A stretch of 51,083 nucleotides of DNA from NCBI GenBank assembly GCA_945910645.1, contig CAMDZB010000007.1, positions 1 through 51,083 of the forward strand, given 5' to 3'. A program made the position numbers and the translations under genes. The notes beneath the pieces were generated by a model. The model made no database searches. It was not told the origin of the DNA and saw nothing but the letters and a program-made list of their open reading frames with translations. The stretch's first letter is position 1. Each line of letters begins with the position of its first letter. Positions 1-51,083 of the stretch are shown piece by piece. The stretch is from an uncultured Spirochaetaceae bacterium. GTDB taxonomy: Bacteria; Spirochaetota; Spirochaetia; Sphaerochaetales; Sphaerochaetaceae.

Positions 1-1
1 A

Positions 2-1168
2 TACACAATCACACTTGATTACGATAACGATGGGCGAAACGAAACCCGTAGCGAAAAAGTACCAAGTTCTTTCCGTGGATATGGAGTTGGAAGTGAAGTA
101 AAAATACAAGCAGGCGGCTCACTTAGTGGTTATACAATAGATAAAGATACAGAACTTGTTTCTCTTTGGAGGGAAGCAAAATTTGATGATCCTTTAGAGC
201 AACCTACCAAAGACGGATATGTGTTTGATTCTTGGTACAAAGATGGTAGCCCGTACGATTTTAATAGCGATGTAACAGAGGATATGACACTTACGGCTAA
301 TTGGACAAAAAAGACATTTAATACACTCACATTTGATATTACAGGTCTTGAACCACCGGTTGCCACGCAAACATTGTATTACGGAAGCGACAATATATGG
401 TACGAGGCGCTCGGCGAAGGTGATTTACTTCTTACTAGAAACAAAGTCACGGGAGATGTAAAATTCAACATACCTGAAGCTCCTGTGTGGACTCTGACAC
501 TCAATAAGAATAGACCACAAAATGCCCCGTTTAGTGATGCCGATATTATCCTTTCAAAAAATCAACTGACGCTATATCCCAAAGATGGTGTATTCAGCTC
601 TGATGAATACATATCCAAGGACGGTATTGTGAAAGTACCATCAATTACAGATAATGTAAATGTCACTTTGGATACATCCAGAAGGTACCCAAGTGAAAAT
701 GTTGAAGCTACAATTTCGCGTGATGATATAAAGTTTTTAGGATGGAAAATCGGAGATGAAAAAATAACAGACTTGTCTAAATATGAGGTGACAGCAGATA
801 ATATCAGCTTGAATGCGTCTTGGGGATACAAGGTATCAATAGGGGAATTGAAGGTACCGGGTGTGGGCATTTCTGATGCGGATAGGGGATTCTATACTAC
901 TACACAAGATATTGATGAATCTGTTGATGATAAGTCTAAACAACAAAGAGTAGCGTACTATGCTGAGGGGGAAACGGTTAAATTGTATTATTGCAACAGC
1001 AGTATACGTGGTATAGAAATTACCCTTAAAAACGAATGGAGTGGAGAAACTAAATCAATTGGTGCAGTTGACACTTATAAATATAAATATTCATTATTAG
1101 AAATAGCGTCTATGGCTAACCAACCACTCTCAATATCATTTAACGTAACTAGCTCAGAAAAAGTTTGA
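2..1168 (+). CDS. Surface or secreted protein with InlB-type B repeat, 5' partial
   Basis: The reading frame is open from the left edge to a TGA at 1166-1168, so about 388 residues of a longer protein are visible and the start lies outside the window. Around visible residues 74-100 it matches the Listeria-Bacteroides (InlB B, Flg_new) repeat: F-D-x-W-Y-x-D-G, then D-V-T-x-D-x-T-L-T-A-N-W. A second, more diverged copy follows at about 230-275 (F-L-G-W-K-I-G, then V-T-A-D-N-I-S-L-N-A-S-W). The rest is Thr/Ser/Asp-rich and beta-prone. Such repeats occur in extracellular or cell-surface proteins. Export cannot be checked because the N-terminus is missing. A strong terminator follows 15 bases after the stop. 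The specific role is unknown. Confidence 0.75.
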   Translation, partial: YTITLDYDNDGRNETRSEKVPSSFRGYGVGSEVKIQAGGSLSGYTIDKDTELVSLWREAKFDDPLEQPTKDGYVFDSWYKDGSPYDFNSDVTEDMTLTANWTKKTFNTLTFDITGLEPPVATQTLYYGSDNIWYEALGEGDLLLTRNKVTGDVKFNIPEAPVWTLTLNKNRPQNAPFSDADIILSKNQLTLYPKDGVFSSDEYISKDGIVKVPSITDNVNVTLDTSRRYPSENVEATISRDDIKFLGWKIGDEKITDLSKYEVTADNISLNASWGYKVSIGELKVPGVGISDADRGFYTTTQDIDESVDDKSKQQRVAYYAEGETVKLYYCNSSIRGIEITLKNEWSGETKSIGAVDTYKYKYSLLEIASMANQPLSISFNVTSSEKV

Positions 1169-1183
1169 AAAAGGTATAATTAA

Positions 1184-1212
1184 CAAAAGAGGGTGCAGCG
1201 CACCCTCTTTTG
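1184..1212. terminator. Bidirectional intrinsic terminator
   Basis: A perfect 13-bp inverted repeat (CAAAAGAGGGTGC, loop AGC, then its complement) has A-rich and T-rich outer arms. It lies between the convergent surface-protein gene and the hpf-like gene and can end transcripts from both. Confidence 0.9.
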
Positions 1213-1234
1213 TTTATAATGTGTTGCTTTGATC

Positions 1235-1534
1235 TTACTTTCTGTCTAGTTTCTTCTCTTTTTCCTTACGGCAAGTTCGTTCAAGTTTGTCTATAAGTTC
1301 GTCTACTGCAGACATAAAATCATAGCTGGTACATTCAACCTGTTTGAAGGTGCCCCATGAAAAGTGAAGAGTGGCCGCTGCTGTGATACTTGAATTCTTT
1401 TCAGGTTTCGTGAATGTAAGATCAAGGTTGTGTAAGTACTCCGAAGCAAATGACAATCTTGAAAGCTTCTTTTCAATAAAAGTGTTCTCTTCTTCGCCAA
1501 GTTTAAAACCGATAGATTTAATGTTAGTGTTCAT
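1235..1534 (-). CDS. hpf: Ribosome hibernation promoting factor (HPF/RaiA family), short form
   Basis: This 99-residue protein has the composition and length of the short S30AE/HPF family, which binds the 30S decoding region and inactivates ribosomes in slow growth. The N-terminal beta strand (I-K-S-I-G-F), a helix containing F-I-E-K-K-L-S-R-L, a central strand pair (L-D-L-T-F-T-K, then A-A-A-T-L-H-F) and a C-terminal helix rich in Lys/Arg fit the beta-alpha-beta-beta-beta-alpha fold. The ATG at 1534 is chosen because GGAGG lies 5 nt upstream (complement of 1540-1544); a longer reading would start at a TTG inside that site. A TATAAT box on the minus strand (1565-1570) gives a leader of about 25-30 nt. 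The long-form dimerization domain is absent. Confidence 0.8.
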   Translation of the reverse strand: MNTNIKSIGFKLGEEENTFIEKKLSRLSFASEYLHNLDLTFTKPEKNSSITAAATLHFSWGTFKQVECTSYDFMSAVDELIDKLERTCRKEKEKKLDRK

Positions 1535-1564
1535 AGTATCCTCCAAATTAGCTTCTATATATTA

Positions 1565-1570
1565 ATTATA
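1565..1570 (-). promoter_or_regulatory. -10 box of the hpf promoter
   Basis: TATAAT on the minus strand lies 30 nt upstream of the hpf ATG, leaving room for the GGAGG site. No good -35 is seen. Confidence 0.45.
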
Positions 1571-1607
1571 ACACTTTATATGGCTATTTAAAAAAATTTC
1601 TCTCGTA

Positions 1608-1613
1608 TATAAT
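1608..1613 (+). promoter_or_regulatory. -10 box 6 nt from the dgt start (leaderless type)
   Basis: TATAAT ends exactly 6 nt before the dgt ATG. Transcription would therefore start at or next to the A of ATG. There is no Shine-Dalgarno sequence and no clear -35. Confidence 0.55.
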
Positions 1614-1619
1614 TAGGGT

Positions 1620-2741
1620 ATGTCTACAAAATACATCAACGAAATTCCACATAGTGAACTCATCAAAAGAGAGATAAAGCGCGATAAGGACACAAGAAGT
1701 GACTACTACAGAGACAGCACTGCCATAATGCATTCAATGCCATTCAGACGCCTTAAACATAAGACTCAGGTGTTCTTTGCACCCCTAAACGACCATATTT
1801 GTACCAGAATTGAGCACTCAATGCACGTTGCAAGTATATCAGGATCAATCGCATCGTCGCTTGGACTTGATAGCGAACTTGTATGGGCAATAGGGCTTGG
1901 ACACGACACAGGTCACACTCCTTTCGGGCACGTTGGAGAGACTGTACTTAAGGAGTTCTGGAACAAGGATAAGAAGGAGAGCGACCCTGAATTTCAGCAC
2001 GAATTACTCTCGCTACGCACGATGAGATACACAGCCCTTGGTACTAAGGGACTAAACCTCACCTACGCAGTGCTTGACGGCATTGTATCGCACTGTGGAG
2101 AGAAGTTTCACGACGGTTACATGATGCCATCATCTGAGGTAAAGAACCTTGATAATATCAAAGACCGCAAGGATCTAGTTCCAAGCACGTGGGAGGGCGT
2201 TGTGGTTCGTTTTGCAGATTCAATAGCCTATCTCGGGCGGGATGCAGAGGATGCTGCACGTATGGGACTGATTAAGATGGATGATCTTCCAAAGTCTGTA
2301 AAAGAGACGCTTGGTGAGACAAACGGTGAAATAATCAACTCGCTTGTGAACGATCTTGTGGCATCATCGAGCCCAGAAAAGGGCATAGGATACAGCGCTA
2401 AGGTGAGAGATGTTGTGATGGAATTCGTACAGTTCAACTACAAGAACATCTACAAGAGTAAGACAATGGAGATAGAAACCGAAAAGCGTAAACGCCTATT
2501 AAACCTCATCTACACCTACATCGATTTCCTGTACTCGGAATACGAGACAAATCCGGATGCGCTCATGCTTGAAAAAACATCGATTGCAACTAATCTCAGG
2601 TCGTATCTTGATAAGCGAATCCCTGTGTATAACGAGCGTGGCGAGGGTAAGAGAGAGCTTCTGTTTGATTACGTTGCGGGGCTTACGGATACATTTGCAA
2701 TCGAGGCTGCAAAAGAGATACTTGGAGCAAAGCAGAGTTAG
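1620..2741 (+). CDS. dgt: Deoxyguanosinetriphosphate triphosphohydrolase (dGTPase), HD domain
   Basis: The 373-residue product hydrolyses dNTPs, classically dGTP to deoxyguanosine and triphosphate, and so shapes dNTP pools. The HD-domain metal site is visible: H66 in R-I-E-H-S-M-H, H95-D96 in G-L-G-H-D-T-G-H-T-P-F-G-H, and a downstream Asp in R-F-A-D-S-I-A-Y. The N-terminal R-D-x-x-R-I/P-F-R-R-L-K-H-K-T-Q segment is typical of the family (here P-F-R-R-L-K-H-K-T-Q at 41-50). The length fits the shorter bacterial dNTPases. The ATG at 1620 has no ribosome-binding site but a TATAAT 6 nt upstream. A monocistronic unit is likely, since the next gene has its own strong promoter. The preferred substrate cannot be told from sequence. 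Confidence 0.92.
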   Translation: MSTKYINEIPHSELIKREIKRDKDTRSDYYRDSTAIMHSMPFRRLKHKTQVFFAPLNDHICTRIEHSMHVASISGSIASSLGLDSELVWAIGLGHDTGHTPFGHVGETVLKEFWNKDKKESDPEFQHELLSLRTMRYTALGTKGLNLTYAVLDGIVSHCGEKFHDGYMMPSSEVKNLDNIKDRKDLVPSTWEGVVVRFADSIAYLGRDAEDAARMGLIKMDDLPKSVKETLGETNGEIINSLVNDLVASSSPEKGIGYSAKVRDVVMEFVQFNYKNIYKSKTMEIETEKRKRLLNLIYTYIDFLYSEYETNPDALMLEKTSIATNLRSYLDKRIPVYNERGEGKRELLFDYVAGLTDTFAIEAAKEILGAKQS

Positions 2742-2806
2742 GACACAAGTAGTAATTTGGCATAAACTGACGTGGTTGAGACGCCTTAATTACGCAATTG
2801 TTAAAC

Positions 2807-2835
2807 TTGAATTGTGCTTTTTAAGTAATTATAAT
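2807..2835 (+). promoter_or_regulatory. Sigma-70 promoter of the Hrb gene
   Basis: TTGAAT (2807-2812) and TATAAT (2830-2835) are separated by exactly 17 bp. The start codon follows at 2857 after an AGGGAGG ribosome-binding site. This is one of the best promoters in the window and contrasts with the leaderless-type starts nearby. Confidence 0.8.
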
Positions 2836-2856
2836 TTTAATAAAGGGAGGATAAAT

Positions 2857-3474
2857 ATGGACAAAAAAGCACTTTATAGTCTTTCATACGGTGTTTTTCT
2901 GCTTTCTGTTAAAACAAAAGAAAAAGAAAATGCCTGCATAACAAACGTAGGAGTACAGGTTGCAAGCGATCCTACAAGAATAGCAATTTCGGTATTAAAC
3001 ACAAATCTAACATGCGAGCTTTTAAAACAGAGCGGAGTGTTTGTATTAAGTGCTCTTGATAAAACATTTCCGTTTGAAACAATTAAGCATTTTGGAATGC
3101 AATCGGGAAGAGATGTTGAAAAATTTAAGGGTTTAAACTTTCAGCGTGATTCAAATGATATTCCTTATTTGACAGAGCATGTATCTGCAATAATAAGCGC
3201 GCGTGTTGTTAAACAGGAAGACCTTGGAACGCATACTTTGTTTATAGCAGAGGTAACGGATGCCGTATCTCTTACAGGAGCAGAGCCCATGACGTATGCC
3301 TATTATCAGGCAGAGGTTAAGCCTAAAAAACAGACAAATAGCGCAAAAAAAATAATTGGCTGGAGATGTGTAATTTGTCAATATGTGTACGAAGGCGAAA
3401 CATTGCCCGATGACTATACCTGTCCTTTATGCGGACACCCAAAAGAGGATTTTGAACCGATTTACGAGTCTTAA
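2857..3474 (+). CDS. hrb: High-molecular-weight rubredoxin (flavin reductase + rubredoxin)
   Basis: This is a 205-residue two-domain electron carrier. Residues 1-155 form an FMN-binding split-barrel flavin reductase domain. Residues 168-205 are a rubredoxin with the Fe-binding cysteines C171, C174, C189 and C192 (W-R-C-V-I-C and C-P-L-C-G). In anaerobes such as Moorella, Hrb takes electrons from NAD(P)H and passes them to a flavodiiron protein that reduces O2 or NO, so an oxidative/nitrosative defence role is the best inference. The ATG at 2857 follows AGGGAGG. An in-frame extension upstream would overlap dgt and the promoter and is not used. Three sampled 60-base lines of the gene have 18-22 G+C, lower than most neighbours. 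Confidence 0.9.
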   Translation: MDKKALYSLSYGVFLLSVKTKEKENACITNVGVQVASDPTRIAISVLNTNLTCELLKQSGVFVLSALDKTFPFETIKHFGMQSGRDVEKFKGLNFQRDSNDIPYLTEHVSAIISARVVKQEDLGTHTLFIAEVTDAVSLTGAEPMTYAYYQAEVKPKKQTNSAKKIIGWRCVICQYVYEGETLPDDYTCPLCGHPKEDFEPIYES

Positions 3475-3572
3475 TTTGCTGTTATAGGTACGCCTCGTAA
3501 GGTAAATGTCTTAGAGCTTATATCTACTTTCTCTTCTGTTCTAAAAATATGTTGCATTACTATGTTATATGA

Positions 3573-3578
3573 TATAAT
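3573..3578 (+). promoter_or_regulatory. -10 box 8 nt from the DUF212 start (leaderless type)
   Basis: TATAAT ends 8 nt before ATG 3587 and no Shine-Dalgarno site fits between them. A TTGCAT lies upstream at 3552-3557 with a short 15-bp spacing. Confidence 0.5.
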
Positions 3579-3586
3579 TATAGGAC

Positions 3587-4045
3587 ATGAAAGACCTTAT
3601 ACTACAATTTTTTCACAATACGCCTTTGATGGCAGCAATGGTGAGTACTTTAATTGCTCAGGCTGTCAAAGTGATCATAAATCTAATTGTATACAAGAAG
3701 TTTGATGCACGTCTTCTGTTTGAGACGGGTGGAATGCCATCAAGCCATACTGCATGCGTTGGTGCATTGTGGACAAGTATTGTGGTGATCTACGGGATGG
3801 ATAGCCCATTGAGCGCAATCGCATTTGTACTTGGCGGTATTGTGTATAGGGATGCAGTTGGAGTGAGAAGACAGGCGGGAATTCATGCAAAGATCCTAAA
3901 TGAAATCACAAAGTATGAGGAAAGCGATGAACACGACCTGTACTTAAAGCCATTAAAGACGCTCTTAGGACACACACCTACTCAGGCGCTTGTTGGGCTT
4001 GCTCAGGGATTTCTTGTTGGAGTCTTATACGCAAAGTTTATTTAA
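3587..4045 (+). CDS. Divergent PAP2 family membrane protein (DUF212, YuiD-like)
   Basis: This 152-residue integral membrane protein carries hallmarks of the DUF212/divergent-PAP2 family: G-G-M-P-S-S-H-T-A at 48-56, the segment R-D-A-x-G-V-R-R-x-A-G-x-H-A-x-x-L-N, and L-G-H-T-P-T-Q near the end. These echo the phosphatase motifs of type-2 phosphatidic acid phosphatases, but no substrate is established for this branch. Hydrophobic segments span about residues 12-34, 55-85 and 133-151. It stands alone between Hrb and recA. The -10 box sits 8 nt from ATG, with no ribosome-binding site. Family assignment is firm; function is not. Confidence 0.85.
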   Translation: MKDLILQFFHNTPLMAAMVSTLIAQAVKVIINLIVYKKFDARLLFETGGMPSSHTACVGALWTSIVVIYGMDSPLSAIAFVLGGIVYRDAVGVRRQAGIHAKILNEITKYEESDEHDLYLKPLKTLLGHTPTQALVGLAQGFLVGVLYAKFI

Positions 4046-4065
4046 CAACAATAATTAACATAATA

Positions 4066-4094
4066 ATGAAAATTTATTCATAATTTAATATAGT
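4066..4094 (+). promoter_or_regulatory. recA promoter with overlapping palindrome (possible SOS operator)
   Basis: TATAGT (4089-4094) is a good -10. Upstream, over the -35 and spacer, lies the inverted repeat ATGAA-N6-TTCAT (4066-4081). A repressor bound there would block the promoter, as LexA does at recA genes. The motif does not match a published LexA box that I can name, so the operator role is inference. Confidence 0.35.
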
Positions 4095-4123
4095 AAACAC
4101 AAGATGCGATGCGGAGGATAGGA

Positions 4124-5167
4124 ATGGCAAAGGCAAAAACCACGACAGAAACAAACGATAAGGAAGAAATTCTTGAAGTTACAAGAACGCAGATAGAAAA
4201 ACAATTCGGAAAAGGCGCTTTAATGAAGCTTGGAGAAGGCGCACAAGACCTAAACATAAAAGTGATACCATCAGGCTGTATTCTATTAGATGAGGCTTTA
4301 GGAGTTGGAGGATACCCTACGGGCAGAATTATCGAGGTATACGGACCTGAAAGCTCAGGAAAAACAACGCTTGCACTACAGGCCATAGCTGAGGCACAGA
4401 AGAACGGAGGAATCGCTGCGTTTATCGACGCAGAGCACGCTTTGGACCCAACTTATGCGCAAAATGTAGGCGTAAACATCAACGAGCTATGGGTAAGTCA
4501 ACCGGACTCAGGAGAGCAGGCACTCGAGGTCACAGAGAGCCTTGTGAGATCAGGCGCTGTGGATATTATCGTGGTTGACTCTGTTGCTGCCCTCACTCCA
4601 CAGGCTGAGATAGACGGCGAAATGGGCGACTCACACGTAGGACTTCAGGCACGTTTGATGAGCCAGGCACTTCGTAAGCTTACATCGCTTCTTGCAAAGA
4701 CAAACACAACAATCATCTTTATCAACCAGATTAGAATGAAGATCGGCGTGATGTTTGGAAATCCAGAGACCACAACAGGCGGTAATGCGCTTAAGTTCTA
4801 CTCGTCAATACGAATCGAGGTGAGAAAGGGCGAAACTCTTTCAAAGTCAAGCAACGATGACGCTGTGGGTCACAAGGTGAAGATCAAGATTGTTAAGAAT
4901 AAGGTTGCTCCACCGTTTAGAAAGTTCGAAACTGACCTTTACTTCGGTGAGGGGCTATCAAAGGCTTCATCAATCCTTGATGCTGCAATCAAGTACGATT
5001 TGATCGAAAAACTTGGCTCATGGTTCTCGTACAAAGACGAGAAGATTGCTCAGGGTAGGGATGCTGCAATTAAGTACATCAAGGAACACGAAGACATCTA
5101 CGATGAGCTTAATGAGACGCTCCACGAGCTGATGTTCAACAAAAAAAATAGTGCAGAGGAAGAATAA
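4124..5167 (+). CDS. recA: Recombinase RecA
   Basis: The 347-residue RecA drives strand exchange in homologous recombination and co-activates LexA-type self-cleavage. Walker A is G-P-E-S-S-G-K-T at 74-81, Walker B lies in [13 protein letters not shown], and the L2 region contains [18 protein letters not shown]. Length and order are standard. The start is ATG 4124, because GGAGGA lies 6-7 nt upstream; the in-frame ATG at 4109 precedes that site. The last codons hold the stem of a terminator that serves the opposing gene on the minus strand. Its only neighbours are unrelated, so it is probably transcribed alone. Confidence 0.98.
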
Positions 5168-5180
5168 TCCCCTGCACTAT
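5140..5180 (-). terminator. Terminator of the SIMPL gene, embedded in the recA 3' end
   Basis: Read on the minus strand, the stem ATAGTGCAG (plus GG, with one mismatch) pairs with CTGCACTAT (arms 5172-5180 and 5148-5156) and is followed directly by eight T. It lies across the final recA codons and stop, so one sequence encodes the RecA C-terminus and ends the convergent transcript. Confidence 0.75.
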
Positions 5181-5205
5181 AACATCAAGTAACGCCGTTA
5201 TAGTA

Positions 5206-5982
5206 TTACTTGTTTTCAAACGCAGCAACGATTGATACTGTTGTTGACACCTCAAATTCACCAGAGACGATGGAAGTTGTCGCAAACGATGTATCCATAG
5301 CTGTTGCTTCCTTATAGAGCATGCGTGGTGTGTTTGTAAAGTACGGCGTGCTGTCGTTGCCTTCTGTGATGGTCTTGATTTCAGTAACAGTAACGCCTGC
5401 ACTTTCTGCAAAGTCGTTAATCTTTTCAAGTGCCTTCTCAACGGCAATCTTACGAGCACTTTTGTAAAGTGACTCCTCATCCTTCACCGAGAACTCTATG
5501 TTGTTAATCTGAATAGCCTCAATTGCGCTAAGTTCATCGATTATGGATCCAAGTCTAGCTTCATTTCCATCCTTGATGTTTTCGATTCTAACAGAGATTG
5601 TCTCTGACACGCCCTGACCGAGTAACACATCCTGCCTCTGGTCATAGTCGTATTTTTTACGTGGTCCGATTGCGAGTGATGATGTTTTTGTATCTGATTT
5701 TTTCACGCTGTACTTTTCGAGTACTTCGTATATTCTAGTAACTTTCTGATTTGCCCTGTTTAGCGCTTCTGATGTAGTTGGTGCAATCTCATCAACAGAG
5801 ATTCTGAATGTTACAACATCAGGGCTACCCTTAGCAATGCCCTTACCTGTAACTGTGATGTAGTTGACATCAGGTGTCGGAGCTTCCGTTTTAATGGATG
5901 TTGATCCTTCACTGTTGCATGATGCAAGAGCAAAGACGCTTAAAAAAACAAACAAAATGATTAAAATTCTATTCTTTCTCAT
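5206..5982 (-). CDS. SIMPL domain (DUF541) lipoprotein
   Basis: This 258-residue protein has a lipoprotein signal peptide: M-R-K-N-R, a hydrophobic core, then the lipobox F-A-L-A-S-C at about residue 21. The mature part is a SIMPL/DUF541 domain, with I-T-V-T-G-K-G near its start, V-T-F-R-I-S-V, repeated alpha-beta units and the closing E-V-S-T-T-V-S-I-V-A-A-F-E. Family members are periplasmic or outer-membrane associated and have been linked to oxidative-stress tolerance, but the biochemical role is not known. ATG 5982 is preferred because TATATT on the minus strand ends exactly 6 nt upstream (leaderless type); ATG 5988 is possible. Earlier in-frame codons would run into the divergent MATE promoter. 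Confidence 0.8.
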   Translation of the reverse strand: MRKNRILIILFVFLSVFALASCNSEGSTSIKTEAPTPDVNYITVTGKGIAKGSPDVVTFRISVDEIAPTTSEALNRANQKVTRIYEVLEKYSVKKSDTKTSSLAIGPRKKYDYDQRQDVLLGQGVSETISVRIENIKDGNEARLGSIIDELSAIEAIQINNIEFSVKDEESLYKSARKIAVEKALEKINDFAESAGVTVTEIKTITEGNDSTPYFTNTPRMLYKEATAMDTSFATTSIVSGEFEVSTTVSIVAAFENK

Positions 5983-5988
5983 AATCAT

Positions 5989-5994
5989 AATATA
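5989..5994 (-). promoter_or_regulatory. -10 box 6 nt from the SIMPL gene start
   Basis: Minus-strand TATATT is followed by ATGATT and then ATG 5982. The distance is the same as for dgt, udp and tgt. Confidence 0.45.
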
Positions 5995-6062
5995 GTCAAA
6001 ATAATTCCAATATTCCAATGAATTGTCAAAAAAGGTAATTTTTGTTTTTAAAAGCAATGTGT

Positions 6063-6068
6063 TATAAT
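6063..6068 (+). promoter_or_regulatory. -10 box 9 nt from the MATE pump start
   Basis: TATAAT ends 9 nt before ATG 6078. The expected transcript would carry only about 3 untranslated bases. The -35 is weak. Confidence 0.5.
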
Positions 6069-6077
6069 CAACAAACA

Positions 6078-7415
6078 ATGCAAAATAGTTTAAAGGCTAA
6101 CATATCAGGCGATCATCTCTTTAGAAAAATGTGTAGTTTCGGAATTCCAATATTTCTTGCATTATTCATCCAGGCTCTTTATGGTGCTGTGGATCTCTGG
6201 GCTGTAGGTCGATTTGGAAATGCAGAAGACGTAACGGCCGTCGCAAACGGAAGTCATTTTATGTCGCTTGTTACCGCTCTGTTTGTGGGTGTGTCTGTTG
6301 GTGCAACTATTGAACTTACAGAGAAGTTTGCAGAAGGGGATGATTACGCATCAGGATACATCGCAGGTGCATGTATAAGAGTAATCGCGCTGTTCGGATT
6401 AGCTGTAGGACTCTTACTGATAATCTTTGCGCCCCTTGTAGCCCGTGTGATGAATACACCAGATGAAGCTATCGCAAAAACGGTGTTGTACCTTAGGATA
6501 TGCGGAATCGGAAGCATAGCAATTGCGCTTTTTAACCTAATCAGTGCTATCTTCAGAGCCATTGGGGATGCAACAACGCCGCTTTTATTCGTGCTCGTTG
6601 CATGCGTGTTTAACGTGATCTTAGACGTAGTTTTGGTGGAATTCTGCCATCTTGGAACGCTCGGAGTGGCTCTAGCAACAGTTGTAAGTCAGAGCATGAG
6701 CGTAATCTCAGCAATATTATACATACGCAAGTTTCATCTCCCGTTTGTATTCGGACTTGAACAGGTTGAGACTCATAAAGGATTCGGACGACGGGTGCTG
6801 AAGATGGGGTTGCCTGTGGGAATACAGCAGGTGTTCGTAAACTGTTTTTACGTGATCATACTTGCGTTTTCTAACTCGCTTGGTATGGTGGTATCGGCAG
6901 GCGTGGGGATTGCAGAGAGAGTGATTATGTTTGTGATGCTAATCCCGCTTACATTTATGGAAACTCTAACCGTGTTTGTGGCAGAGAGCAAGGCAAGAGG
7001 AGATCATAAAACTGCTTCAAAGAGCCTATTTATCGGTATGATTTCATCAATAGTTGTGGGACTTATGGTGTTTGTGCTTTTCGAGTACTTCAGCCCGTAT
7101 GTATCCGCAATATTTGTAAGCGACAAGGAAATAATAAAGGTATCCAGTGAATTCCTCAAAGCCACCGCGCTTGAATGCCTGATTCTTTCGATGACCTATT
7201 GTTTCCTTGGATACCTTAATGGTACAAAGCACACGCCTTTTGTTATGTTACAGGGTGCAGTTGGAATCTTTTGTGTAAAGTTACCATACGCCTACTACGC
7301 TGTATTTCTCACGACTCCTCGTGTGTACAATGTAGCTCTATCCCTTGAGTTTGCAGGAATGGCACAGCTGTTCTTATGTATATGCTACTTCCTCATAATC
7401 TCAAAAGACAAGTGA
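6078..7415 (+). CDS. MATE family efflux transporter
   Basis: The product is a 445-residue polytopic membrane protein of the multi-antimicrobial extrusion family, which exports cationic drugs and metabolites using a Na+ or H+ gradient. It has about twelve hydrophobic segments in two similar halves. Typical elements are F-G-I-P-I-F-L-A-L-F-I-Q-A-L-Y-G-A-V-D near residues 25-45, F-R-A-I-G-D-A-T-T-P in the first half, and the matching V-L-K-M-G-L-P-V-G-I-Q-Q-V at the start of the second. The start at 6078 is chosen because the upstream in-frame ATG at 6042 would precede the promoter. The stop codon directly abuts the stop codon of the convergent EF-G-like gene. Substrate is unknown. Confidence 0.9.
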   Translation: MQNSLKANISGDHLFRKMCSFGIPIFLALFIQALYGAVDLWAVGRFGNAEDVTAVANGSHFMSLVTALFVGVSVGATIELTEKFAEGDDYASGYIAGACIRVIALFGLAVGLLLIIFAPLVARVMNTPDEAIAKTVLYLRICGIGSIAIALFNLISAIFRAIGDATTPLLFVLVACVFNVILDVVLVEFCHLGTLGVALATVVSQSMSVISAILYIRKFHLPFVFGLEQVETHKGFGRRVLKMGLPVGIQQVFVNCFYVIILAFSNSLGMVVSAGVGIAERVIMFVMLIPLTFMETLTVFVAESKARGDHKTASKSLFIGMISSIVVGLMVFVLFEYFSPYVSAIFVSDKEIIKVSSEFLKATALECLILSMTYCFLGYLNGTKHTPFVMLQGAVGIFCVKLPYAYYAVFLTTPRVYNVALSLEFAGMAQLFLCICYFLIISKDK

Positions 7416-9476
7416 TTATTTATGTGCAGCCTTAATCTCCTCGGCAAGCTTACCCTGAAGAGTCTCATAGTGATCCTCCTCAAGTTCAAATGAACCTGTT
7501 CCGCTCGTGATGGACTTAAGTGCAATTGCATAATCAAGTGTTGATGAGATAGGAATCTCAGCGTTAACAGCCTGAAGCGATCCCAAATCCTCCTGCCCAG
7601 TTACTCGAGCACGACGTGATGAAAGATCGGAAAGAATATCGCCGATGTACTTTGATGATGCATATACTTTGAGCTTTCCTATAGGTTCAAGAAGCACAGG
7701 TGATGATTTTGATAGCGCATCCTTAAGCGCACCCGATGCTGCCATTCTAAATGCCATTTCCGATGAATCTACAGGGTGTTCCTTACCATCAACAAGCGTG
7801 ATGCTTATATCCACAACAGGGTAACCTGCAAGCACTCCTTCCTTCATAGCGTCGGCAAATCCCTTTTCAATTCCAGGAACGTACCCCTTGCTTACAGCCA
7901 TACCTTTTATGATGTTCTGGAACTTATACATCTCTCCACGTGGGAGTGGTTCAACCTCGATCACCACACGAGCATACTGACCGTGTCCGCCCGACTGTTT
8001 CTTATGTGTGAACTCAGTAAGAGGCGACTTCTTTGTGATTGTCTCTCTGTATGCAACCTTTGGAAGGGATGTGGTTACGTTCACCTTGAGCTTATCCTTG
8101 ATCATTCCAAGTATGAAGTCCGTATGAAGAAGTCCCATTCCAGATATTGTGGTCTCGTGAGTTTCCTCGTTGTATGATGTCTTAAACGTAGGGTCTTCCT
8201 CTGTAACACGGTGTAGGAATTCGTTAACCTTTACATCGTTTTTCTTGTCGTCTGTTGAAATTGCAAGCGAGTAGATAGGCGATGGGAAGCGAAGAGGAGC
8301 AAAGAGAGTATTGTTATTCATGTCTGCGGTAAGAGTGCAGTTTGTCTCTGCAATATCGCATTTTGTGATTACTCCGATGTCACCTGCGTGGAAGGCCGGA
8401 GTTTCGCTGAGCTTCTTACCCATAGCTCTGTAGAGTTTACCGATTCGTGCTTTCTTACCAGTTTCTGGATTCTTAACCTCCATATCGGGCGTAAGGGATC
8501 CTGTAACAACCTTTATAAAGTTCATCTTTCCTGAGAACTGATCAATAACAGTTTTAATCACATAGCCTGAGAATTCACCCTCATCCGTGATGTAGATGTT
8601 CTGCCTTTCGCCGTTCTCATCAAGGATGTAATCACGTCTGTTTTCAGGGGATGGACAGAAGTTTTCAACAAAGTCGAGAAGAGGGAACACGCCAGAGAGC
8701 TTTTCTGCACTTCCGCAGAGTACTGGAACAAATGTAGCCTTATCAAGACCCACTTTAACGCCGCGGATGATCTCCTCATACGTTAGTGTATTTTCGCTGA
8801 AATACTTCTCCATAAGGTCGTCAGCGCCTTCTGCTGCAACCTCGATTAGCTTCTCACGGTATTCCTTAACCTTATCCATATAGATGTCAGGAATTGCCTT
8901 GGATTGAGGTGCACCGCTTGCCTGAATAAAGTAAGCTTTCTCGTGGATTATGTCGATTACGCCCTTATAATTATCGCCCTGTCCCATTGGAATCACTACA
9001 GGTAAGAAGTGCTTATCAAAGTTGTCTTGTAGAGCTTGGAATGTCTTATCAAAATCAGCTCTATCCTTATCCATTTTATTTACAAATACTATACGTGGTT
9101 TGTTGCGGTCGTTTAAGCGCTTCCAGAGCTTAAAGGTCTCAATTTCCGGTCCATTCACAGCGTCAACAACCATCACAGCCGTCTCTGTTGCTCTAAAGCC
9201 AAGCACGCATTCACCCACAAAGTCAGACGTGCCAGGAAGGTCAATTACGTTCCAGCGATAGTCGTTGTGAGTAAATGATGATAGTGAAGCATGAATAGAC
9301 ATCTTTCTTGAGATTTCTTCCTCTGTATAGTCGCTTACTGTTTTGCCGTCTGCTATTGTACCTGCTGTAGGGATAGCCTTTGCGATAAATAGGATTGCAT
9401 CGTTGAGGGTAGTTTTACCAACTCCGTTGTGTCCTGCTAGCGAAATGTTTCTAACTTTTTCTCCTGAAAATGCCAT
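7416..9476 (-). CDS. Elongation factor G-like GTPase (EF-G2 type)
   Basis: This 686-residue translational GTPase has EF-G domain order: GTP-binding domain, beta-barrel II, and domains III-V. G1 is G-H-N-G-V-G-K-T (15-22), G4 is N-K-M-D (133-136), and G5 is C-G-S-A-E-K. G3 reads D-L-P-G-T (79-83) instead of D-x-P-G-H, so the His that activates the hydrolytic water in EF-G/EF-Tu is missing. The switch-I region (S-D-Y-T-E-E-E-I-S-R-K-M-S) also differs from canonical EF-G. This matches the EF-G-like/EF-G2 branch, a paralogue that usually accompanies a normal fusA elsewhere. ATG 9476 has GGAGG 6 nt upstream. The exact cellular role of this branch is unsettled. Confidence 0.87.
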   Translation of the reverse strand: MAFSGEKVRNISLAGHNGVGKTTLNDAILFIAKAIPTAGTIADGKTVSDYTEEEISRKMSIHASLSSFTHNDYRWNVIDLPGTSDFVGECVLGFRATETAVMVVDAVNGPEIETFKLWKRLNDRNKPRIVFVNKMDKDRADFDKTFQALQDNFDKHFLPVVIPMGQGDNYKGVIDIIHEKAYFIQASGAPQSKAIPDIYMDKVKEYREKLIEVAAEGADDLMEKYFSENTLTYEEIIRGVKVGLDKATFVPVLCGSAEKLSGVFPLLDFVENFCPSPENRRDYILDENGERQNIYITDEGEFSGYVIKTVIDQFSGKMNFIKVVTGSLTPDMEVKNPETGKKARIGKLYRAMGKKLSETPAFHAGDIGVITKCDIAETNCTLTADMNNNTLFAPLRFPSPIYSLAISTDDKKNDVKVNEFLHRVTEEDPTFKTSYNEETHETTISGMGLLHTDFILGMIKDKLKVNVTTSLPKVAYRETITKKSPLTEFTHKKQSGGHGQYARVVIEVEPLPRGEMYKFQNIIKGMAVSKGYVPGIEKGFADAMKEGVLAGYPVVDISITLVDGKEHPVDSSEMAFRMAASGALKDALSKSSPVLLEPIGKLKVYASSKYIGDILSDLSSRRARVTGQEDLGSLQAVNAEIPISSTLDYAIALKSITSGTGSFELEEDHYETLQGKLAEEIKAAHK

Positions 9477-9592
9477 TTTCATCCTCCGTTTTACAAAGTG
9501 ATAGTGTTTATTTTATTAACATTATCTTATATACTTTATTATATTGCACTTTTTATCTTAGATTATAAAAATTATGCAAATAGAGGTTTATA

Positions 9593-10924
9593 ATGGCAGA
9601 CAACGTTACAATGGACAAAATTGTCTCCTTGTGTAAGAGGAGAGGTTTTATTTTCCAATCATCAGAAATTTATGGTGGACTTAATGGCGCATACGACTAC
9701 GGTCCGATGGGAGTTCAGCTAAAAAATAACATCAGAGACTTCTGGTGGAAAGAGATGACGCAGTACCACGATTCAATTGTTGGACTTGATGCGTCAATCC
9801 TTATGCATCCAAGAGTTTGGGAGGCGTCAGGGCACGTCTCAAACTTCTCAGATCCAATGGTGGACTGTAAGGTTTGTAAGAGCAGATTCAGAGCAGATCA
9901 GATTGATCTTAACGCTCCATGTCCTGTCTGTGGCAACAAGGGATCATTTACAGAGCCTAGAAACTTCAATTTGATGTTTAAATCACACATTGGAGCATCA
10001 GAGGATGCTGCAAACGTTGTATACCTCAGACCTGAGACGGCACAGGGTATCTACGTTGACTTTAAGAACGTAGTAGACTCATCAAGAGTTAAGATCCCAT
10101 TTGGAATTGCACAGGTTGGTAAGAGCTTCAGAAACGAGATTACCACAAAGAACTTCATCTTCCGTTCATGCGAATTTGAACAGATGGAAATGCAGTGGTT
10201 CTGCGCACCAGGGGAAGACGAAAAATGGTTCGAGTACTGGCGCTCAGAGAGAATGAACTTCTACAAAAAGATGGGAATCCATCCTGAAAATCTACGTTGG
10301 CATCGCCATGGAGAGGATGAACTTGCATTCTACGCAAAGGATGCATACGACATCCAGTTTAACTTCCCTATGGGCTTCCAGGAGCTCGAAGGCGTACACA
10401 ACAGAACAAACTACGACCTTACACAGCATCAGAAGTTCTCAGGAAAAGACCTATCATATCTCGATCAGGATAACGGCAACAAGAGATACATCCCATACGT
10501 CATCGAGACATCAGCAGGGCTTACTCGTAACGTGCTTATGGTGCTTTCGGATGCATACGAGGAGGAGAAGCTTGAGGATGGAGATACAAGAACAGTTCTA
10601 CACTTCCACCCATTAATTGCACCTGTGAAGGTTGCAGTCCTACCACTTGTGAAGAAGGATGGCCTTCCTGAAAAGGCAAAAGAAGTACTTGCAACACTAA
10701 GGGAGTATTATACAGTTGCATACGACCAGAACGTAGCAATCGGAAAGAGGTATAGAAGACAGGATGAGATTGGCACACCTTACTGCGTAACAATCGATTA
10801 CGACACAATGAAGGACGACACTGTAACAATCCGCTTTAGAGACACAATGGAACAGCAGAGGGTTAAGATCAGCGAGCTTATAAGCCTCATCCACGAGTCC
10901 GACAAGAACTACAAAAGAGTTTAA
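9593..10924 (+). CDS. glyQS: Glycyl-tRNA synthetase, dimeric (alpha2) type
   Basis: The 443-residue class II synthetase charges tRNA-Gly. It starts with a segment typical of the alpha2 type ([19 protein letters not shown] at 12-30). It contains class II motif 2 (F-R-N-E-I-T with [10 protein letters not shown]) and motif 3 (E-T-S-A-G-L-T-R). It also has a likely zinc site with C-K-V-C and C-P-V-C around residues 95-120, and a C-terminal anticodon-binding domain (about 335-443). The heterotetrameric alpha2beta2 enzyme is therefore not expected in this organism. An AGAGG lies 6 nt before the ATG. It leads a three-gene set with the two genes that follow. Confidence 0.96.
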
Positions 10925-10940
10925 TTAATAAGTCTGTAAA

Positions 10941-11873
10941 ATGCTGTATGATGGAGTAAAAGTTTATGCATCTCATCGTGATAAGCATTTTACAGATCTT
11001 CCTTTTAACACACATAGAATTGCAATTATAATCCTTCACACGGCAACAACGGATGCCCTAATTCGCATGCTAACGACGCTTGGCAACAGCGAGAGGAACA
11101 TCTACGTTGTAATTCCGTTTGAGAGTGATTTTGACAGAAGCGTGATCGAAAACTACCCAAATATAAACTGGATAGTCTACGAAAAGCCTGAAGACAGAAT
11201 TGCAATGACTATGGTTGCGTCAAGAGAGACGCACGAGGACTACGTTGCCGTACTTGATTCCACATACGACCTGATTCAGTTTGATGACGCTCAGATACTC
11301 GAAATGTTCAAAAACGACGATAAAGCCGTCTGTATCGCACCGTTTGTCTACAGCAACACTTCATCGCTTTTCCCCACCTGTTATGCACCTAAAATCAGCG
11401 ATAACATCAGGGTAGACCTTGTGGAACTGATCCCAGAAGAGTCCTTTGTAAACACGCTTTATCCGTTTATGTTGATGGGCGTCTACCGCAAAAAAACCTT
11501 CCAACTCGGCGGTAAAATCGACTATAAAATCAAAGACTTCAATGTGAGAGAATACGACTGCTTTGCTCGCATGTGGCTGATGGGATACCACACTTACATG
11601 ACGTCCACATTCAAGGTGATGTGTAACGTGGAATTTGTACCAATCATAGACCGCACGTATAACAGAGACACTAAAATTCTTTCATCAAAGCTTTTATCCT
11701 TCTATAAAAACCGAGGAGGAAACGCAGGATTACGTCCATTCTGGTGGTTGAACTACAAAATAATCTTCGTGCTTAAAGACGTAAAGCCGTTCTTAAGGAA
11801 AGCCACAATCGACTTTTACACGCTTGTGCATCTCTGGACAGTTGAAATGGGGGATGTGAATGATATACTTTGA
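10941..11873 (+). CDS. Uncharacterized protein, possible GT-A (GT2-like) glycosyltransferase fold
   Basis: I do not recognise this 310-residue protein by name. The pattern of residues 27-125 resembles a GT-A nucleotide-sugar-binding fold. It has a strand (I-A-I-I-I-L-H), a helix, a strand (I-Y-V-V-I-P-F-E), a segment ending in N-I-N-W-I-V-Y-E, and an acidic stretch in D-Y-V-A-V-L-D-S-T-Y-D-L where a DXD motif would sit. The C-terminal third is basic and aromatic. No signal peptide or clear membrane segment is present. Its last 14 bases overlap the next gene, so the two are translationally coupled. The role is unknown; a glycosyltransferase-like activity is a weak inference. Confidence 0.5.
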   Translation: MLYDGVKVYASHRDKHFTDLPFNTHRIAIIILHTATTDALIRMLTTLGNSERNIYVVIPFESDFDRSVIENYPNINWIVYEKPEDRIAMTMVASRETHEDYVAVLDSTYDLIQFDDAQILEMFKNDDKAVCIAPFVYSNTSSLFPTCYAPKISDNIRVDLVELIPEESFVNTLYPFMLMGVYRKKTFQLGGKIDYKIKDFNVREYDCFARMWLMGYHTYMTSTFKVMCNVEFVPIIDRTYNRDTKILSSKLLSFYKNRGGNAGLRPFWWLNYKIIFVLKDVKPFLRKATIDFYTLVHLWTVEMGDVNDIL

Positions 11874-12987
11874 TAACTCGTCAACATCGTTCCCAAAGGC
11901 GCCAGGAATACAAAAAGCTCTGGATGAGTACATAAACAACTATCCATTTAATATCAGTAGGGGTAACTACAGAGCATCGTATACTCTTGAGGAAAAGGTG
12001 TACAACGTACGTGAGAGTATTAAGGCGTTCTTTAATGCATCGGAAACATCAAATGTAGTATTCACATCTGGAGTGACAGCATCTCTTAATACGTTCATCA
12101 GGGGATTTCACAAGCAGGGGGACCACGTACTAGTATCCCCAATGGAACACAACGCTGTGATGCGCCCCCTTGAGGCTATGCGTAAGGACGGCATAATTAC
12201 GTACACGGTTATCGATAAAGACGACATCTTTACGGGTAACATCAAAAAGTACATCAAGCCTAACACAACATCGTTAATCGTAAACCATGCATCCAACGTC
12301 ACAGGCGATGTGATTGATATCAACGCATTAGGGGTCGAGGCAAAGCGGTACGGACTTGCATTTGCAGTTGATTCAGCACAGAGCGCAGGTGAAATCAACA
12401 TTGATGCGCGTAACATAGACTTTCTTGCATTCACAGCGCATAAGGGGATCCTTTCGCTTCAGGGGGTGGGAGGAGCGGTAATCAGTAAGGGTGTAGAGAC
12501 AAGGATCAAACCGCTTGTTTTTGGAGGCACAGGAAGCCGTTCATCGTCGTTTGAAATGCCTGATTTCCTTCCTGATAAGTTTGAGGCAGGAACGGGTAAT
12601 ATCCCAGGAATCATCGCACTTGGCGAGGGGATAAATTACATCAACACCGTTACGCTTGATAGGATACACGATCATAAAATTGCGCTACGTGACGAGTTTA
12701 TTAAAGGGGTAAGTGAAATTGATAACTTTGAGGTTGTATCGCTTCAGAATAACGATTTTGTAGGTGTGGTATCCCTTATTCACAAAAATAAGGATCTTGC
12801 CGAGATCTCAAATAGTCTTGATAGAGATTTTAATATCTGTACGCGCGTTGGACTTCACTGTGCACCGCTATTACATATGACACTTGGCACGTTCGAGAAG
12901 GGTGGAACGCTGAGATTCTCATTCTCGTACTTTAACACATCCAGTGAGGTTAAAGAGTGCATTTTAGCGCTTAAAACGCTTGCTTAG
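11860..12987 (+). CDS. Cysteine desulfurase-like class V aminotransferase (PLP)
   Basis: This 375-residue PLP enzyme is of the class V/cysteine-desulfurase family, closest to the clostridial-type branch. The PLP lysine is K195 in F-T-A-H-K-G. Cofactor contacts are H97 (E-H-N), D171 and Q174 (D-S-A-Q), and a catalytic-type cysteine is C334 in R-V-G-L-H-C-A-P. The C-terminus G-T-L-R-F-S-F-S-Y-F-N-T is characteristic. It could mobilise sulfur from cysteine or selenocysteine. No iscU, nifU or sufU scaffold lies beside it, so a Fe-S role is not shown by context. The start overlaps the previous gene and is preceded by G-rich GGGGGAT. Its stop overlaps the stop of the ymdB-like gene by a few bases tail-to-tail. 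Confidence 0.85.
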   Translation: MIYFDNSSTSFPKAPGIQKALDEYINNYPFNISRGNYRASYTLEEKVYNVRESIKAFFNASETSNVVFTSGVTASLNTFIRGFHKQGDHVLVSPMEHNAVMRPLEAMRKDGIITYTVIDKDDIFTGNIKKYIKPNTTSLIVNHASNVTGDVIDINALGVEAKRYGLAFAVDSAQSAGEINIDARNIDFLAFTAHKGILSLQGVGGAVISKGVETRIKPLVFGGTGSRSSSFEMPDFLPDKFEAGTGNIPGIIALGEGINYINTVTLDRIHDHKIALRDEFIKGVSEIDNFEVVSLQNNDFVGVVSLIHKNKDLAEISNSLDRDFNICTRVGLHCAPLLHMTLGTFEKGGTLRFSFSYFNTSSEVKECILALKTLA

Positions 12988-13790
12988 TCCTCTTTTTTAA
13001 ATAGTTTTGGATCGTAATTTACGCTCTGTTTAACAGGCGTGATGGAGAGCGCTTCACCTTTTTCGTTAAACTCAACAATCACGCCCTGAAGTTCAATGTC
13101 GTTAAAGTTTTCCTTTGAGCGTAGAGGAATGTTAGTCCTCTGTTTGTTGATCTCGGTTTCAGCGTCAAGACCGCCCACTGAGTAAACGCTTCCGCATCGT
13201 CCGTTGTCCGTGATGTATGCTGTGTGATTCTCGCTCACCTCGCTATCCGCCGTTAACACTTTGGTGTGGGTTCCAATAACGGCTGTAACCTTACCGTCGA
13301 GGTAGTGGAACATAGTTTGTTTTTCAGCACTTGCTGATGCATGGAATATCACAAACACCACAGGGTAGTTTTCCTTGATCTTATTAAGCGAATAATCAAG
13401 CGTTGTGTATGGATTGTTGAGCGTAGGGTGCATATTCTGGATTCCAAGCAGGTTAATCACAGCAACCTTTACTTCTCCAATGTTTGTGAATTTTACACCT
13501 TTTCCAGGGGTATCCGCGATTGGAAAGTTATACGGACGGAGCACCTTTGAGGTGTCTTTGATAAAGTCCATCATATCCCTTTTATAAAAAGCTTTTTCAC
13601 CAAGTGTGATTATATCAACACCCGCTTTCATAAGGCTAACTGCATTTTTTGCGTTGATACCAAAGCCGTTTGCCATGCCTTCGCCGTTTGCTACCACAAG
13701 GTCAACGTCTTTCTTTAAGTCTTTAAGGGCATTCTTGACTGCAGTAAAACCTGGTCGTCCTACAATCTCGCCGAGTACTAGGATTTTCAT
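12984..13790 (-). CDS. ymdB: YmdB-family metallophosphoesterase homologue with substituted metal ligands
   Basis: The 268-residue protein aligns along its full length with B. subtilis YmdB, a phosphodiesterase acting on 2',3'-cyclic nucleotides: G-E-I-V-G-R-P-G at 7-14, a G-T-H-T motif at 173-176, and Y-I-T-D. Several metal or catalytic positions are changed. Asp8 is Glu8, the N of the G-E-N motif is Gly38, the N-H pair is Glu65-Lys66, and the last His of H-T-H is Lys177. H150, H175 and E37 are kept. The enzyme is probably inactive on the usual substrates or has a remodelled site. ATG 13790 is directly preceded by TATACT with no ribosome-binding site; a TTG at 13808 is an alternative start. 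Confidence 0.82.
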   Translation of the reverse strand: MKILVLGEIVGRPGFTAVKNALKDLKKDVDLVVANGEGMANGFGINAKNAVSLMKAGVDIITLGEKAFYKRDMMDFIKDTSKVLRPYNFPIADTPGKGVKFTNIGEVKVAVINLLGIQNMHPTLNNPYTTLDYSLNKIKENYPVVFVIFHASASAEKQTMFHYLDGKVTAVIGTHTKVLTADSEVSENHTAYITDNGRCGSVYSVGGLDAETEINKQRTNIPLRSKENFNDIELQGVIVEFNEKGEALSITPVKQSVNYDPKLFKKED

Positions 13791-13833
13791 AGTATAACTA
13801 AATATCAATTCGCACCTTTTGTCAAACTTGTAG

Positions 13834-13839
13834 TATCAT
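13834..13839 (+). promoter_or_regulatory. -10 box 6 nt from the udp start (leaderless type)
   Basis: TATCAT ends 6 nt before ATG 13846. No Shine-Dalgarno sequence is present. Confidence 0.45.
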
Positions 13840-13845
13840 AAATGT

Positions 13846-14619
13846 ATGGCATACGAATTAGAAGACGGCAGAATGTATCACATTCACTTAAAAAAGGGAG
13901 AGGTGGGGCGCTACGTAATCCTACCTGGTGATCCTGGACGCGTTCCACTCATTGCAGCATACTTAGACGGGGCAAAACAGGTGGCGTACAACAGGGAGTT
14001 CTGCTCGTATACAGGCACTCTTGATGGTGAAATGGTAACCGTAACAAGCACAGGTATCGGAGGCCCATCCGCTGCAATCGCGATAGAAGAATTGATAAAA
14101 TGCGGTGCAGATACCTTTATACGCATCGGTACTGCAGGAGGCATCAACACAAAGGTGATAGGCGGCGATGTAGTGATTGCAACAGGTGCTGTGAGGGCAG
14201 AAGGCACAAGCAAGGAATACGCGCCAATTGAGTACCCTGCCGTAAGTGACTTTGACGTCACAAGCGCCCTAAAAACAGCTGTTGAGAAGCTTAGGTTTAA
14301 GCATCACCTTGGCGTGGTACAGTGCAAGGATTCGTTCTATGGCCAGCATGAGAGTGAAAAAATGCCAGTCTCATATGAGCTTCAAAACAAGTGGGAAGCG
14401 TATAAAAAACTCGGATGCCTTGCAAGCGAAATGGAGAGCAGTACGCTTTTTATCGTATCACTCACCCATGATGTGAGAGCAGGCGCTGTATTCTCGATTG
14501 TGGGCAATCAGGAAAGGGCTAAGCTTGGGCTTTCAAACCCACAGGTTCATGACACTGATGATGCCATTAGAGTGGCTGTGGAGGGGATTCGTAACCTCAT
14601 CAAGTCAGACAAGCGTTAA
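13846..14619 (+). CDS. udp: Uridine phosphorylase (NP-I family)
   Basis: The 257-residue nucleoside phosphorylase splits uridine with phosphate into uracil and ribose-1-phosphate. Visible family features are L-P-G-D-P-G-R near residue 27 (phosphate site), the central [16 protein letters not shown] in the base-specificity loop, and S-E-M-E-S-S (ribose contacts). The length fits hexameric uridine phosphorylases. The C-D-S-F-Y-type loop favours uridine over purine nucleosides, though broad specificity cannot be excluded. With the uracil permease at 25357-26691 it forms a pyrimidine salvage route. Its last 15 bases overlap the convergent repeat-protein gene. The start is of the leaderless type. 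Confidence 0.9.
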
Positions 14620-15759
14620 CGTGTTGTTCTCAGTTTTAAGTGTTCTCACGCCGTCTATAACGTCCAAAGTGCCGCTATAAACATCACCTGTCTTTCTGTC
14701 TGTAACGTTTACAACTCTTCTTGTATTTTCATACGTGATCTTGATTAGGTAGTGCGTGAGGCGTATCTCCTTAGGCTCAGTGACTGGCTCTGTGATTGGT
14801 TCTGTGATTGGTTCTGTGACTGGCTTAATAACTTCAGTAGAAGGAACAGTAGGAGGTGATGGAACAGCAGGTTCAATGACCTCAGGTTCGGCGGTAGACT
14901 CAACGACAGGCTCTATAATTTCAGCTGTAGGTACAGAAGGTACGGATGGTACAATTGGTTCAACAACTACAGGTACGACGATAGGCTCAACGACAGGCTC
15001 TATAATTTCAGCTGTAGGTACAGAAGGTACGGATGGTACAATTGGTTCAACAACTACAGGTACGACGATAGGCTCAACGACAGGCTCTATAATCTCAGCT
15101 GTAGGTACAGAAGGTGCAACTGGTACAATTGATTCAACAATTTCAGGTACGACGGTAGGCTCAACGACAGATTCTATAATCTCAGCTATAGGTACAGAAG
15201 GCACGGATGGTGTCTTAACCTCAGGAACGTGTTTCTTGACTTCAGGGAGCTTCTCTTCAACCCTCATGTCTTCAATAGGCTTTTCTACAGGTATGATGAT
15301 AGGTTCAGGCTTTGTCTCTCTGATTACATCAACAGTGGCAGCATTAAGGGTAGGCTTTGTAGGTGTAAGAAGGCTCTCCATGTATTTGTATCGTCCTTCC
15401 TCTCTGATGCGCATTGCATTCTCAATAATTGCGTCTCTGATTGGTTTTAGCCTGAGTTCTTCCTCTTTCTCTTCGATGAGTTTTCGTCGTATTGTAATTT
15501 CATAGAGGCGTCGTCCTTCTTCCTTAAGACGTATTGCCTCGTAGAGTGGTGCTTCCTGTCTCTCTCTTTCTGCCTTTCTGATGTCATCATCGATGCGTGT
15601 GATGTAATTTAGCGGTGTATTGTCTTTAAGAAGCGATGGAATGGGGCGCTTTGCATTTATAAAGGTGCGTACTGTAAGCGAGACTAAAACGATTATCGCA
15701 ACGGATAAAAGTGCAATGATTGATAGTTTGATTGTGTTCTTGTTTCCTAGTCTCTTCAC
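14605..15759 (-). CDS. Single-pass membrane protein with Pro/Val/Glu tandem repeats
   Basis: The 384-residue protein has one N-terminal membrane anchor (about 10-32) and a charged helical region rich in Arg/Glu (about 55-130, possibly coiled coil). A long Pro-Val-Glu-Ile spacer follows (about 150-330), then a short beta-prone C-terminal domain (331-384). The spacer contains 29-residue repeats, [16 protein letters not shown] and so on. Two adjacent copies are identical at DNA level. The layout (anchor, stiff proline-rich spacer, small end domain) resembles TonB-like proteins that reach across the periplasm, but the C-terminal domain is not recognisable as TonB. A GTG start at 15759 directly follows an in-frame stop. 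Function unknown. Confidence 0.7.
14909..15169. repeat. 87-bp tandem repeats in the coding sequence
   Basis: Three consecutive 87-bp units start at 14909, 14996 and 15083. The first two are identical base for base; the third is diverged, and a fourth partial unit starts at 15170. The unit length of 29 codons keeps the frame, so copy-number change would alter protein length only. Confidence 0.9.
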
Positions 15760-15857
15760 TTAGTCACCCATAGTAATCTTATTAAAATCAAAGGGCGATT
15801 GCAAAGTAGAGCGCGCACTTCATATTTTAATAGACAAATACAGCGAAAAAATAGTAA

Positions 15858-15863
15858 TATAAT
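15858..15863 (+). promoter_or_regulatory. -10 box directly before the polA operon
   Basis: TATAAT ends 3 nt before ATG 15867; the overlapping TAATAT (15855-15860) ends 6 nt before it. Either implies an mRNA with practically no leader for the seven-gene operon. No ribosome-binding site is visible. Confidence 0.45.
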
Positions 15864-15866
15864 TTT

Positions 15867-16250
15867 ATGTCAGAAAGGTCAATTAAAGCTACATTAATAC
15901 CAATATTTACGCCGATATTATTGCCGGTAATTATATTCTTTGTGTGCTACTTTTTATTCCCATCGTTCTCATACGAGTTCTTTGGAGTGAGTTTTAGAGC
16001 ATCAAAGCATCCTGAAGTACAAAAGCAAACTGAGTTTAAAAACAACTCATACAATACCAGCTACAATGTTGAAGTGGTTCCAGGCGCAAAAGTTCAGGTA
16101 GATGTGCCAGAAAAAGACGTTAAAAACGTAGTTGATAACATAAACGCAGGGGTTGATACTGTAAAAAACATAATTGAATTCGCGGAGGAAACCTCAAAGA
16201 ACGCTCAGAGCGTTCTTGATACAATCAGGCAGAGTGGCGTCAGGAATTAA
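15867..16250 (+). CDS. Small single-pass membrane protein, unknown function
   Basis: This 127-residue protein is not one I recognise. A hydrophobic segment at about residues 9-32 (rich in Ile, Leu, Phe and Pro) anchors it. The rest is polar, with an Asn/Ser-rich stretch at about 55-70, a strand-like V-E-V-V-P-G-A-K-V-Q-V-D-V, and a C-terminal amphipathic helix (about 84-122) that could form a coiled coil. It is the first gene of an operon and ends two bases before polA, so it shares its transcript. The gene begins without a Shine-Dalgarno site and with a -10 box almost touching the ATG. A structural or envelope role is only a guess. Confidence 0.6.
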   Translation: MSERSIKATLIPIFTPILLPVIIFFVCYFLFPSFSYEFFGVSFRASKHPEVQKQTEFKNNSYNTSYNVEVVPGAKVQVDVPEKDVKNVVDNINAGVDTVKNIIEFAEETSKNAQSVLDTIRQSGVRN

Positions 16251-16252
16251 CT

Positions 16253-18895
16253 ATGGACAGACTATTAATCGTTGATACGTATGCATTCCTTTACAGGGCG
16301 TTTTATGCAGGGTCAGGATTAATGAAAAACAGCTCCGATAAAAGCATTGGAGCGTATGCAGGTTTCTTCTCAACCATTCTATACCTACTTAAAGAGACTA
16401 AATGTACTCACGTTGTATTTGCATCGGATTCAAAGTCGCCATCAAAGCGAAAATTGCAGTATCCTGAATACAAGGCAAACAGGGATCACATGCCAGATGA
16501 CCTCAGGGAGCAGGTGGATCTTGTTAAGAATGCGCTTTCATCTGCAAACATCACACTTCAGATGAAGGACGGCCTTGAGGCGGATGACATCATCGTAGCG
16601 CTTGCAAACAAGTATGCCGACAAAAACACGGAAGTTGTGATTGCATCGGGTGATAAGGATATCCTACAGGCTGTGAGTGACGAAAAGCACATAACGTTAT
16701 TCCGTCCGCCATCATTTGGAAATCAATGGACTGTATACAACGAGGCAAAAATCGAAGAAAAATACGGCATCAAAAAGGAGAGCATCGCAAGTTACCTCTC
16801 GCTCCTTGGAGATGCAAGCGATAATGTACCAGGTGTTAAGGGGATAGGCACAAAGGGCGCTGTAGAGCTTCTCAAGGAGTACAAGACGCTTGATAACATC
16901 TACAGTAACCTTGATAAGATCGCAAAGCCAAAAACGCGCTCATCGCTTGAAAACGGCAAGGATGATGCGTACCTTTCATACTCGCTTGTATACCTTGGGG
17001 GTGAGGATTACGATGCAGGCGACATAAACCAATACAAGGTTGAAAACATCAATTATGCCGAGTTAATCAATACGCTTAACAACGACGGAGCACACGCTAT
17101 TGCAAATAGGTTCCTAAAGTTCACAAAAGACAGCAAAATCGAGCTGAAAGACGTAAAAAGCAATGCAGAACTTGATGTATTTACGTTCAAAAAGCATACA
17201 GCGACGCACGATGATCTTAAAAACGCACTCTCTACATCAAACGTAGTCGCAGTTAACTACAACAAGGATACCTCAAATCTCACGTATACAACTACAGATG
17301 ATGCATCAAACAGTATCAATATTCATAAAAGCAATATTGAAATTATATCAAAATTAATAACAGATTACCTCAACAGCGATAAAAACGCCCTTGTAGGCTT
17401 TGACCTCAAGACCACCATCAAGGCGTTCTACATAGGTAACGTATCGAGAATAAAAGCCCACCTTTATGACATCGAACTTATGGCATACCTTCTTGATAGT
17501 GAAAAACAGCACTTTCCAAAGTCGTTACTCTCAGAAAAGTACCTATCCAAAACGCTTCCGAATCAAAAGAAGAAGGAATCAACGCTGTTTGAGAGTGATG
17601 AAGATAACGTCACGGCTTTTCACGCGCCACTTTCCCATGCGCTCTACTCAAAACTCATTGCTGCCTTAAAGGATAAGGAGCTCTTGAACTACTACGAAAC
17701 GGTTGAGGAGAAAATACTTCCAATTATTGCGTCTATTGAAAAGAACGGTATCTATCTTGATACAAAAGAGCTAGAAACACTCAAAGAAACGCTCACTAAA
17801 CGCATCGACAAAATCACAGATCAAATCTATGAGCTTATCGGCCACCCAATCAACATTTCGAGCCCTCAACAGGTGGGAACAGTACTGTTTGACGAATTAA
17901 AAATCGCAAGCGGAAAGAAAAACAAGCTTGGCTACTCTGTAAGTTCAGAAGTGCTTGAAAGCCTCAAGGATGAGCATCCTATAGTGCCACTGATCCTCGA
18001 TTACCGCTTTGCAACTAAGATCAGAAGCACATATACCGACTCGCTCATCAACCTTGTAGACAGAAGCGATAACCGCCTTCACACCACGTTCTTACAGACG
18101 GGCACAGCAACAGGGCGATTCTCATCAGTCTCGCCGAACCTACAGAATATCCCTGTAAGAAGCGATGAAGGACGCCTAACACGTATGGCGTTTAAGAGCA
18201 CGGAGGGCAATATCTTACTCTCTGCAGACTACGCTCAGATTGAGCTTGTGGTACTCTCGCATTTCTCAAAGGATAAGAATCTAATCTCGCTTTTTAAATC
18301 AGGTGAGGATGTACATAAGCTCACGGCAAGCCTTATATTTTCAAAGGATAAAAGTGAAGTGACGCCATCAGAGAGGCGCTTGGCAAAGACAATCAACTTT
18401 GGCGTGATCTACGGCATGTCAGCATTCCGTCTTGCTCAGGATCTTGGCGTGAGAGTATCGGATGCAAACGAATTCCTCTCTCTGTACTTTGACAACTTCA
18501 GCGGAGTAAGAGCGTTTATCGACAATACAATAGAAGAGGTAAAGAAAACAACTTTTACCACAACATTGCTTGGACACAAGCGTTTCTTCCCATCAATCAA
18601 CGATTCGAATAAGAACGTAAGAAGCGCAGCAGAAAGGGCAGCCGTAAACTCCATAATTCAGGGAAGTGCTGCCGATATCCTCAAACTCGCAATGATAAAA
18701 ATCACAAAGGAGATTCAGGATGAGGACGTAAAACTTCTTTTAAACGTACACGATGAACTCATATTTGAACTTCCTGAGTCAAAGGTTGATACGATTAAGA
18801 CAAAGGTTGAAGACATAATGACTCACGCTGTAAAGCTTGATGTGCCACTTAGGGTATCTGTAGAAACTGCACATTCATGGGGAGAGATGCATTGA
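16253..18895 (+). CDS. polA: DNA polymerase I
   Basis: The 880-residue polymerase fills gaps and removes RNA primers. Residues 1-290 are the 5'-3' (flap) exonuclease domain, with V-D-T-Y-A-F-L-Y-R-A-F-Y, G-L-E-A-D-D-I-I, and a helix-hairpin-helix around G-V-K-G-I-G-T-K-G-A. The polymerase domain carries motif A (A-D-Y-A-Q-I-E-L), motif B (R-R-L-A-K-T-I-N-F-G-V-I-Y-G) and motif C (V-H-D-E). The central 3'-5' exonuclease region (about 300-480) lacks the D-x-E of Exo I and the Exo II and III aspartates, so proofreading is probably absent, as in Taq and Bacillus-type enzymes. It lies two bases after the small membrane protein gene and overlaps coaE by one base. Confidence 0.96.
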   Translation: MDRLLIVDTYAFLYRAFYAGSGLMKNSSDKSIGAYAGFFSTILYLLKETKCTHVVFASDSKSPSKRKLQYPEYKANRDHMPDDLREQVDLVKNALSSANITLQMKDGLEADDIIVALANKYADKNTEVVIASGDKDILQAVSDEKHITLFRPPSFGNQWTVYNEAKIEEKYGIKKESIASYLSLLGDASDNVPGVKGIGTKGAVELLKEYKTLDNIYSNLDKIAKPKTRSSLENGKDDAYLSYSLVYLGGEDYDAGDINQYKVENINYAELINTLNNDGAHAIANRFLKFTKDSKIELKDVKSNAELDVFTFKKHTATHDDLKNALSTSNVVAVNYNKDTSNLTYTTTDDASNSINIHKSNIEIISKLITDYLNSDKNALVGFDLKTTIKAFYIGNVSRIKAHLYDIELMAYLLDSEKQHFPKSLLSEKYLSKTLPNQKKKESTLFESDEDNVTAFHAPLSHALYSKLIAALKDKELLNYYETVEEKILPIIASIEKNGIYLDTKELETLKETLTKRIDKITDQIYELIGHPINISSPQQVGTVLFDELKIASGKKNKLGYSVSSEVLESLKDEHPIVPLILDYRFATKIRSTYTDSLINLVDRSDNRLHTTFLQTGTATGRFSSVSPNLQNIPVRSDEGRLTRMAFKSTEGNILLSADYAQIELVVLSHFSKDKNLISLFKSGEDVHKLTASLIFSKDKSEVTPSERRLAKTINFGVIYGMSAFRLAQDLGVRVSDANEFLSLYFDNFSGVRAFIDNTIEEVKKTTFTTTLLGHKRFFPSINDSNKNVRSAAERAAVNSIIQGSAADILKLAMIKITKEIQDEDVKLLLNVHDELIFELPESKVDTIKTKVEDIMTHAVKLDVPLRVSVETAHSWGEMH

Positions 18896-19605
18896 TGGTC
18901 AAAACGCTGGGAGTCTCAGGCAGTATTGCCTCAGGGAAGAGCTACTTTGTTAAAGTTTTTATAGACTTACTAAAAGAGCAGAATGTGGAATACTATCACT
19001 TTGATGCAGACAAGGAAACGCACGAGGTAATCAGAAAGAACCACAAGGAAATCAGCGCCCTTCTTAACATCATAGACCTCTATAAAGATGAGCTCAGTGA
19101 TAGCGAAAGGACATTCTCAAAGGCTATTTTGAACAAAATACTTTCATCAAGTGAACTCAATAAAACGTATCAAACATACATTTGGAACATCCTATACGGC
19201 GAACTTCTGAGGAGTCGAGACAATTTCTTCTCATCCATAAAAGACAAGGGGCTCGATAAGGGCGTATTCATCTTTGATGCGGCATTCCTCTTTGGCGCAG
19301 GGTGGGATAACCTTGCCGATATGATAGTAAAAGTTGTTGCCGATACAGACGTAAGAAAGGCACGATTTGTTGAAAGAAGTGAACAAAATGTACATAAAAA
19401 TGATGATAAAAACCATGATAAGTCCCATTTTGAGGCGCAATTCGACCTCATAGAAAAGGCAAGCGAGAAGGAAAGATACCTTGACAGAGAGCGAAATCGT
19501 AAGATAATATTTACTATGAATAATACTAACACGACGGGAGACGTCCCCTTGGAGTTAGAAGCAAAAACGGTATATACGTGTTTGTTTGAGGAAAAACCAT
19601 GGTAA
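18895..19605 (+). CDS. coaE: Dephospho-CoA kinase
   Basis: The 236-residue enzyme phosphorylates dephospho-CoA in the last step of coenzyme A synthesis. The P-loop is G-S-I-A-S-G-K-S near residue 9. It also has the typical F-D-A-D near residue 38, F-D-A-A-F-L-F-G-A (the CoaE D-x-P-L-L equivalent) and an Arg-rich lid segment (K-A-R-F-V-E-R-S). It is slightly longer and more diverged than the usual 200-residue family members, mainly in an acidic/Asn-rich region near 165-180. ATG 18895 shares its A with the polA stop (TGATG), and a GGAGAG lies upstream, so translation is coupled to polA. The 3' end overlaps the next gene by seven bases. Confidence 0.85.
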   Translation: MVKTLGVSGSIASGKSYFVKVFIDLLKEQNVEYYHFDADKETHEVIRKNHKEISALLNIIDLYKDELSDSERTFSKAILNKILSSSELNKTYQTYIWNILYGELLRSRDNFFSSIKDKGLDKGVFIFDAAFLFGAGWDNLADMIVKVVADTDVRKARFVERSEQNVHKNDDKNHDKSHFEAQFDLIEKASEKERYLDRERNRKIIFTMNNTNTTGDVPLELEAKTVYTCLFEEKPW

Positions 19606-20345
19606 AAAACATAACAATTTTTGCAACAATCTTTTTGATTTTTGCTTTAATTTTCTCATTTGTAGCTGTAAAAGTGGTGAGAACGTACGATATATCCAAT
19701 GTAGCAAAGCAAGGGTTTAAGGTACTCTCCCCATCAGAATCAGAAGCAGCAATAAAAGAGAGAATAGACAGTGAAATTGGCTATTCTGATGTATCCGATG
19801 CGGATAATCCACTGGTGATCTCTGCCGTTCTTGGCACATATCCTGAAGATGATCAAATAATTGAAGAAGTTAAAGAAGAACCAAAAGTTATCACACCTCC
19901 AGTTGTTGAGGTTGTGCCTCAGCCAATCGAAGAGATTCCACCTCAGCCAGTTGTTGAGGTTGTACCTCAGCCAATCGAGGAAATTCCACCTCAGCCTATA
20001 CTTACAGCGCCAATCAACAACACATTAAGCGCAGAGGTAATTATCGAAAAAGCACCTCAAGAGGATGCGCCTGTTGAGAGAACAAAGACAATCAGGGAGG
20101 TTCTTTCTCAGGAGAAAGCAGAATCACGTCTTAATGATCTTATTCAGGAGATCGAGACAAAGGCAGATCCAAAAGTACCAACTATGGCTGGCGATACAGA
20201 CAGCACATACGTATATATGACATCAAACGACATGATTATTGCTTACGATGCTCTAAGACAAGCAGCATTGCGTTCTGTATATCCAATAATAAAATCAGAC
20301 ATATCAAGCGAGTTTGTTTGGAAAGATATGATGGAGAACAACTAA
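19599..20345 (+). CDS. Proline-rich single-pass membrane protein (TonB-like layout)
   Basis: This 248-residue protein is not one I recognise by family. A membrane segment lies at about residues 5-27. A spacer at about 83-140 contains two exact 16-residue repeats, P-V-V-E-V-V-P-Q-P-I-E-E-I-P-P-Q, at 101-116 and 117-132. The C-terminal part (about 150-248) is mixed helical and ends in a Tyr/Met/Asp-rich segment. The anchor plus Pro/Glu spacer is the layout of TonB-type or other periplasm-spanning linkers. The gene directly abuts a predicted outer-membrane barrel gene downstream, which supports an envelope-bridging role by context only. It overlaps coaE by seven bases. Confidence 0.65.
   Translation: MVKNITIFATIFLIFALIFSFVAVKVVRTYDISNVAKQGFKVLSPSESEAAIKERIDSEIGYSDVSDADNPLVISAVLGTYPEDDQIIEEVKEEPKVITPPVVEVVPQPIEEIPPQPVVEVVPQPIEEIPPQPILTAPINNTLSAEVIIEKAPQEDAPVERTKTIREVLSQEKAESRLNDLIQEIETKADPKVPTMAGDTDSTYVYMTSNDMIIAYDALRQAALRSVYPIIKSDISSEFVWKDMMENN
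19899..19994. repeat. 48-bp direct repeat, two copies
   Basis: Two 48-bp units (19899-19946 and 19947-19994) encode an identical 16-residue Pro/Val/Glu motif and differ by a few silent changes. They form the spacer of the proline-rich membrane protein. Confidence 0.85.
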
Positions 20346-21485
20346 ATGAAAAAAGTACTATCTATTTTATTAGTTTTATGCTTTTCACTCACTGTGATAT
20401 TCGCAGTGGATATTGCAACGGTCAAATGGGCTTTAAAAACGCCAAGAAGTACTAACTACATCAGATACCAGGTGAACGAAGAACTTGACGACGCTTGGAC
20501 AGTGGTAGAAAATGATGAATCAGGCATTGTAATTATCGAAATCGAGTCTCCAACTGACATTTCAAGCACACTATACGTTCAGCAGTCAATCGACGGTGTA
20601 ATCTGGTCTAAGAGTGCATCTAAAACAATCTCTGCAGACGTAGTTCAGTCTGTATACAACAAAACGCACATGAAGGAAGTTGTAGTGAGAGTTCCAAGCG
20701 TCAACTACGATATGGACATCAACTCAGCCTTCACATCAGACGACATGACAACAGACATCACAGAGCTCGAGAAACAGCAGTACCTCCAGTCACTTGGCGA
20801 TGAGAACGAGTCAGCGCTCAAGTTCACATTCCTATTCAAACCATCTGCTGCAATCAACCTCCAGAAGGCTATTGCACTTAATGATCCTAATAAAAATTAT
20901 TGGGAGAATCGCTGGCAAAGTCATAAACTTAAAGGTGAGGACATTGCACCTCGCCTCGATATCGGCTTTATGTTTGAGAATATCGCAGGCAAAAAACACG
21001 ATGTTGTTGGTTTTGATATGGGCTTTACTCTTGGCTATGAGACACGCCCTTACTCGGGTTGGAAAGCACAGGATGAAACTAAGAAGGTTATGGATCCTTC
21101 AACATGGTACCATAAGGCAAATATAGACCTTCGCCTAGGCATGGGGCTTAACCTTGCAAACAACCTTGTACGCCCATACTTTGGAGTTGGAGCAGGAGCA
21201 GAGTTCCTCTTTACAAATCTTCCTCTCGATGGTACTAATAATAGCGTATTTGATTTTGCTGTCTTTAATAGTAAAAACTTTGTACTTAAGGACGGTAAAG
21301 GTAATTCGCTAAGCGTCATGGTTTATCCATATATCCTTGGTACTCTTGGTGTTCGCTTTACATTCGGTCAGTTCACATTCGGTCTTGAAGGTACCTATAA
21401 GGTTTATCTTGTTGGTACTAAAGCGGAAGATATGTGGCACAAGATTGACGCTGGCATCACGCTCGGCGGAACATTCAGTATTTAA
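20346..21485 (+). CDS. Predicted outer-membrane beta-barrel protein
   Basis: The 379-residue protein has a clear signal peptide (M-K-K, hydrophobic core, cleavage after about residue 20 at V-I-F-A). The N-terminal 150 residues are soluble-looking and beta-rich. The C-terminal 220 residues alternate hydrophobic and polar residues with many Gly and aromatics (R-L-G-M-G-L-N-L, V-R-P-Y-F-G-V-G-A-G-A, T-L-G-V-R-F-T-F-G-Q-F-T-F-G-L). It ends G-G-T-F-S-I, near the aromatic C-terminus usual for barrels. It starts one base after the proline-rich membrane protein and may work with it. No specific family is identified; porin, transporter or structural roles are all possible. Confidence 0.7.
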   Translation: MKKVLSILLVLCFSLTVIFAVDIATVKWALKTPRSTNYIRYQVNEELDDAWTVVENDESGIVIIEIESPTDISSTLYVQQSIDGVIWSKSASKTISADVVQSVYNKTHMKEVVVRVPSVNYDMDINSAFTSDDMTTDITELEKQQYLQSLGDENESALKFTFLFKPSAAINLQKAIALNDPNKNYWENRWQSHKLKGEDIAPRLDIGFMFENIAGKKHDVVGFDMGFTLGYETRPYSGWKAQDETKKVMDPSTWYHKANIDLRLGMGLNLANNLVRPYFGVGAGAEFLFTNLPLDGTNNSVFDFAVFNSKNFVLKDGKGNSLSVMVYPYILGTLGVRFTFGQFTFGLEGTYKVYLVGTKAEDMWHKIDAGITLGGTFSI

Positions 21486-22222
21486 TGAGCTTTGCTTTAG
21501 TACTTGCATTCCTGTTCTATATTGGCTCGACTTTCGGCTGGGTGCTTGAGCTGTTTTTTAGACGATTTAAGCCCACTAATAAAGAGCATAAGTGGGTGAA
21601 TCCAGGCTTCTTACAGGGGCCATATCTTCCACTCTACGGCTTTGGCCTTGATGTGCTTTTTATGCTTTCCCTTGCAGGGATGTATCTTCCATCGGTTTCA
21701 AAGCCTGTTGAGGTGTTAATAATATTTGTAGTGTCATCATTGCTAATGACCATCCTTGAGCTCATAGCAGGTGAGATATTCATCGTGGGCTTTAAGGTTC
21801 AGCTTTGGGACTACAGCATGCTTTGGGGTAACTACAAAGGTTTGATCTGCCCACTATTTACAGTATTCTGGGGTGCCCTTGGCACAGCATATTATTACTT
21901 AGTTAACCCGTTTATCATCGATGCGATAATCTGGCTCTCACATAACCTGGTATTTTCGTTTGTAATCGGTATGTTCTTTGGTATATTCATCATAGATTGC
22001 GTGTATACAATGCAGCTTGCAACAAAGATCAGAACGCTTGCACATGAGAGTGGCATCATCGTCAGATACGAAGAGTTAAAAGAGCGCGTGAGGGATAGAG
22101 AAGCAAAGATTCGCGGAAGACGACGACGCTTCCTCATGTCGTTCTCGACAGATAGAAAATCATTCCGTGAACAGTTCATGGAGTACAAAAATAATCATCA
22201 AAACAACAATAAAAAAGTATGA
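21485..22222 (+). CDS. CmpB-family (PF06541-like) integral membrane protein
   Basis: The 245-residue protein has about six membrane segments within residues 1-180, then a basic, probably cytoplasmic tail (R-G-R-R-R-R near 203). Sequence marks of the putative ABC-transporter type IV (CmpB, formerly DUF1113) family are present: an early G-W-V-L-E, N-P-G-F-L-Q-G-P-Y-L-P-L-Y-G-F-G near residue 38, and W-D-Y-S with N-Y-K-G-L-I-C-P and F-W-G-A-L-G in the middle. Despite the family name, no ATPase gene is nearby and transport has not been demonstrated for the family. The ATG overlaps the barrel gene stop (TAATG), and its own stop overlaps the NUDIX start (ATGA). Confidence 0.8.
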   Translation: MSFALVLAFLFYIGSTFGWVLELFFRRFKPTNKEHKWVNPGFLQGPYLPLYGFGLDVLFMLSLAGMYLPSVSKPVEVLIIFVVSSLLMTILELIAGEIFIVGFKVQLWDYSMLWGNYKGLICPLFTVFWGALGTAYYYLVNPFIIDAIIWLSHNLVFSFVIGMFFGIFIIDCVYTMQLATKIRTLAHESGIIVRYEELKERVRDREAKIRGRRRRFLMSFSTDRKSFREQFMEYKNNHQNNNKKV

Positions 22223-22788
22223 AAATTGACAATTGGGAAAGCATAGGCGAAAGAGAGAAGCTCGCAGAAACAAGGATCTTTAGCGTCTATAAACAGAAGA
22301 AACGCTCATTGATTTCAAACAAGGTCAGTTCATTCGCAACAGTTGATGCACCAGACTGGGTTGTATGTATTCCAACCTATCAAAAGGACGGTGAAACATA
22401 CGTGATCATGGTGCGTCAATACCGCTATGGATCCGCTTCTATCACGCTTGAATTCCCATGTGGAACTGTAGAAAAGGGCGAGGAGGCAGTGGTTGCGGCA
22501 AAGCGTGAACTCCTTGAAGAGACTGGCGCAAAATCAACATCAGAACCAATAAGGCTCGGCTCTGTAAGCCCAAACAGTGCCTTTATGACAAACAGAAGCA
22601 CTATCTTCCTCTTTGAAGGTGTGGAGACAGTATCTGGCCAGGATCTTGACGAAAATGAAGAGATTGAAATCGTACACATGAAGCTTGATGATGTATTACG
22701 CAATTACATCGCAGACGAAAAGGAATGTGATAATTCCATCATGGCAGTTGCCTCATTTTTATTTTTAAGATACAAAAAGATGTTTTAA
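22219..22788 (+). CDS. NUDIX hydrolase, ADP-ribose pyrophosphatase-like
   Basis: The 189-residue protein has a complete NUDIX box: G82-T-V-E-K-G-E88, then R96-E-L-L-E-E-T-G103, matching G-x5-E-x7-R-E-U-x-E-E-x-G-U. The arrangement of an N-terminal beta domain followed by the box is that of ADP-ribose/ADP-sugar pyrophosphatases (NudF type), which would release AMP from ADP-ribose. Substrate is not certain from sequence alone. It is the last gene of the operon starting at 15867 and begins inside the stop of the CmpB-family gene (ATGA). Confidence 0.85.
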   Translation: MKIDNWESIGEREKLAETRIFSVYKQKKRSLISNKVSSFATVDAPDWVVCIPTYQKDGETYVIMVRQYRYGSASITLEFPCGTVEKGEEAVVAAKRELLEETGAKSTSEPIRLGSVSPNSAFMTNRSTIFLFEGVETVSGQDLDENEEIEIVHMKLDDVLRNYIADEKECDNSIMAVASFLFLRYKKMF

Positions 22789-22832
22789 GGGTGTATAATT
22801 ATCTTAATATACTTTGTCTATAGGAGCGTATT

Positions 22833-23681
22833 ATGAACAAGATTGTGTTCAAAGAAAAATTGAGCGAAGAAGTATTCCATTTTGTTGTGGAAGCACCTCA
22901 GATTGCGGAGAACGTTAAACCAGGTCAGTTTCTTGTGGTTCAGCAAGGTGGGGATGGGGATGAGAGAATTCCACTCACAGTTGCAGACCACGACGTTGAA
23001 AAGGGCACAGTTTCTATGGTTTTCCAAGCAGTTGGTGAATCTACTCACCGTTTGGCTCTCCTTAACGAGGGTGACTATATCGGGCACGTCCTTGGACCTC
23101 TTGGAACACCATCTGAAATCGAAAACTTTGGACACGTAGTATGCGTAGGCGGTGGAATCGGACTTGCACCACTCTATCCTATAGCAAAAGCGCTCAAAGA
23201 GAAGGGCAACAAGGTTACCATCATCGCAGGTGCACGTAATAAAGATCTTCTTGTTATGATGAAGGAGCACAAGAGCGTCGATCCAAACATTATCATCACA
23301 ACAGATGACGGTTCTCTCGGTCTCAAAGGCGTGGTAACAGTACCTCTTAAGGAGCTATGCGAGAAGGGCGATGTTGATAGAGTTATCGCAATTGGACCTC
23401 CAATCATGATGAAATTCTGTGAAAAGACAACAAAGGAATTCAATATCCCAACAATAGTGTCTCTTAATACCCTCATGGTAGACGGAACAGGAATGTGTGG
23501 ATGTTGCCGTGTGCAGATTGGCGATAAAACCAAATTTGTATGCGTAGACGGTCCTGATTTTGATGCACATCTTGTAGATTGGGATAACATGTTTGCACGT
23601 ATGGGAACATACAAAGAGCAGGAGAAGGAAGCGCATCATAAATGCCACATCGATTTACAGCTTGAGGAGGGAAAAGCATGA
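22833..23681 (+). CDS. nfnA: NfnA: small subunit of NADH-dependent ferredoxin:NADP+ oxidoreductase
   Basis: The 282-residue subunit has a ferredoxin-reductase-type FAD domain, an NAD-binding domain (V-C-V-G-G-G-I-G-L-A-P near residue 107) and a C-terminal [2Fe-2S] site in D-G-T-G-M-C-G-C-C-R-V plus F-V-C-V-D-G-P. With NfnB next to it, this is the electron-bifurcating transhydrogenase that couples NADH and reduced ferredoxin to NADPH formation (reversible). Alone it could be read as sulfide dehydrogenase or a PyrK relative; the paired large subunit decides for Nfn. A TATAAT at 22794-22799 and a TAGGAG site 6 nt before the ATG give a leadered transcript. Its stop overlaps nfnB (ATGA). Confidence 0.88.
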   Translation: MNKIVFKEKLSEEVFHFVVEAPQIAENVKPGQFLVVQQGGDGDERIPLTVADHDVEKGTVSMVFQAVGESTHRLALLNEGDYIGHVLGPLGTPSEIENFGHVVCVGGGIGLAPLYPIAKALKEKGNKVTIIAGARNKDLLVMMKEHKSVDPNIIITTDDGSLGLKGVVTVPLKELCEKGDVDRVIAIGPPIMMKFCEKTTKEFNIPTIVSLNTLMVDGTGMCGCCRVQIGDKTKFVCVDGPDFDAHLVDWDNMFARMGTYKEQEKEAHHKCHIDLQLEEGKA

Positions 23682-25084
23682 ACCGCGCAAAAGAACATAC
23701 AGAAATAATGAAGAATCAGGATCCTAGTGTTCGCATAAATAACATGAATGAGGTTGCGCTTGGATACACAAAAGAGCAGGCTATTCTTGAATCAGAGCGC
23801 TGTTTGAACTGTAAAACAAAGCCATGCGTAAACGGCTGTCCTGTAGGAATCGATATTCCAAAGTTCCTCTCAGAAGCAGCAGTTGGTGACTTCGACAAGG
23901 CACTCAGTACTATTAAAGAAAGTTCGCTATTCCCATCAATCTGCGGCCGTGTATGCCCTCAGGAGAAGCAGTGCCAGAAGGAATGTACAGTAGGTAAGAT
24001 GCATAAGAGCGTGGATGAGGCTGTGGCTATCGGACGCGTTGAGCGCTTTGTTGCAGACTACGAGCGTGAAAACGGAAAGGAATCAAAGCCAGTTATTGCA
24101 AAGAAGACAGGAAAGAAGGTTGCAATAGTCGGGTCAGGCCCAGCTGGTGCTGCATGTGCGGCAGACCTTGCTAAGAACGGCCATGAGGTTCACATTTTTG
24201 AAGCATTACACGAGGCAGGCGGAGTTCTAACATACGGCATTCCTGAGTTCAGACTTCCAAAGGCTATCGTAAAGAAAGAGTTTGAGAACCTTGAGGCGCT
24301 CGGTGTTAAAATCCACCTTGATACGCTTGTTGGACGCACTCGTTCAATCGATCAGCTTATGAACGAGGATGGCTTTAACGCGGTATTTATCGGATCGGGT
24401 GCAGGTCTTCCAAACTTCTTGAATATTCCAGGTGAAAATGCCGTCGGAGTGCTCTCTGCAAACGAGTACCTTTCACGTATCAACCTCATGAAGGCATACG
24501 ACACGTCTATTTCACGCACTCCATATCCAAGAGCAAAACGCGTTGCCGTATTTGGCGCAGGTAACGTTGCAATGGATGCATCCCGTACTGCACGCCGCTT
24601 AGGAGCAGAGAGTGTTGCCATCATCTACAGACGTGGCGAGGAAGAAGTCCCTGCACGTAAGGAAGAGGTTGCACACGCAAAGGAGGAAGGCATCGAATTC
24701 ATGCTCCTTCATGCACCAAAAGAGATCCTAACAGACGAAAACGGCAGAGTAAAAGGCGTTGTACTCTACGAGTGTAAGCTAGGCGAACCAGACGCGTCAG
24801 GTCGTCGTCGCCCTGAAATCATCCAAGGAAGTGAAAAGGTCTACGACTGCGACCTAGTACTCGTTGCAATCGGTAACGCCTCCAACCCTCTCATCAAGAT
24901 GACCACACCCGAAATAGAAACCAACCAACGCGGTAACTTCATCGTCAATCCCGACACCCTCGAGACATCCATGAAGGGCGTCTACGCTGGTGGTGATATC
25001 GTCCTTGGTGCAGCTACAGTTATACTTGCGATGGGGCAGGGGCGTAAGGCGGCAGCGGCTATTAATAAATATCTCGCTGAGTAG
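23678..25084 (+). CDS. nfnB: NfnB: large subunit of NADH-dependent ferredoxin:NADP+ oxidoreductase (GltD-like)
   Basis: The 468-residue flavoprotein has an N-terminal region with two [4Fe-4S] sites: C-L-N-C-K-T-K-P-C-V-N-G-C-P near residue 42, and C-G-R-V-C-P-Q-E-K-Q-C-Q-K-E-C near residue 88. An FAD-binding G-S-G-P-A-G follows at about 151, a NAD(P)-binding G-A-G-N-V-A-M-D at about 289, and the C-terminal A-G-G-D that closes the FAD site. It resembles the small subunit of NADPH glutamate synthase and is often misnamed so. No gltB-type large subunit is present, and the partner is nfnA. This subunit houses the bifurcating flavin in the characterised Thermotoga and Clostridium complexes. Confidence 0.88.
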   Translation: MNRAKEHTEIMKNQDPSVRINNMNEVALGYTKEQAILESERCLNCKTKPCVNGCPVGIDIPKFLSEAAVGDFDKALSTIKESSLFPSICGRVCPQEKQCQKECTVGKMHKSVDEAVAIGRVERFVADYERENGKESKPVIAKKTGKKVAIVGSGPAGAACAADLAKNGHEVHIFEALHEAGGVLTYGIPEFRLPKAIVKKEFENLEALGVKIHLDTLVGRTRSIDQLMNEDGFNAVFIGSGAGLPNFLNIPGENAVGVLSANEYLSRINLMKAYDTSISRTPYPRAKRVAVFGAGNVAMDASRTARRLGAESVAIIYRRGEEEVPARKEEVAHAKEEGIEFMLLHAPKEILTDENGRVKGVVLYECKLGEPDASGRRRPEIIQGSEKVYDCDLVLVAIGNASNPLIKMTTPEIETNQRGNFIVNPDTLETSMKGVYAGGDIVLGAATVILAMGQGRKAAAAINKYLAE

Positions 25085-25312
25085 CTCGTTTGATCTGCGG
25101 GCAAATTCGTCGTCTTAGAACCCTGAGCCTTGCTCATTTACAAAAAGTAAAATCGCATCGGCATCAGGAACCTGCGACTTAGACTTTGCACACGCATCTC
25201 AAACTCGCTGGGGTCGCCCGAATCCTGCGGGCGATCTTCTACTCAAGGGGTTATCACATACACTCGCAGGGTTATCCAGGAACAATCTCAAACTCGCAGT
25301 GGTATCACATAA
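25085..25312. other. Gene-free intergenic stretch with hairpin and short repeats
   Basis: About 230 bases follow nfnB with no convincing gene. They hold a 7-bp GC hairpin (TCGCCCG at 25214-25220, loop AATCCTG, CGGGCGA at 25228-25234). They also hold three related phrases: CTCAAACTCGC (near 25198), CACTCGCAGGGTTATC (near 25261) and CTCAAACTCGC (near 25286). On the minus strand a short frame can be read, but it has no start signal. The composition differs from the usual short, AT-rich spacers here, which suggests a dispersed repeat or a gene remnant. Confidence 0.4.
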
Positions 25313-25342
25313 AAAAAAGAGGTCAAATGACCTCTTTTTTTT
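25313..25342. terminator. Bidirectional intrinsic terminator
   Basis: GAGGTC, loop AAAT, GACCTC, flanked by A6-8 on the left and T8 on the right. It can end both nfnAB transcripts and the convergent uracil permease transcript. Confidence 0.88.
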
Positions 25343-25356
25343 ACAGATTCAACGAA

Positions 25357-26691
25357 TTATCTTAAAAAATCCCGTTTGTTATCAATGGCTTTGAATTCGT
25401 AATCTTTACCAGGCAACACAAGGTTAAGAAGGATACCAAACACAGCAGCGCAGGCAAGGCCACCAAACTCGAGCTTACCAAGCTTAATCGGATATGCGTT
25501 GAATCCAAGTCCGCTCACCATGATCACAGCAGCGATTAACACGTTACGCATCTTGGTAAAGTCAACCTGCTGCTCGATCATGCCCCTAAGTCCGATTGCT
25601 GAAATCATGCCGTAGAGTACAAACGATATGCCGCCGATGATACATGATGGAATCGTGCTGATTGCAGTATCAAGGATCGGGCTCATCGAGAGTATAATCG
25701 AGATTATAGCTGCAATTTCGATCACAACAGGATCCATAACGCCTGTAAGTACGATCACGCCAGTGTTTTCACTGTATGTTGTGTTCGCAGGCCCTCCGAT
25801 TGCACCAGCGATACTTGAACCGATACCGTCACCAAGGAGTGTTCGTGCCAGTCCTGGATCTTCAATGAAGTTCTTATCACATGTCTGGCTTATAGCCATC
25901 ATGTCGCCGATGTGTTCAATCATAGCGGCAAGGGATACAACAGCACATGTGATGATTGCACTTATGTCGAAGCGTGGAAGGGTGTCCTTAAATGGTGGAA
26001 GTCCAACAACGCTCTTGCCGTGGAACACTGAGAAGTCGATTATCTGCCTTACTCCTGTAACTGTTAGGATAACAGCAACCACGTATGCCACAGCGATTGC
26101 GATTAAAATGGGCACAATCTTTGCCATGCCCTTACCCCACATGTTGAGGGCTATAATAAGGATGATAGGCAACACACCAACTAGAATTGTTAAGAAGTCG
26201 TGAGAGCTCGTAAGGTTGTTTACAGCCGATGGTGATAGAATCAATCCGATGAGCACGATGATTGGACCTGTTACTACAGGTGGAAATAGCCTCATCACCT
26301 TTCGTGTACCAATCAGCTTAAAACAGAGAGCAAATGCGATGTAAATAAGGCCTGAAAGTAGAATTCCGCCCGATGCATATGCAAGCACGCTAATTCCCTG
26401 AGCATTAGCCATCTCGATCAGTCTTTCATCATTCGCTATGCTGCCGTAAGCTGCAAGGAATGCAAACGACGACCCAAGAAATACTGGAATCTTCCTTTTA
26501 GTGATGAAATGGAACCATAGGGTAGCCACACCTGCACAGAAAAGTGCCACTGAAACGCTGAACCCTGAAATAATTGGAACTAAGATAGTAGCTCCAAACA
26601 TCGCAAAAACGTGTTGCAATCCAAGCACGATCGTTTTGCCTACACCCAACTCTTTGATTGAGTTTTCAATTCTAGTCTGTTTTGTATCCAT
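25357..26691 (-). CDS. uraA: Uracil permease (NCS2 family)
   Basis: The 444-residue transporter has about 14 hydrophobic segments and belongs to the nucleobase:cation symporter-2 family. The substrate-site sequence G-G-P-A-N-T-T-Y-S-E-N-T-G is that of uracil-type members (UraA/PyrP), and the earlier A-M-I-E-H-I-G-D segment carries the conserved Glu that contacts uracil. The N-terminus G-L-Q-H-V-F-A-M-F-G-A-T-I-L-V-P is also typical. It should import uracil with protons for salvage and fits with the uridine phosphorylase upstream. ATG 26691 has no obvious ribosome-binding site. It ends close to a shared terminator and is probably a single-gene unit. Confidence 0.92.
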   Translation of the reverse strand: MDTKQTRIENSIKELGVGKTIVLGLQHVFAMFGATILVPIISGFSVSVALFCAGVATLWFHFITKRKIPVFLGSSFAFLAAYGSIANDERLIEMANAQGISVLAYASGGILLSGLIYIAFALCFKLIGTRKVMRLFPPVVTGPIIVLIGLILSPSAVNNLTSSHDFLTILVGVLPIILIIALNMWGKGMAKIVPILIAIAVAYVVAVILTVTGVRQIIDFSVFHGKSVVGLPPFKDTLPRFDISAIITCAVVSLAAMIEHIGDMMAISQTCDKNFIEDPGLARTLLGDGIGSSIAGAIGGPANTTYSENTGVIVLTGVMDPVVIEIAAIISIILSMSPILDTAISTIPSCIIGGISFVLYGMISAIGLRGMIEQQVDFTKMRNVLIAAVIMVSGLGFNAYPIKLGKLEFGGLACAAVFGILLNLVLPGKDYEFKAIDNKRDFLR

Positions 26692-26869
26692 ACTAGACTT
26701 TTAAAGTAGCATAAATTCTGTTTTTTTTGCAATGCGGTTGTTTACTAAATTGACCAAAAAGTATAAAAATTTTCATTATGGCAATTATGCACTTTTTTTT
26801 AATTTTTAATTGTGATAACCTATAAAAAATATTTTCTATCACTAACCACCCTAAAATAAGCGAAAAACT

Positions 26870-28402
26870 ATGGAGATTAATGAACTTAACGCCTTAAAAA
26901 GCAACATACTAAACGCCGAATCAGAGGGTGCAAAAAAGCAACACTCAAACGGCAAACTCACAGTAAGAGAGCGTATTTCGCGCCTTGTAGACCCATCCAC
27001 TTTTGTAGAGATCGGAGCGTTTGTCGAACACAGAGCCACATCATTTGGAATGCAGGGCAAAAAGGTTATCGAAGACGGCGTTGTAACAGGATCTGCTAAA
27101 ATCAACTCAAAAGACGTATACATCGCTCTACAGGACTTTACAGCTCAGGGTGGAACCTTAGGTGAAATGCACGCAAAGAAGATCGCAGAGTGCCAGGAGA
27201 GAGCCCTAAAATACGGAGTGCCAATCATAATGGTGAACGACTCAGGAGGTGCACGTATCCAGGAGGGCATTGATGCACTTGCGGGCTTTGGTGACCTTTT
27301 TAACAACAGCATCAAGGCATCGGGTGTGATCCCACAGATATCCGTGATTGCAGGTCCATGCGCAGGAGGAGCTGTGTATCTTCCATCTCTTAACGACTTT
27401 ATATTTATGGTAAACGGCGTATCAAACATGTTCATAACAGGGCCTAGCGTGATTAAAGCCGTAACAGGCGAAGTCGTAACACCAGAGGAGCTAGGAGGAG
27501 CCGCCGTTCAGAACAGAACAAGCGGAGTTGCCCACTTCTATGCAGATACTGAGGATGAATGTTTCACGATGGTAAAGAAGCTGCTCTCGTACCTTCCTCA
27601 GAACAACCTTGATGAGGTGGCTGTTAAACCAAACACGGATGAAAGACGTACAGAGTCAGACGCGCTTGATACTATAATTCCAGATCTAAACACAAAGGCT
27701 TACGACGTTAAAGATGTAATCAGAGCGATAGTGGACGACGGCGACTTTATGGAGTACCAGAAATTCTTTGCCACAAACATCGTAACATGCTTTGCTCGCA
27801 TCTTTGGAAAGACAGTCGGCATCATCGCCAATCAGCCTAAGGTGAACGCAGGAAGCATCGACTCGGATGCAGCGGACAAGGCGTCACGATTCATCCGTAC
27901 GCTTGATTCATTCAACATTCCACTTGTGACTCTCGTAGACGTGCCAGGATTTCTTCCGGGCGTAAAGGAGGAACACAAGGGCATCATCCGACACGGAGCC
28001 AAACTCCTATACGCATACAGCGAGGCAAGCGTTCCTAAGATCACAATAATCATGAGGAAGGCATACGGGGGTGCGTACATTGCGATGTGTTCAAAGCATC
28101 TAGGAGCCGACGTGGTATACGCATGGCCAAAGGCGGAAATTGCCGTGATGGGAGCAGAAGGCGCTGTGAGTATCCTATATAATAAGGAGTTAAAGCAGAA
28201 CACAGACGAGACATTCCGAGAACAGAAGATCGAAGAGTACAAAAACGAGTTTATGACGCCCTTACTTGCCGCAAAGCGAGGATACATAGACGATGTGATT
28301 ATTCCATCGAGCACCAGAAAGCACATCGGACGCGCTCTACAATTGCTAAAAAATAAAAAAACTTATAAAATACAGAAGAAACACGGCAATATACCGTTGT
28401 AA
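26870..28402 (+). CDS. mmdA: Methylmalonyl-CoA decarboxylase alpha subunit (carboxyltransferase)
   Basis: The 510-residue carboxyltransferase belongs to the acyl-CoA carboxylase beta/MmdA family with two crotonase-like halves. Visible signatures are S-G-G-A-R-I-Q-E-G, G-P-C-A-G-G-A-V-Y in the first half, and A-Y-G-G-A-Y-I-A-M with V-D-V-P-G-F-L-P-G in the second. It moves the carboxyl group from methylmalonyl-CoA to the biotin of the carrier subunit. The three genes downstream encode the OadG-like, biotin-carrier and OadB-like subunits. That makes the Na+-pumping decarboxylase (EC 7.2.4.3) more likely than propionyl-CoA carboxylase. The length excludes the larger glutaconyl-CoA decarboxylase alpha chain. 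The ATG lacks a clear Shine-Dalgarno site. Confidence 0.9.
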   Translation: MEINELNALKSNILNAESEGAKKQHSNGKLTVRERISRLVDPSTFVEIGAFVEHRATSFGMQGKKVIEDGVVTGSAKINSKDVYIALQDFTAQGGTLGEMHAKKIAECQERALKYGVPIIMVNDSGGARIQEGIDALAGFGDLFNNSIKASGVIPQISVIAGPCAGGAVYLPSLNDFIFMVNGVSNMFITGPSVIKAVTGEVVTPEELGGAAVQNRTSGVAHFYADTEDECFTMVKKLLSYLPQNNLDEVAVKPNTDERRTESDALDTIIPDLNTKAYDVKDVIRAIVDDGDFMEYQKFFATNIVTCFARIFGKTVGIIANQPKVNAGSIDSDAADKASRFIRTLDSFNIPLVTLVDVPGFLPGVKEEHKGIIRHGAKLLYAYSEASVPKITIIMRKAYGGAYIAMCSKHLGADVVYAWPKAEIAVMGAEGAVSILYNKELKQNTDETFREQKIEEYKNEFMTPLLAAKRGYIDDVIIPSSTRKHIGRALQLLKNKKTYKIQKKHGNIPL

Positions 28403-28454
28403 TGTATGAATTTAGACATGATAGCGATAATTTAATCGTTAAAGGAGTTCAATA

Positions 28455-28781
28455 ATGTTCAAAATGAACACAACATTAGCTGACGGTCTACTCATAGCGT
28501 TGTTCTCAATGATTGTAGTTTTTATAATCTTGTTTGCAATTTCATATATGATCGACCTAATTGCTCTAGTCGTGAGAAAGTCAAAAAAGAACCAACCAAG
28601 CGTAGGAGCTCAGAAGAAATCCCCATCAAAGAGTTCAGAATCGGAGAGTGACGAGGTCGTTGCAGCAATCACAGCAGCAATTGCAGCTTACACAGGCAGA
28701 GACGATTTTGAGGTAAAATCAGTCCAGGAAACAGGAAAGTCCTCATGGGGCATTTCCGCAAAAGTAAATTCAGTAAATTAA
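28455..28781 (+). CDS. mmdD: Sodium-pump decarboxylase delta subunit (OadG family)
   Basis: The 108-residue protein has one N-terminal membrane helix (about residues 9-33), a Lys/Ser-rich linker and a C-terminal segment containing V-A-A-I-T-A-A-I-A-A-Y and S-S-W-G, which are typical of OadG/MmdD. This small subunit holds the carboxyltransferase and biotin carrier to the membrane beta subunit. AAAGGAG lies 7 nt before ATG 28455. The gene sits 52 bases after mmdA and just before the biotin carrier gene. Confidence 0.82.
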   Translation: MFKMNTTLADGLLIALFSMIVVFIILFAISYMIDLIALVVRKSKKNQPSVGAQKKSPSKSSESESDEVVAAITAAIAAYTGRDDFEVKSVQETGKSSWGISAKVNSVN

Positions 28782-28798
28782 TTGACAAGGAGATATAT

Positions 28799-29182
28799 AT
28801 GTCAAAGAGGTTTCATATTGTAATTAATGGTAAATCCTATGATGCAGAAGTCGAAGAGGTAGGAGCATATCCATCAGAGATGGTTGCAGTTGCAACTCCA
28901 ACAAACGCAAATGCAGAAAGCACACCAGCTCCACAGAGCGCACCTCAGAGTGCACCTCAGAGTGCAGGTGGCACTACAGTTTCAGCCCCTCTTGCAGGCG
29001 TTGTTATCGGAATGTCTGTTAAGGTAGGCGATACAGTAAAGGCAGGCGAGAGCTTTGTTAAGATTGAAGCAATGAAGATGGAAAATGAAATTCCAGCTCC
29101 AGTATCAGGCACAGTTACAAAGGTTTACGTATCAGACGGACAGCAGGTTAAGACAGACGACCCTCTTATTGATATTGCTTAA
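28799..29182 (+). CDS. mmdC: Biotin carrier subunit of methylmalonyl-CoA decarboxylase
   Basis: This is a 127-residue biotinyl-domain protein. The biotin-accepting Lys lies in E-A-M-K-M-E-N-E at about residue 91-98. Residues 1-30 form a short beta region, followed by a flexible Ala/Pro/Gln/Ser hinge with the repeated unit A-P-Q-S (about 42-58), then the 70-residue biotinyl domain. The hinge is encoded by near-identical short DNA repeats near 28930-28966. ATG 28799 is chosen because AAGGAG stands 6-7 nt upstream. The biotin shuttles carboxyl groups from the MmdA active site to the MmdB membrane pump. Confidence 0.92.
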   Translation: MSKRFHIVINGKSYDAEVEEVGAYPSEMVAVATPTNANAESTPAPQSAPQSAPQSAGGTTVSAPLAGVVIGMSVKVGDTVKAGESFVKIEAMKMENEIPAPVSGTVTKVYVSDGQQVKTDDPLIDIA

Positions 29183-29193
29183 GGGAGTCACAA

Positions 29194-30474
29194 ATGGGAG
29201 AAATTCTATTAAACTTTTGGAAGAGTACAGGCTTTTCTAAGCTTTTTACTCTCTCCACACATGTAGCAGGTGGCATTTACGTTCCTGGTGAACTTATAAT
29301 GATCTGCCTTGCATGTTTTTTCCTATACTTGGGAATTAAGAAGGGATACGAGCCGTATCTTATGATTCCAATCGCATTCGGTATGCTTCTTGCAAACCTA
29401 CCAGGCGCAGGACTCGACACACACATGGCGGAGGCGTTCAATAATCTCTCAATGCGCAACTTACTCGATCCAGACTTTGTGCTTCCAGAAGAAATCATTC
29501 CGGGCGCAAAAATGGTGGGAGAACTCACATTCGGAGAATGGACAGACCTTGCAAAGGGCGGATTGATCTACTACCTATTCCAGGGTACAAACCTTGGTAT
29601 CTATCCACCGCTCATCTTCCTATGCATTGGAGCAGGAACAGACTTTGGTCCACTTCTTGCAAACCCACGTTCACTAATCCTTGGCGCATCAGCACAGCTT
29701 GGTATCTTTATCACATTCATCGGTGCATTAGCATTAGGATTTACAGGACAGGAGGCAGGTTCAATCGGTATCATCGGCGGTGCAGACGGCCCTACAGCTC
29801 TCTACATCACAACAAAGCTTGCTCCTCATCTTCTTGGACCTATCGCAATCGCAGCTTACTCATACATGGCACTTGTTCCTATTATTCAGCCACCTATCAT
29901 GAAGGCGCTCACAACAAAGAAAGAACGTGTGATCAAGATGGAACAGCTTCGTACAGTAAGCCAGACAGAGAAGATCGTATTCCCAATCGTTGTAACAGTA
30001 TTTACAGTGTTACTTCTTCCAGATGCAGGTTCACTAATCGGAATGCTTATGCTTGGTAACCTACTTAAGGAGTCAGGACGCGTTCCACTCTTAGTCAACT
30101 GTATTCAGAACTCGCTTATGTACATTGTTTCAATCTTCCTTGGACTTACAGTTGGAGCAAAGGCAACAGCTGCGATGTTCCTCAGAGCTCAGACTCTTAT
30201 GATCATTGCACTTGGACTAATTGCATTCTGCTTTGGTACAGCAGGCGGTGTTCTAATCGGCAAGCTTATGTGTAAGCTCACAGGCGGAAAAGTTAACCCA
30301 CTCATCGGGGCTGCGGGCGTATCTGCAGTTCCAATGGCTGCACGTGTTGCTCAGATCGAAGGGCAGAAGTACAATCCATCGAACTTCCTTTTGATGCACG
30401 CTATGGGTCCAAACGTCGCAGGTGTTATCGGTTCTGCAGTAGCAGCAGGAATGCTTTTATTGTTCCTCCGATAG
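29194..30474 (+). CDS. mmdB: Na+-translocating decarboxylase beta subunit (OadB/MmdB)
   Basis: The 426-residue integral membrane subunit decarboxylates carboxybiotin and exports Na+. The hallmark loop G-I-I-G-G-A-D-G-P-T-A (about residues 193-203) contains the conserved Asp needed for Na+ coupling, and G-P-N-V-A-G-V-I-G-S-A-V-A-A-G closes the protein as in other OadB proteins. About nine to eleven hydrophobic segments are visible. AAGGGAG precedes ATG 29194. It is the last gene of the four-gene operon and is followed within 30 bases by a strong terminator. Decarboxylation is thereby converted to a sodium-motive force usable by transporters or ATP synthase. Confidence 0.94.
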   Translation: MGEILLNFWKSTGFSKLFTLSTHVAGGIYVPGELIMICLACFFLYLGIKKGYEPYLMIPIAFGMLLANLPGAGLDTHMAEAFNNLSMRNLLDPDFVLPEEIIPGAKMVGELTFGEWTDLAKGGLIYYLFQGTNLGIYPPLIFLCIGAGTDFGPLLANPRSLILGASAQLGIFITFIGALALGFTGQEAGSIGIIGGADGPTALYITTKLAPHLLGPIAIAAYSYMALVPIIQPPIMKALTTKKERVIKMEQLRTVSQTEKIVFPIVVTVFTVLLLPDAGSLIGMLMLGNLLKESGRVPLLVNCIQNSLMYIVSIFLGLTVGAKATAAMFLRAQTLMIIALGLIAFCFGTAGGVLIGKLMCKLTGGKVNPLIGAAGVSAVPMAARVAQIEGQKYNPSNFLLMHAMGPNVAGVIGSAVAAGMLLLFLR

Positions 30475-30502
30475 TTATATAAAAATTATATAAGATCTAT
30501 AT

Positions 30503-30539
30503 AAAATAGGATGACTGCTAACAGTTGTCCTATTTTTTT
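30503..30539 (+). terminator. Intrinsic terminator of the mmd operon
   Basis: A 15-bp stem (arms 30503-30517 and 30522-30536, with two G-T pairs), loop CTAA, followed by a T run. It is the strongest hairpin in the window by length. Confidence 0.92.
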
Positions 30540-30540
30540 A

Positions 30541-30638
30541 TATACTGGTGAAGAGGCACAAATCCTATAAGGGATGGCTTAAGTGCAATGATGTAAATCA
30601 TTCTTAAAATTACCCCCACCAATTAGGTGGGGTTTTTT
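30541..30638 (+). ncRNA. Candidate small structured RNA or attenuator, unassigned
   Basis: Between two terminators lies a 98-base stretch with nested pairings. ATCC pairs with GGAT around 30562-30577. GCAC at 30557-30560 could pair with GTGC at 30586-30589. AATGAT, loop GTAA, ATCATT (30590-30605) is a perfect 6-bp hairpin. It ends in the terminator CCCCACC-AATTA-GGTGGGG-T6. A TATACT at 30541-30546 could be a -10. It matches no riboswitch class that I can name with confidence. Confidence 0.35.
30613..30638 (+). terminator. Intrinsic terminator before recO
   Basis: CCCCACC (30614-30620), loop AATTA, GGTGGGG (30626-30632), then six T. No protein gene precedes it, which is why an RNA product is suspected upstream. 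Confidence 0.9.
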
Positions 30639-30639
30639 C

Positions 30640-30668
30640 TTGCAAGAACAACCCATTTGTAGTATTCT
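30640..30668 (+). promoter_or_regulatory. Promoter of the recO-recJ unit
   Basis: TTGCAA (30640-30645), 17-bp spacer, TATTCT (30663-30668). Transcription would start about 20 bases before ATG 30696, with AAGGG as a weak ribosome-binding site. Confidence 0.65.
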
Positions 30669-30695
30669 TAAGACGTAACGTAAGGGCAATTATTG

Positions 30696-31433
30696 ATGAG
30701 TGATTTGGTAGTACGGGGAATTTGTTTGTTTCAGCAAAAATCGCGCGAAAAGGACGTTGAAGCCACAGTCTTCTCAAAAGATGAAGGATTCATCTATGTG
30801 CGCTTAACATCATCGCTCAAGGGTGGACGGTTAAACCTGCCACTCGCATCGACATCAGAGCTATATCTTTCATCAAGAAGCGCATTAAAGCATTACATCT
30901 TAAGAGACGTAAAAGTGATCTCAACTCATGATAGCATCATATTGGACTACGAGAGACTTGAGTGTTTTTCGTTCCTTTCAAAGGTGATGCTACATGTTGC
31001 AAAGTACAATCTTGAGGCATCGTATAGCTTAGTTGAGTTGTTTATAAATCTGCTTGATGAGGGGTTAAACCGCATACTCTTAACTGCCCATGCGATAGAG
31101 AGAATTTTTGTGAACGAGGGGATTTTTGGGGACTATCAAAAGTGTCCGTTTTGCGAGAAGGTGTATGAGGGCGGCGAGGTGCTTGGCTATTCATACGAGC
31201 ACAACTGTAGCTGCTGTTCATCCTGTGCAAACGTGATAAACGTGCTTTCAAGCAAGCTCAGAAACTACCTAAGAGTCACACAAACCTTAACGTTGAGAGA
31301 TGCTGTTCGATATCCATTAAATGATGTTGATCCAATAAGGCTCTTGTCGTTTGAGTGTTTTCGTTTAAAAAAACTACTGAAGAATCAGCAAGATGAAATT
31401 GATGAGTTCTTGGAGAGAGTGAAAAATGGTTAG
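30696..31433 (+). CDS. recO: DNA repair protein RecO, likely
   Basis: The 245-residue protein fits RecO: an N-terminal OB-fold region (residues 1-80, with a Gly-rich K-G-G-R turn), a helical middle part and a Cys cluster. C-P-F-C is followed about 23 residues later by C-S-C-C-S-S-C, the usual zinc-finger-like position in RecO. RecO with RecR loads RecA on SSB-coated gaps. Sequence identity to well-known RecO proteins looks low, so the call rests on layout, Cys motif and the adjoining recJ gene, with which it overlaps by eight bases. ATG 30696 is preferred to a TTG one codon earlier. Confidence 0.65.
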   Translation: MSDLVVRGICLFQQKSREKDVEATVFSKDEGFIYVRLTSSLKGGRLNLPLASTSELYLSSRSALKHYILRDVKVISTHDSIILDYERLECFSFLSKVMLHVAKYNLEASYSLVELFINLLDEGLNRILLTAHAIERIFVNEGIFGDYQKCPFCEKVYEGGEVLGYSYEHNCSCCSSCANVINVLSSKLRNYLRVTQTLTLRDAVRYPLNDVDPIRLLSFECFRLKKLLKNQQDEIDEFLERVKNG

Positions 31434-33573
31434 TTGGTCAAAAGAGAGTGCAAGTGCATTAAAAGTTAAGGAGCTGTCGTTAAAGTACGACTTGGATCCG
31501 ATAGTTTCATCAATTCTCATAAGGCGTAAGTTTGACGACATAGACAACCTTAAATACTTTCTGATGTCAAATTCTATCATCCTAAACAGCCCGTTCTATT
31601 TTAAAGATATGCAGAAGTTCGTTGAGCGTATCAAAAAGGCAATAAAGAATAAGGAGAGGGTGTTTGTCTTTGGAGACAGAGACACGGATGGAATCACATC
31701 TATAACAATCCTAAGCGATTGGCTGACATCCCAAAACCTTGAGTGCATTGTGCGCCTGCCGACAGGGGATGACAACTACGGTCTCACCCTTTCTGCAGTG
31801 GATGAGGCAATCAAGGAGAACTGCTCTCTTGTGATCACCGTAGACTGTGGAATCACATCACATGAGAGTGTAAAAGCGTTTGTCGAAAAGGGAATAGATG
31901 TGCTTATCATCGACCATCATCTGCCACAGGAAGACAGCGAGCACCTTCCGCCATCCCTTGCGGTGATCGACCCTAAGGTGGAAGGATGTGGGTATCCGTT
32001 TAAGGGCTTATCTGCAGCAGGAGTGGTGTCAAAATGCATCACAGCGCTTGAGTTTAGCTTTTCAAATCACTACAACGTAGGCTCTTATTTACTCACAGCA
32101 GAGCTTGGCGCCACAGGCAGAAGCGTGATAGTCTCGCTTTTATACGTTAAGAATATGATTGAGGAGAAGCGCATCATCGAAGAGTGGTCTGCAGATGGCA
32201 AGAATCGCCTTGAGGATTCTAAGATATTCAAGACGCTTGATAACACCGATGAGCATATCTATGTGTATAAGGAGAACGACACAGAGGCGCTTCTAAAGCG
32301 TGCCTTTGGGGAGGATGCAAAGCTTCCACACTTTGTTGAGCTCTACTCACGCATAGTAAAGTACTTCCCTGAGGTAAACAAGAAGAGCCTACTTAACGCC
32401 ACCCATATCTTTCCGTATTACAAGACTGTGAAACATTCAAATGCACATCTTGATACGTTCTACTTCCTCTTTTTCAACTGCATGTTAAAGAGTATTCCCC
32501 ACTTTGAGAAGAACACGTCAAAATGCCTCGATCTTGTGGCGATATCAACAGTTGCTGACCTCATGCCGCTCTTGAATGAGAACCGCACTCTTGTAAAGAA
32601 GGGACTCAACAGGATCAACTCACATCCGAGAGCCTCATTACAGCCGTTTTTATCGCAAAAATCGCTTGTTATGAAGCCTCTCACAGCCACGGATATTTCG
32701 TTTTACATCTCGCCGATAATCAACTCTGCAGGACGAATGGGTAACAGCAATGTGGCTCTTGATACGCTTATGGCTAAAGATAAGGAACGTGTTGATATCC
32801 TTTCACGCCAGCTCTTTGCCCTCAACGACGAGAGACGTCATACAGGGGATGATGCATGGAAGATCATAAAGGAAAAGGCGGACCTTAGCTTTAAGGCAAA
32901 CGGCGAGAAGTTCGTGTTTGTATCCTCCTCGGAGATTCCACGAGGATTTACAGGCCTTTCCGCATCAAAGGCGCTTCGTGTTTACCACGTGCCTGTTGTG
33001 ATAGTTGCAGAGCAGGATGAGGTAGCGTCTGGTTCAATCCGAACGCCTGAGGGGGTTAACTCGCTTGAATTCATCCAACACTTTGCATCTCTACTTGACG
33101 ACTTTGGTGCCCATCAATGCGCAGGTGGATTTTCGCTAAAGGCTTCAAATCTTAAGTCACTTAAGGATGAGATGTGTAGAAAGGCATCCGAGGTATTCTC
33201 AGAATCGTATGAGGAGATAGTGCAGGTGGACTGCGAACTTCCATCAAGCCTCGTATCGCCTGAGCTTATGAACGTATGTGACTTCTTTGCGCCGTATGGG
33301 GCTGGAAACACGCAGCTTGTATTCATGATCAAGGACTTTGTAATCGAAAAGGCGGAGAGCTTCAACGTAAAAGATCAGAAAGCCTTGAGGTGCACACTCA
33401 GGAACGACAAGATGGGATTCTCTGCAATCGGATGGTCACACGGGGAAAAGCTTGATAGCGGTGAAATCAACGTAGGCGACACGGTAAACGTGCTCACCAC
33501 AATCGAGAAAAACTACTTCCGTGGTAACTACACCATGAACCTTGTATTGATAGACATTGAAAAATCAAGGTAA
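31426..33573 (+). CDS. recJ: Single-stranded-DNA-specific exonuclease RecJ
   Basis: The 715-residue exonuclease of the DHH family degrades ssDNA 5'-3' in recombination and mismatch repair. Motif I is G-D-R-D-T-D-G (83-89), the usual form being G-D-Y-D-V-D-G. Motif II is D-C-G-I-T-S-H, motif III I-D-H-H, and the DHHA1 part contains I-N-S-A-G-R-M-G and, near the end, G-A-H-Q-C-A-G-G-F. It is about 130 residues longer than E. coli RecJ, owing to extra sequence between the DHH core and the DHHA1 domain (about 215-350). GGAGAGAG precedes the ATG inside recO, so the two genes are translationally coupled. Confidence 0.92.
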   Translation: MVSWSKESASALKVKELSLKYDLDPIVSSILIRRKFDDIDNLKYFLMSNSIILNSPFYFKDMQKFVERIKKAIKNKERVFVFGDRDTDGITSITILSDWLTSQNLECIVRLPTGDDNYGLTLSAVDEAIKENCSLVITVDCGITSHESVKAFVEKGIDVLIIDHHLPQEDSEHLPPSLAVIDPKVEGCGYPFKGLSAAGVVSKCITALEFSFSNHYNVGSYLLTAELGATGRSVIVSLLYVKNMIEEKRIIEEWSADGKNRLEDSKIFKTLDNTDEHIYVYKENDTEALLKRAFGEDAKLPHFVELYSRIVKYFPEVNKKSLLNATHIFPYYKTVKHSNAHLDTFYFLFFNCMLKSIPHFEKNTSKCLDLVAISTVADLMPLLNENRTLVKKGLNRINSHPRASLQPFLSQKSLVMKPLTATDISFYISPIINSAGRMGNSNVALDTLMAKDKERVDILSRQLFALNDERRHTGDDAWKIIKEKADLSFKANGEKFVFVSSSEIPRGFTGLSASKALRVYHVPVVIVAEQDEVASGSIRTPEGVNSLEFIQHFASLLDDFGAHQCAGGFSLKASNLKSLKDEMCRKASEVFSESYEEIVQVDCELPSSLVSPELMNVCDFFAPYGAGNTQLVFMIKDFVIEKAESFNVKDQKALRCTLRNDKMGFSAIGWSHGEKLDSGEINVGDTVNVLTTIEKNYFRGNYTMNLVLIDIEKSR

Positions 33574-33654
33574 AGATTATATATTTAGTTGAGAATTGAT
33601 AAACACGAAATGGCTCTATTCGCTTATGAGGGTTATTTTGTGGAAGGAGAAAAT

Positions 33655-33930
33655 ATGATAACAAGCGAAAAAAAAGCAGAACTCGTTAAGAAATTTGGAG
33701 ACAGCGAGAAAGATTCAGGAAAGGTAGAAGTACAGGTTGCAATCCTCACAGAGAGAATCAACGCATTAAACCAGACACATTTCAACAAGAACCCAAAGGA
33801 TCACGCATCACGCCGTGGACTATTAAAGATGGTAGGTAAGAGAAGAAACCTCCTCAAGTACCTCAAAAACAAAGACATCAACAGATACAGAGCATGTATC
33901 CAGTCACTTGGAATCAGAGACGTATTATAA
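33655..33930 (+). CDS. rpsO: 30S ribosomal protein S15
   Basis: The 91-residue S15 binds 16S rRNA early in 30S assembly. Sequence features are typical: [15 protein letters not shown], then [19 protein letters not shown], and K-R-R-N-L-L-K-Y-L near the end. ATG 33655 follows a strong GGAAGGAG, so an in-frame start at 33589 is not used. An 81-base space after recJ is long enough for a leader; S15 represses its own translation in other bacteria, but no specific fold can be shown here. It stands before pnp, as in many bacteria. Confidence 0.96.
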
Positions 33931-33988
33931 TAAGTAAAATTTAATTGGTAAGTAAAATTTAACTGGGGGTGGTAAAAGATGCACCCCC
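33931..33988 (+). promoter_or_regulatory. rpsO-pnp spacer: tandem 18-bp repeat and hairpin next to the pnp ribosome-binding site
   Basis: An 18-bp unit, TAAGTAAAATTTAATTGG, is repeated at once with one change (33931-33948 and 33949-33966). It runs into a hairpin GGGGGTG (33965-33971)/CACCCCC (33982-33988) with a 10-base loop. The pnp Shine-Dalgarno AAAGG starts one base after the stem. In E. coli the equivalent spacer carries the RNase III/PNPase autoregulation site, so a regulatory or processing role is likely. Confidence 0.6.
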
Positions 33989-34001
33989 AAAGGTAATATA
34001 A

Positions 34002-36131
34002 ATGGTAAAGAGAATAGAAATTAAAATCGGAAAAGAGACGATGACCCTAGAGACGGGTCGTATTGCAAAACAGGCAAACGGTGCAGTTCTTGCCACATAC
34101 GGTGGCACAAGTGTAATAGCAACAGTATGTTGCGGACAAGCTCCATCAGAGCCATTAGATTACGTTCCACTTTCTGTGGAATACAACGAAAAATACTATG
34201 CAGCTGGAAAGATCCCAGGCGGATTCAACAAGCGTGAGGCAAAACCAAAAGATAAGGAAATCCTAGTATCACGCATCATCGATCGCCCAATGAGACCATT
34301 GTTCTACGAGGCATTTTCAAGAGAGATCCAGCTTGTACCAACAACAGTATCAGCAGACCAGATTAATCCACCAGACATGGTAGCTCTAATCGCATCATCA
34401 GCAGCAGTGACCATCAGCGATATTCCATTCAACGGTCCTGTAGCAGGCGTAAGAGTTGCATACCTTAACGGCGAATACATCATCAACCCAACATTCAACG
34501 AGATTGAACGCTCGGATATGGATATTGTAGTTGCTGGTAATAAGAAAGGCATCACGATGGTTGAAGGTGGTGCAAAAGAGGTATCAGAAGAGGTGATGCT
34601 TAAGGCTATCACAACAGCAGAGCCTATCATCAAAGCAATCTGTGAGGTTCAGGAGGAGCTTCAGAAGGAAGTTGGAAAAGAAAAGCTTCCACTTCTTGAG
34701 AAGAAGGAAGAGCCATCCTACCTTAAAGACGTTAGAGTATATGCAATACCACTTATACAGAGCGCATCATTCAAAGAGGGTGGAAAGCAGGCAAGAGGAC
34801 TTGCTGTAGAAAAGGCTGTTGAAGACGTACTTGAACACTTTAATACAATCGTTGAAGAGAACGAAGATGCAAAGGGTGAAATCAAGGCACTTTGCTCAGA
34901 CATACAGACTGAACTTCTAAGAACCAGCATTCTCGAGAAGGATCTCCGCGTTGACGGAAGAGATACAAAGACAGTCCGTCCTATCACCTGTGAGGTTGGT
35001 GTACTTCCATGCCCACACGGATCTGCACTCTTCACACGCGGTGAAACCCAGAGCTTAGCAACAACAACGCTTGGCTCATCAGACGACGAACAGCTTTCTG
35101 ACGATATCGACGGCGACAAGTCATACAAGTCATTCATGCTTCACTATAACTTCCCACCATACTCAGTAGGTGAGACAGGACGCCTCACAACAGGCAGAAG
35201 AGAGATTGGACACGGTCATCTTGCTGAGCGCGCACTCAGGGCTGTTATGCCATCAAAGGATGCGTTCCCATACACGGTTAGAGTGGTAAGTGACATCATG
35301 GAGAGCAACGGTTCATCATCGATGGCTACAGTATGCGGCGGATGTCTATCCCTCATGGATGCAGGCGTTCCAATTCGCAAGCCTGTTGCAGGATGCGCTA
35401 TGGGACTCATCACAAGCGACGAAAACTACAGCAAATACAAGATTCTCACAGACATCCTTGGCGAAGAGGATCACATGGGCGACATGGATTTCAAGGTTGC
35501 AGGAACAGAAGACGGCATCACAGCATTCCAGATGGACATTAAGATTGCAGGCGTATCTCCAAGCATCATGAAGGAAGCACTCGAGAGAGCACATGTTGCA
35601 AGAATGCACATCCTCAAGATCATGACGGACACACTCCCAGCTCCACGTAAGGAAGTGAGAGCAAACGCTCCAACCATCCTTTCACTCAAGATTGACGAGA
35701 AGAAGATCGGCGCTGTAATCGGTCAGGGTGGACAGACAATCAAGGGCATCAGCCAGGATACTGGCGCTAACGTCAACATCGACGACACAGGACTTGTTAA
35801 GATCTTTGCATCAACTCGTACAAAGGCTGAAAAGGCACTTGATATGGTTAAAGCCATCGTTGAAGAGCCTGAGGTTGGTAAGATTTACAACGGCACTGTA
35901 AAGCGCATTATGGAGATCGGCGCATTCATCGAAATCCTTCCTAAAAAAGAAGGGCTCTGCCACATCAGCAAGCTCGACAAGAAAAGGGTAAAGAGCGTTT
36001 CAGACGTGTTGAAGGTAGGTCAGATCATCCCTGTAAAACTCATGGAGATTGACAGGCTTGGACGCCTTAACCTTTCATACATAGACGCACTTGATACAAT
36101 CAACAACGCAAACAACGAAAACAAGCAGTAA
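34002..36131 (+). CDS. pnp: Polyribonucleotide nucleotidyltransferase (PNPase)
   Basis: The 709-residue phosphorolytic 3'-5' exoribonuclease has two RNase PH domains (about 1-225 and 315-545) joined by a helical domain. A KH domain follows (I-G-A-V-I-G-Q-G-G-Q-T-I-K-G-I near 565-580), then an S1 domain (G-K-I-Y-N-G-T-V-K-R-I near 625). The catalytic half contains F-T-R-G-E-T-Q and E-E-D-H-M-G-D-M-D-F-K-V-A-G-T, with the metal-binding aspartates. Length and order are standard. It degrades mRNA and trims sRNAs. The stop shares a base with the dut start (TAATG). Confidence 0.97.
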   Translation: MVKRIEIKIGKETMTLETGRIAKQANGAVLATYGGTSVIATVCCGQAPSEPLDYVPLSVEYNEKYYAAGKIPGGFNKREAKPKDKEILVSRIIDRPMRPLFYEAFSREIQLVPTTVSADQINPPDMVALIASSAAVTISDIPFNGPVAGVRVAYLNGEYIINPTFNEIERSDMDIVVAGNKKGITMVEGGAKEVSEEVMLKAITTAEPIIKAICEVQEELQKEVGKEKLPLLEKKEEPSYLKDVRVYAIPLIQSASFKEGGKQARGLAVEKAVEDVLEHFNTIVEENEDAKGEIKALCSDIQTELLRTSILEKDLRVDGRDTKTVRPITCEVGVLPCPHGSALFTRGETQSLATTTLGSSDDEQLSDDIDGDKSYKSFMLHYNFPPYSVGETGRLTTGRREIGHGHLAERALRAVMPSKDAFPYTVRVVSDIMESNGSSSMATVCGGCLSLMDAGVPIRKPVAGCAMGLITSDENYSKYKILTDILGEEDHMGDMDFKVAGTEDGITAFQMDIKIAGVSPSIMKEALERAHVARMHILKIMTDTLPAPRKEVRANAPTILSLKIDEKKIGAVIGQGGQTIKGISQDTGANVNIDDTGLVKIFASTRTKAEKALDMVKAIVEEPEVGKIYNGTVKRIMEIGAFIEILPKKEGLCHISKLDKKRVKSVSDVLKVGQIIPVKLMEIDRLGRLNLSYIDALDTINNANNENKQ

Positions 36132-36562
36132 TGATTGTTAAAGTTAAAAAAGAGCCATCTGCATCACTCCCTTTATACAAGACAAAGGGAGCTGCGGGGG
36201 CAGATATAGAAGCTTATCTTAAAGAACCTGTGACGATTAAGGCGCACTCAACTGCACTTATTCCAACAGGTCTTTATTTTGAAATACCAGAGGGATATGA
36301 GGTGCAGATTCGTCCTCGCTCTGGGCTTGCACTAAACAAGGGCATCACGGTATTGAACACGCCAGGCACCATCGACAGCGACTACAGGGGCGAGGTGAAA
36401 GTGTTGCTCTATAACACATCAAATAGCGATGTAATCATACAGAACAAGGAGCGTATCGCACAGGCTGTGCTTGCTCCAGTTACAATAGCAGAATGGATAG
36501 AAACCACCTCTCTATCGCTCACAGATAGAGGAAGCGGAGGTTATGGCTCAACAGGAGTTTAA
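36131..36562 (+). CDS. dut: dUTP diphosphatase
   Basis: The 143-residue trimeric dUTPase converts dUTP to dUMP, keeping uracil out of DNA and supplying thymidylate synthesis. All family motifs are seen: A-G-A-D-I-E-A-Y (motif 1 type), R-P-R-S-G-L-A-L-N-K-G (motif 2), G-T-I-D-S-D-Y-R-G-E (motif 3), and the C-terminal R-G-S-G-G-Y-G-S-T-G that closes over the substrate. It is coupled to pnp upstream and directly abuts lptF downstream. It should work with the flavin-dependent thymidylate synthase at 42867-43682. Confidence 0.96.
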   Translation: MIVKVKKEPSASLPLYKTKGAAGADIEAYLKEPVTIKAHSTALIPTGLYFEIPEGYEVQIRPRSGLALNKGITVLNTPGTIDSDYRGEVKVLLYNTSNSDVIIQNKERIAQAVLAPVTIAEWIETTSLSLTDRGSGGYGSTGV

Positions 36563-37861
36563 ATGACGCGAACAAAAAGGAGGTCTTTTGCATCTCATAA
36601 ATTGATTTATGGATATGTATCAAGGGAATTTATCCTTTCGTTTCTTGTGTCATTTTTGTTTTTCTTCTTTATATTCTTTATAAATCAGCTGCTCTTGATG
36701 CTTAAGAGCGTGTCGGTTCAGAGCCTTTCTGTACGTATAATGCTACGCCTTGTGGTGCTCTCGATTCCACAGTTTTTAATTTACACATTTCCGTTTGCCG
36801 CACTTGCCGGATCAAGCATGGTGATTGGCAATCTTTCGTCGAATAACGAGATTATGGCGCTCAGGGCAAGCGGTATTTCGATATCGCACGTGTTTATTCC
36901 GATTGTGGCGTTTTCCTTCCTAATAGGTGGGGCGGCATTCCTCACAGCGGATGTATTAAATCCATGGTGCGCAACTCAGTATAAAAGCATGTATGCCAGA
37001 ATCATACAGAGCATGCCGTCTGTGGTGCTAAAGCCATACTCGGTCACTAACCTTGGAAACCGTACAATCAGCGTTGGTAACGTGAGTGGCAACAGGCTCT
37101 ACGACGTTGTAATCATGGACTACTCCGACGCGTCAGAGACAAGGCGCATCACAGCAGACAGCGGGGAGATAAACGTAAAAGACCGCGTGAATTACGTGTA
37201 TGAAATCAAGCTCTACAACCCTGATATACTGTTTACAAACACATCAAACGTAGGTAATTATTCGTTTGCAAAATCAGACGAGTTCAGCTATACAATCGAC
37301 ATTTCATCCCTTCTTCCATCGTTTGGTGAGCCTTCTCCAAGCCAGGTGAACGTGAAGGCGCTTAACGAGGTGATAGACATTGATAGGTATAACCTTGATG
37401 AGTTTAACCGTACAAGCCGTGAGGAGTTACGAGTGCAGAACCTCAAACAAGCCGTTGAACTTAGGAACATAAACAATGCCGCCAACTTCTATGAGGCATC
37501 AACAAGCCTTTCATCCCTTGAGGAGATCGCTCGCCGCAGAGATGACTTAACAAAGCGAAGCTTCAGCGAATATCGCCTACGCTACTACCAGAGTGAACTT
37601 CATAAGCGTTTTGCACTTTCCTTGGCGTGCGTAATCCTTGTATTTGTGGCATTCCCGATATCGTTTGTGAAGATAAAGCACGGAAGATTAATAGGCTTTG
37701 GACTTTCAATATTCGTTGCGGTAACGTATTGGGCTGCAATGTTCTTTACGCAGCTACGCTCTGTACAGACCAGTCTTCCTCTAGTTCCTCTAATGTGGGC
37801 GCCTAATGCATTTTTTATGCTTATATCGTTAATATTATTGTATAGGTTGTATAGGGCATGA
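36563..37861 (+). CDS. lptF: LptF/LptG-family permease (first copy)
   Basis: The 432-residue YjgP/YjgQ family protein has a pair of membrane helices near the N-terminus (about 20-75), two more (about 95-135), a periplasmic beta-rich domain (about 150-325) and two or three C-terminal helices (about 350-430). The N-terminal stretch with N-N-E-I-M-A-L-R-A-S-G is the typical coupling-helix region that contacts the LptB ATPase. LptF and LptG form the membrane part of the LptB2FG extractor that moves lipopolysaccharide to the periplasmic bridge. In organisms without classic LPS the cargo may be another envelope glycolipid. The gene follows dut without a gap and has GGAG before ATG. Confidence 0.85.
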   Translation: MTRTKRRSFASHKLIYGYVSREFILSFLVSFLFFFFIFFINQLLLMLKSVSVQSLSVRIMLRLVVLSIPQFLIYTFPFAALAGSSMVIGNLSSNNEIMALRASGISISHVFIPIVAFSFLIGGAAFLTADVLNPWCATQYKSMYARIIQSMPSVVLKPYSVTNLGNRTISVGNVSGNRLYDVVIMDYSDASETRRITADSGEINVKDRVNYVYEIKLYNPDILFTNTSNVGNYSFAKSDEFSYTIDISSLLPSFGEPSPSQVNVKALNEVIDIDRYNLDEFNRTSREELRVQNLKQAVELRNINNAANFYEASTSLSSLEEIARRRDDLTKRSFSEYRLRYYQSELHKRFALSLACVILVFVAFPISFVKIKHGRLIGFGLSIFVAVTYWAAMFFTQLRSVQTSLPLVPLMWAPNAFFMLISLILLYRLYRA

Positions 37862-38994
37862 AAAAGATACATGTTATGCACATCAGCGGAAGGGGTCACG
37901 TTAGGCTTTTAGATAAGTACACGGTGATCTCTGTAATCAAGATTGGACTTGTGACGCTCTCACTCTGCACGCTCATGATGCTTCTTGTGGAGCTCTTTGC
38001 AAACTTCCAGACCTACACGGAGTCGTATATGAATTTCAAGCGTGCTTCCTACCTTCTCATCCTGCGTATCCCATACGCCATCTCACTCACGATAGGACCC
38101 GCGTTTCTATTTGCAACCACGTTTTTTATCTCATCTATCTATTCAAATAACGAGATGATCGCGCTCCTCTCTGCAGGGATTCCGTACTACAGGGTTGTAA
38201 CTCCAATCTGCCTATTCTCGATAGTAGCATCGCTCTTTATGTTTTTCTTTAACGAGTACGTCTATATCCCATCAAACGTGAGATACAACACCACGCTCGA
38301 CATCTACAAAAACTCCGATAACACATACGAGGGCGACAACAGCAACATCTTCTACGTGGACCGTGAGAACAACTACATTGTAAAGATAGATAGATACGTA
38401 GACAGGCGCCAGGAGCTTGCAGGCGTAGACATCATATTCAAGAATGAAGACGGCAGCGTGAGTGAATGTATCACGGCGCGTCTTGCAAAGTGGATAGTGA
38501 GCCAGAAAACATGGGAGCTCCAAAACGTCAAGAAATACGACATAGACGAGGATAACTTTTACATCCTAACATCGGAGGAAGACACGCTTATCGACTCACG
38601 CTTCTCACGTGAACCTGACTTCTTTAAAGACATTCGCTCAGACATTCAAACCATGTCTATTCCAAACGCCATAGACTACCTTCGCACCATCCGCAACCTC
38701 TCAGTCACAAGATACAACGAGCTTGCCACGGACTTTTATGAGCGCGTGCTATCGTGTTTTACAATCTTTGTGATGATGCTTGTGTCCATCTCCATTAACT
38801 TACGCTTTAAAAAGAACGTTCTTTTGTTTTCAATTATCGCATCACTCTCGCTTGGGGTGATTTACTACGTCACGCAGCTTGTAACGCTGCTTTTGGCAAA
38901 GCAAGGGATGATTGCACCGCTTTTAGGCATGGTGATACCATTCATAGTCATCACTGTTGTTGCATTTATTTCAGCATCATCTATACGCTCGTAA
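37858..38994 (+). CDS. lptG: LptF/LptG-family permease (second copy)
   Basis: The 378-residue partner of the preceding permease begins within its stop (ATGA). It shows the same layout of four N-terminal helices, a beta-rich periplasmic region (about 140-260) and C-terminal helices. The coupling segment N-N-E-M-I-A-L-L-S-A-G-I-P is diagnostic. Which of the two genes is F and which is G is by convention and order only. No lptB, lptA, lptC or lptD is in the window. A small terminator follows the stop codon, so the operon recO to lptG probably ends here. Confidence 0.85.
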   Translation: MKKIHVMHISGRGHVRLLDKYTVISVIKIGLVTLSLCTLMMLLVELFANFQTYTESYMNFKRASYLLILRIPYAISLTIGPAFLFATTFFISSIYSNNEMIALLSAGIPYYRVVTPICLFSIVASLFMFFFNEYVYIPSNVRYNTTLDIYKNSDNTYEGDNSNIFYVDRENNYIVKIDRYVDRRQELAGVDIIFKNEDGSVSECITARLAKWIVSQKTWELQNVKKYDIDEDNFYILTSEEDTLIDSRFSREPDFFKDIRSDIQTMSIPNAIDYLRTIRNLSVTRYNELATDFYERVLSCFTIFVMMLVSISINLRFKKNVLLFSIIASLSLGVIYYVTQLVTLLLAKQGMIAPLLGMVIPFIVITVVAFISASSIRS

Positions 38995-38995
38995 C

Positions 38996-39018
38996 ACCTC
39001 ACGTATTGGAGGTTTTTT
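38996..39018 (+). terminator. Short intrinsic terminator after lptG
   Basis: ACCTC (38996-39000), 8-base loop, GAGGT (39009-39013), then T6. The stem is only five pairs, so termination may be partial. It overlaps the likely -35 of tgt. Confidence 0.6.
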
Positions 39019-39035
39019 CTCATACATGATATATT
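39006..39035 (+). promoter_or_regulatory. Promoter of tgt, leaderless type
   Basis: TTGGAG (39006-39011), 18-bp spacer, TATATT (39030-39035), then 6 nt to ATG 39042. No Shine-Dalgarno site. The -35 lies inside the lptG terminator stem. Confidence 0.6.
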
Positions 39036-39041
39036 AAAGGT

Positions 39042-40172
39042 ATGAGTAAATTTTTTGAGGTAATACAAAACGACAAAGAAACAGCTGCACGTCTTGGAAT
39101 CCTACATCTTGCGCATGGCGATGTAGAAACGCCTGTATTCATGCCTGTGGGAACTCAAGGCACCGTTAAGGGGGTATACCACGACACCCTTCGTAAGATA
39201 GGGTACAAGCTGATCCTTGGCAACACCTATCATCTATACCTACGCCCTGGGTGCGAGGTGCTTAATAAATACGGCGGACTACACAAGTTCTCAACGTGGG
39301 ACAGGAATATCCTTACAGACAGCGGAGGATTTCAGGTGTTCTCGCTTTCAAAGCTACGTAAGATTACAGATGAGGGCGTGAAGTTCTCATCGCACATAGA
39401 CGGGAGCAAACACCTCTTTACACCAGAGAGTGTGATTGACACAGAAGGCGTGATAGGAAGCGACATTGCAATGTGCCTTGACGTATGCACACCGTATGGC
39501 GAAAACGAGAAAAAAAGTAGGGAAGCCATGTATCGCACTCACGCATGGGCAGAGAGGGCAATTCATCACTATGAATACCTTAAAGAAAACAATCTTCCTC
39601 ATCCACACTCGCTCTTTGGAATAGTTCAGGGCAACTTCTATAAGAACTTGAGAAAACAGAGCGCTGAATTCATAAACTCACTCCCGTTTGATGGGATTGC
39701 AATCGGTGGCCTCTCAGTTGGCGAGGATGACGACACCTTTGTGGAATACTTAAGATACACATCCCCGCTTATAGACAAAACGCGCCCGCACTACGTTATG
39801 GGCATAGGAACACCAGAGTACATCTTTGAGGCTGTGGAAAATGGCATAGATATGTTCGACTGTGTTCTTGCAACAAGGATTGCAAGACACGGCACCGCAT
39901 TCAGAGACAGCGGTGACATCAGCGTGATAAAGTCGCCATTTAGGGGAAAGGATGAACCTATAGACCCAACCTGCACCTGCACGGCGTGTAAGGAGTACTC
40001 ACTTGGATACATCCACCACCTCTTTAAGGCAAACGAGATGCTCGGCTCTATGCTGCTCTCTGAGCACAACCTTACATATTTATATAATCTTGTGGAGCGC
40101 ATAAAGGAGTCGATTAAAAACGGCACATTCAAGGAATTTAAGCGTGACTACCTTCTTATGCGGAAAGGCTGA
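39042..40172 (+). CDS. tgt: tRNA-guanine transglycosylase (queuine/preQ1)
   Basis: The 376-residue enzyme exchanges guanine 34 for preQ1 in tRNAs with GUN anticodons, on the way to queuosine. The nucleophile region I-L-T-D-S-G-G-F-Q-V-F-S, the G-I-V-Q-G-N and I-G-G-L-S-V-G-E segments, the second catalytic Asp in M-F-D-C-V-L-A-T-R, and the zinc site C-x-C-x-x-C with a later His (T-C-T-C-T-A-C-K) are all present. The length fits bacterial TGT. It starts with a -10 box 6 nt upstream. The next gene has its own promoter and ribosome-binding site. Confidence 0.96.
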   Translation: MSKFFEVIQNDKETAARLGILHLAHGDVETPVFMPVGTQGTVKGVYHDTLRKIGYKLILGNTYHLYLRPGCEVLNKYGGLHKFSTWDRNILTDSGGFQVFSLSKLRKITDEGVKFSSHIDGSKHLFTPESVIDTEGVIGSDIAMCLDVCTPYGENEKKSREAMYRTHAWAERAIHHYEYLKENNLPHPHSLFGIVQGNFYKNLRKQSAEFINSLPFDGIAIGGLSVGEDDDTFVEYLRYTSPLIDKTRPHYVMGIGTPEYIFEAVENGIDMFDCVLATRIARHGTAFRDSGDISVIKSPFRGKDEPIDPTCTCTACKEYSLGYIHHLFKANEMLGSMLLSEHNLTYLYNLVERIKESIKNGTFKEFKRDYLLMRKG

Positions 40173-40185
40173 TATTAAAAAATTC

Positions 40186-40212
40186 TTGCACAAAACAAAA
40201 ATATGGTATAAA
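40186..40212 (+). promoter_or_regulatory. Probable promoter of the large outer-membrane protein gene
   Basis: TTGCAC (40186-40191) and TATAAA (40207-40212) are 15 bp apart. The shifted TCTTGC would give 17. The leader of about 57 bases carries a CGGAGG site before ATG 40276. Confidence 0.45.
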
Positions 40213-40275
40213 ATGAGGTTAAATAATACTTATGGGAGGTGTTTGGAAAGGGCACTTCTCGTTACGGAGGAAAAA

Positions 40276-41970
40276 ATGAAAAAAAAGGTAGGAATAATCT
40301 TACTCATTTCACTTCTCGTGATTTCGAGTGTGTTCGCAAGCACCTTTACTGGTAAGGCTCGCCTACGACTTGGAGCATGGAACAATGGTACTGGAAGTGG
40401 TAAAAATTGGAATTATGGCTTCCTGGATAAGAGCGAAGCTGAGCTCAAGTTCATTCTTCAGGAGCTCATCGGTTCAACAACAGGCGAAGGCAAGTACTTT
40501 GCTGAGGTTGAAGCAGCTGCAACAGCCAGATTGAAAGCAGGAGATAAATGGACTTATTTTGATGCTGAGTGGAACGCAAAAAACGTTCAGTTTAAAGTAC
40601 AGTTCAACAAGGCTAACATCGTTTTTGATAAAGACAAGAACTTCAAGCTTGGCATCAATGGCACATGGAATCAGCCACGCTATGCAAGAGGTTGGGAAGT
40701 TGAACTAGATAATGGCAACTTAATTCAGTCAGATCCATTCTTTACATACGCAACAGCATTTGAAAGCCCTAATCACATACAATATAATGCTACAGCATCA
40801 TGTGGATGGATTCCTGGTATTACTCTTTCATACGACAAATTTGCATTTTCTTTTGCACTTGATGGTAATCATTATGGTAATCCAGTTAATGATCCAGGTC
40901 TTGTTGCTCTCTTCCAGGCAAACGACCTCACAGTGATGGATGGCATGAATGTGTCTGTTGCAGCAGGTTACATGCAGTCTAATACTATGTATGTATGGGA
41001 TGGTTATGGACTTAAACAAGATGGTACTCTTAATTCTCAAGGTCAGCCTAATCCTGATACCAATACAATGGAAATAAAAAAACATAGTGTAGGACCACAG
41101 CGTCATATCCTCTTTGGCTTTGGCCTCAACTATGCATCAGATCTTGTTAAGTTCGACCTTGGTGTGAACGGCAACTATAATGTTGACAAGAAACAAAATG
41201 CATGGACTTATGATGGTTATAAGAAGCCTGAAATCAATGAGCCACATGGTGTTGAAGCATCAATCAACTTTGCTTATCTTGGCGATGTTAAGGTTAACTT
41301 CGACGCATGGTTCCTTGATAACCTCGGCCTCTGGTCAGATGCAAACGTTCCAACATTTGTAACAATGGGTAACCAGTTTGATCTTGGTTTAGTTTACAGA
41401 AATTATGAAGGTGAATTCTTTACAGACGATGAAGCAAACCCATTTGCACTCCATAAGGCACTCTCAATGCAGCTTGGTGTTCAGCCAATTGATGCGCTTA
41501 AGATCAACGTACGCGCTCAGGATATTATCAACCAGTGTATCATCGGCGCAGACTTCCCAATCTACATCACAGATGCAATCACACTCACACCAACATTTGA
41601 GTATACAAATGATACTGAAAAGAAATATACTAAATCTGGTTGGAAGAATGATGGTAAGGCAAACAGCATCATCCAGGGAATGCTTCAGTTCAACTACAAG
41701 CACGACCTCTTCAACCTCTATGCTTCTGTTAGAGTTGGTACAGAGACTCAAGCTACAACAAAGAGTGGTAAAGGTACTCCAATCCATGTTCGCCCATACC
41801 TCAAGATCTCATCTGATGCTCTTGTTGACAACCTCATCCTCTCACTTGTTTGGGAAAAGGCAACATTTGGTAATCAGGCAGATGCTCCATCAGGTAAATA
41901 TTATAATATTTACGGAGATGATACACAGAACTTTGGTGATATCTATCTTGAAGCAAGAATTAACTTCTAA
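40276..41970 (+). CDS. Major outer-membrane beta-barrel protein (porin-like)
   Basis: The 564-residue protein has a signal peptide (M-K-K-K, hydrophobic core, cleavage after V-F-A near residue 22). Its mature chain of alternating polar/hydrophobic strands is rich in Asn, Gly, Asp and aromatics, and it ends in Phe (E-A-R-I-N-F), the usual signal for barrel insertion by BamA. The gene has a GGAGG site, a real leader and an efficient UUCG-loop terminator, and uses codons in an even, expressed-gene style, so it is probably abundant. No specific transporter family is recognisable. ATG 40276 is used because the ribosome-binding site lies directly upstream; longer in-frame readings overlap tgt. Confidence 0.75.
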   Translation: MKKKVGIILLISLLVISSVFASTFTGKARLRLGAWNNGTGSGKNWNYGFLDKSEAELKFILQELIGSTTGEGKYFAEVEAAATARLKAGDKWTYFDAEWNAKNVQFKVQFNKANIVFDKDKNFKLGINGTWNQPRYARGWEVELDNGNLIQSDPFFTYATAFESPNHIQYNATASCGWIPGITLSYDKFAFSFALDGNHYGNPVNDPGLVALFQANDLTVMDGMNVSVAAGYMQSNTMYVWDGYGLKQDGTLNSQGQPNPDTNTMEIKKHSVGPQRHILFGFGLNYASDLVKFDLGVNGNYNVDKKQNAWTYDGYKKPEINEPHGVEASINFAYLGDVKVNFDAWFLDNLGLWSDANVPTFVTMGNQFDLGLVYRNYEGEFFTDDEANPFALHKALSMQLGVQPIDALKINVRAQDIINQCIIGADFPIYITDAITLTPTFEYTNDTEKKYTKSGWKNDGKANSIIQGMLQFNYKHDLFNLYASVRVGTETQATTKSGKGTPIHVRPYLKISSDALVDNLILSLVWEKATFGNQADAPSGKYYNIYGDDTQNFGDIYLEARINF

Positions 41971-41988
41971 TCTCTCAAGATTGGATAA

Positions 41989-42018
41989 AACAGACCCTTC
42001 GGGGTCTGTTTTTTTTTC
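41989..42018 (+). terminator. Intrinsic terminator with UUCG tetraloop
   Basis: AACAGACCC (41989-41997), loop TTCG, GGGTCTGTT (42002-42010), then a long T tract. A C(UUCG)G-closed loop is an especially stable hairpin. Confidence 0.95.
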
Positions 42019-42039
42019 TCTATGGGAGAGTGTTTTTGA

Positions 42040-42045
42040 TATAAT
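42040..42045 (+). promoter_or_regulatory. -10 box 8 nt from the CPBP protease start
   Basis: TATAAT ends 8 nt before ATG 42054, right after the preceding terminator. No ribosome-binding site or clear -35. Confidence 0.5.
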
Positions 42046-42053
42046 AGAAAGAT

Positions 42054-42668
42054 ATGAACAGAAGACGGCATGTTGTTTTGTTTTTCTCGTTTGCATTTGT
42101 TTGGCTCGTTGCACTAGTTGCCGTGTCGCTTCTGTTTTCGCGCTCTCTTGAGAGGGCAAACAGTGTGGGTGCAGTGTCAAGCGGTCTTCTTTACGGCGTG
42201 GTGTTCGTAGCGCTACAGTCACTCCTTGAGGAAGTGGTTTTCAGAGGGGCTTACTTTTATATAAAGAGGCGTGCATCCTTTGAATCACGACGGTTTAAGA
42301 TTCTCTATATTGTAATTTCATCTTTGCTCTTCAGTGTGTTTCACATCTTTAACAGCGAGGTGCAGAACAACACTTTTGTGTTTGTGTTGCTTTTGGATTA
42401 CTTTCTAATAGGTGCGCTCTTCTCGTATGTGGACATCAGGCTTGGGAGCCTTGCACCATCATACGGCATTCACTTTATCAACAACATTTATACTTTTTTT
42501 GTGGTGACATCGAAGAATTCATCATCGCCGTTCAAGAGCGTTTTTCATCTTACCATAGCTGAGGATGACGTTTTGTTTGTGCTCACGTCGCTTGTTATTG
42601 AATTTGCACTTACTATTGGTTTAACAGAATTCATAAAAAGAAGAACGAGCAAAGACAAAGTATGTTGA
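42054..42668 (+). CDS. CPBP-family intramembrane metalloprotease
   Basis: The 204-residue membrane protein has about five to six hydrophobic segments and the glutamate motif L-E-E-V-V-F-R-G (E-E-x-x-x-R) near residue 58. A His follows in F-S-V-F-H-I-F-N (about 98-105) and another in G-I-H-F-I-N-N (about 140). These are the three motifs of the CPBP (Abi/CAAX-protease-like, Rce1) family, which cleaves within or near membranes. The substrates of most bacterial members are unknown. It stands alone between a terminator and the tRNA gene on the other strand. The start is of the leaderless type. Confidence 0.85.
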   Translation: MNRRRHVVLFFSFAFVWLVALVAVSLLFSRSLERANSVGAVSSGLLYGVVFVALQSLLEEVVFRGAYFYIKRRASFESRRFKILYIVISSLLFSVFHIFNSEVQNNTFVFVLLLDYFLIGALFSYVDIRLGSLAPSYGIHFINNIYTFFVVTSKNSSSPFKSVFHLTIAEDDVLFVLTSLVIEFALTIGLTEFIKRRTSKDKVC

Positions 42669-42715
42669 TTAAAACTAAGATTAAATTGAATTGTTAAATT
42701 TTGGCAATAAAAAAA

Positions 42716-42788
42716 TGCCGCCTCCAGGAATTGAACCAGGGACACAGGGATTTTCAGTCCCTTGCTCTACCAACTGAGCTAAAGCGGC
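42716..42788 (-). tRNA. tRNA-Phe (GAA anticodon)
   Basis: The minus strand folds into a full 73-base cloverleaf: acceptor GCCGCTT/AGGCGGC, D arm GCTC...GAGC, anticodon stem AGGGA/TCCCT with loop CTGAAAA (anticodon GAA), and T arm CCTGG-TTCAATT-CCTGG. The discriminator base is A. CCA is not encoded; the next bases are a run of T, so the tRNA is matured by CCA addition and the T run (42709-42715) can act as the terminator. Confidence 0.95.
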
Positions 42789-42853
42789 ATATGATGATAT
42801 TCTAGCACAAGTTACATAATTTAGTCTATATGTACAAAACAACTTTTTTACTT

Positions 42854-42859
42854 TATAAT
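42854..42859 (+). promoter_or_regulatory. -10 box 7 nt from the thyX start
   Basis: TATAAT ends 7 nt before ATG 42867. TGTACA, a partial -35, lies 17 bp upstream (42831-42836). No Shine-Dalgarno site. Confidence 0.55.
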
Positions 42860-42866
42860 TTTCACC

Positions 42867-43682
42867 ATGAGCCACATTATAGTAAGCGATGCAGAAGAGT
42901 TATTAGATAAGGAATATAAAGTTTTAGATCATGGTTTTGTGCGTCTCATAGACTATTATGGAGACGATTCACGCATTGTGTCATCAGCGCGCGTGTCTTA
43001 TTCTGGCACCAAACAGCTGAGGGGCGATGTCACACTCATAGATTACCTTTTAAGAAACGAGCATACATCCCCATTTGAACAGGTGGTGTTCACCTTCCAT
43101 TTAAAAATGCCAATCTTTGTTGCACGTCAGTGGGTGCGTCACCGCACTGGGCGTATGAATGAGATTTCAGGGCGCTACAGCGTGATGAAAGAGGAGTTTT
43201 ACACACCCTCACGCGATGAATTCTGCCTTCAGAGCGAGGATAACCGCCAGGGGCGCGGTGAGGTGATTGGGGATGATGAGTATAAAGAAGCTACAAAGGC
43301 GTTTGAGGATGCATACAAGGCTTCGTATCAGAACTATCAGAAGCTTCTTGAGCTTGGCGTTGCAAAGGAGATTGCACGCTCTGTTTTACCACTCGGGCTC
43401 TACACGGAGTTCTATTGGCAGATGGATCTTCATAACCTTTTACACTTCTTAAAGCTACGCCTTGATGGGCATGCACAGCTTGAAATCCGCCACTACGCTG
43501 AGGTGATATACGACATAGTAAAGGTTGTATGCCCACTCACGATTAAGGCGTTTGAAAAGCACATGATCAAATCAAAGAAGTTCACAGAGGATGAGGTTAA
43601 GGCAATCAAAGAAACAATGGATGTAGACTCACTCCCGCTTGACGACCGCTCAAAGCGCATCTTCTTAGAAAAGCTCAAATGA
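42867..43682 (+). CDS. thyX: Flavin-dependent thymidylate synthase
   Basis: The 271-residue enzyme makes dTMP from dUMP with FAD, NADPH and methylene-tetrahydrofolate. The ThyX motif R-H-R-T-G-R-M-N-E-I-S-G-R-Y begins at residue 91, matching R-H-R-x-x-S/x-x-N-x-x-S-x-R. Further conserved parts are S-A-R-V-S-Y-S near 39-45, H-T-S-P-F-E-Q at 66-72 and the C-terminal R-L-D-G-H-A-Q-L-E-I-R. ThyX leaves tetrahydrofolate in the reduced state, so it is common where folA is absent. Its stop overlaps the epmA start (ATGA), giving the order thyX-epmA-efp. Confidence 0.96.
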   Translation: MSHIIVSDAEELLDKEYKVLDHGFVRLIDYYGDDSRIVSSARVSYSGTKQLRGDVTLIDYLLRNEHTSPFEQVVFTFHLKMPIFVARQWVRHRTGRMNEISGRYSVMKEEFYTPSRDEFCLQSEDNRQGRGEVIGDDEYKEATKAFEDAYKASYQNYQKLLELGVAKEIARSVLPLGLYTEFYWQMDLHNLLHFLKLRLDGHAQLEIRHYAEVIYDIVKVVCPLTIKAFEKHMIKSKKFTEDEVKAIKETMDVDSLPLDDRSKRIFLEKLK

Positions 43683-44635
43683 ACACCATAGACATCTTTA
43701 AGGCTCGTACAAAGGCAAGGCGTGTGATATCAGACTTTCTTGAATTGCACGGGTATACGGAGGTTGACACGCCGCTTCTCTCACCCTCTGCAATTCCTGA
43801 GCCTACCATAAAGCTGTTCAAAACATCACGCCATACCCTCAAAGGGAACGATACATTCTACCTCCTTCCGTCGCCTGAACTCTACATGAAGCGCATCCTA
43901 AGCGAGACTAAAACGTCAATTTATCAGTTCTCAAAGTGCTTTAGAAACAGCGAGCAGGCAGGGAAGGAACACCTCAACGAATTCACTATGCTCGAGTACT
44001 ACGCAGTTAACAAAAACGAGGAATATTCGCTTAAAATCACAGAAGAACTGCTTAAACTATTATCAACAACATTTGACAGCCCGATACTCAAAAAAGACAT
44101 TATACAGGTCTCTATGCGCACGCTTGTTATGGATACAACTGGGCTTGATCTTAATAAGCTCCAAAACAAGAGTGACCTTCAAAAAGCTATAGAAAACTAC
44201 GGCATCACCATCTGGAATAAGAGCGAGAGCTGGGATGACTCGTTCAACCGTTTATTTGTATCATCAGTTGAACCAAAACTTACACAATTCGATGCACCCG
44301 TTGCCATATACGACTATCCTAAGCAGATTGAATGCCTATGTGAGAACTCCAAAGACGGAATGTATAAAAAGCGCTGGGAACTCTACATAAACGGCATTGA
44401 ACTTGCCAACTGCTACAGGGAAGAGACAAACCCTGATGTTATCGCATCATACTTTAAAAATGAGCATGAAAAGATACTAAAAGACGAAGGCGATTTTAAA
44501 TCCGATTTTGACCTTGTAAACTATCCACTTCCTCAATCGAGCGGAGTTGCTTTAGGCTTTGACCGCCTCATGATGTGTTTATTGAAAAAAAGCCAAATTT
44601 GTGATATAATGCCAAACGCTAAGGAGATATTATGA
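43679..44635 (+). CDS. epmA: EF-P lysine ligase EpmA (PoxA/GenX)
   Basis: The 318-residue class II lysyl-tRNA-synthetase-like protein lacks the anticodon-binding domain, as EpmA proteins do. Motif 2 is F-R-N-S-E-Q-A-G-K-E-H-L-N-E-F-T-M-L-E-Y, and motif 3 is G-V-A-L-G-F-D-R-L-M-M-C. EpmA attaches (R)-beta-lysine to a Lys of elongation factor P. The efp gene follows directly with a four-base overlap, which strengthens the call. The lysine 2,3-aminomutase EpmB that supplies the substrate is not in this window. The coding end also contains a strong promoter for efp. Confidence 0.94.
   Translation: MNTIDIFKARTKARRVISDFLELHGYTEVDTPLLSPSAIPEPTIKLFKTSRHTLKGNDTFYLLPSPELYMKRILSETKTSIYQFSKCFRNSEQAGKEHLNEFTMLEYYAVNKNEEYSLKITEELLKLLSTTFDSPILKKDIIQVSMRTLVMDTTGLDLNKLQNKSDLQKAIENYGITIWNKSESWDDSFNRLFVSSVEPKLTQFDAPVAIYDYPKQIECLCENSKDGMYKKRWELYINGIELANCYREETNPDVIASYFKNEHEKILKDEGDFKSDFDLVNYPLPQSSGVALGFDRLMMCLLKKSQICDIMPNAKEIL
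44582..44610 (+). promoter_or_regulatory. Internal promoter of efp inside epmA
   Basis: TTGAAA (44582-44587), exactly 17 bp, TATAAT (44605-44610). An AAGGAG site (44621-44626) follows before ATG 44632. This near-consensus promoter would allow EF-P to be made at a higher level than its modifying enzyme. Confidence 0.8.
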
Positions 44636-45195
44636 TTAAAGCAGGACAGATAGATAAAGGCACAGCCCTCCTTATTAAAGGTCAGCCTTTTGTGTGTATC
44701 GAAAGAGAATTTGTAAATCCAGGTAAAGGCAGTGCATTCGTAAGACTCAAGCTAAAGAGCCCAGCAACAGGTCAGGTACTTCAAGAGACAATGAAGAGCC
44801 AAGATAACGCAGAAGACATTGAAGTTGAAGATGTAGACTATCAGTATATGTATAAAGACAACGAAAACTATGTTTTGATGTCTAACGTCACATTTGAACA
44901 GGCTGAAGTTCCAATTTCAACATTCCCAGATTATCAGTATCTTATGAGAGAAGGCGACACATATCGCTGCAGCATTTGGAACGATCAGATTCTTGCAATT
45001 ATGCTTCCTGCAAAGATGGTGTATACAATCGCAGAATGTGAAGAGGCTGTGAAGGGCGATACTGTACAGGGTACAACAAAGAACGCTGTTACAGACTGCG
45101 GCCTTCAGATTAAAGTTCCAATCTTCATCAAGAAGGGTGAAAAGGTTAGGGTGAACACAGAGACTAAGGAGTACTTAGAGCGTGTAAACTCATAA
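44632..45195 (+). CDS. efp: Elongation factor P
   Basis: The 187-residue EF-P rescues ribosomes stalled on polyproline stretches. The N-terminal KOW-like domain carries the modification loop N-P-G-K-G-S-A-F with Lys32 at the position that EpmA modifies. Two OB domains follow, ending V-R-V-N-T-E-T-K-E-Y-L-E-R-V. Its substrates likely include the proline-rich membrane proteins encoded at 14605-15759 and 19599-20345, which contain Pro-Pro pairs; this link is inference. It overlaps epmA at the start and shares a base with the HAD gene at the stop (TAATG). Confidence 0.97.
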   Translation: MIKAGQIDKGTALLIKGQPFVCIEREFVNPGKGSAFVRLKLKSPATGQVLQETMKSQDNAEDIEVEDVDYQYMYKDNENYVLMSNVTFEQAEVPISTFPDYQYLMREGDTYRCSIWNDQILAIMLPAKMVYTIAECEEAVKGDTVQGTTKNAVTDCGLQIKVPIFIKKGEKVRVNTETKEYLERVNS

Positions 45196-46817
45196 TGAGC
45201 GACAATATAAAAGTTGTATCATTTGACATATTTGATACGCTGTTAATAAGACCGTTTATTAAGCCGTCTGATTTGTTTAGGTACATAGAAGTATCCACAA
45301 AGTCGGATGGCTTTTATAATTGGCGTCGGGGTATAGAGAGGCGCCTGTTTTTACGCTATGCTCGTCAGGTTACTTTTGATGAGATCTATTCATCAGCCCC
45401 ACACGAGTATAAGTATCATAAACTCATTGAACTTGAAACGGAAAGCAGGTTTCTAAAGCCAAATGCAGATATAGTACCACTCTTTAATAAATACAGGGAT
45501 GAGGGGTACAGGATAATCGCAATTAGCGATATGTATTTGCCATCAAAATTCCTTCATAAGGTGCTTGATGATAACGGTTTTAAGGGCATCGAGAAGGTGT
45601 TTGTATCAAATGAGTACAACGCCACTAAGTTCAAAGGCACGCTTTATAAGAAGGTGTTATCTGAACTTGGAATTAAGCCATCTGAACTCCTACACATTGG
45701 CGATAATTCATACTCTGATATCAAGATTGCATCACGTCTTGGAATAGAGACGATTCATGTCAAAAAGCAGAAGGGCGAGGTGTTTAAAACATCTAAGTTT
45801 ATAAGGAAGTTTTACTCGTCTAATAAAGACCTCGCGCATTCGATAATCACATCAATTTTGGTTGAAAACAGATGTAGAGAGATGAGTGTTGAGGAGCGCT
45901 TTGGCTTTGAGGTTGCAGGGCCTATGATACTCTCATACACCTCATTTGTATACAGAATCGCCAAGGAAAAGGGGTTTAAGAAGCTGCTCTGTATCGCGCG
46001 TGACGGGTACTTTGTTAAGGCGTGTATTGATGCGCTATCACTTGATATATCAGCCGTGTATACCTACGCGCCACGAATCGAGTATTATCTTACGCATTAC
46101 GACACTGACTATCAGACCGATTCCACGATTCCTGAGCTTGTGTTGAATCACTTTGGCATCGATACTGATGATAATAAACGCCACTGGATACGGAAGAATA
46201 AAAAGCGCCTGTTGCCGCTACTTGAGAGCGAAAGAAAGCGTCTGAACTACGAGGCGTACATCTCCTCTCTTGTTGATAAGGAGCGTAAGGTTGCCATAGT
46301 TGATGGCCCGTCTGGAAAGCGTACATCGCAGAAATTTATCCAGAAGGAGCTCGGGTACGATGTGTTTACGTTCTACATCCAAGTGTTGCCACGTCGAATA
46401 TACAAAATGTTCAAAAAAACATCCATCCTCAGGTTCCCAAAGCATTACATCATCAATCGCGTATACCGCTCATCTTTTATCGAGAGGGTGTTCACAAGCC
46501 CTTATCGTGGGGTTGAGTTTGTGTATTCGGATGGCAGTGTGGAGTTTAAGAACGAGACTCCCTCTGATAAAGCGCGCGAGGATGCATACAAGCGCGTGGA
46601 GAGGGGAATCCTTGCGTTTATGGATAAAATCAAGCCATTTAAGGACATAATAGACATCTTTGGAAATGAGGGCGTATTTGAGGGCATGCTCTACGCCTAC
46701 ACCACATACAACAAACAGGAAGTAAAGAAGATCAAAGAGATCTTAAAAGAAGACAGCTGGTTCCTCTACTCGCCTGAACTTACAGAAACAAACAAATCAA
46801 AATTAACAGAAAATTAA
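45195..46817 (+). CDS. HAD-superfamily hydrolase-like protein with large C-terminal extension
   Basis: The 540-residue protein has an N-terminal HAD domain (1-195). The nucleophile motif is S-F-D-I-F-D-T-L-L near residue 12. A S-D-M-Y-L-P motif II follows near 117, then a later Lys and an acidic motif IV in H-I-G-D-N-S-Y-S-D-I-K near 165-175. The residue two after the nucleophile is Phe instead of the usual general-acid Asp. The C-terminal 340 residues resemble HAD-like proteins of surface-polysaccharide clusters (C-I-A-R-D-G-Y-F near 268-275). The real activity is unknown. It is coupled to efp upstream, and its stop lies inside the PhoP-box-like repeats of pstS. Confidence 0.7.
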   Translation: MSDNIKVVSFDIFDTLLIRPFIKPSDLFRYIEVSTKSDGFYNWRRGIERRLFLRYARQVTFDEIYSSAPHEYKYHKLIELETESRFLKPNADIVPLFNKYRDEGYRIIAISDMYLPSKFLHKVLDDNGFKGIEKVFVSNEYNATKFKGTLYKKVLSELGIKPSELLHIGDNSYSDIKIASRLGIETIHVKKQKGEVFKTSKFIRKFYSSNKDLAHSIITSILVENRCREMSVEERFGFEVAGPMILSYTSFVYRIAKEKGFKKLLCIARDGYFVKACIDALSLDISAVYTYAPRIEYYLTHYDTDYQTDSTIPELVLNHFGIDTDDNKRHWIRKNKKRLLPLLESERKRLNYEAYISSLVDKERKVAIVDGPSGKRTSQKFIQKELGYDVFTFYIQVLPRRIYKMFKKTSILRFPKHYIINRVYRSSFIERVFTSPYRGVEFVYSDGSVEFKNETPSDKAREDAYKRVERGILAFMDKIKPFKDIIDIFGNEGVFEGMLYAYTTYNKQEVKKIKEILKEDSWFLYSPELTETNKSKLTEN

Positions 46818-46831
46818 CAATTTCTTCAAAC
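46804..46831 (+). promoter_or_regulatory. PhoP-box-like triple direct repeat upstream of pstS
   Basis: TTAACA (46804), TTAACA (46815) and TTCAAA (46826) follow each other with exactly 11-bp periodicity. The B. subtilis PhoP box is built of TT(A/C/T)ACA-like repeats at 11-bp spacing. The array overlaps the end of the HAD gene and precedes pstS by about 50 bases. With a PhoR-like kinase at the window end, phosphate control is very likely. Confidence 0.7.
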
Positions 46832-46882
46832 ATATTTTGCAATGTTTTTCTACTCTATAGGTGTAAGAGAAATGGAGGAAAA

Positions 46883-47722
46883 ATGTATAAGAAATTTATT
46901 CCAACAATTTGTTCAGTTTTAGTATTCCTGCTAATTTTACCAGTATCATGCTCAAAGACAGAGGATAGCTCAAAGGCTACCACCTACACATTCGGAGGAT
47001 CATCAACAGTTGCTCCAATTATGAACGATGCAATTCCAAAGTTCGAAGAGAAGGAAGGCGTTAAAGTATCATACGAGACTTTAGGTTCATCTGTAGGACT
47101 CAAACAGCTCATAAGTGGCACTCTAACTCTTGCAGGATCAAGCCGTGAGTTAAAACAGAGCGAGATCGAAAGTGGTCTTAAACCAATAGTGATTGCGCTT
47201 GATGGTCTCTCTGTCGCTGTGAATAAGGATGTGGGCATTGAGAATATCACGCTTGATGATTTAGCCTCGGTATTTGCAGGTGAAATTACAAACTGGAAGG
47301 AGCTTGGCGGAAACGATGAAAAGATCGAGTTGATAGTGAGGGATGAGACGAGCGGAACATACGGATCATTTAAAGAGATAGTTCTTGATAAGGCTAAAAA
47401 AGAAGTATCTGAAAACGCAATTGTTGCTCGTGAAAATGGCGAGGTTGCAATCAAGATTTCATCAACCCCAGGCGCAATAGGATACATCGGCATGGCGTTT
47501 AATCACATCGTGGAAGAGGCAGGCGGAAAGGTGCTCTCAATCAACTCTGTAAAGCCAACGGCTGAGACTGTGACAGACGGCACTTATTCTATTTCACGCC
47601 CGCTTTACCTTGTGACAAAAGGTGATCTACAAAACGGCGTTGAGAAAGATTACATTGACTTTATCCTATCTAACATTGGACAAGAGGTTGTCGAATCAAA
47701 TGGCTTTATTAGAATCAACTAA
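46883..47722 (+). CDS. pstS: Phosphate-binding lipoprotein PstS
   Basis: The 279-residue protein has a lipoprotein signal with lipobox L-P-V-S-C near residue 23. The mature domain contains the phosphate-binding features of PstS: G-S-S-T-V-A-P near 39-45, a S-R-E-L-K region, and R-D-E-T-S-G-T-Y-G-S with the conserved Ser/Thr/Gly phosphate contacts. It captures phosphate in the periplasm and passes it to PstCA. GGAGG precedes the ATG at 46883. It leads the pstSCAB operon and overlaps pstC by 23 bases. No phoU gene follows within the window. Confidence 0.96.
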   Translation: MYKKFIPTICSVLVFLLILPVSCSKTEDSSKATTYTFGGSSTVAPIMNDAIPKFEEKEGVKVSYETLGSSVGLKQLISGTLTLAGSSRELKQSEIESGLKPIVIALDGLSVAVNKDVGIENITLDDLASVFAGEITNWKELGGNDEKIELIVRDETSGTYGSFKEIVLDKAKKEVSENAIVARENGEVAIKISSTPGAIGYIGMAFNHIVEEAGGKVLSINSVKPTAETVTDGTYSISRPLYLVTKGDLQNGVEKDYIDFILSNIGQEVVESNGFIRIN

Positions 47723-48647
47723 TATCCCATCAACACTTATCAAAAGGGGTAAGAGCGAAAAGAATGATGCCGCGTCTCGTTTAAGAATGCGTGAGAGTAA
47801 GGAGATGGTTTTTAAAGGGATATTTCTCATCTCATCGCTCTTAAGCGTTGTGGTGGTGATTCTCATAAGCGCATTTATATTCAAGGAGGGCTTACCGTTC
47901 TTCAAGAGCGTGAGCGTGCCTGAGTTCCTCTTTAACACAAGGTGGAAGCCATCAAGTGATAATCCATCATATGGCGTGTTATCATTTGTCCTTGCAAGTG
48001 CAGAAGTCACGCTTTTGTCGTTAATTTTTGCGCTTCCCATCTCGCTTTTGAGTGCAATCTACCTTTCAATGTATGCAAAGGATAGGAGTGCAAACGTCAT
48101 CAGAAGCACAGTTGAACTCCTTCAGGGTATCCCGTCTGTTATCTACGGCATACTCGGGATTGCGATAGTGGTGCCTGTTGTAAGGCGACTATTTGGAGGC
48201 AATGGATACAGCCTCTTATCCGCAAGCATAGTGCTATCTATAATGATTATGCCAACCATCATCAACGTGAGTGAGTCGTCAATCCGTGCGGTGGGTGAGG
48301 ATATAAAGCTTGGAAGCATAGCGCTTGGCGCAAACGACTTTCAGACTATCACACGCGTTGTGCTTCCATCTGCATTCAAAGGCATCATGACGAGTATCAT
48401 ACTGGCGCTCGGTAGGGCAATTGGTGAGACCACGGCAGTACTTCTCGTGTTTGGAAACGCACCACTTTTCCCAAAAGGACTAACATCGATGGGACGAACC
48501 CTCACAATGAACATAGTAACAGACATGAGCTATGCAGAAGGAGTACACATGAACGCGCTATTTGCATCATCAATGCTACTTTTCATATCGATACTGATTC
48601 TAAACTTCATAGTGGTTGCACTGACGCATAAAGGACGAAAACGATGA
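47700..48647 (+). CDS. pstC: Phosphate ABC transporter permease PstC
   Basis: The 315-residue permease has about six membrane segments beginning near residue 45. The signature L-S-A-I-Y-L-S-M-Y-A, the G-I-P-S-V-I-Y-G-I-L-G loop, and the cytoplasmic E-A-A-like loop A-L-G-A-N-D-F-Q-T-I-T-R-V-V-L-P, which docks on PstB, are clear. ATG 47700 is taken as start, with an AGAGG about 11 nt upstream inside pstS; an in-frame ATG at 47787 is an alternative. The stop overlaps the pstA start (ATGA). It works with PstA as the membrane channel. Confidence 0.92.
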   Translation: MALLESTNIPSTLIKRGKSEKNDAASRLRMRESKEMVFKGIFLISSLLSVVVVILISAFIFKEGLPFFKSVSVPEFLFNTRWKPSSDNPSYGVLSFVLASAEVTLLSLIFALPISLLSAIYLSMYAKDRSANVIRSTVELLQGIPSVIYGILGIAIVVPVVRRLFGGNGYSLLSASIVLSIMIMPTIINVSESSIRAVGEDIKLGSIALGANDFQTITRVVLPSAFKGIMTSIILALGRAIGETTAVLLVFGNAPLFPKGLTSMGRTLTMNIVTDMSYAEGVHMNALFASSMLLFISILILNFIVVALTHKGRKR

Positions 48648-49513
48648 AAAAGGATAGATCAAAGCTCAATCGCATCGAAAACAGGATATTCATGGTGCTA
48701 CTACGCTTCTCTGTGATCCTCTTGCTCGCTATAGTGATTGCACTGCTACTGTACCTAGTGCTACGTGGACTATTCAAGGGTGCTAACATCAAAAACGGCT
48801 TTAACATCAACCTTGAGTTCCTCACCACGCTCACAAACAACGGAGGGAAAACAGGAGGCATACTCGGGATTATAATTAACACGTTTTTCCTAATTACGCT
48901 TGTTGTGCTTATTGCAAGCCCAATCGGAGTGGCATCGGCGGTGTACCTTAGCATCTATGCAAAAGAGGGGCGTTTTCGTGAGTTTGTAAAGTCGTTTATC
49001 GAGGTGCTTTCGGGCATTCCATCAATAATCTTTGGACTTTTTGGAATGTTGCTGTTCGTTGGGGTGTTTAACCTTGGTTACTCGCTTATAAGCGGTGTAT
49101 TAACCCTTGTGCTGATGATACTGCCCACAATAATAGTAGCAAGTGAAAATGCCATTACAAGCGTAGATAAAAGCCTTATTGAGGCAAGCATAGGACTCGG
49201 AGCCACCTGGTCTGAAACCACGTTTAAAGTTGTACTCAAGGCTGCACGCTCTGGAATCATCTCAGGCATCATACTGGCGCTCGGTAGGGCGATGGGAGAG
49301 ACAGCCGCGTTGATTTATACGGTTGGGTCAAAAACGGAGATTGCAACGAGTTTAACATCATCCTCACGTCCGTTGAGTATGCACATCTACCTTGGCATAA
49401 ATGAGGGGCAGAGCCTTGATAAAGCGTTTGCATTATCACTCGTACTCATAGTTATGGTTCTAATCATCAACAGTATTTCAAAAAAATTGTTAAAATGCGG
49501 AGATAAGAAATGA
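48644..49513 (+). CDS. pstA: Phosphate ABC transporter permease PstA
   Basis: The 289-residue permease is similar in layout to PstC. It has a first membrane helix near residues 18-42, five further helices, the [11 protein letters not shown] loop, and the coupling segment [16 protein letters not shown] near 185-200. The end of the transmembrane domain has [13 protein letters not shown]. It starts within the pstC stop and ends within the pstB start (ATGA both times), so the three proteins are made by coupled translation. Confidence 0.95.
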
Positions 49514-50274
49514 GCTTATTCGAAATCAAAAATCTAAATGTATACTACGGCGCTCATCACGCCCTTAAAGATGTGAACATGAACATAGAGGCTAATACGA
49601 TCACAGCGCTGATCGGCCCATCAGGATGTGGAAAGAGCACATTCCTACGCTGTCTTGACCGCATGAATGACTTAATCCCAGGCGTGAAAGTTGAGGGCAG
49701 CGTGATGTTTGAAGGCAAAGACATATACAAGGATGAAGACACGCTTGAGCTACGCCACAGAGTGGGGATGGTGTTCCAAAAAGCAAATCCGTTCCCGATG
49801 AGCATCTACGACAACGTCTTGTACGGTGTACGCCTGCACTACAAGCTTACAAAGGATGAGGCGTCTAGAATCGTTGAAGAGAGCCTTAAAAAAGCATCGC
49901 TTTGGAACGAGGTAAAGGACAGGCTTAAGAAGAGCGCCCTAGGGCTTTCAGGAGGCCAGCAGCAGCGTCTATGCATCGCAAGAACCCTTGCTGTGAATCC
50001 AAGCGTGGTGCTGATGGATGAACCCACAAGCGCCCTTGATCCAATTTCTACTCGTAGCATTGAAGACCTCATGCGTGAGCTTAAAAAGGATTACACAATT
50101 GTGATTGTAACTCACAATATGGCTGAGGCTGCCCGAATCTCTGATCGCACCGCGTTCTTCTACATAGATGAGCGTAAGAGGGGATTTCTTGTGGAGGAAG
50201 GTGCAACAAGCGAGGTGTTCTTCTCGCCAAAGGATAAGCGAACCGAGGATTACATTCAGGGTCGTTTTAGTTAA
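49510..50274 (+). CDS. pstB: Phosphate ABC transporter ATPase PstB
   Basis: The 254-residue ATPase energises phosphate import. Walker A is G-P-S-G-C-G-K-S-T (about 35-43), the Q-loop lies in V-F-Q-K-A-N-P-F-P, the signature is L-S-G-G-Q-Q-Q-R (about 149-156), Walker B is V-V-L-M-D-E-P, and the switch His follows in V-T-H-N. The N-P-F-P after the Q-loop is typical of PstB. It closes the pstSCAB operon and lies 52 bases from the stop of the convergent PhoR gene. No clear terminator is seen between them. Confidence 0.97.
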
Positions 50275-50326
50275 AGATGTATTTAGGATTAAATTAAAAA
50301 ATCCATTCGAGAAACTGCTAAAAAAA

Positions 50327-51082
50327 CTATTCTGGAACGGAAAGGGTAAAGGTTGAGCCAACGCCGTTTTCGTTCTGTTTTACGCTGATATTACCGCCGT
50401 GTATGGTTGCAATATGCTTGACTATAGAAAGTCCAAGCCCAGTGCCTCCTGATGTACGTGAGCGTGCCTTATCCACCCTGTAGAAGCGCTCGAATATGCG
50501 CCTCTCCTCACCCTTTGGAATGCCGATTCCATTGTCTTTTATGGCAAACTCGACTTGTCCGTTATTCTCACTCACAGCAATTTCTACAGTGTTGTTTTCG
50601 CCTGAGTATATTATCGCATTCACCACAAGGTTAGTAAGCGCCTGTATAATCAGGTGTTCATTTACGCTTATGGTGTTACTCACGCCGTCGTTTACAGCAA
50701 TTACAAGTTCATCGTGCTTTTCGTTGAGTTTATACTCTATGTTGTTGTGCACTTCCGTGAGTATGTGATTTAGCGTGGTTTTGTCCTTTTTGAGGGTAAA
50801 AGTATCACTTTCAAGCTGTGAAAGCAAAAGGAGGTCCTTTACGATGTTCTCCATTTGAACAGCGTTTTTGTAGACGATGTTAAGGTATTGTTTTTGTTCA
50901 TCAATGCTCGTGTCTGTATTGAGAAGGAGCTCTGAAAATCCCTCGATTGCAGTAAGCGGAGTCTTAAGCTCATGTGATACGTTTGCAACAAAGTCCTTCC
51001 TCACGTTCTCAAGTCCCCTTAGGCGTTTAATGGTACGGTCAAGCGATGATGACATGTCGTTGAGTATAGAAGAGAGCTCTGC
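50327..51082 (-). CDS. phoR: PhoR-like sensor histidine kinase, 3' partial gene (5' end beyond window)
   Basis: The visible 251 residues run from the end of a HAMP-like linker to the C-terminus; the frame stays open to the right edge. The H box is F-V-A-N-V-S-H-E-L-K-T-P-L with the phospho-accepting His. The N box is L-V-V-N-A-I-I-Y-S-G, G1 is D-N-G-I-G-I-P, the F box is I-F-E-R-F-Y-R-V and G2 is G-T-G-L-G-L-S-I-V. This domain order is that of PhoR/ResE-type kinases. Next to pstSCAB and a PhoP-type box, phosphate sensing is the best call. The response regulator (phoB/phoP) is expected just outside the window. Confidence 0.85.
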   Translation of the reverse strand, partial: AELSSILNDMSSSLDRTIKRLRGLENVRKDFVANVSHELKTPLTAIEGFSELLLNTDTSIDEQKQYLNIVYKNAVQMENIVKDLLLLSQLESDTFTLKKDKTTLNHILTEVHNNIEYKLNEKHDELVIAVNDGVSNTISVNEHLIIQALTNLVVNAIIYSGENNTVEIAVSENNGQVEFAIKDNGIGIPKGEERRIFERFYRVDKARSRTSGGTGLGLSIVKHIATIHGGNISVKQNENGVGSTFTLSVPE

Positions 51083-51083
51083 A

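Follow-up and report, generated by a model that had tools for sequence, protein, structure and literature searches.

The window analyzed here, a 51,083-nucleotide stretch of DNA from an uncultured Spirochaetaceae bacterium with a source genome of 1.15 Mb in 33 contigs, carries on its minus strand a gene encoding a protein of the YmdB family (Table 1). An earlier note on this DNA had described the gene as intact without giving its strand; the minus-strand frame indeed runs uninterrupted over 268 codons, and the plus strand of the same interval is full of stop codons. The gene stands alone between the gene of a class-V aminotransferase (11860-12987), with which it converges and overlaps by 4 bases, and that of a nucleoside phosphorylase (from 13846), from which it diverges. 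Farther out, the window contains a plus-strand gene (10941-11873) that overlaps the aminotransferase gene and encodes a 310-aa protein with no Pfam match, and a minus-strand gene (14605-15759) for a 384-aa protein in which an N-terminal hydrophobic segment is followed by tandem Pro/Val/Glu-rich repeats.

Table 1. Altered-site ymdB gene of the window and the codons of its pocket residues
Feature	Position	Strand	Basis or remark
Altered-site YmdB paralogue, 268 aa	12984-13790	(-)	ATG 13790-13788, TAG stop 12986-12984; PF13277 residues 4-252
Glu8 codon (canonical Asp8, metal-1 ligand)	13767-13769	(-)	Glu in 182/187 altered copies
Glu37 codon (canonical bridging Glu39)	13680-13682	(-)	Alignment to canonical YmdB
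Gly38 codon (canonical Asn40)	13677-13679	(-)	Codon after Glu37
Glu65 codon (canonical Asn67)	13596-13598	(-)	Alignment to canonical YmdB
Lys66 codon (canonical catalytic His68)	13593-13595	(-)	Codon after Glu65
His150 codon (metal-2 ligand, retained)	13341-13343	(-)	Alignment to canonical YmdB
His175 codon (metal-2 ligand, retained)	13266-13268	(-)	Alignment to canonical YmdB
Lys177 codon (canonical His177, metal-1 ligand)	13260-13262	(-)	Lys/Arg in 184/187 altered copies

The window protein matches PF13277 (YmdB) with 277.5 bits (cut-off of 27) over residues 4-252, which covers the domain fully, and scores below the cut-off of NCBIfam TIGR00282 (208.3 versus 254.15 bits). Its alignment with the solved Bacillus subtilis YmdB 4b2o (E value of 2.8e-48) covers the site motifs and leaves only small gaps elsewhere. 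An AlphaFold2 model computed from a 72-row alignment reached a high-confidence pLDDT of 96.6, and the top Foldseek match of this model was 4b2o (TM of 0.91/0.93, rmsd of 1.4); the YmdB fold is therefore present, in agreement with the earlier remark that the rest of the fold is well conserved. The matches that followed were 1t70, 2cv9, and 1t71 and, at a greater distance, the lasso-peptide epimerase MslH and Vps29. Canonical YmdBs of known structure (4b2o; Deinococcus radiodurans 1t70; TTHA0625, 2cv9; Mycoplasma pneumoniae 1t71) share with the window protein homology over the full length, the fold (TM of about 0.9), and conserved non-ligand motifs. In contrast to them, the window protein has replacements at the metal-1 ligands D8, N40, and H177 and at the catalytic H68, has an acidic residue for N67, and belongs to a distinct clade, and its gene does not adjoin that of RNase Y. 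Vps29, a eukaryotic retromer subunit with a scaffold role, shares the metallophosphoesterase fold as a distant structural match, but its sequence is far from that of the window protein and there is no specific relationship.

The published Fe site of YmdB consists of D8, E39, N40, N67, H150, H175, and H177, and the catalytic dyad of H68/D71 (PMC10406935). The corresponding residues of the window protein are E8, E37, G38, E65, H150, H175, and K177, with K66 in the place of H68. Only the equivalents of E39, H150, and H175 are thus kept as canonical ligands, and the catalytic histidine is absent. The earlier note had read all of these residues correctly, as well as I148, F149, and T176. However, it had also counted Ile148 as a lost metal ligand, and this we reject because position 148 lies outside the published site (PMC10406935); D148 was invariant in the canonical copies sampled and variable in the altered group. 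Asp71 of the dyad was dropped as a diagnostic residue, as it is not conserved in the canonical copies of spirochaetes.

The same genome holds a second YmdB with every ligand in place (D, E, N, N, H, D, H, H, and H at the nine positions scored), whose gene (L031:6036-6830, genome G000, contig C3) overlaps the end of the RNase Y gene by 11 bases at its start. Pairing of rny and ymdB is common across the class. At least one YmdB match was found in 59 of 61 relatives, mostly two. In the tree, altered and canonical copies fall on opposite sides of a single branch (support of 100/99), and the window protein does not group with the canonical YmdBs; the split was kept after removal of the ligand-motif columns (99) and in a larger sequence set (97). 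The nearest named contigs belong to Sphaerochaeta, Sphaerochaetaceae, and unclassified Spirochaetales, and altered copies also occur in a few members of other classes of the phylum (L152-L154, L156, L157, and L160). Moreover, the 30 closest homologues all carry E8, E37, E65, K66, and K177, far beyond chance. Of the two checks named in the earlier note, the search for a clade that shares the substitutions as fixed features and the search for a second, canonical YmdB, both came out positive. The altered copy is an old, spirochaete-specific YmdB paralogue in which the two-metal site has been exchanged for strongly conserved charged residues.

An isolated pseudogene or an assembly error is refuted by these comparative data, since every close homologue carries identical residues at these positions. 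An unremarkable canonical ymdB that is in decay or was wrongly assembled would account for the lost ligands and for the TIGR00282 score below the cut-off (208 versus 254 bits), but this reading is scarcely credible given that the frames of the homologues are intact, the alternative residues are fixed, the copies occupy a branch of their own, and the constraint nearly equals that on the canonical copy. Over 435 shared genome pairs, pairwise identity averaged 46% among altered copies and 50% among canonical ones; with values this close, the altered copy does not evolve by unconstrained drift.

Among 391 genomes of the class Spirochaetia, 281 carry at least two YmdB copies, 21 carry one, and 89 carry none. 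The single-contig genomes listed have either zero or at least two copies, and the genomes with a count of three that were inspected proved to contain split matches of one copy. A PF13277 check of the 21 single-copy genomes, with a reading of the site residues, gave 9 that have only the canonical and 12 that have only the altered copy; in one of these 12, a contig edge carries the terminal part of a second copy, and the remaining single-copy genomes are mostly fragmented assemblies. The genomes with zero copies retain RNase Y. This combination is seen in family f24 (e.g., G114, G202, G254, and G334; Treponema-like by context), where both YmdBs have been lost and RNase Y has been kept. The joint absences of both copies may reflect few events. 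A search for YmdB in Leptospira-like lineages of the phylum (name inferred) gave no matches. The dependence between the copies is not absolute: a lone canonical YmdB is found in Brachyspira-like lineages (name inferred), and the altered copy stands alone in a few genomes of fair completeness (G513 and G567).

Within the group of the window protein, the site is almost frozen: in YmdB numbering, E8, E39, E67, H150, H175, and K177 occur in 91 of 91 sequences and K68 in 90 of 91, so that the set E8-E37-E65-K66-H150-H175-K177 of the window protein is virtually invariant. Of the 187 altered sequences taken together, 182 have Glu at position 8, 4 have Asp, and 1 has Gln; position 67 is acidic in 184 (Glu 147, Asp 37), and position 177 is basic in 184 (Lys 123, Arg 61). 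Position 39 is Glu in 104, Asp in 56, and Asn in 25, and histidine is found at position 150 in 172 and at position 175 in 148. His68 is kept in a single sequence and lost in 186, with Lys in 98 and Cys in 38; the cysteine (e.g., in L170, L149, and L273, outside the group of the window protein) is a second recurrent replacement besides lysine. The fewest changes required on the tree were 4 at position 8, 7 at position 150, 21 at position 67, 22 each at positions 39 and 175, 23 at position 177, and 38 at position 68. By conservation and change counts together, Glu8, the acid at position 67, and the basic residue at position 177 are therefore the most widely kept. Coupling between D/E at position 67 and R/K at position 177 went in the expected direction and was not significant in two attempts, there being too few independent pairs. 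Several altered lineages have lost H175, H150, or E39 and retained the gene, and a Borrelia-like genome with a 917-kb chromosome retains it although its site (E8, N, F, E, N, L, D, G, and R) is nearly devoid of metal ligands. Decay of the second metal site has thus occurred several times across the altered clade. Catalytic residues are gone from a conserved gene, as in a pseudoenzyme.

The neighborhood of the altered copies offers a different clue. A gene for RseC_MucC lies directly downstream in 128 of 182 testable altered loci (83 of 101 loci of the EExE type and 45 of 81 others) versus none of 49 canonical loci, and beyond rseC follow lptC, lptA, lptB, and often rpoN. In a related family, one locus (L138:8075-14613) runs from altered ymdB and rseC through genes for a metallophosphoesterase, a 4Fe-4S ferredoxin-type protein, and a peroxiredoxin to pyrG, lptC, lptA, and lptB, which suggests a redox or envelope setting. 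The altered YmdB could thus work with RseC, a membrane redox protein, or with the lipopolysaccharide-export genes, for example, as a cytoplasmic partner of RseC, whose N-terminal domain is cytoplasmic and can bind an Fe-S cluster in Escherichia coli (PMC11729352). We nevertheless consider this unlikely. In the source genome the genes are scattered, with rseC on contig C1, lptB on C27, and altered ymdB on C7, and RseC is missing from Borrelia-like genomes that have the altered copy and found in Treponema-like genomes that have neither YmdB. As the presence of RseC does not track that of the altered copy, the linkage, though real, is not strictly needed for function, and the case for RseC as an obligate partner is weakened.

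Two further explanations keep the protein an enzyme. The main rival for the group of the window protein itself is an MslH-like one-metal enzyme, with a single metal on Glu37, Glu65, His150, and His175, with Lys66 and Lys177 serving in substrate binding or as acid/base, and with a different reaction. MslH, whose closest structure is YmdB, provides the precedent: it has a YmdB-like core, has lost the second metal, and holds one Ca(II) at the equivalents of E39, N67, H150, and H175 in a repurposed site (PMC10406935). It differs in that it keeps the equivalents of His68/Asp71, uses those of D8 and H177 as its dyad, carries extra domains, and is only about 10% identical to the window protein. Acidic residues at positions 39 and 67 together with both histidines, i.e., four possible ligands for one metal, are retained in 143 of the 187 altered sequences, and the near-invariant K66 of the window's group, where all seven pocket residues are virtually fixed, looks more like part of an active or ligand site than of a passive scaffold. 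A one-metal site in this group is possible, and a metal-2 site made of E37, E65, H150, and H175 is plausible there but has decayed elsewhere. Over the whole clade, however, position 68 has undergone 38 or more changes and ligands are lost with the gene kept, which makes a clade-wide catalytic role unlikely, and overall we hold this explanation to be rather improbable; a catalytic role restricted to the window's group may exist. Retention of normal phosphodiesterase activity, through a two-metal site made up with other residues, would fit the unchanged fold and the acids at positions 8, 37, and 65 with two remaining histidines. It is very unlikely, however, with lysine at both the catalytic histidine and the metal-1 histidine, each fixed in the group.

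The explanation that we tentatively favor is that of an ancient paralogue that would lack binuclear phosphodiesterase chemistry and be kept for another job, most probably in partnership with the canonical YmdB as its regulator or scaffold. The metal-1 site (D8, N40, and H177) has been rebuilt as Glu8, Gly38, and Lys177, and the catalytic His68 has been replaced. In the alignment, Lys/Arg177 would fill the place of metal 1 and pair with the acids at positions 8, 37, and 65, and this pairing would keep the pocket folded without metal 1, with the basic residue as a putative electrostatic stand-in. The protein would then act by binding, either in a mixed oligomer with the canonical YmdB or in the same pathway; we propose this partner because retention and loss of the two copies go hand in hand, and we hypothesize the heteromer purely from that co-occurrence. 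The stronger version, in which a phylum-old pseudoenzyme subunit would sit in a mixed complex with the canonical YmdB and Lys/Arg would replace the catalytic metal, appears to us somewhat doubtful. Of the two interpretations offered in the earlier note, a pseudoenzyme and an enzyme with a changed metal site, both survive, although the wider clade favors a conserved, metal-independent role, given that nearly all of the metal ligands have disappeared from the gene in some lineages that still carry it.

In Bacillus, YmdB is a global regulator, the target of which is still debated (PMC6123443). The family is known; no description of a spirochaete-wide altered paralogue was found in the literature searched, and as subscription papers lay mostly outside the search, absence from them is weak evidence. 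Automatic annotation will label both copies as metallophosphoesterases, which is probably wrong for the altered one. Kept by most members of the class Spirochaetia, including ones with very small genomes, yet rebuilt at its catalytic site, the altered paralogue constitutes a natural test of YmdB roles beyond hydrolysis. If the mixed complex is true, spirochaetes, Borrelia-like ones included, would have a two-subunit version of a regulator that is a single protein in Bacillus.
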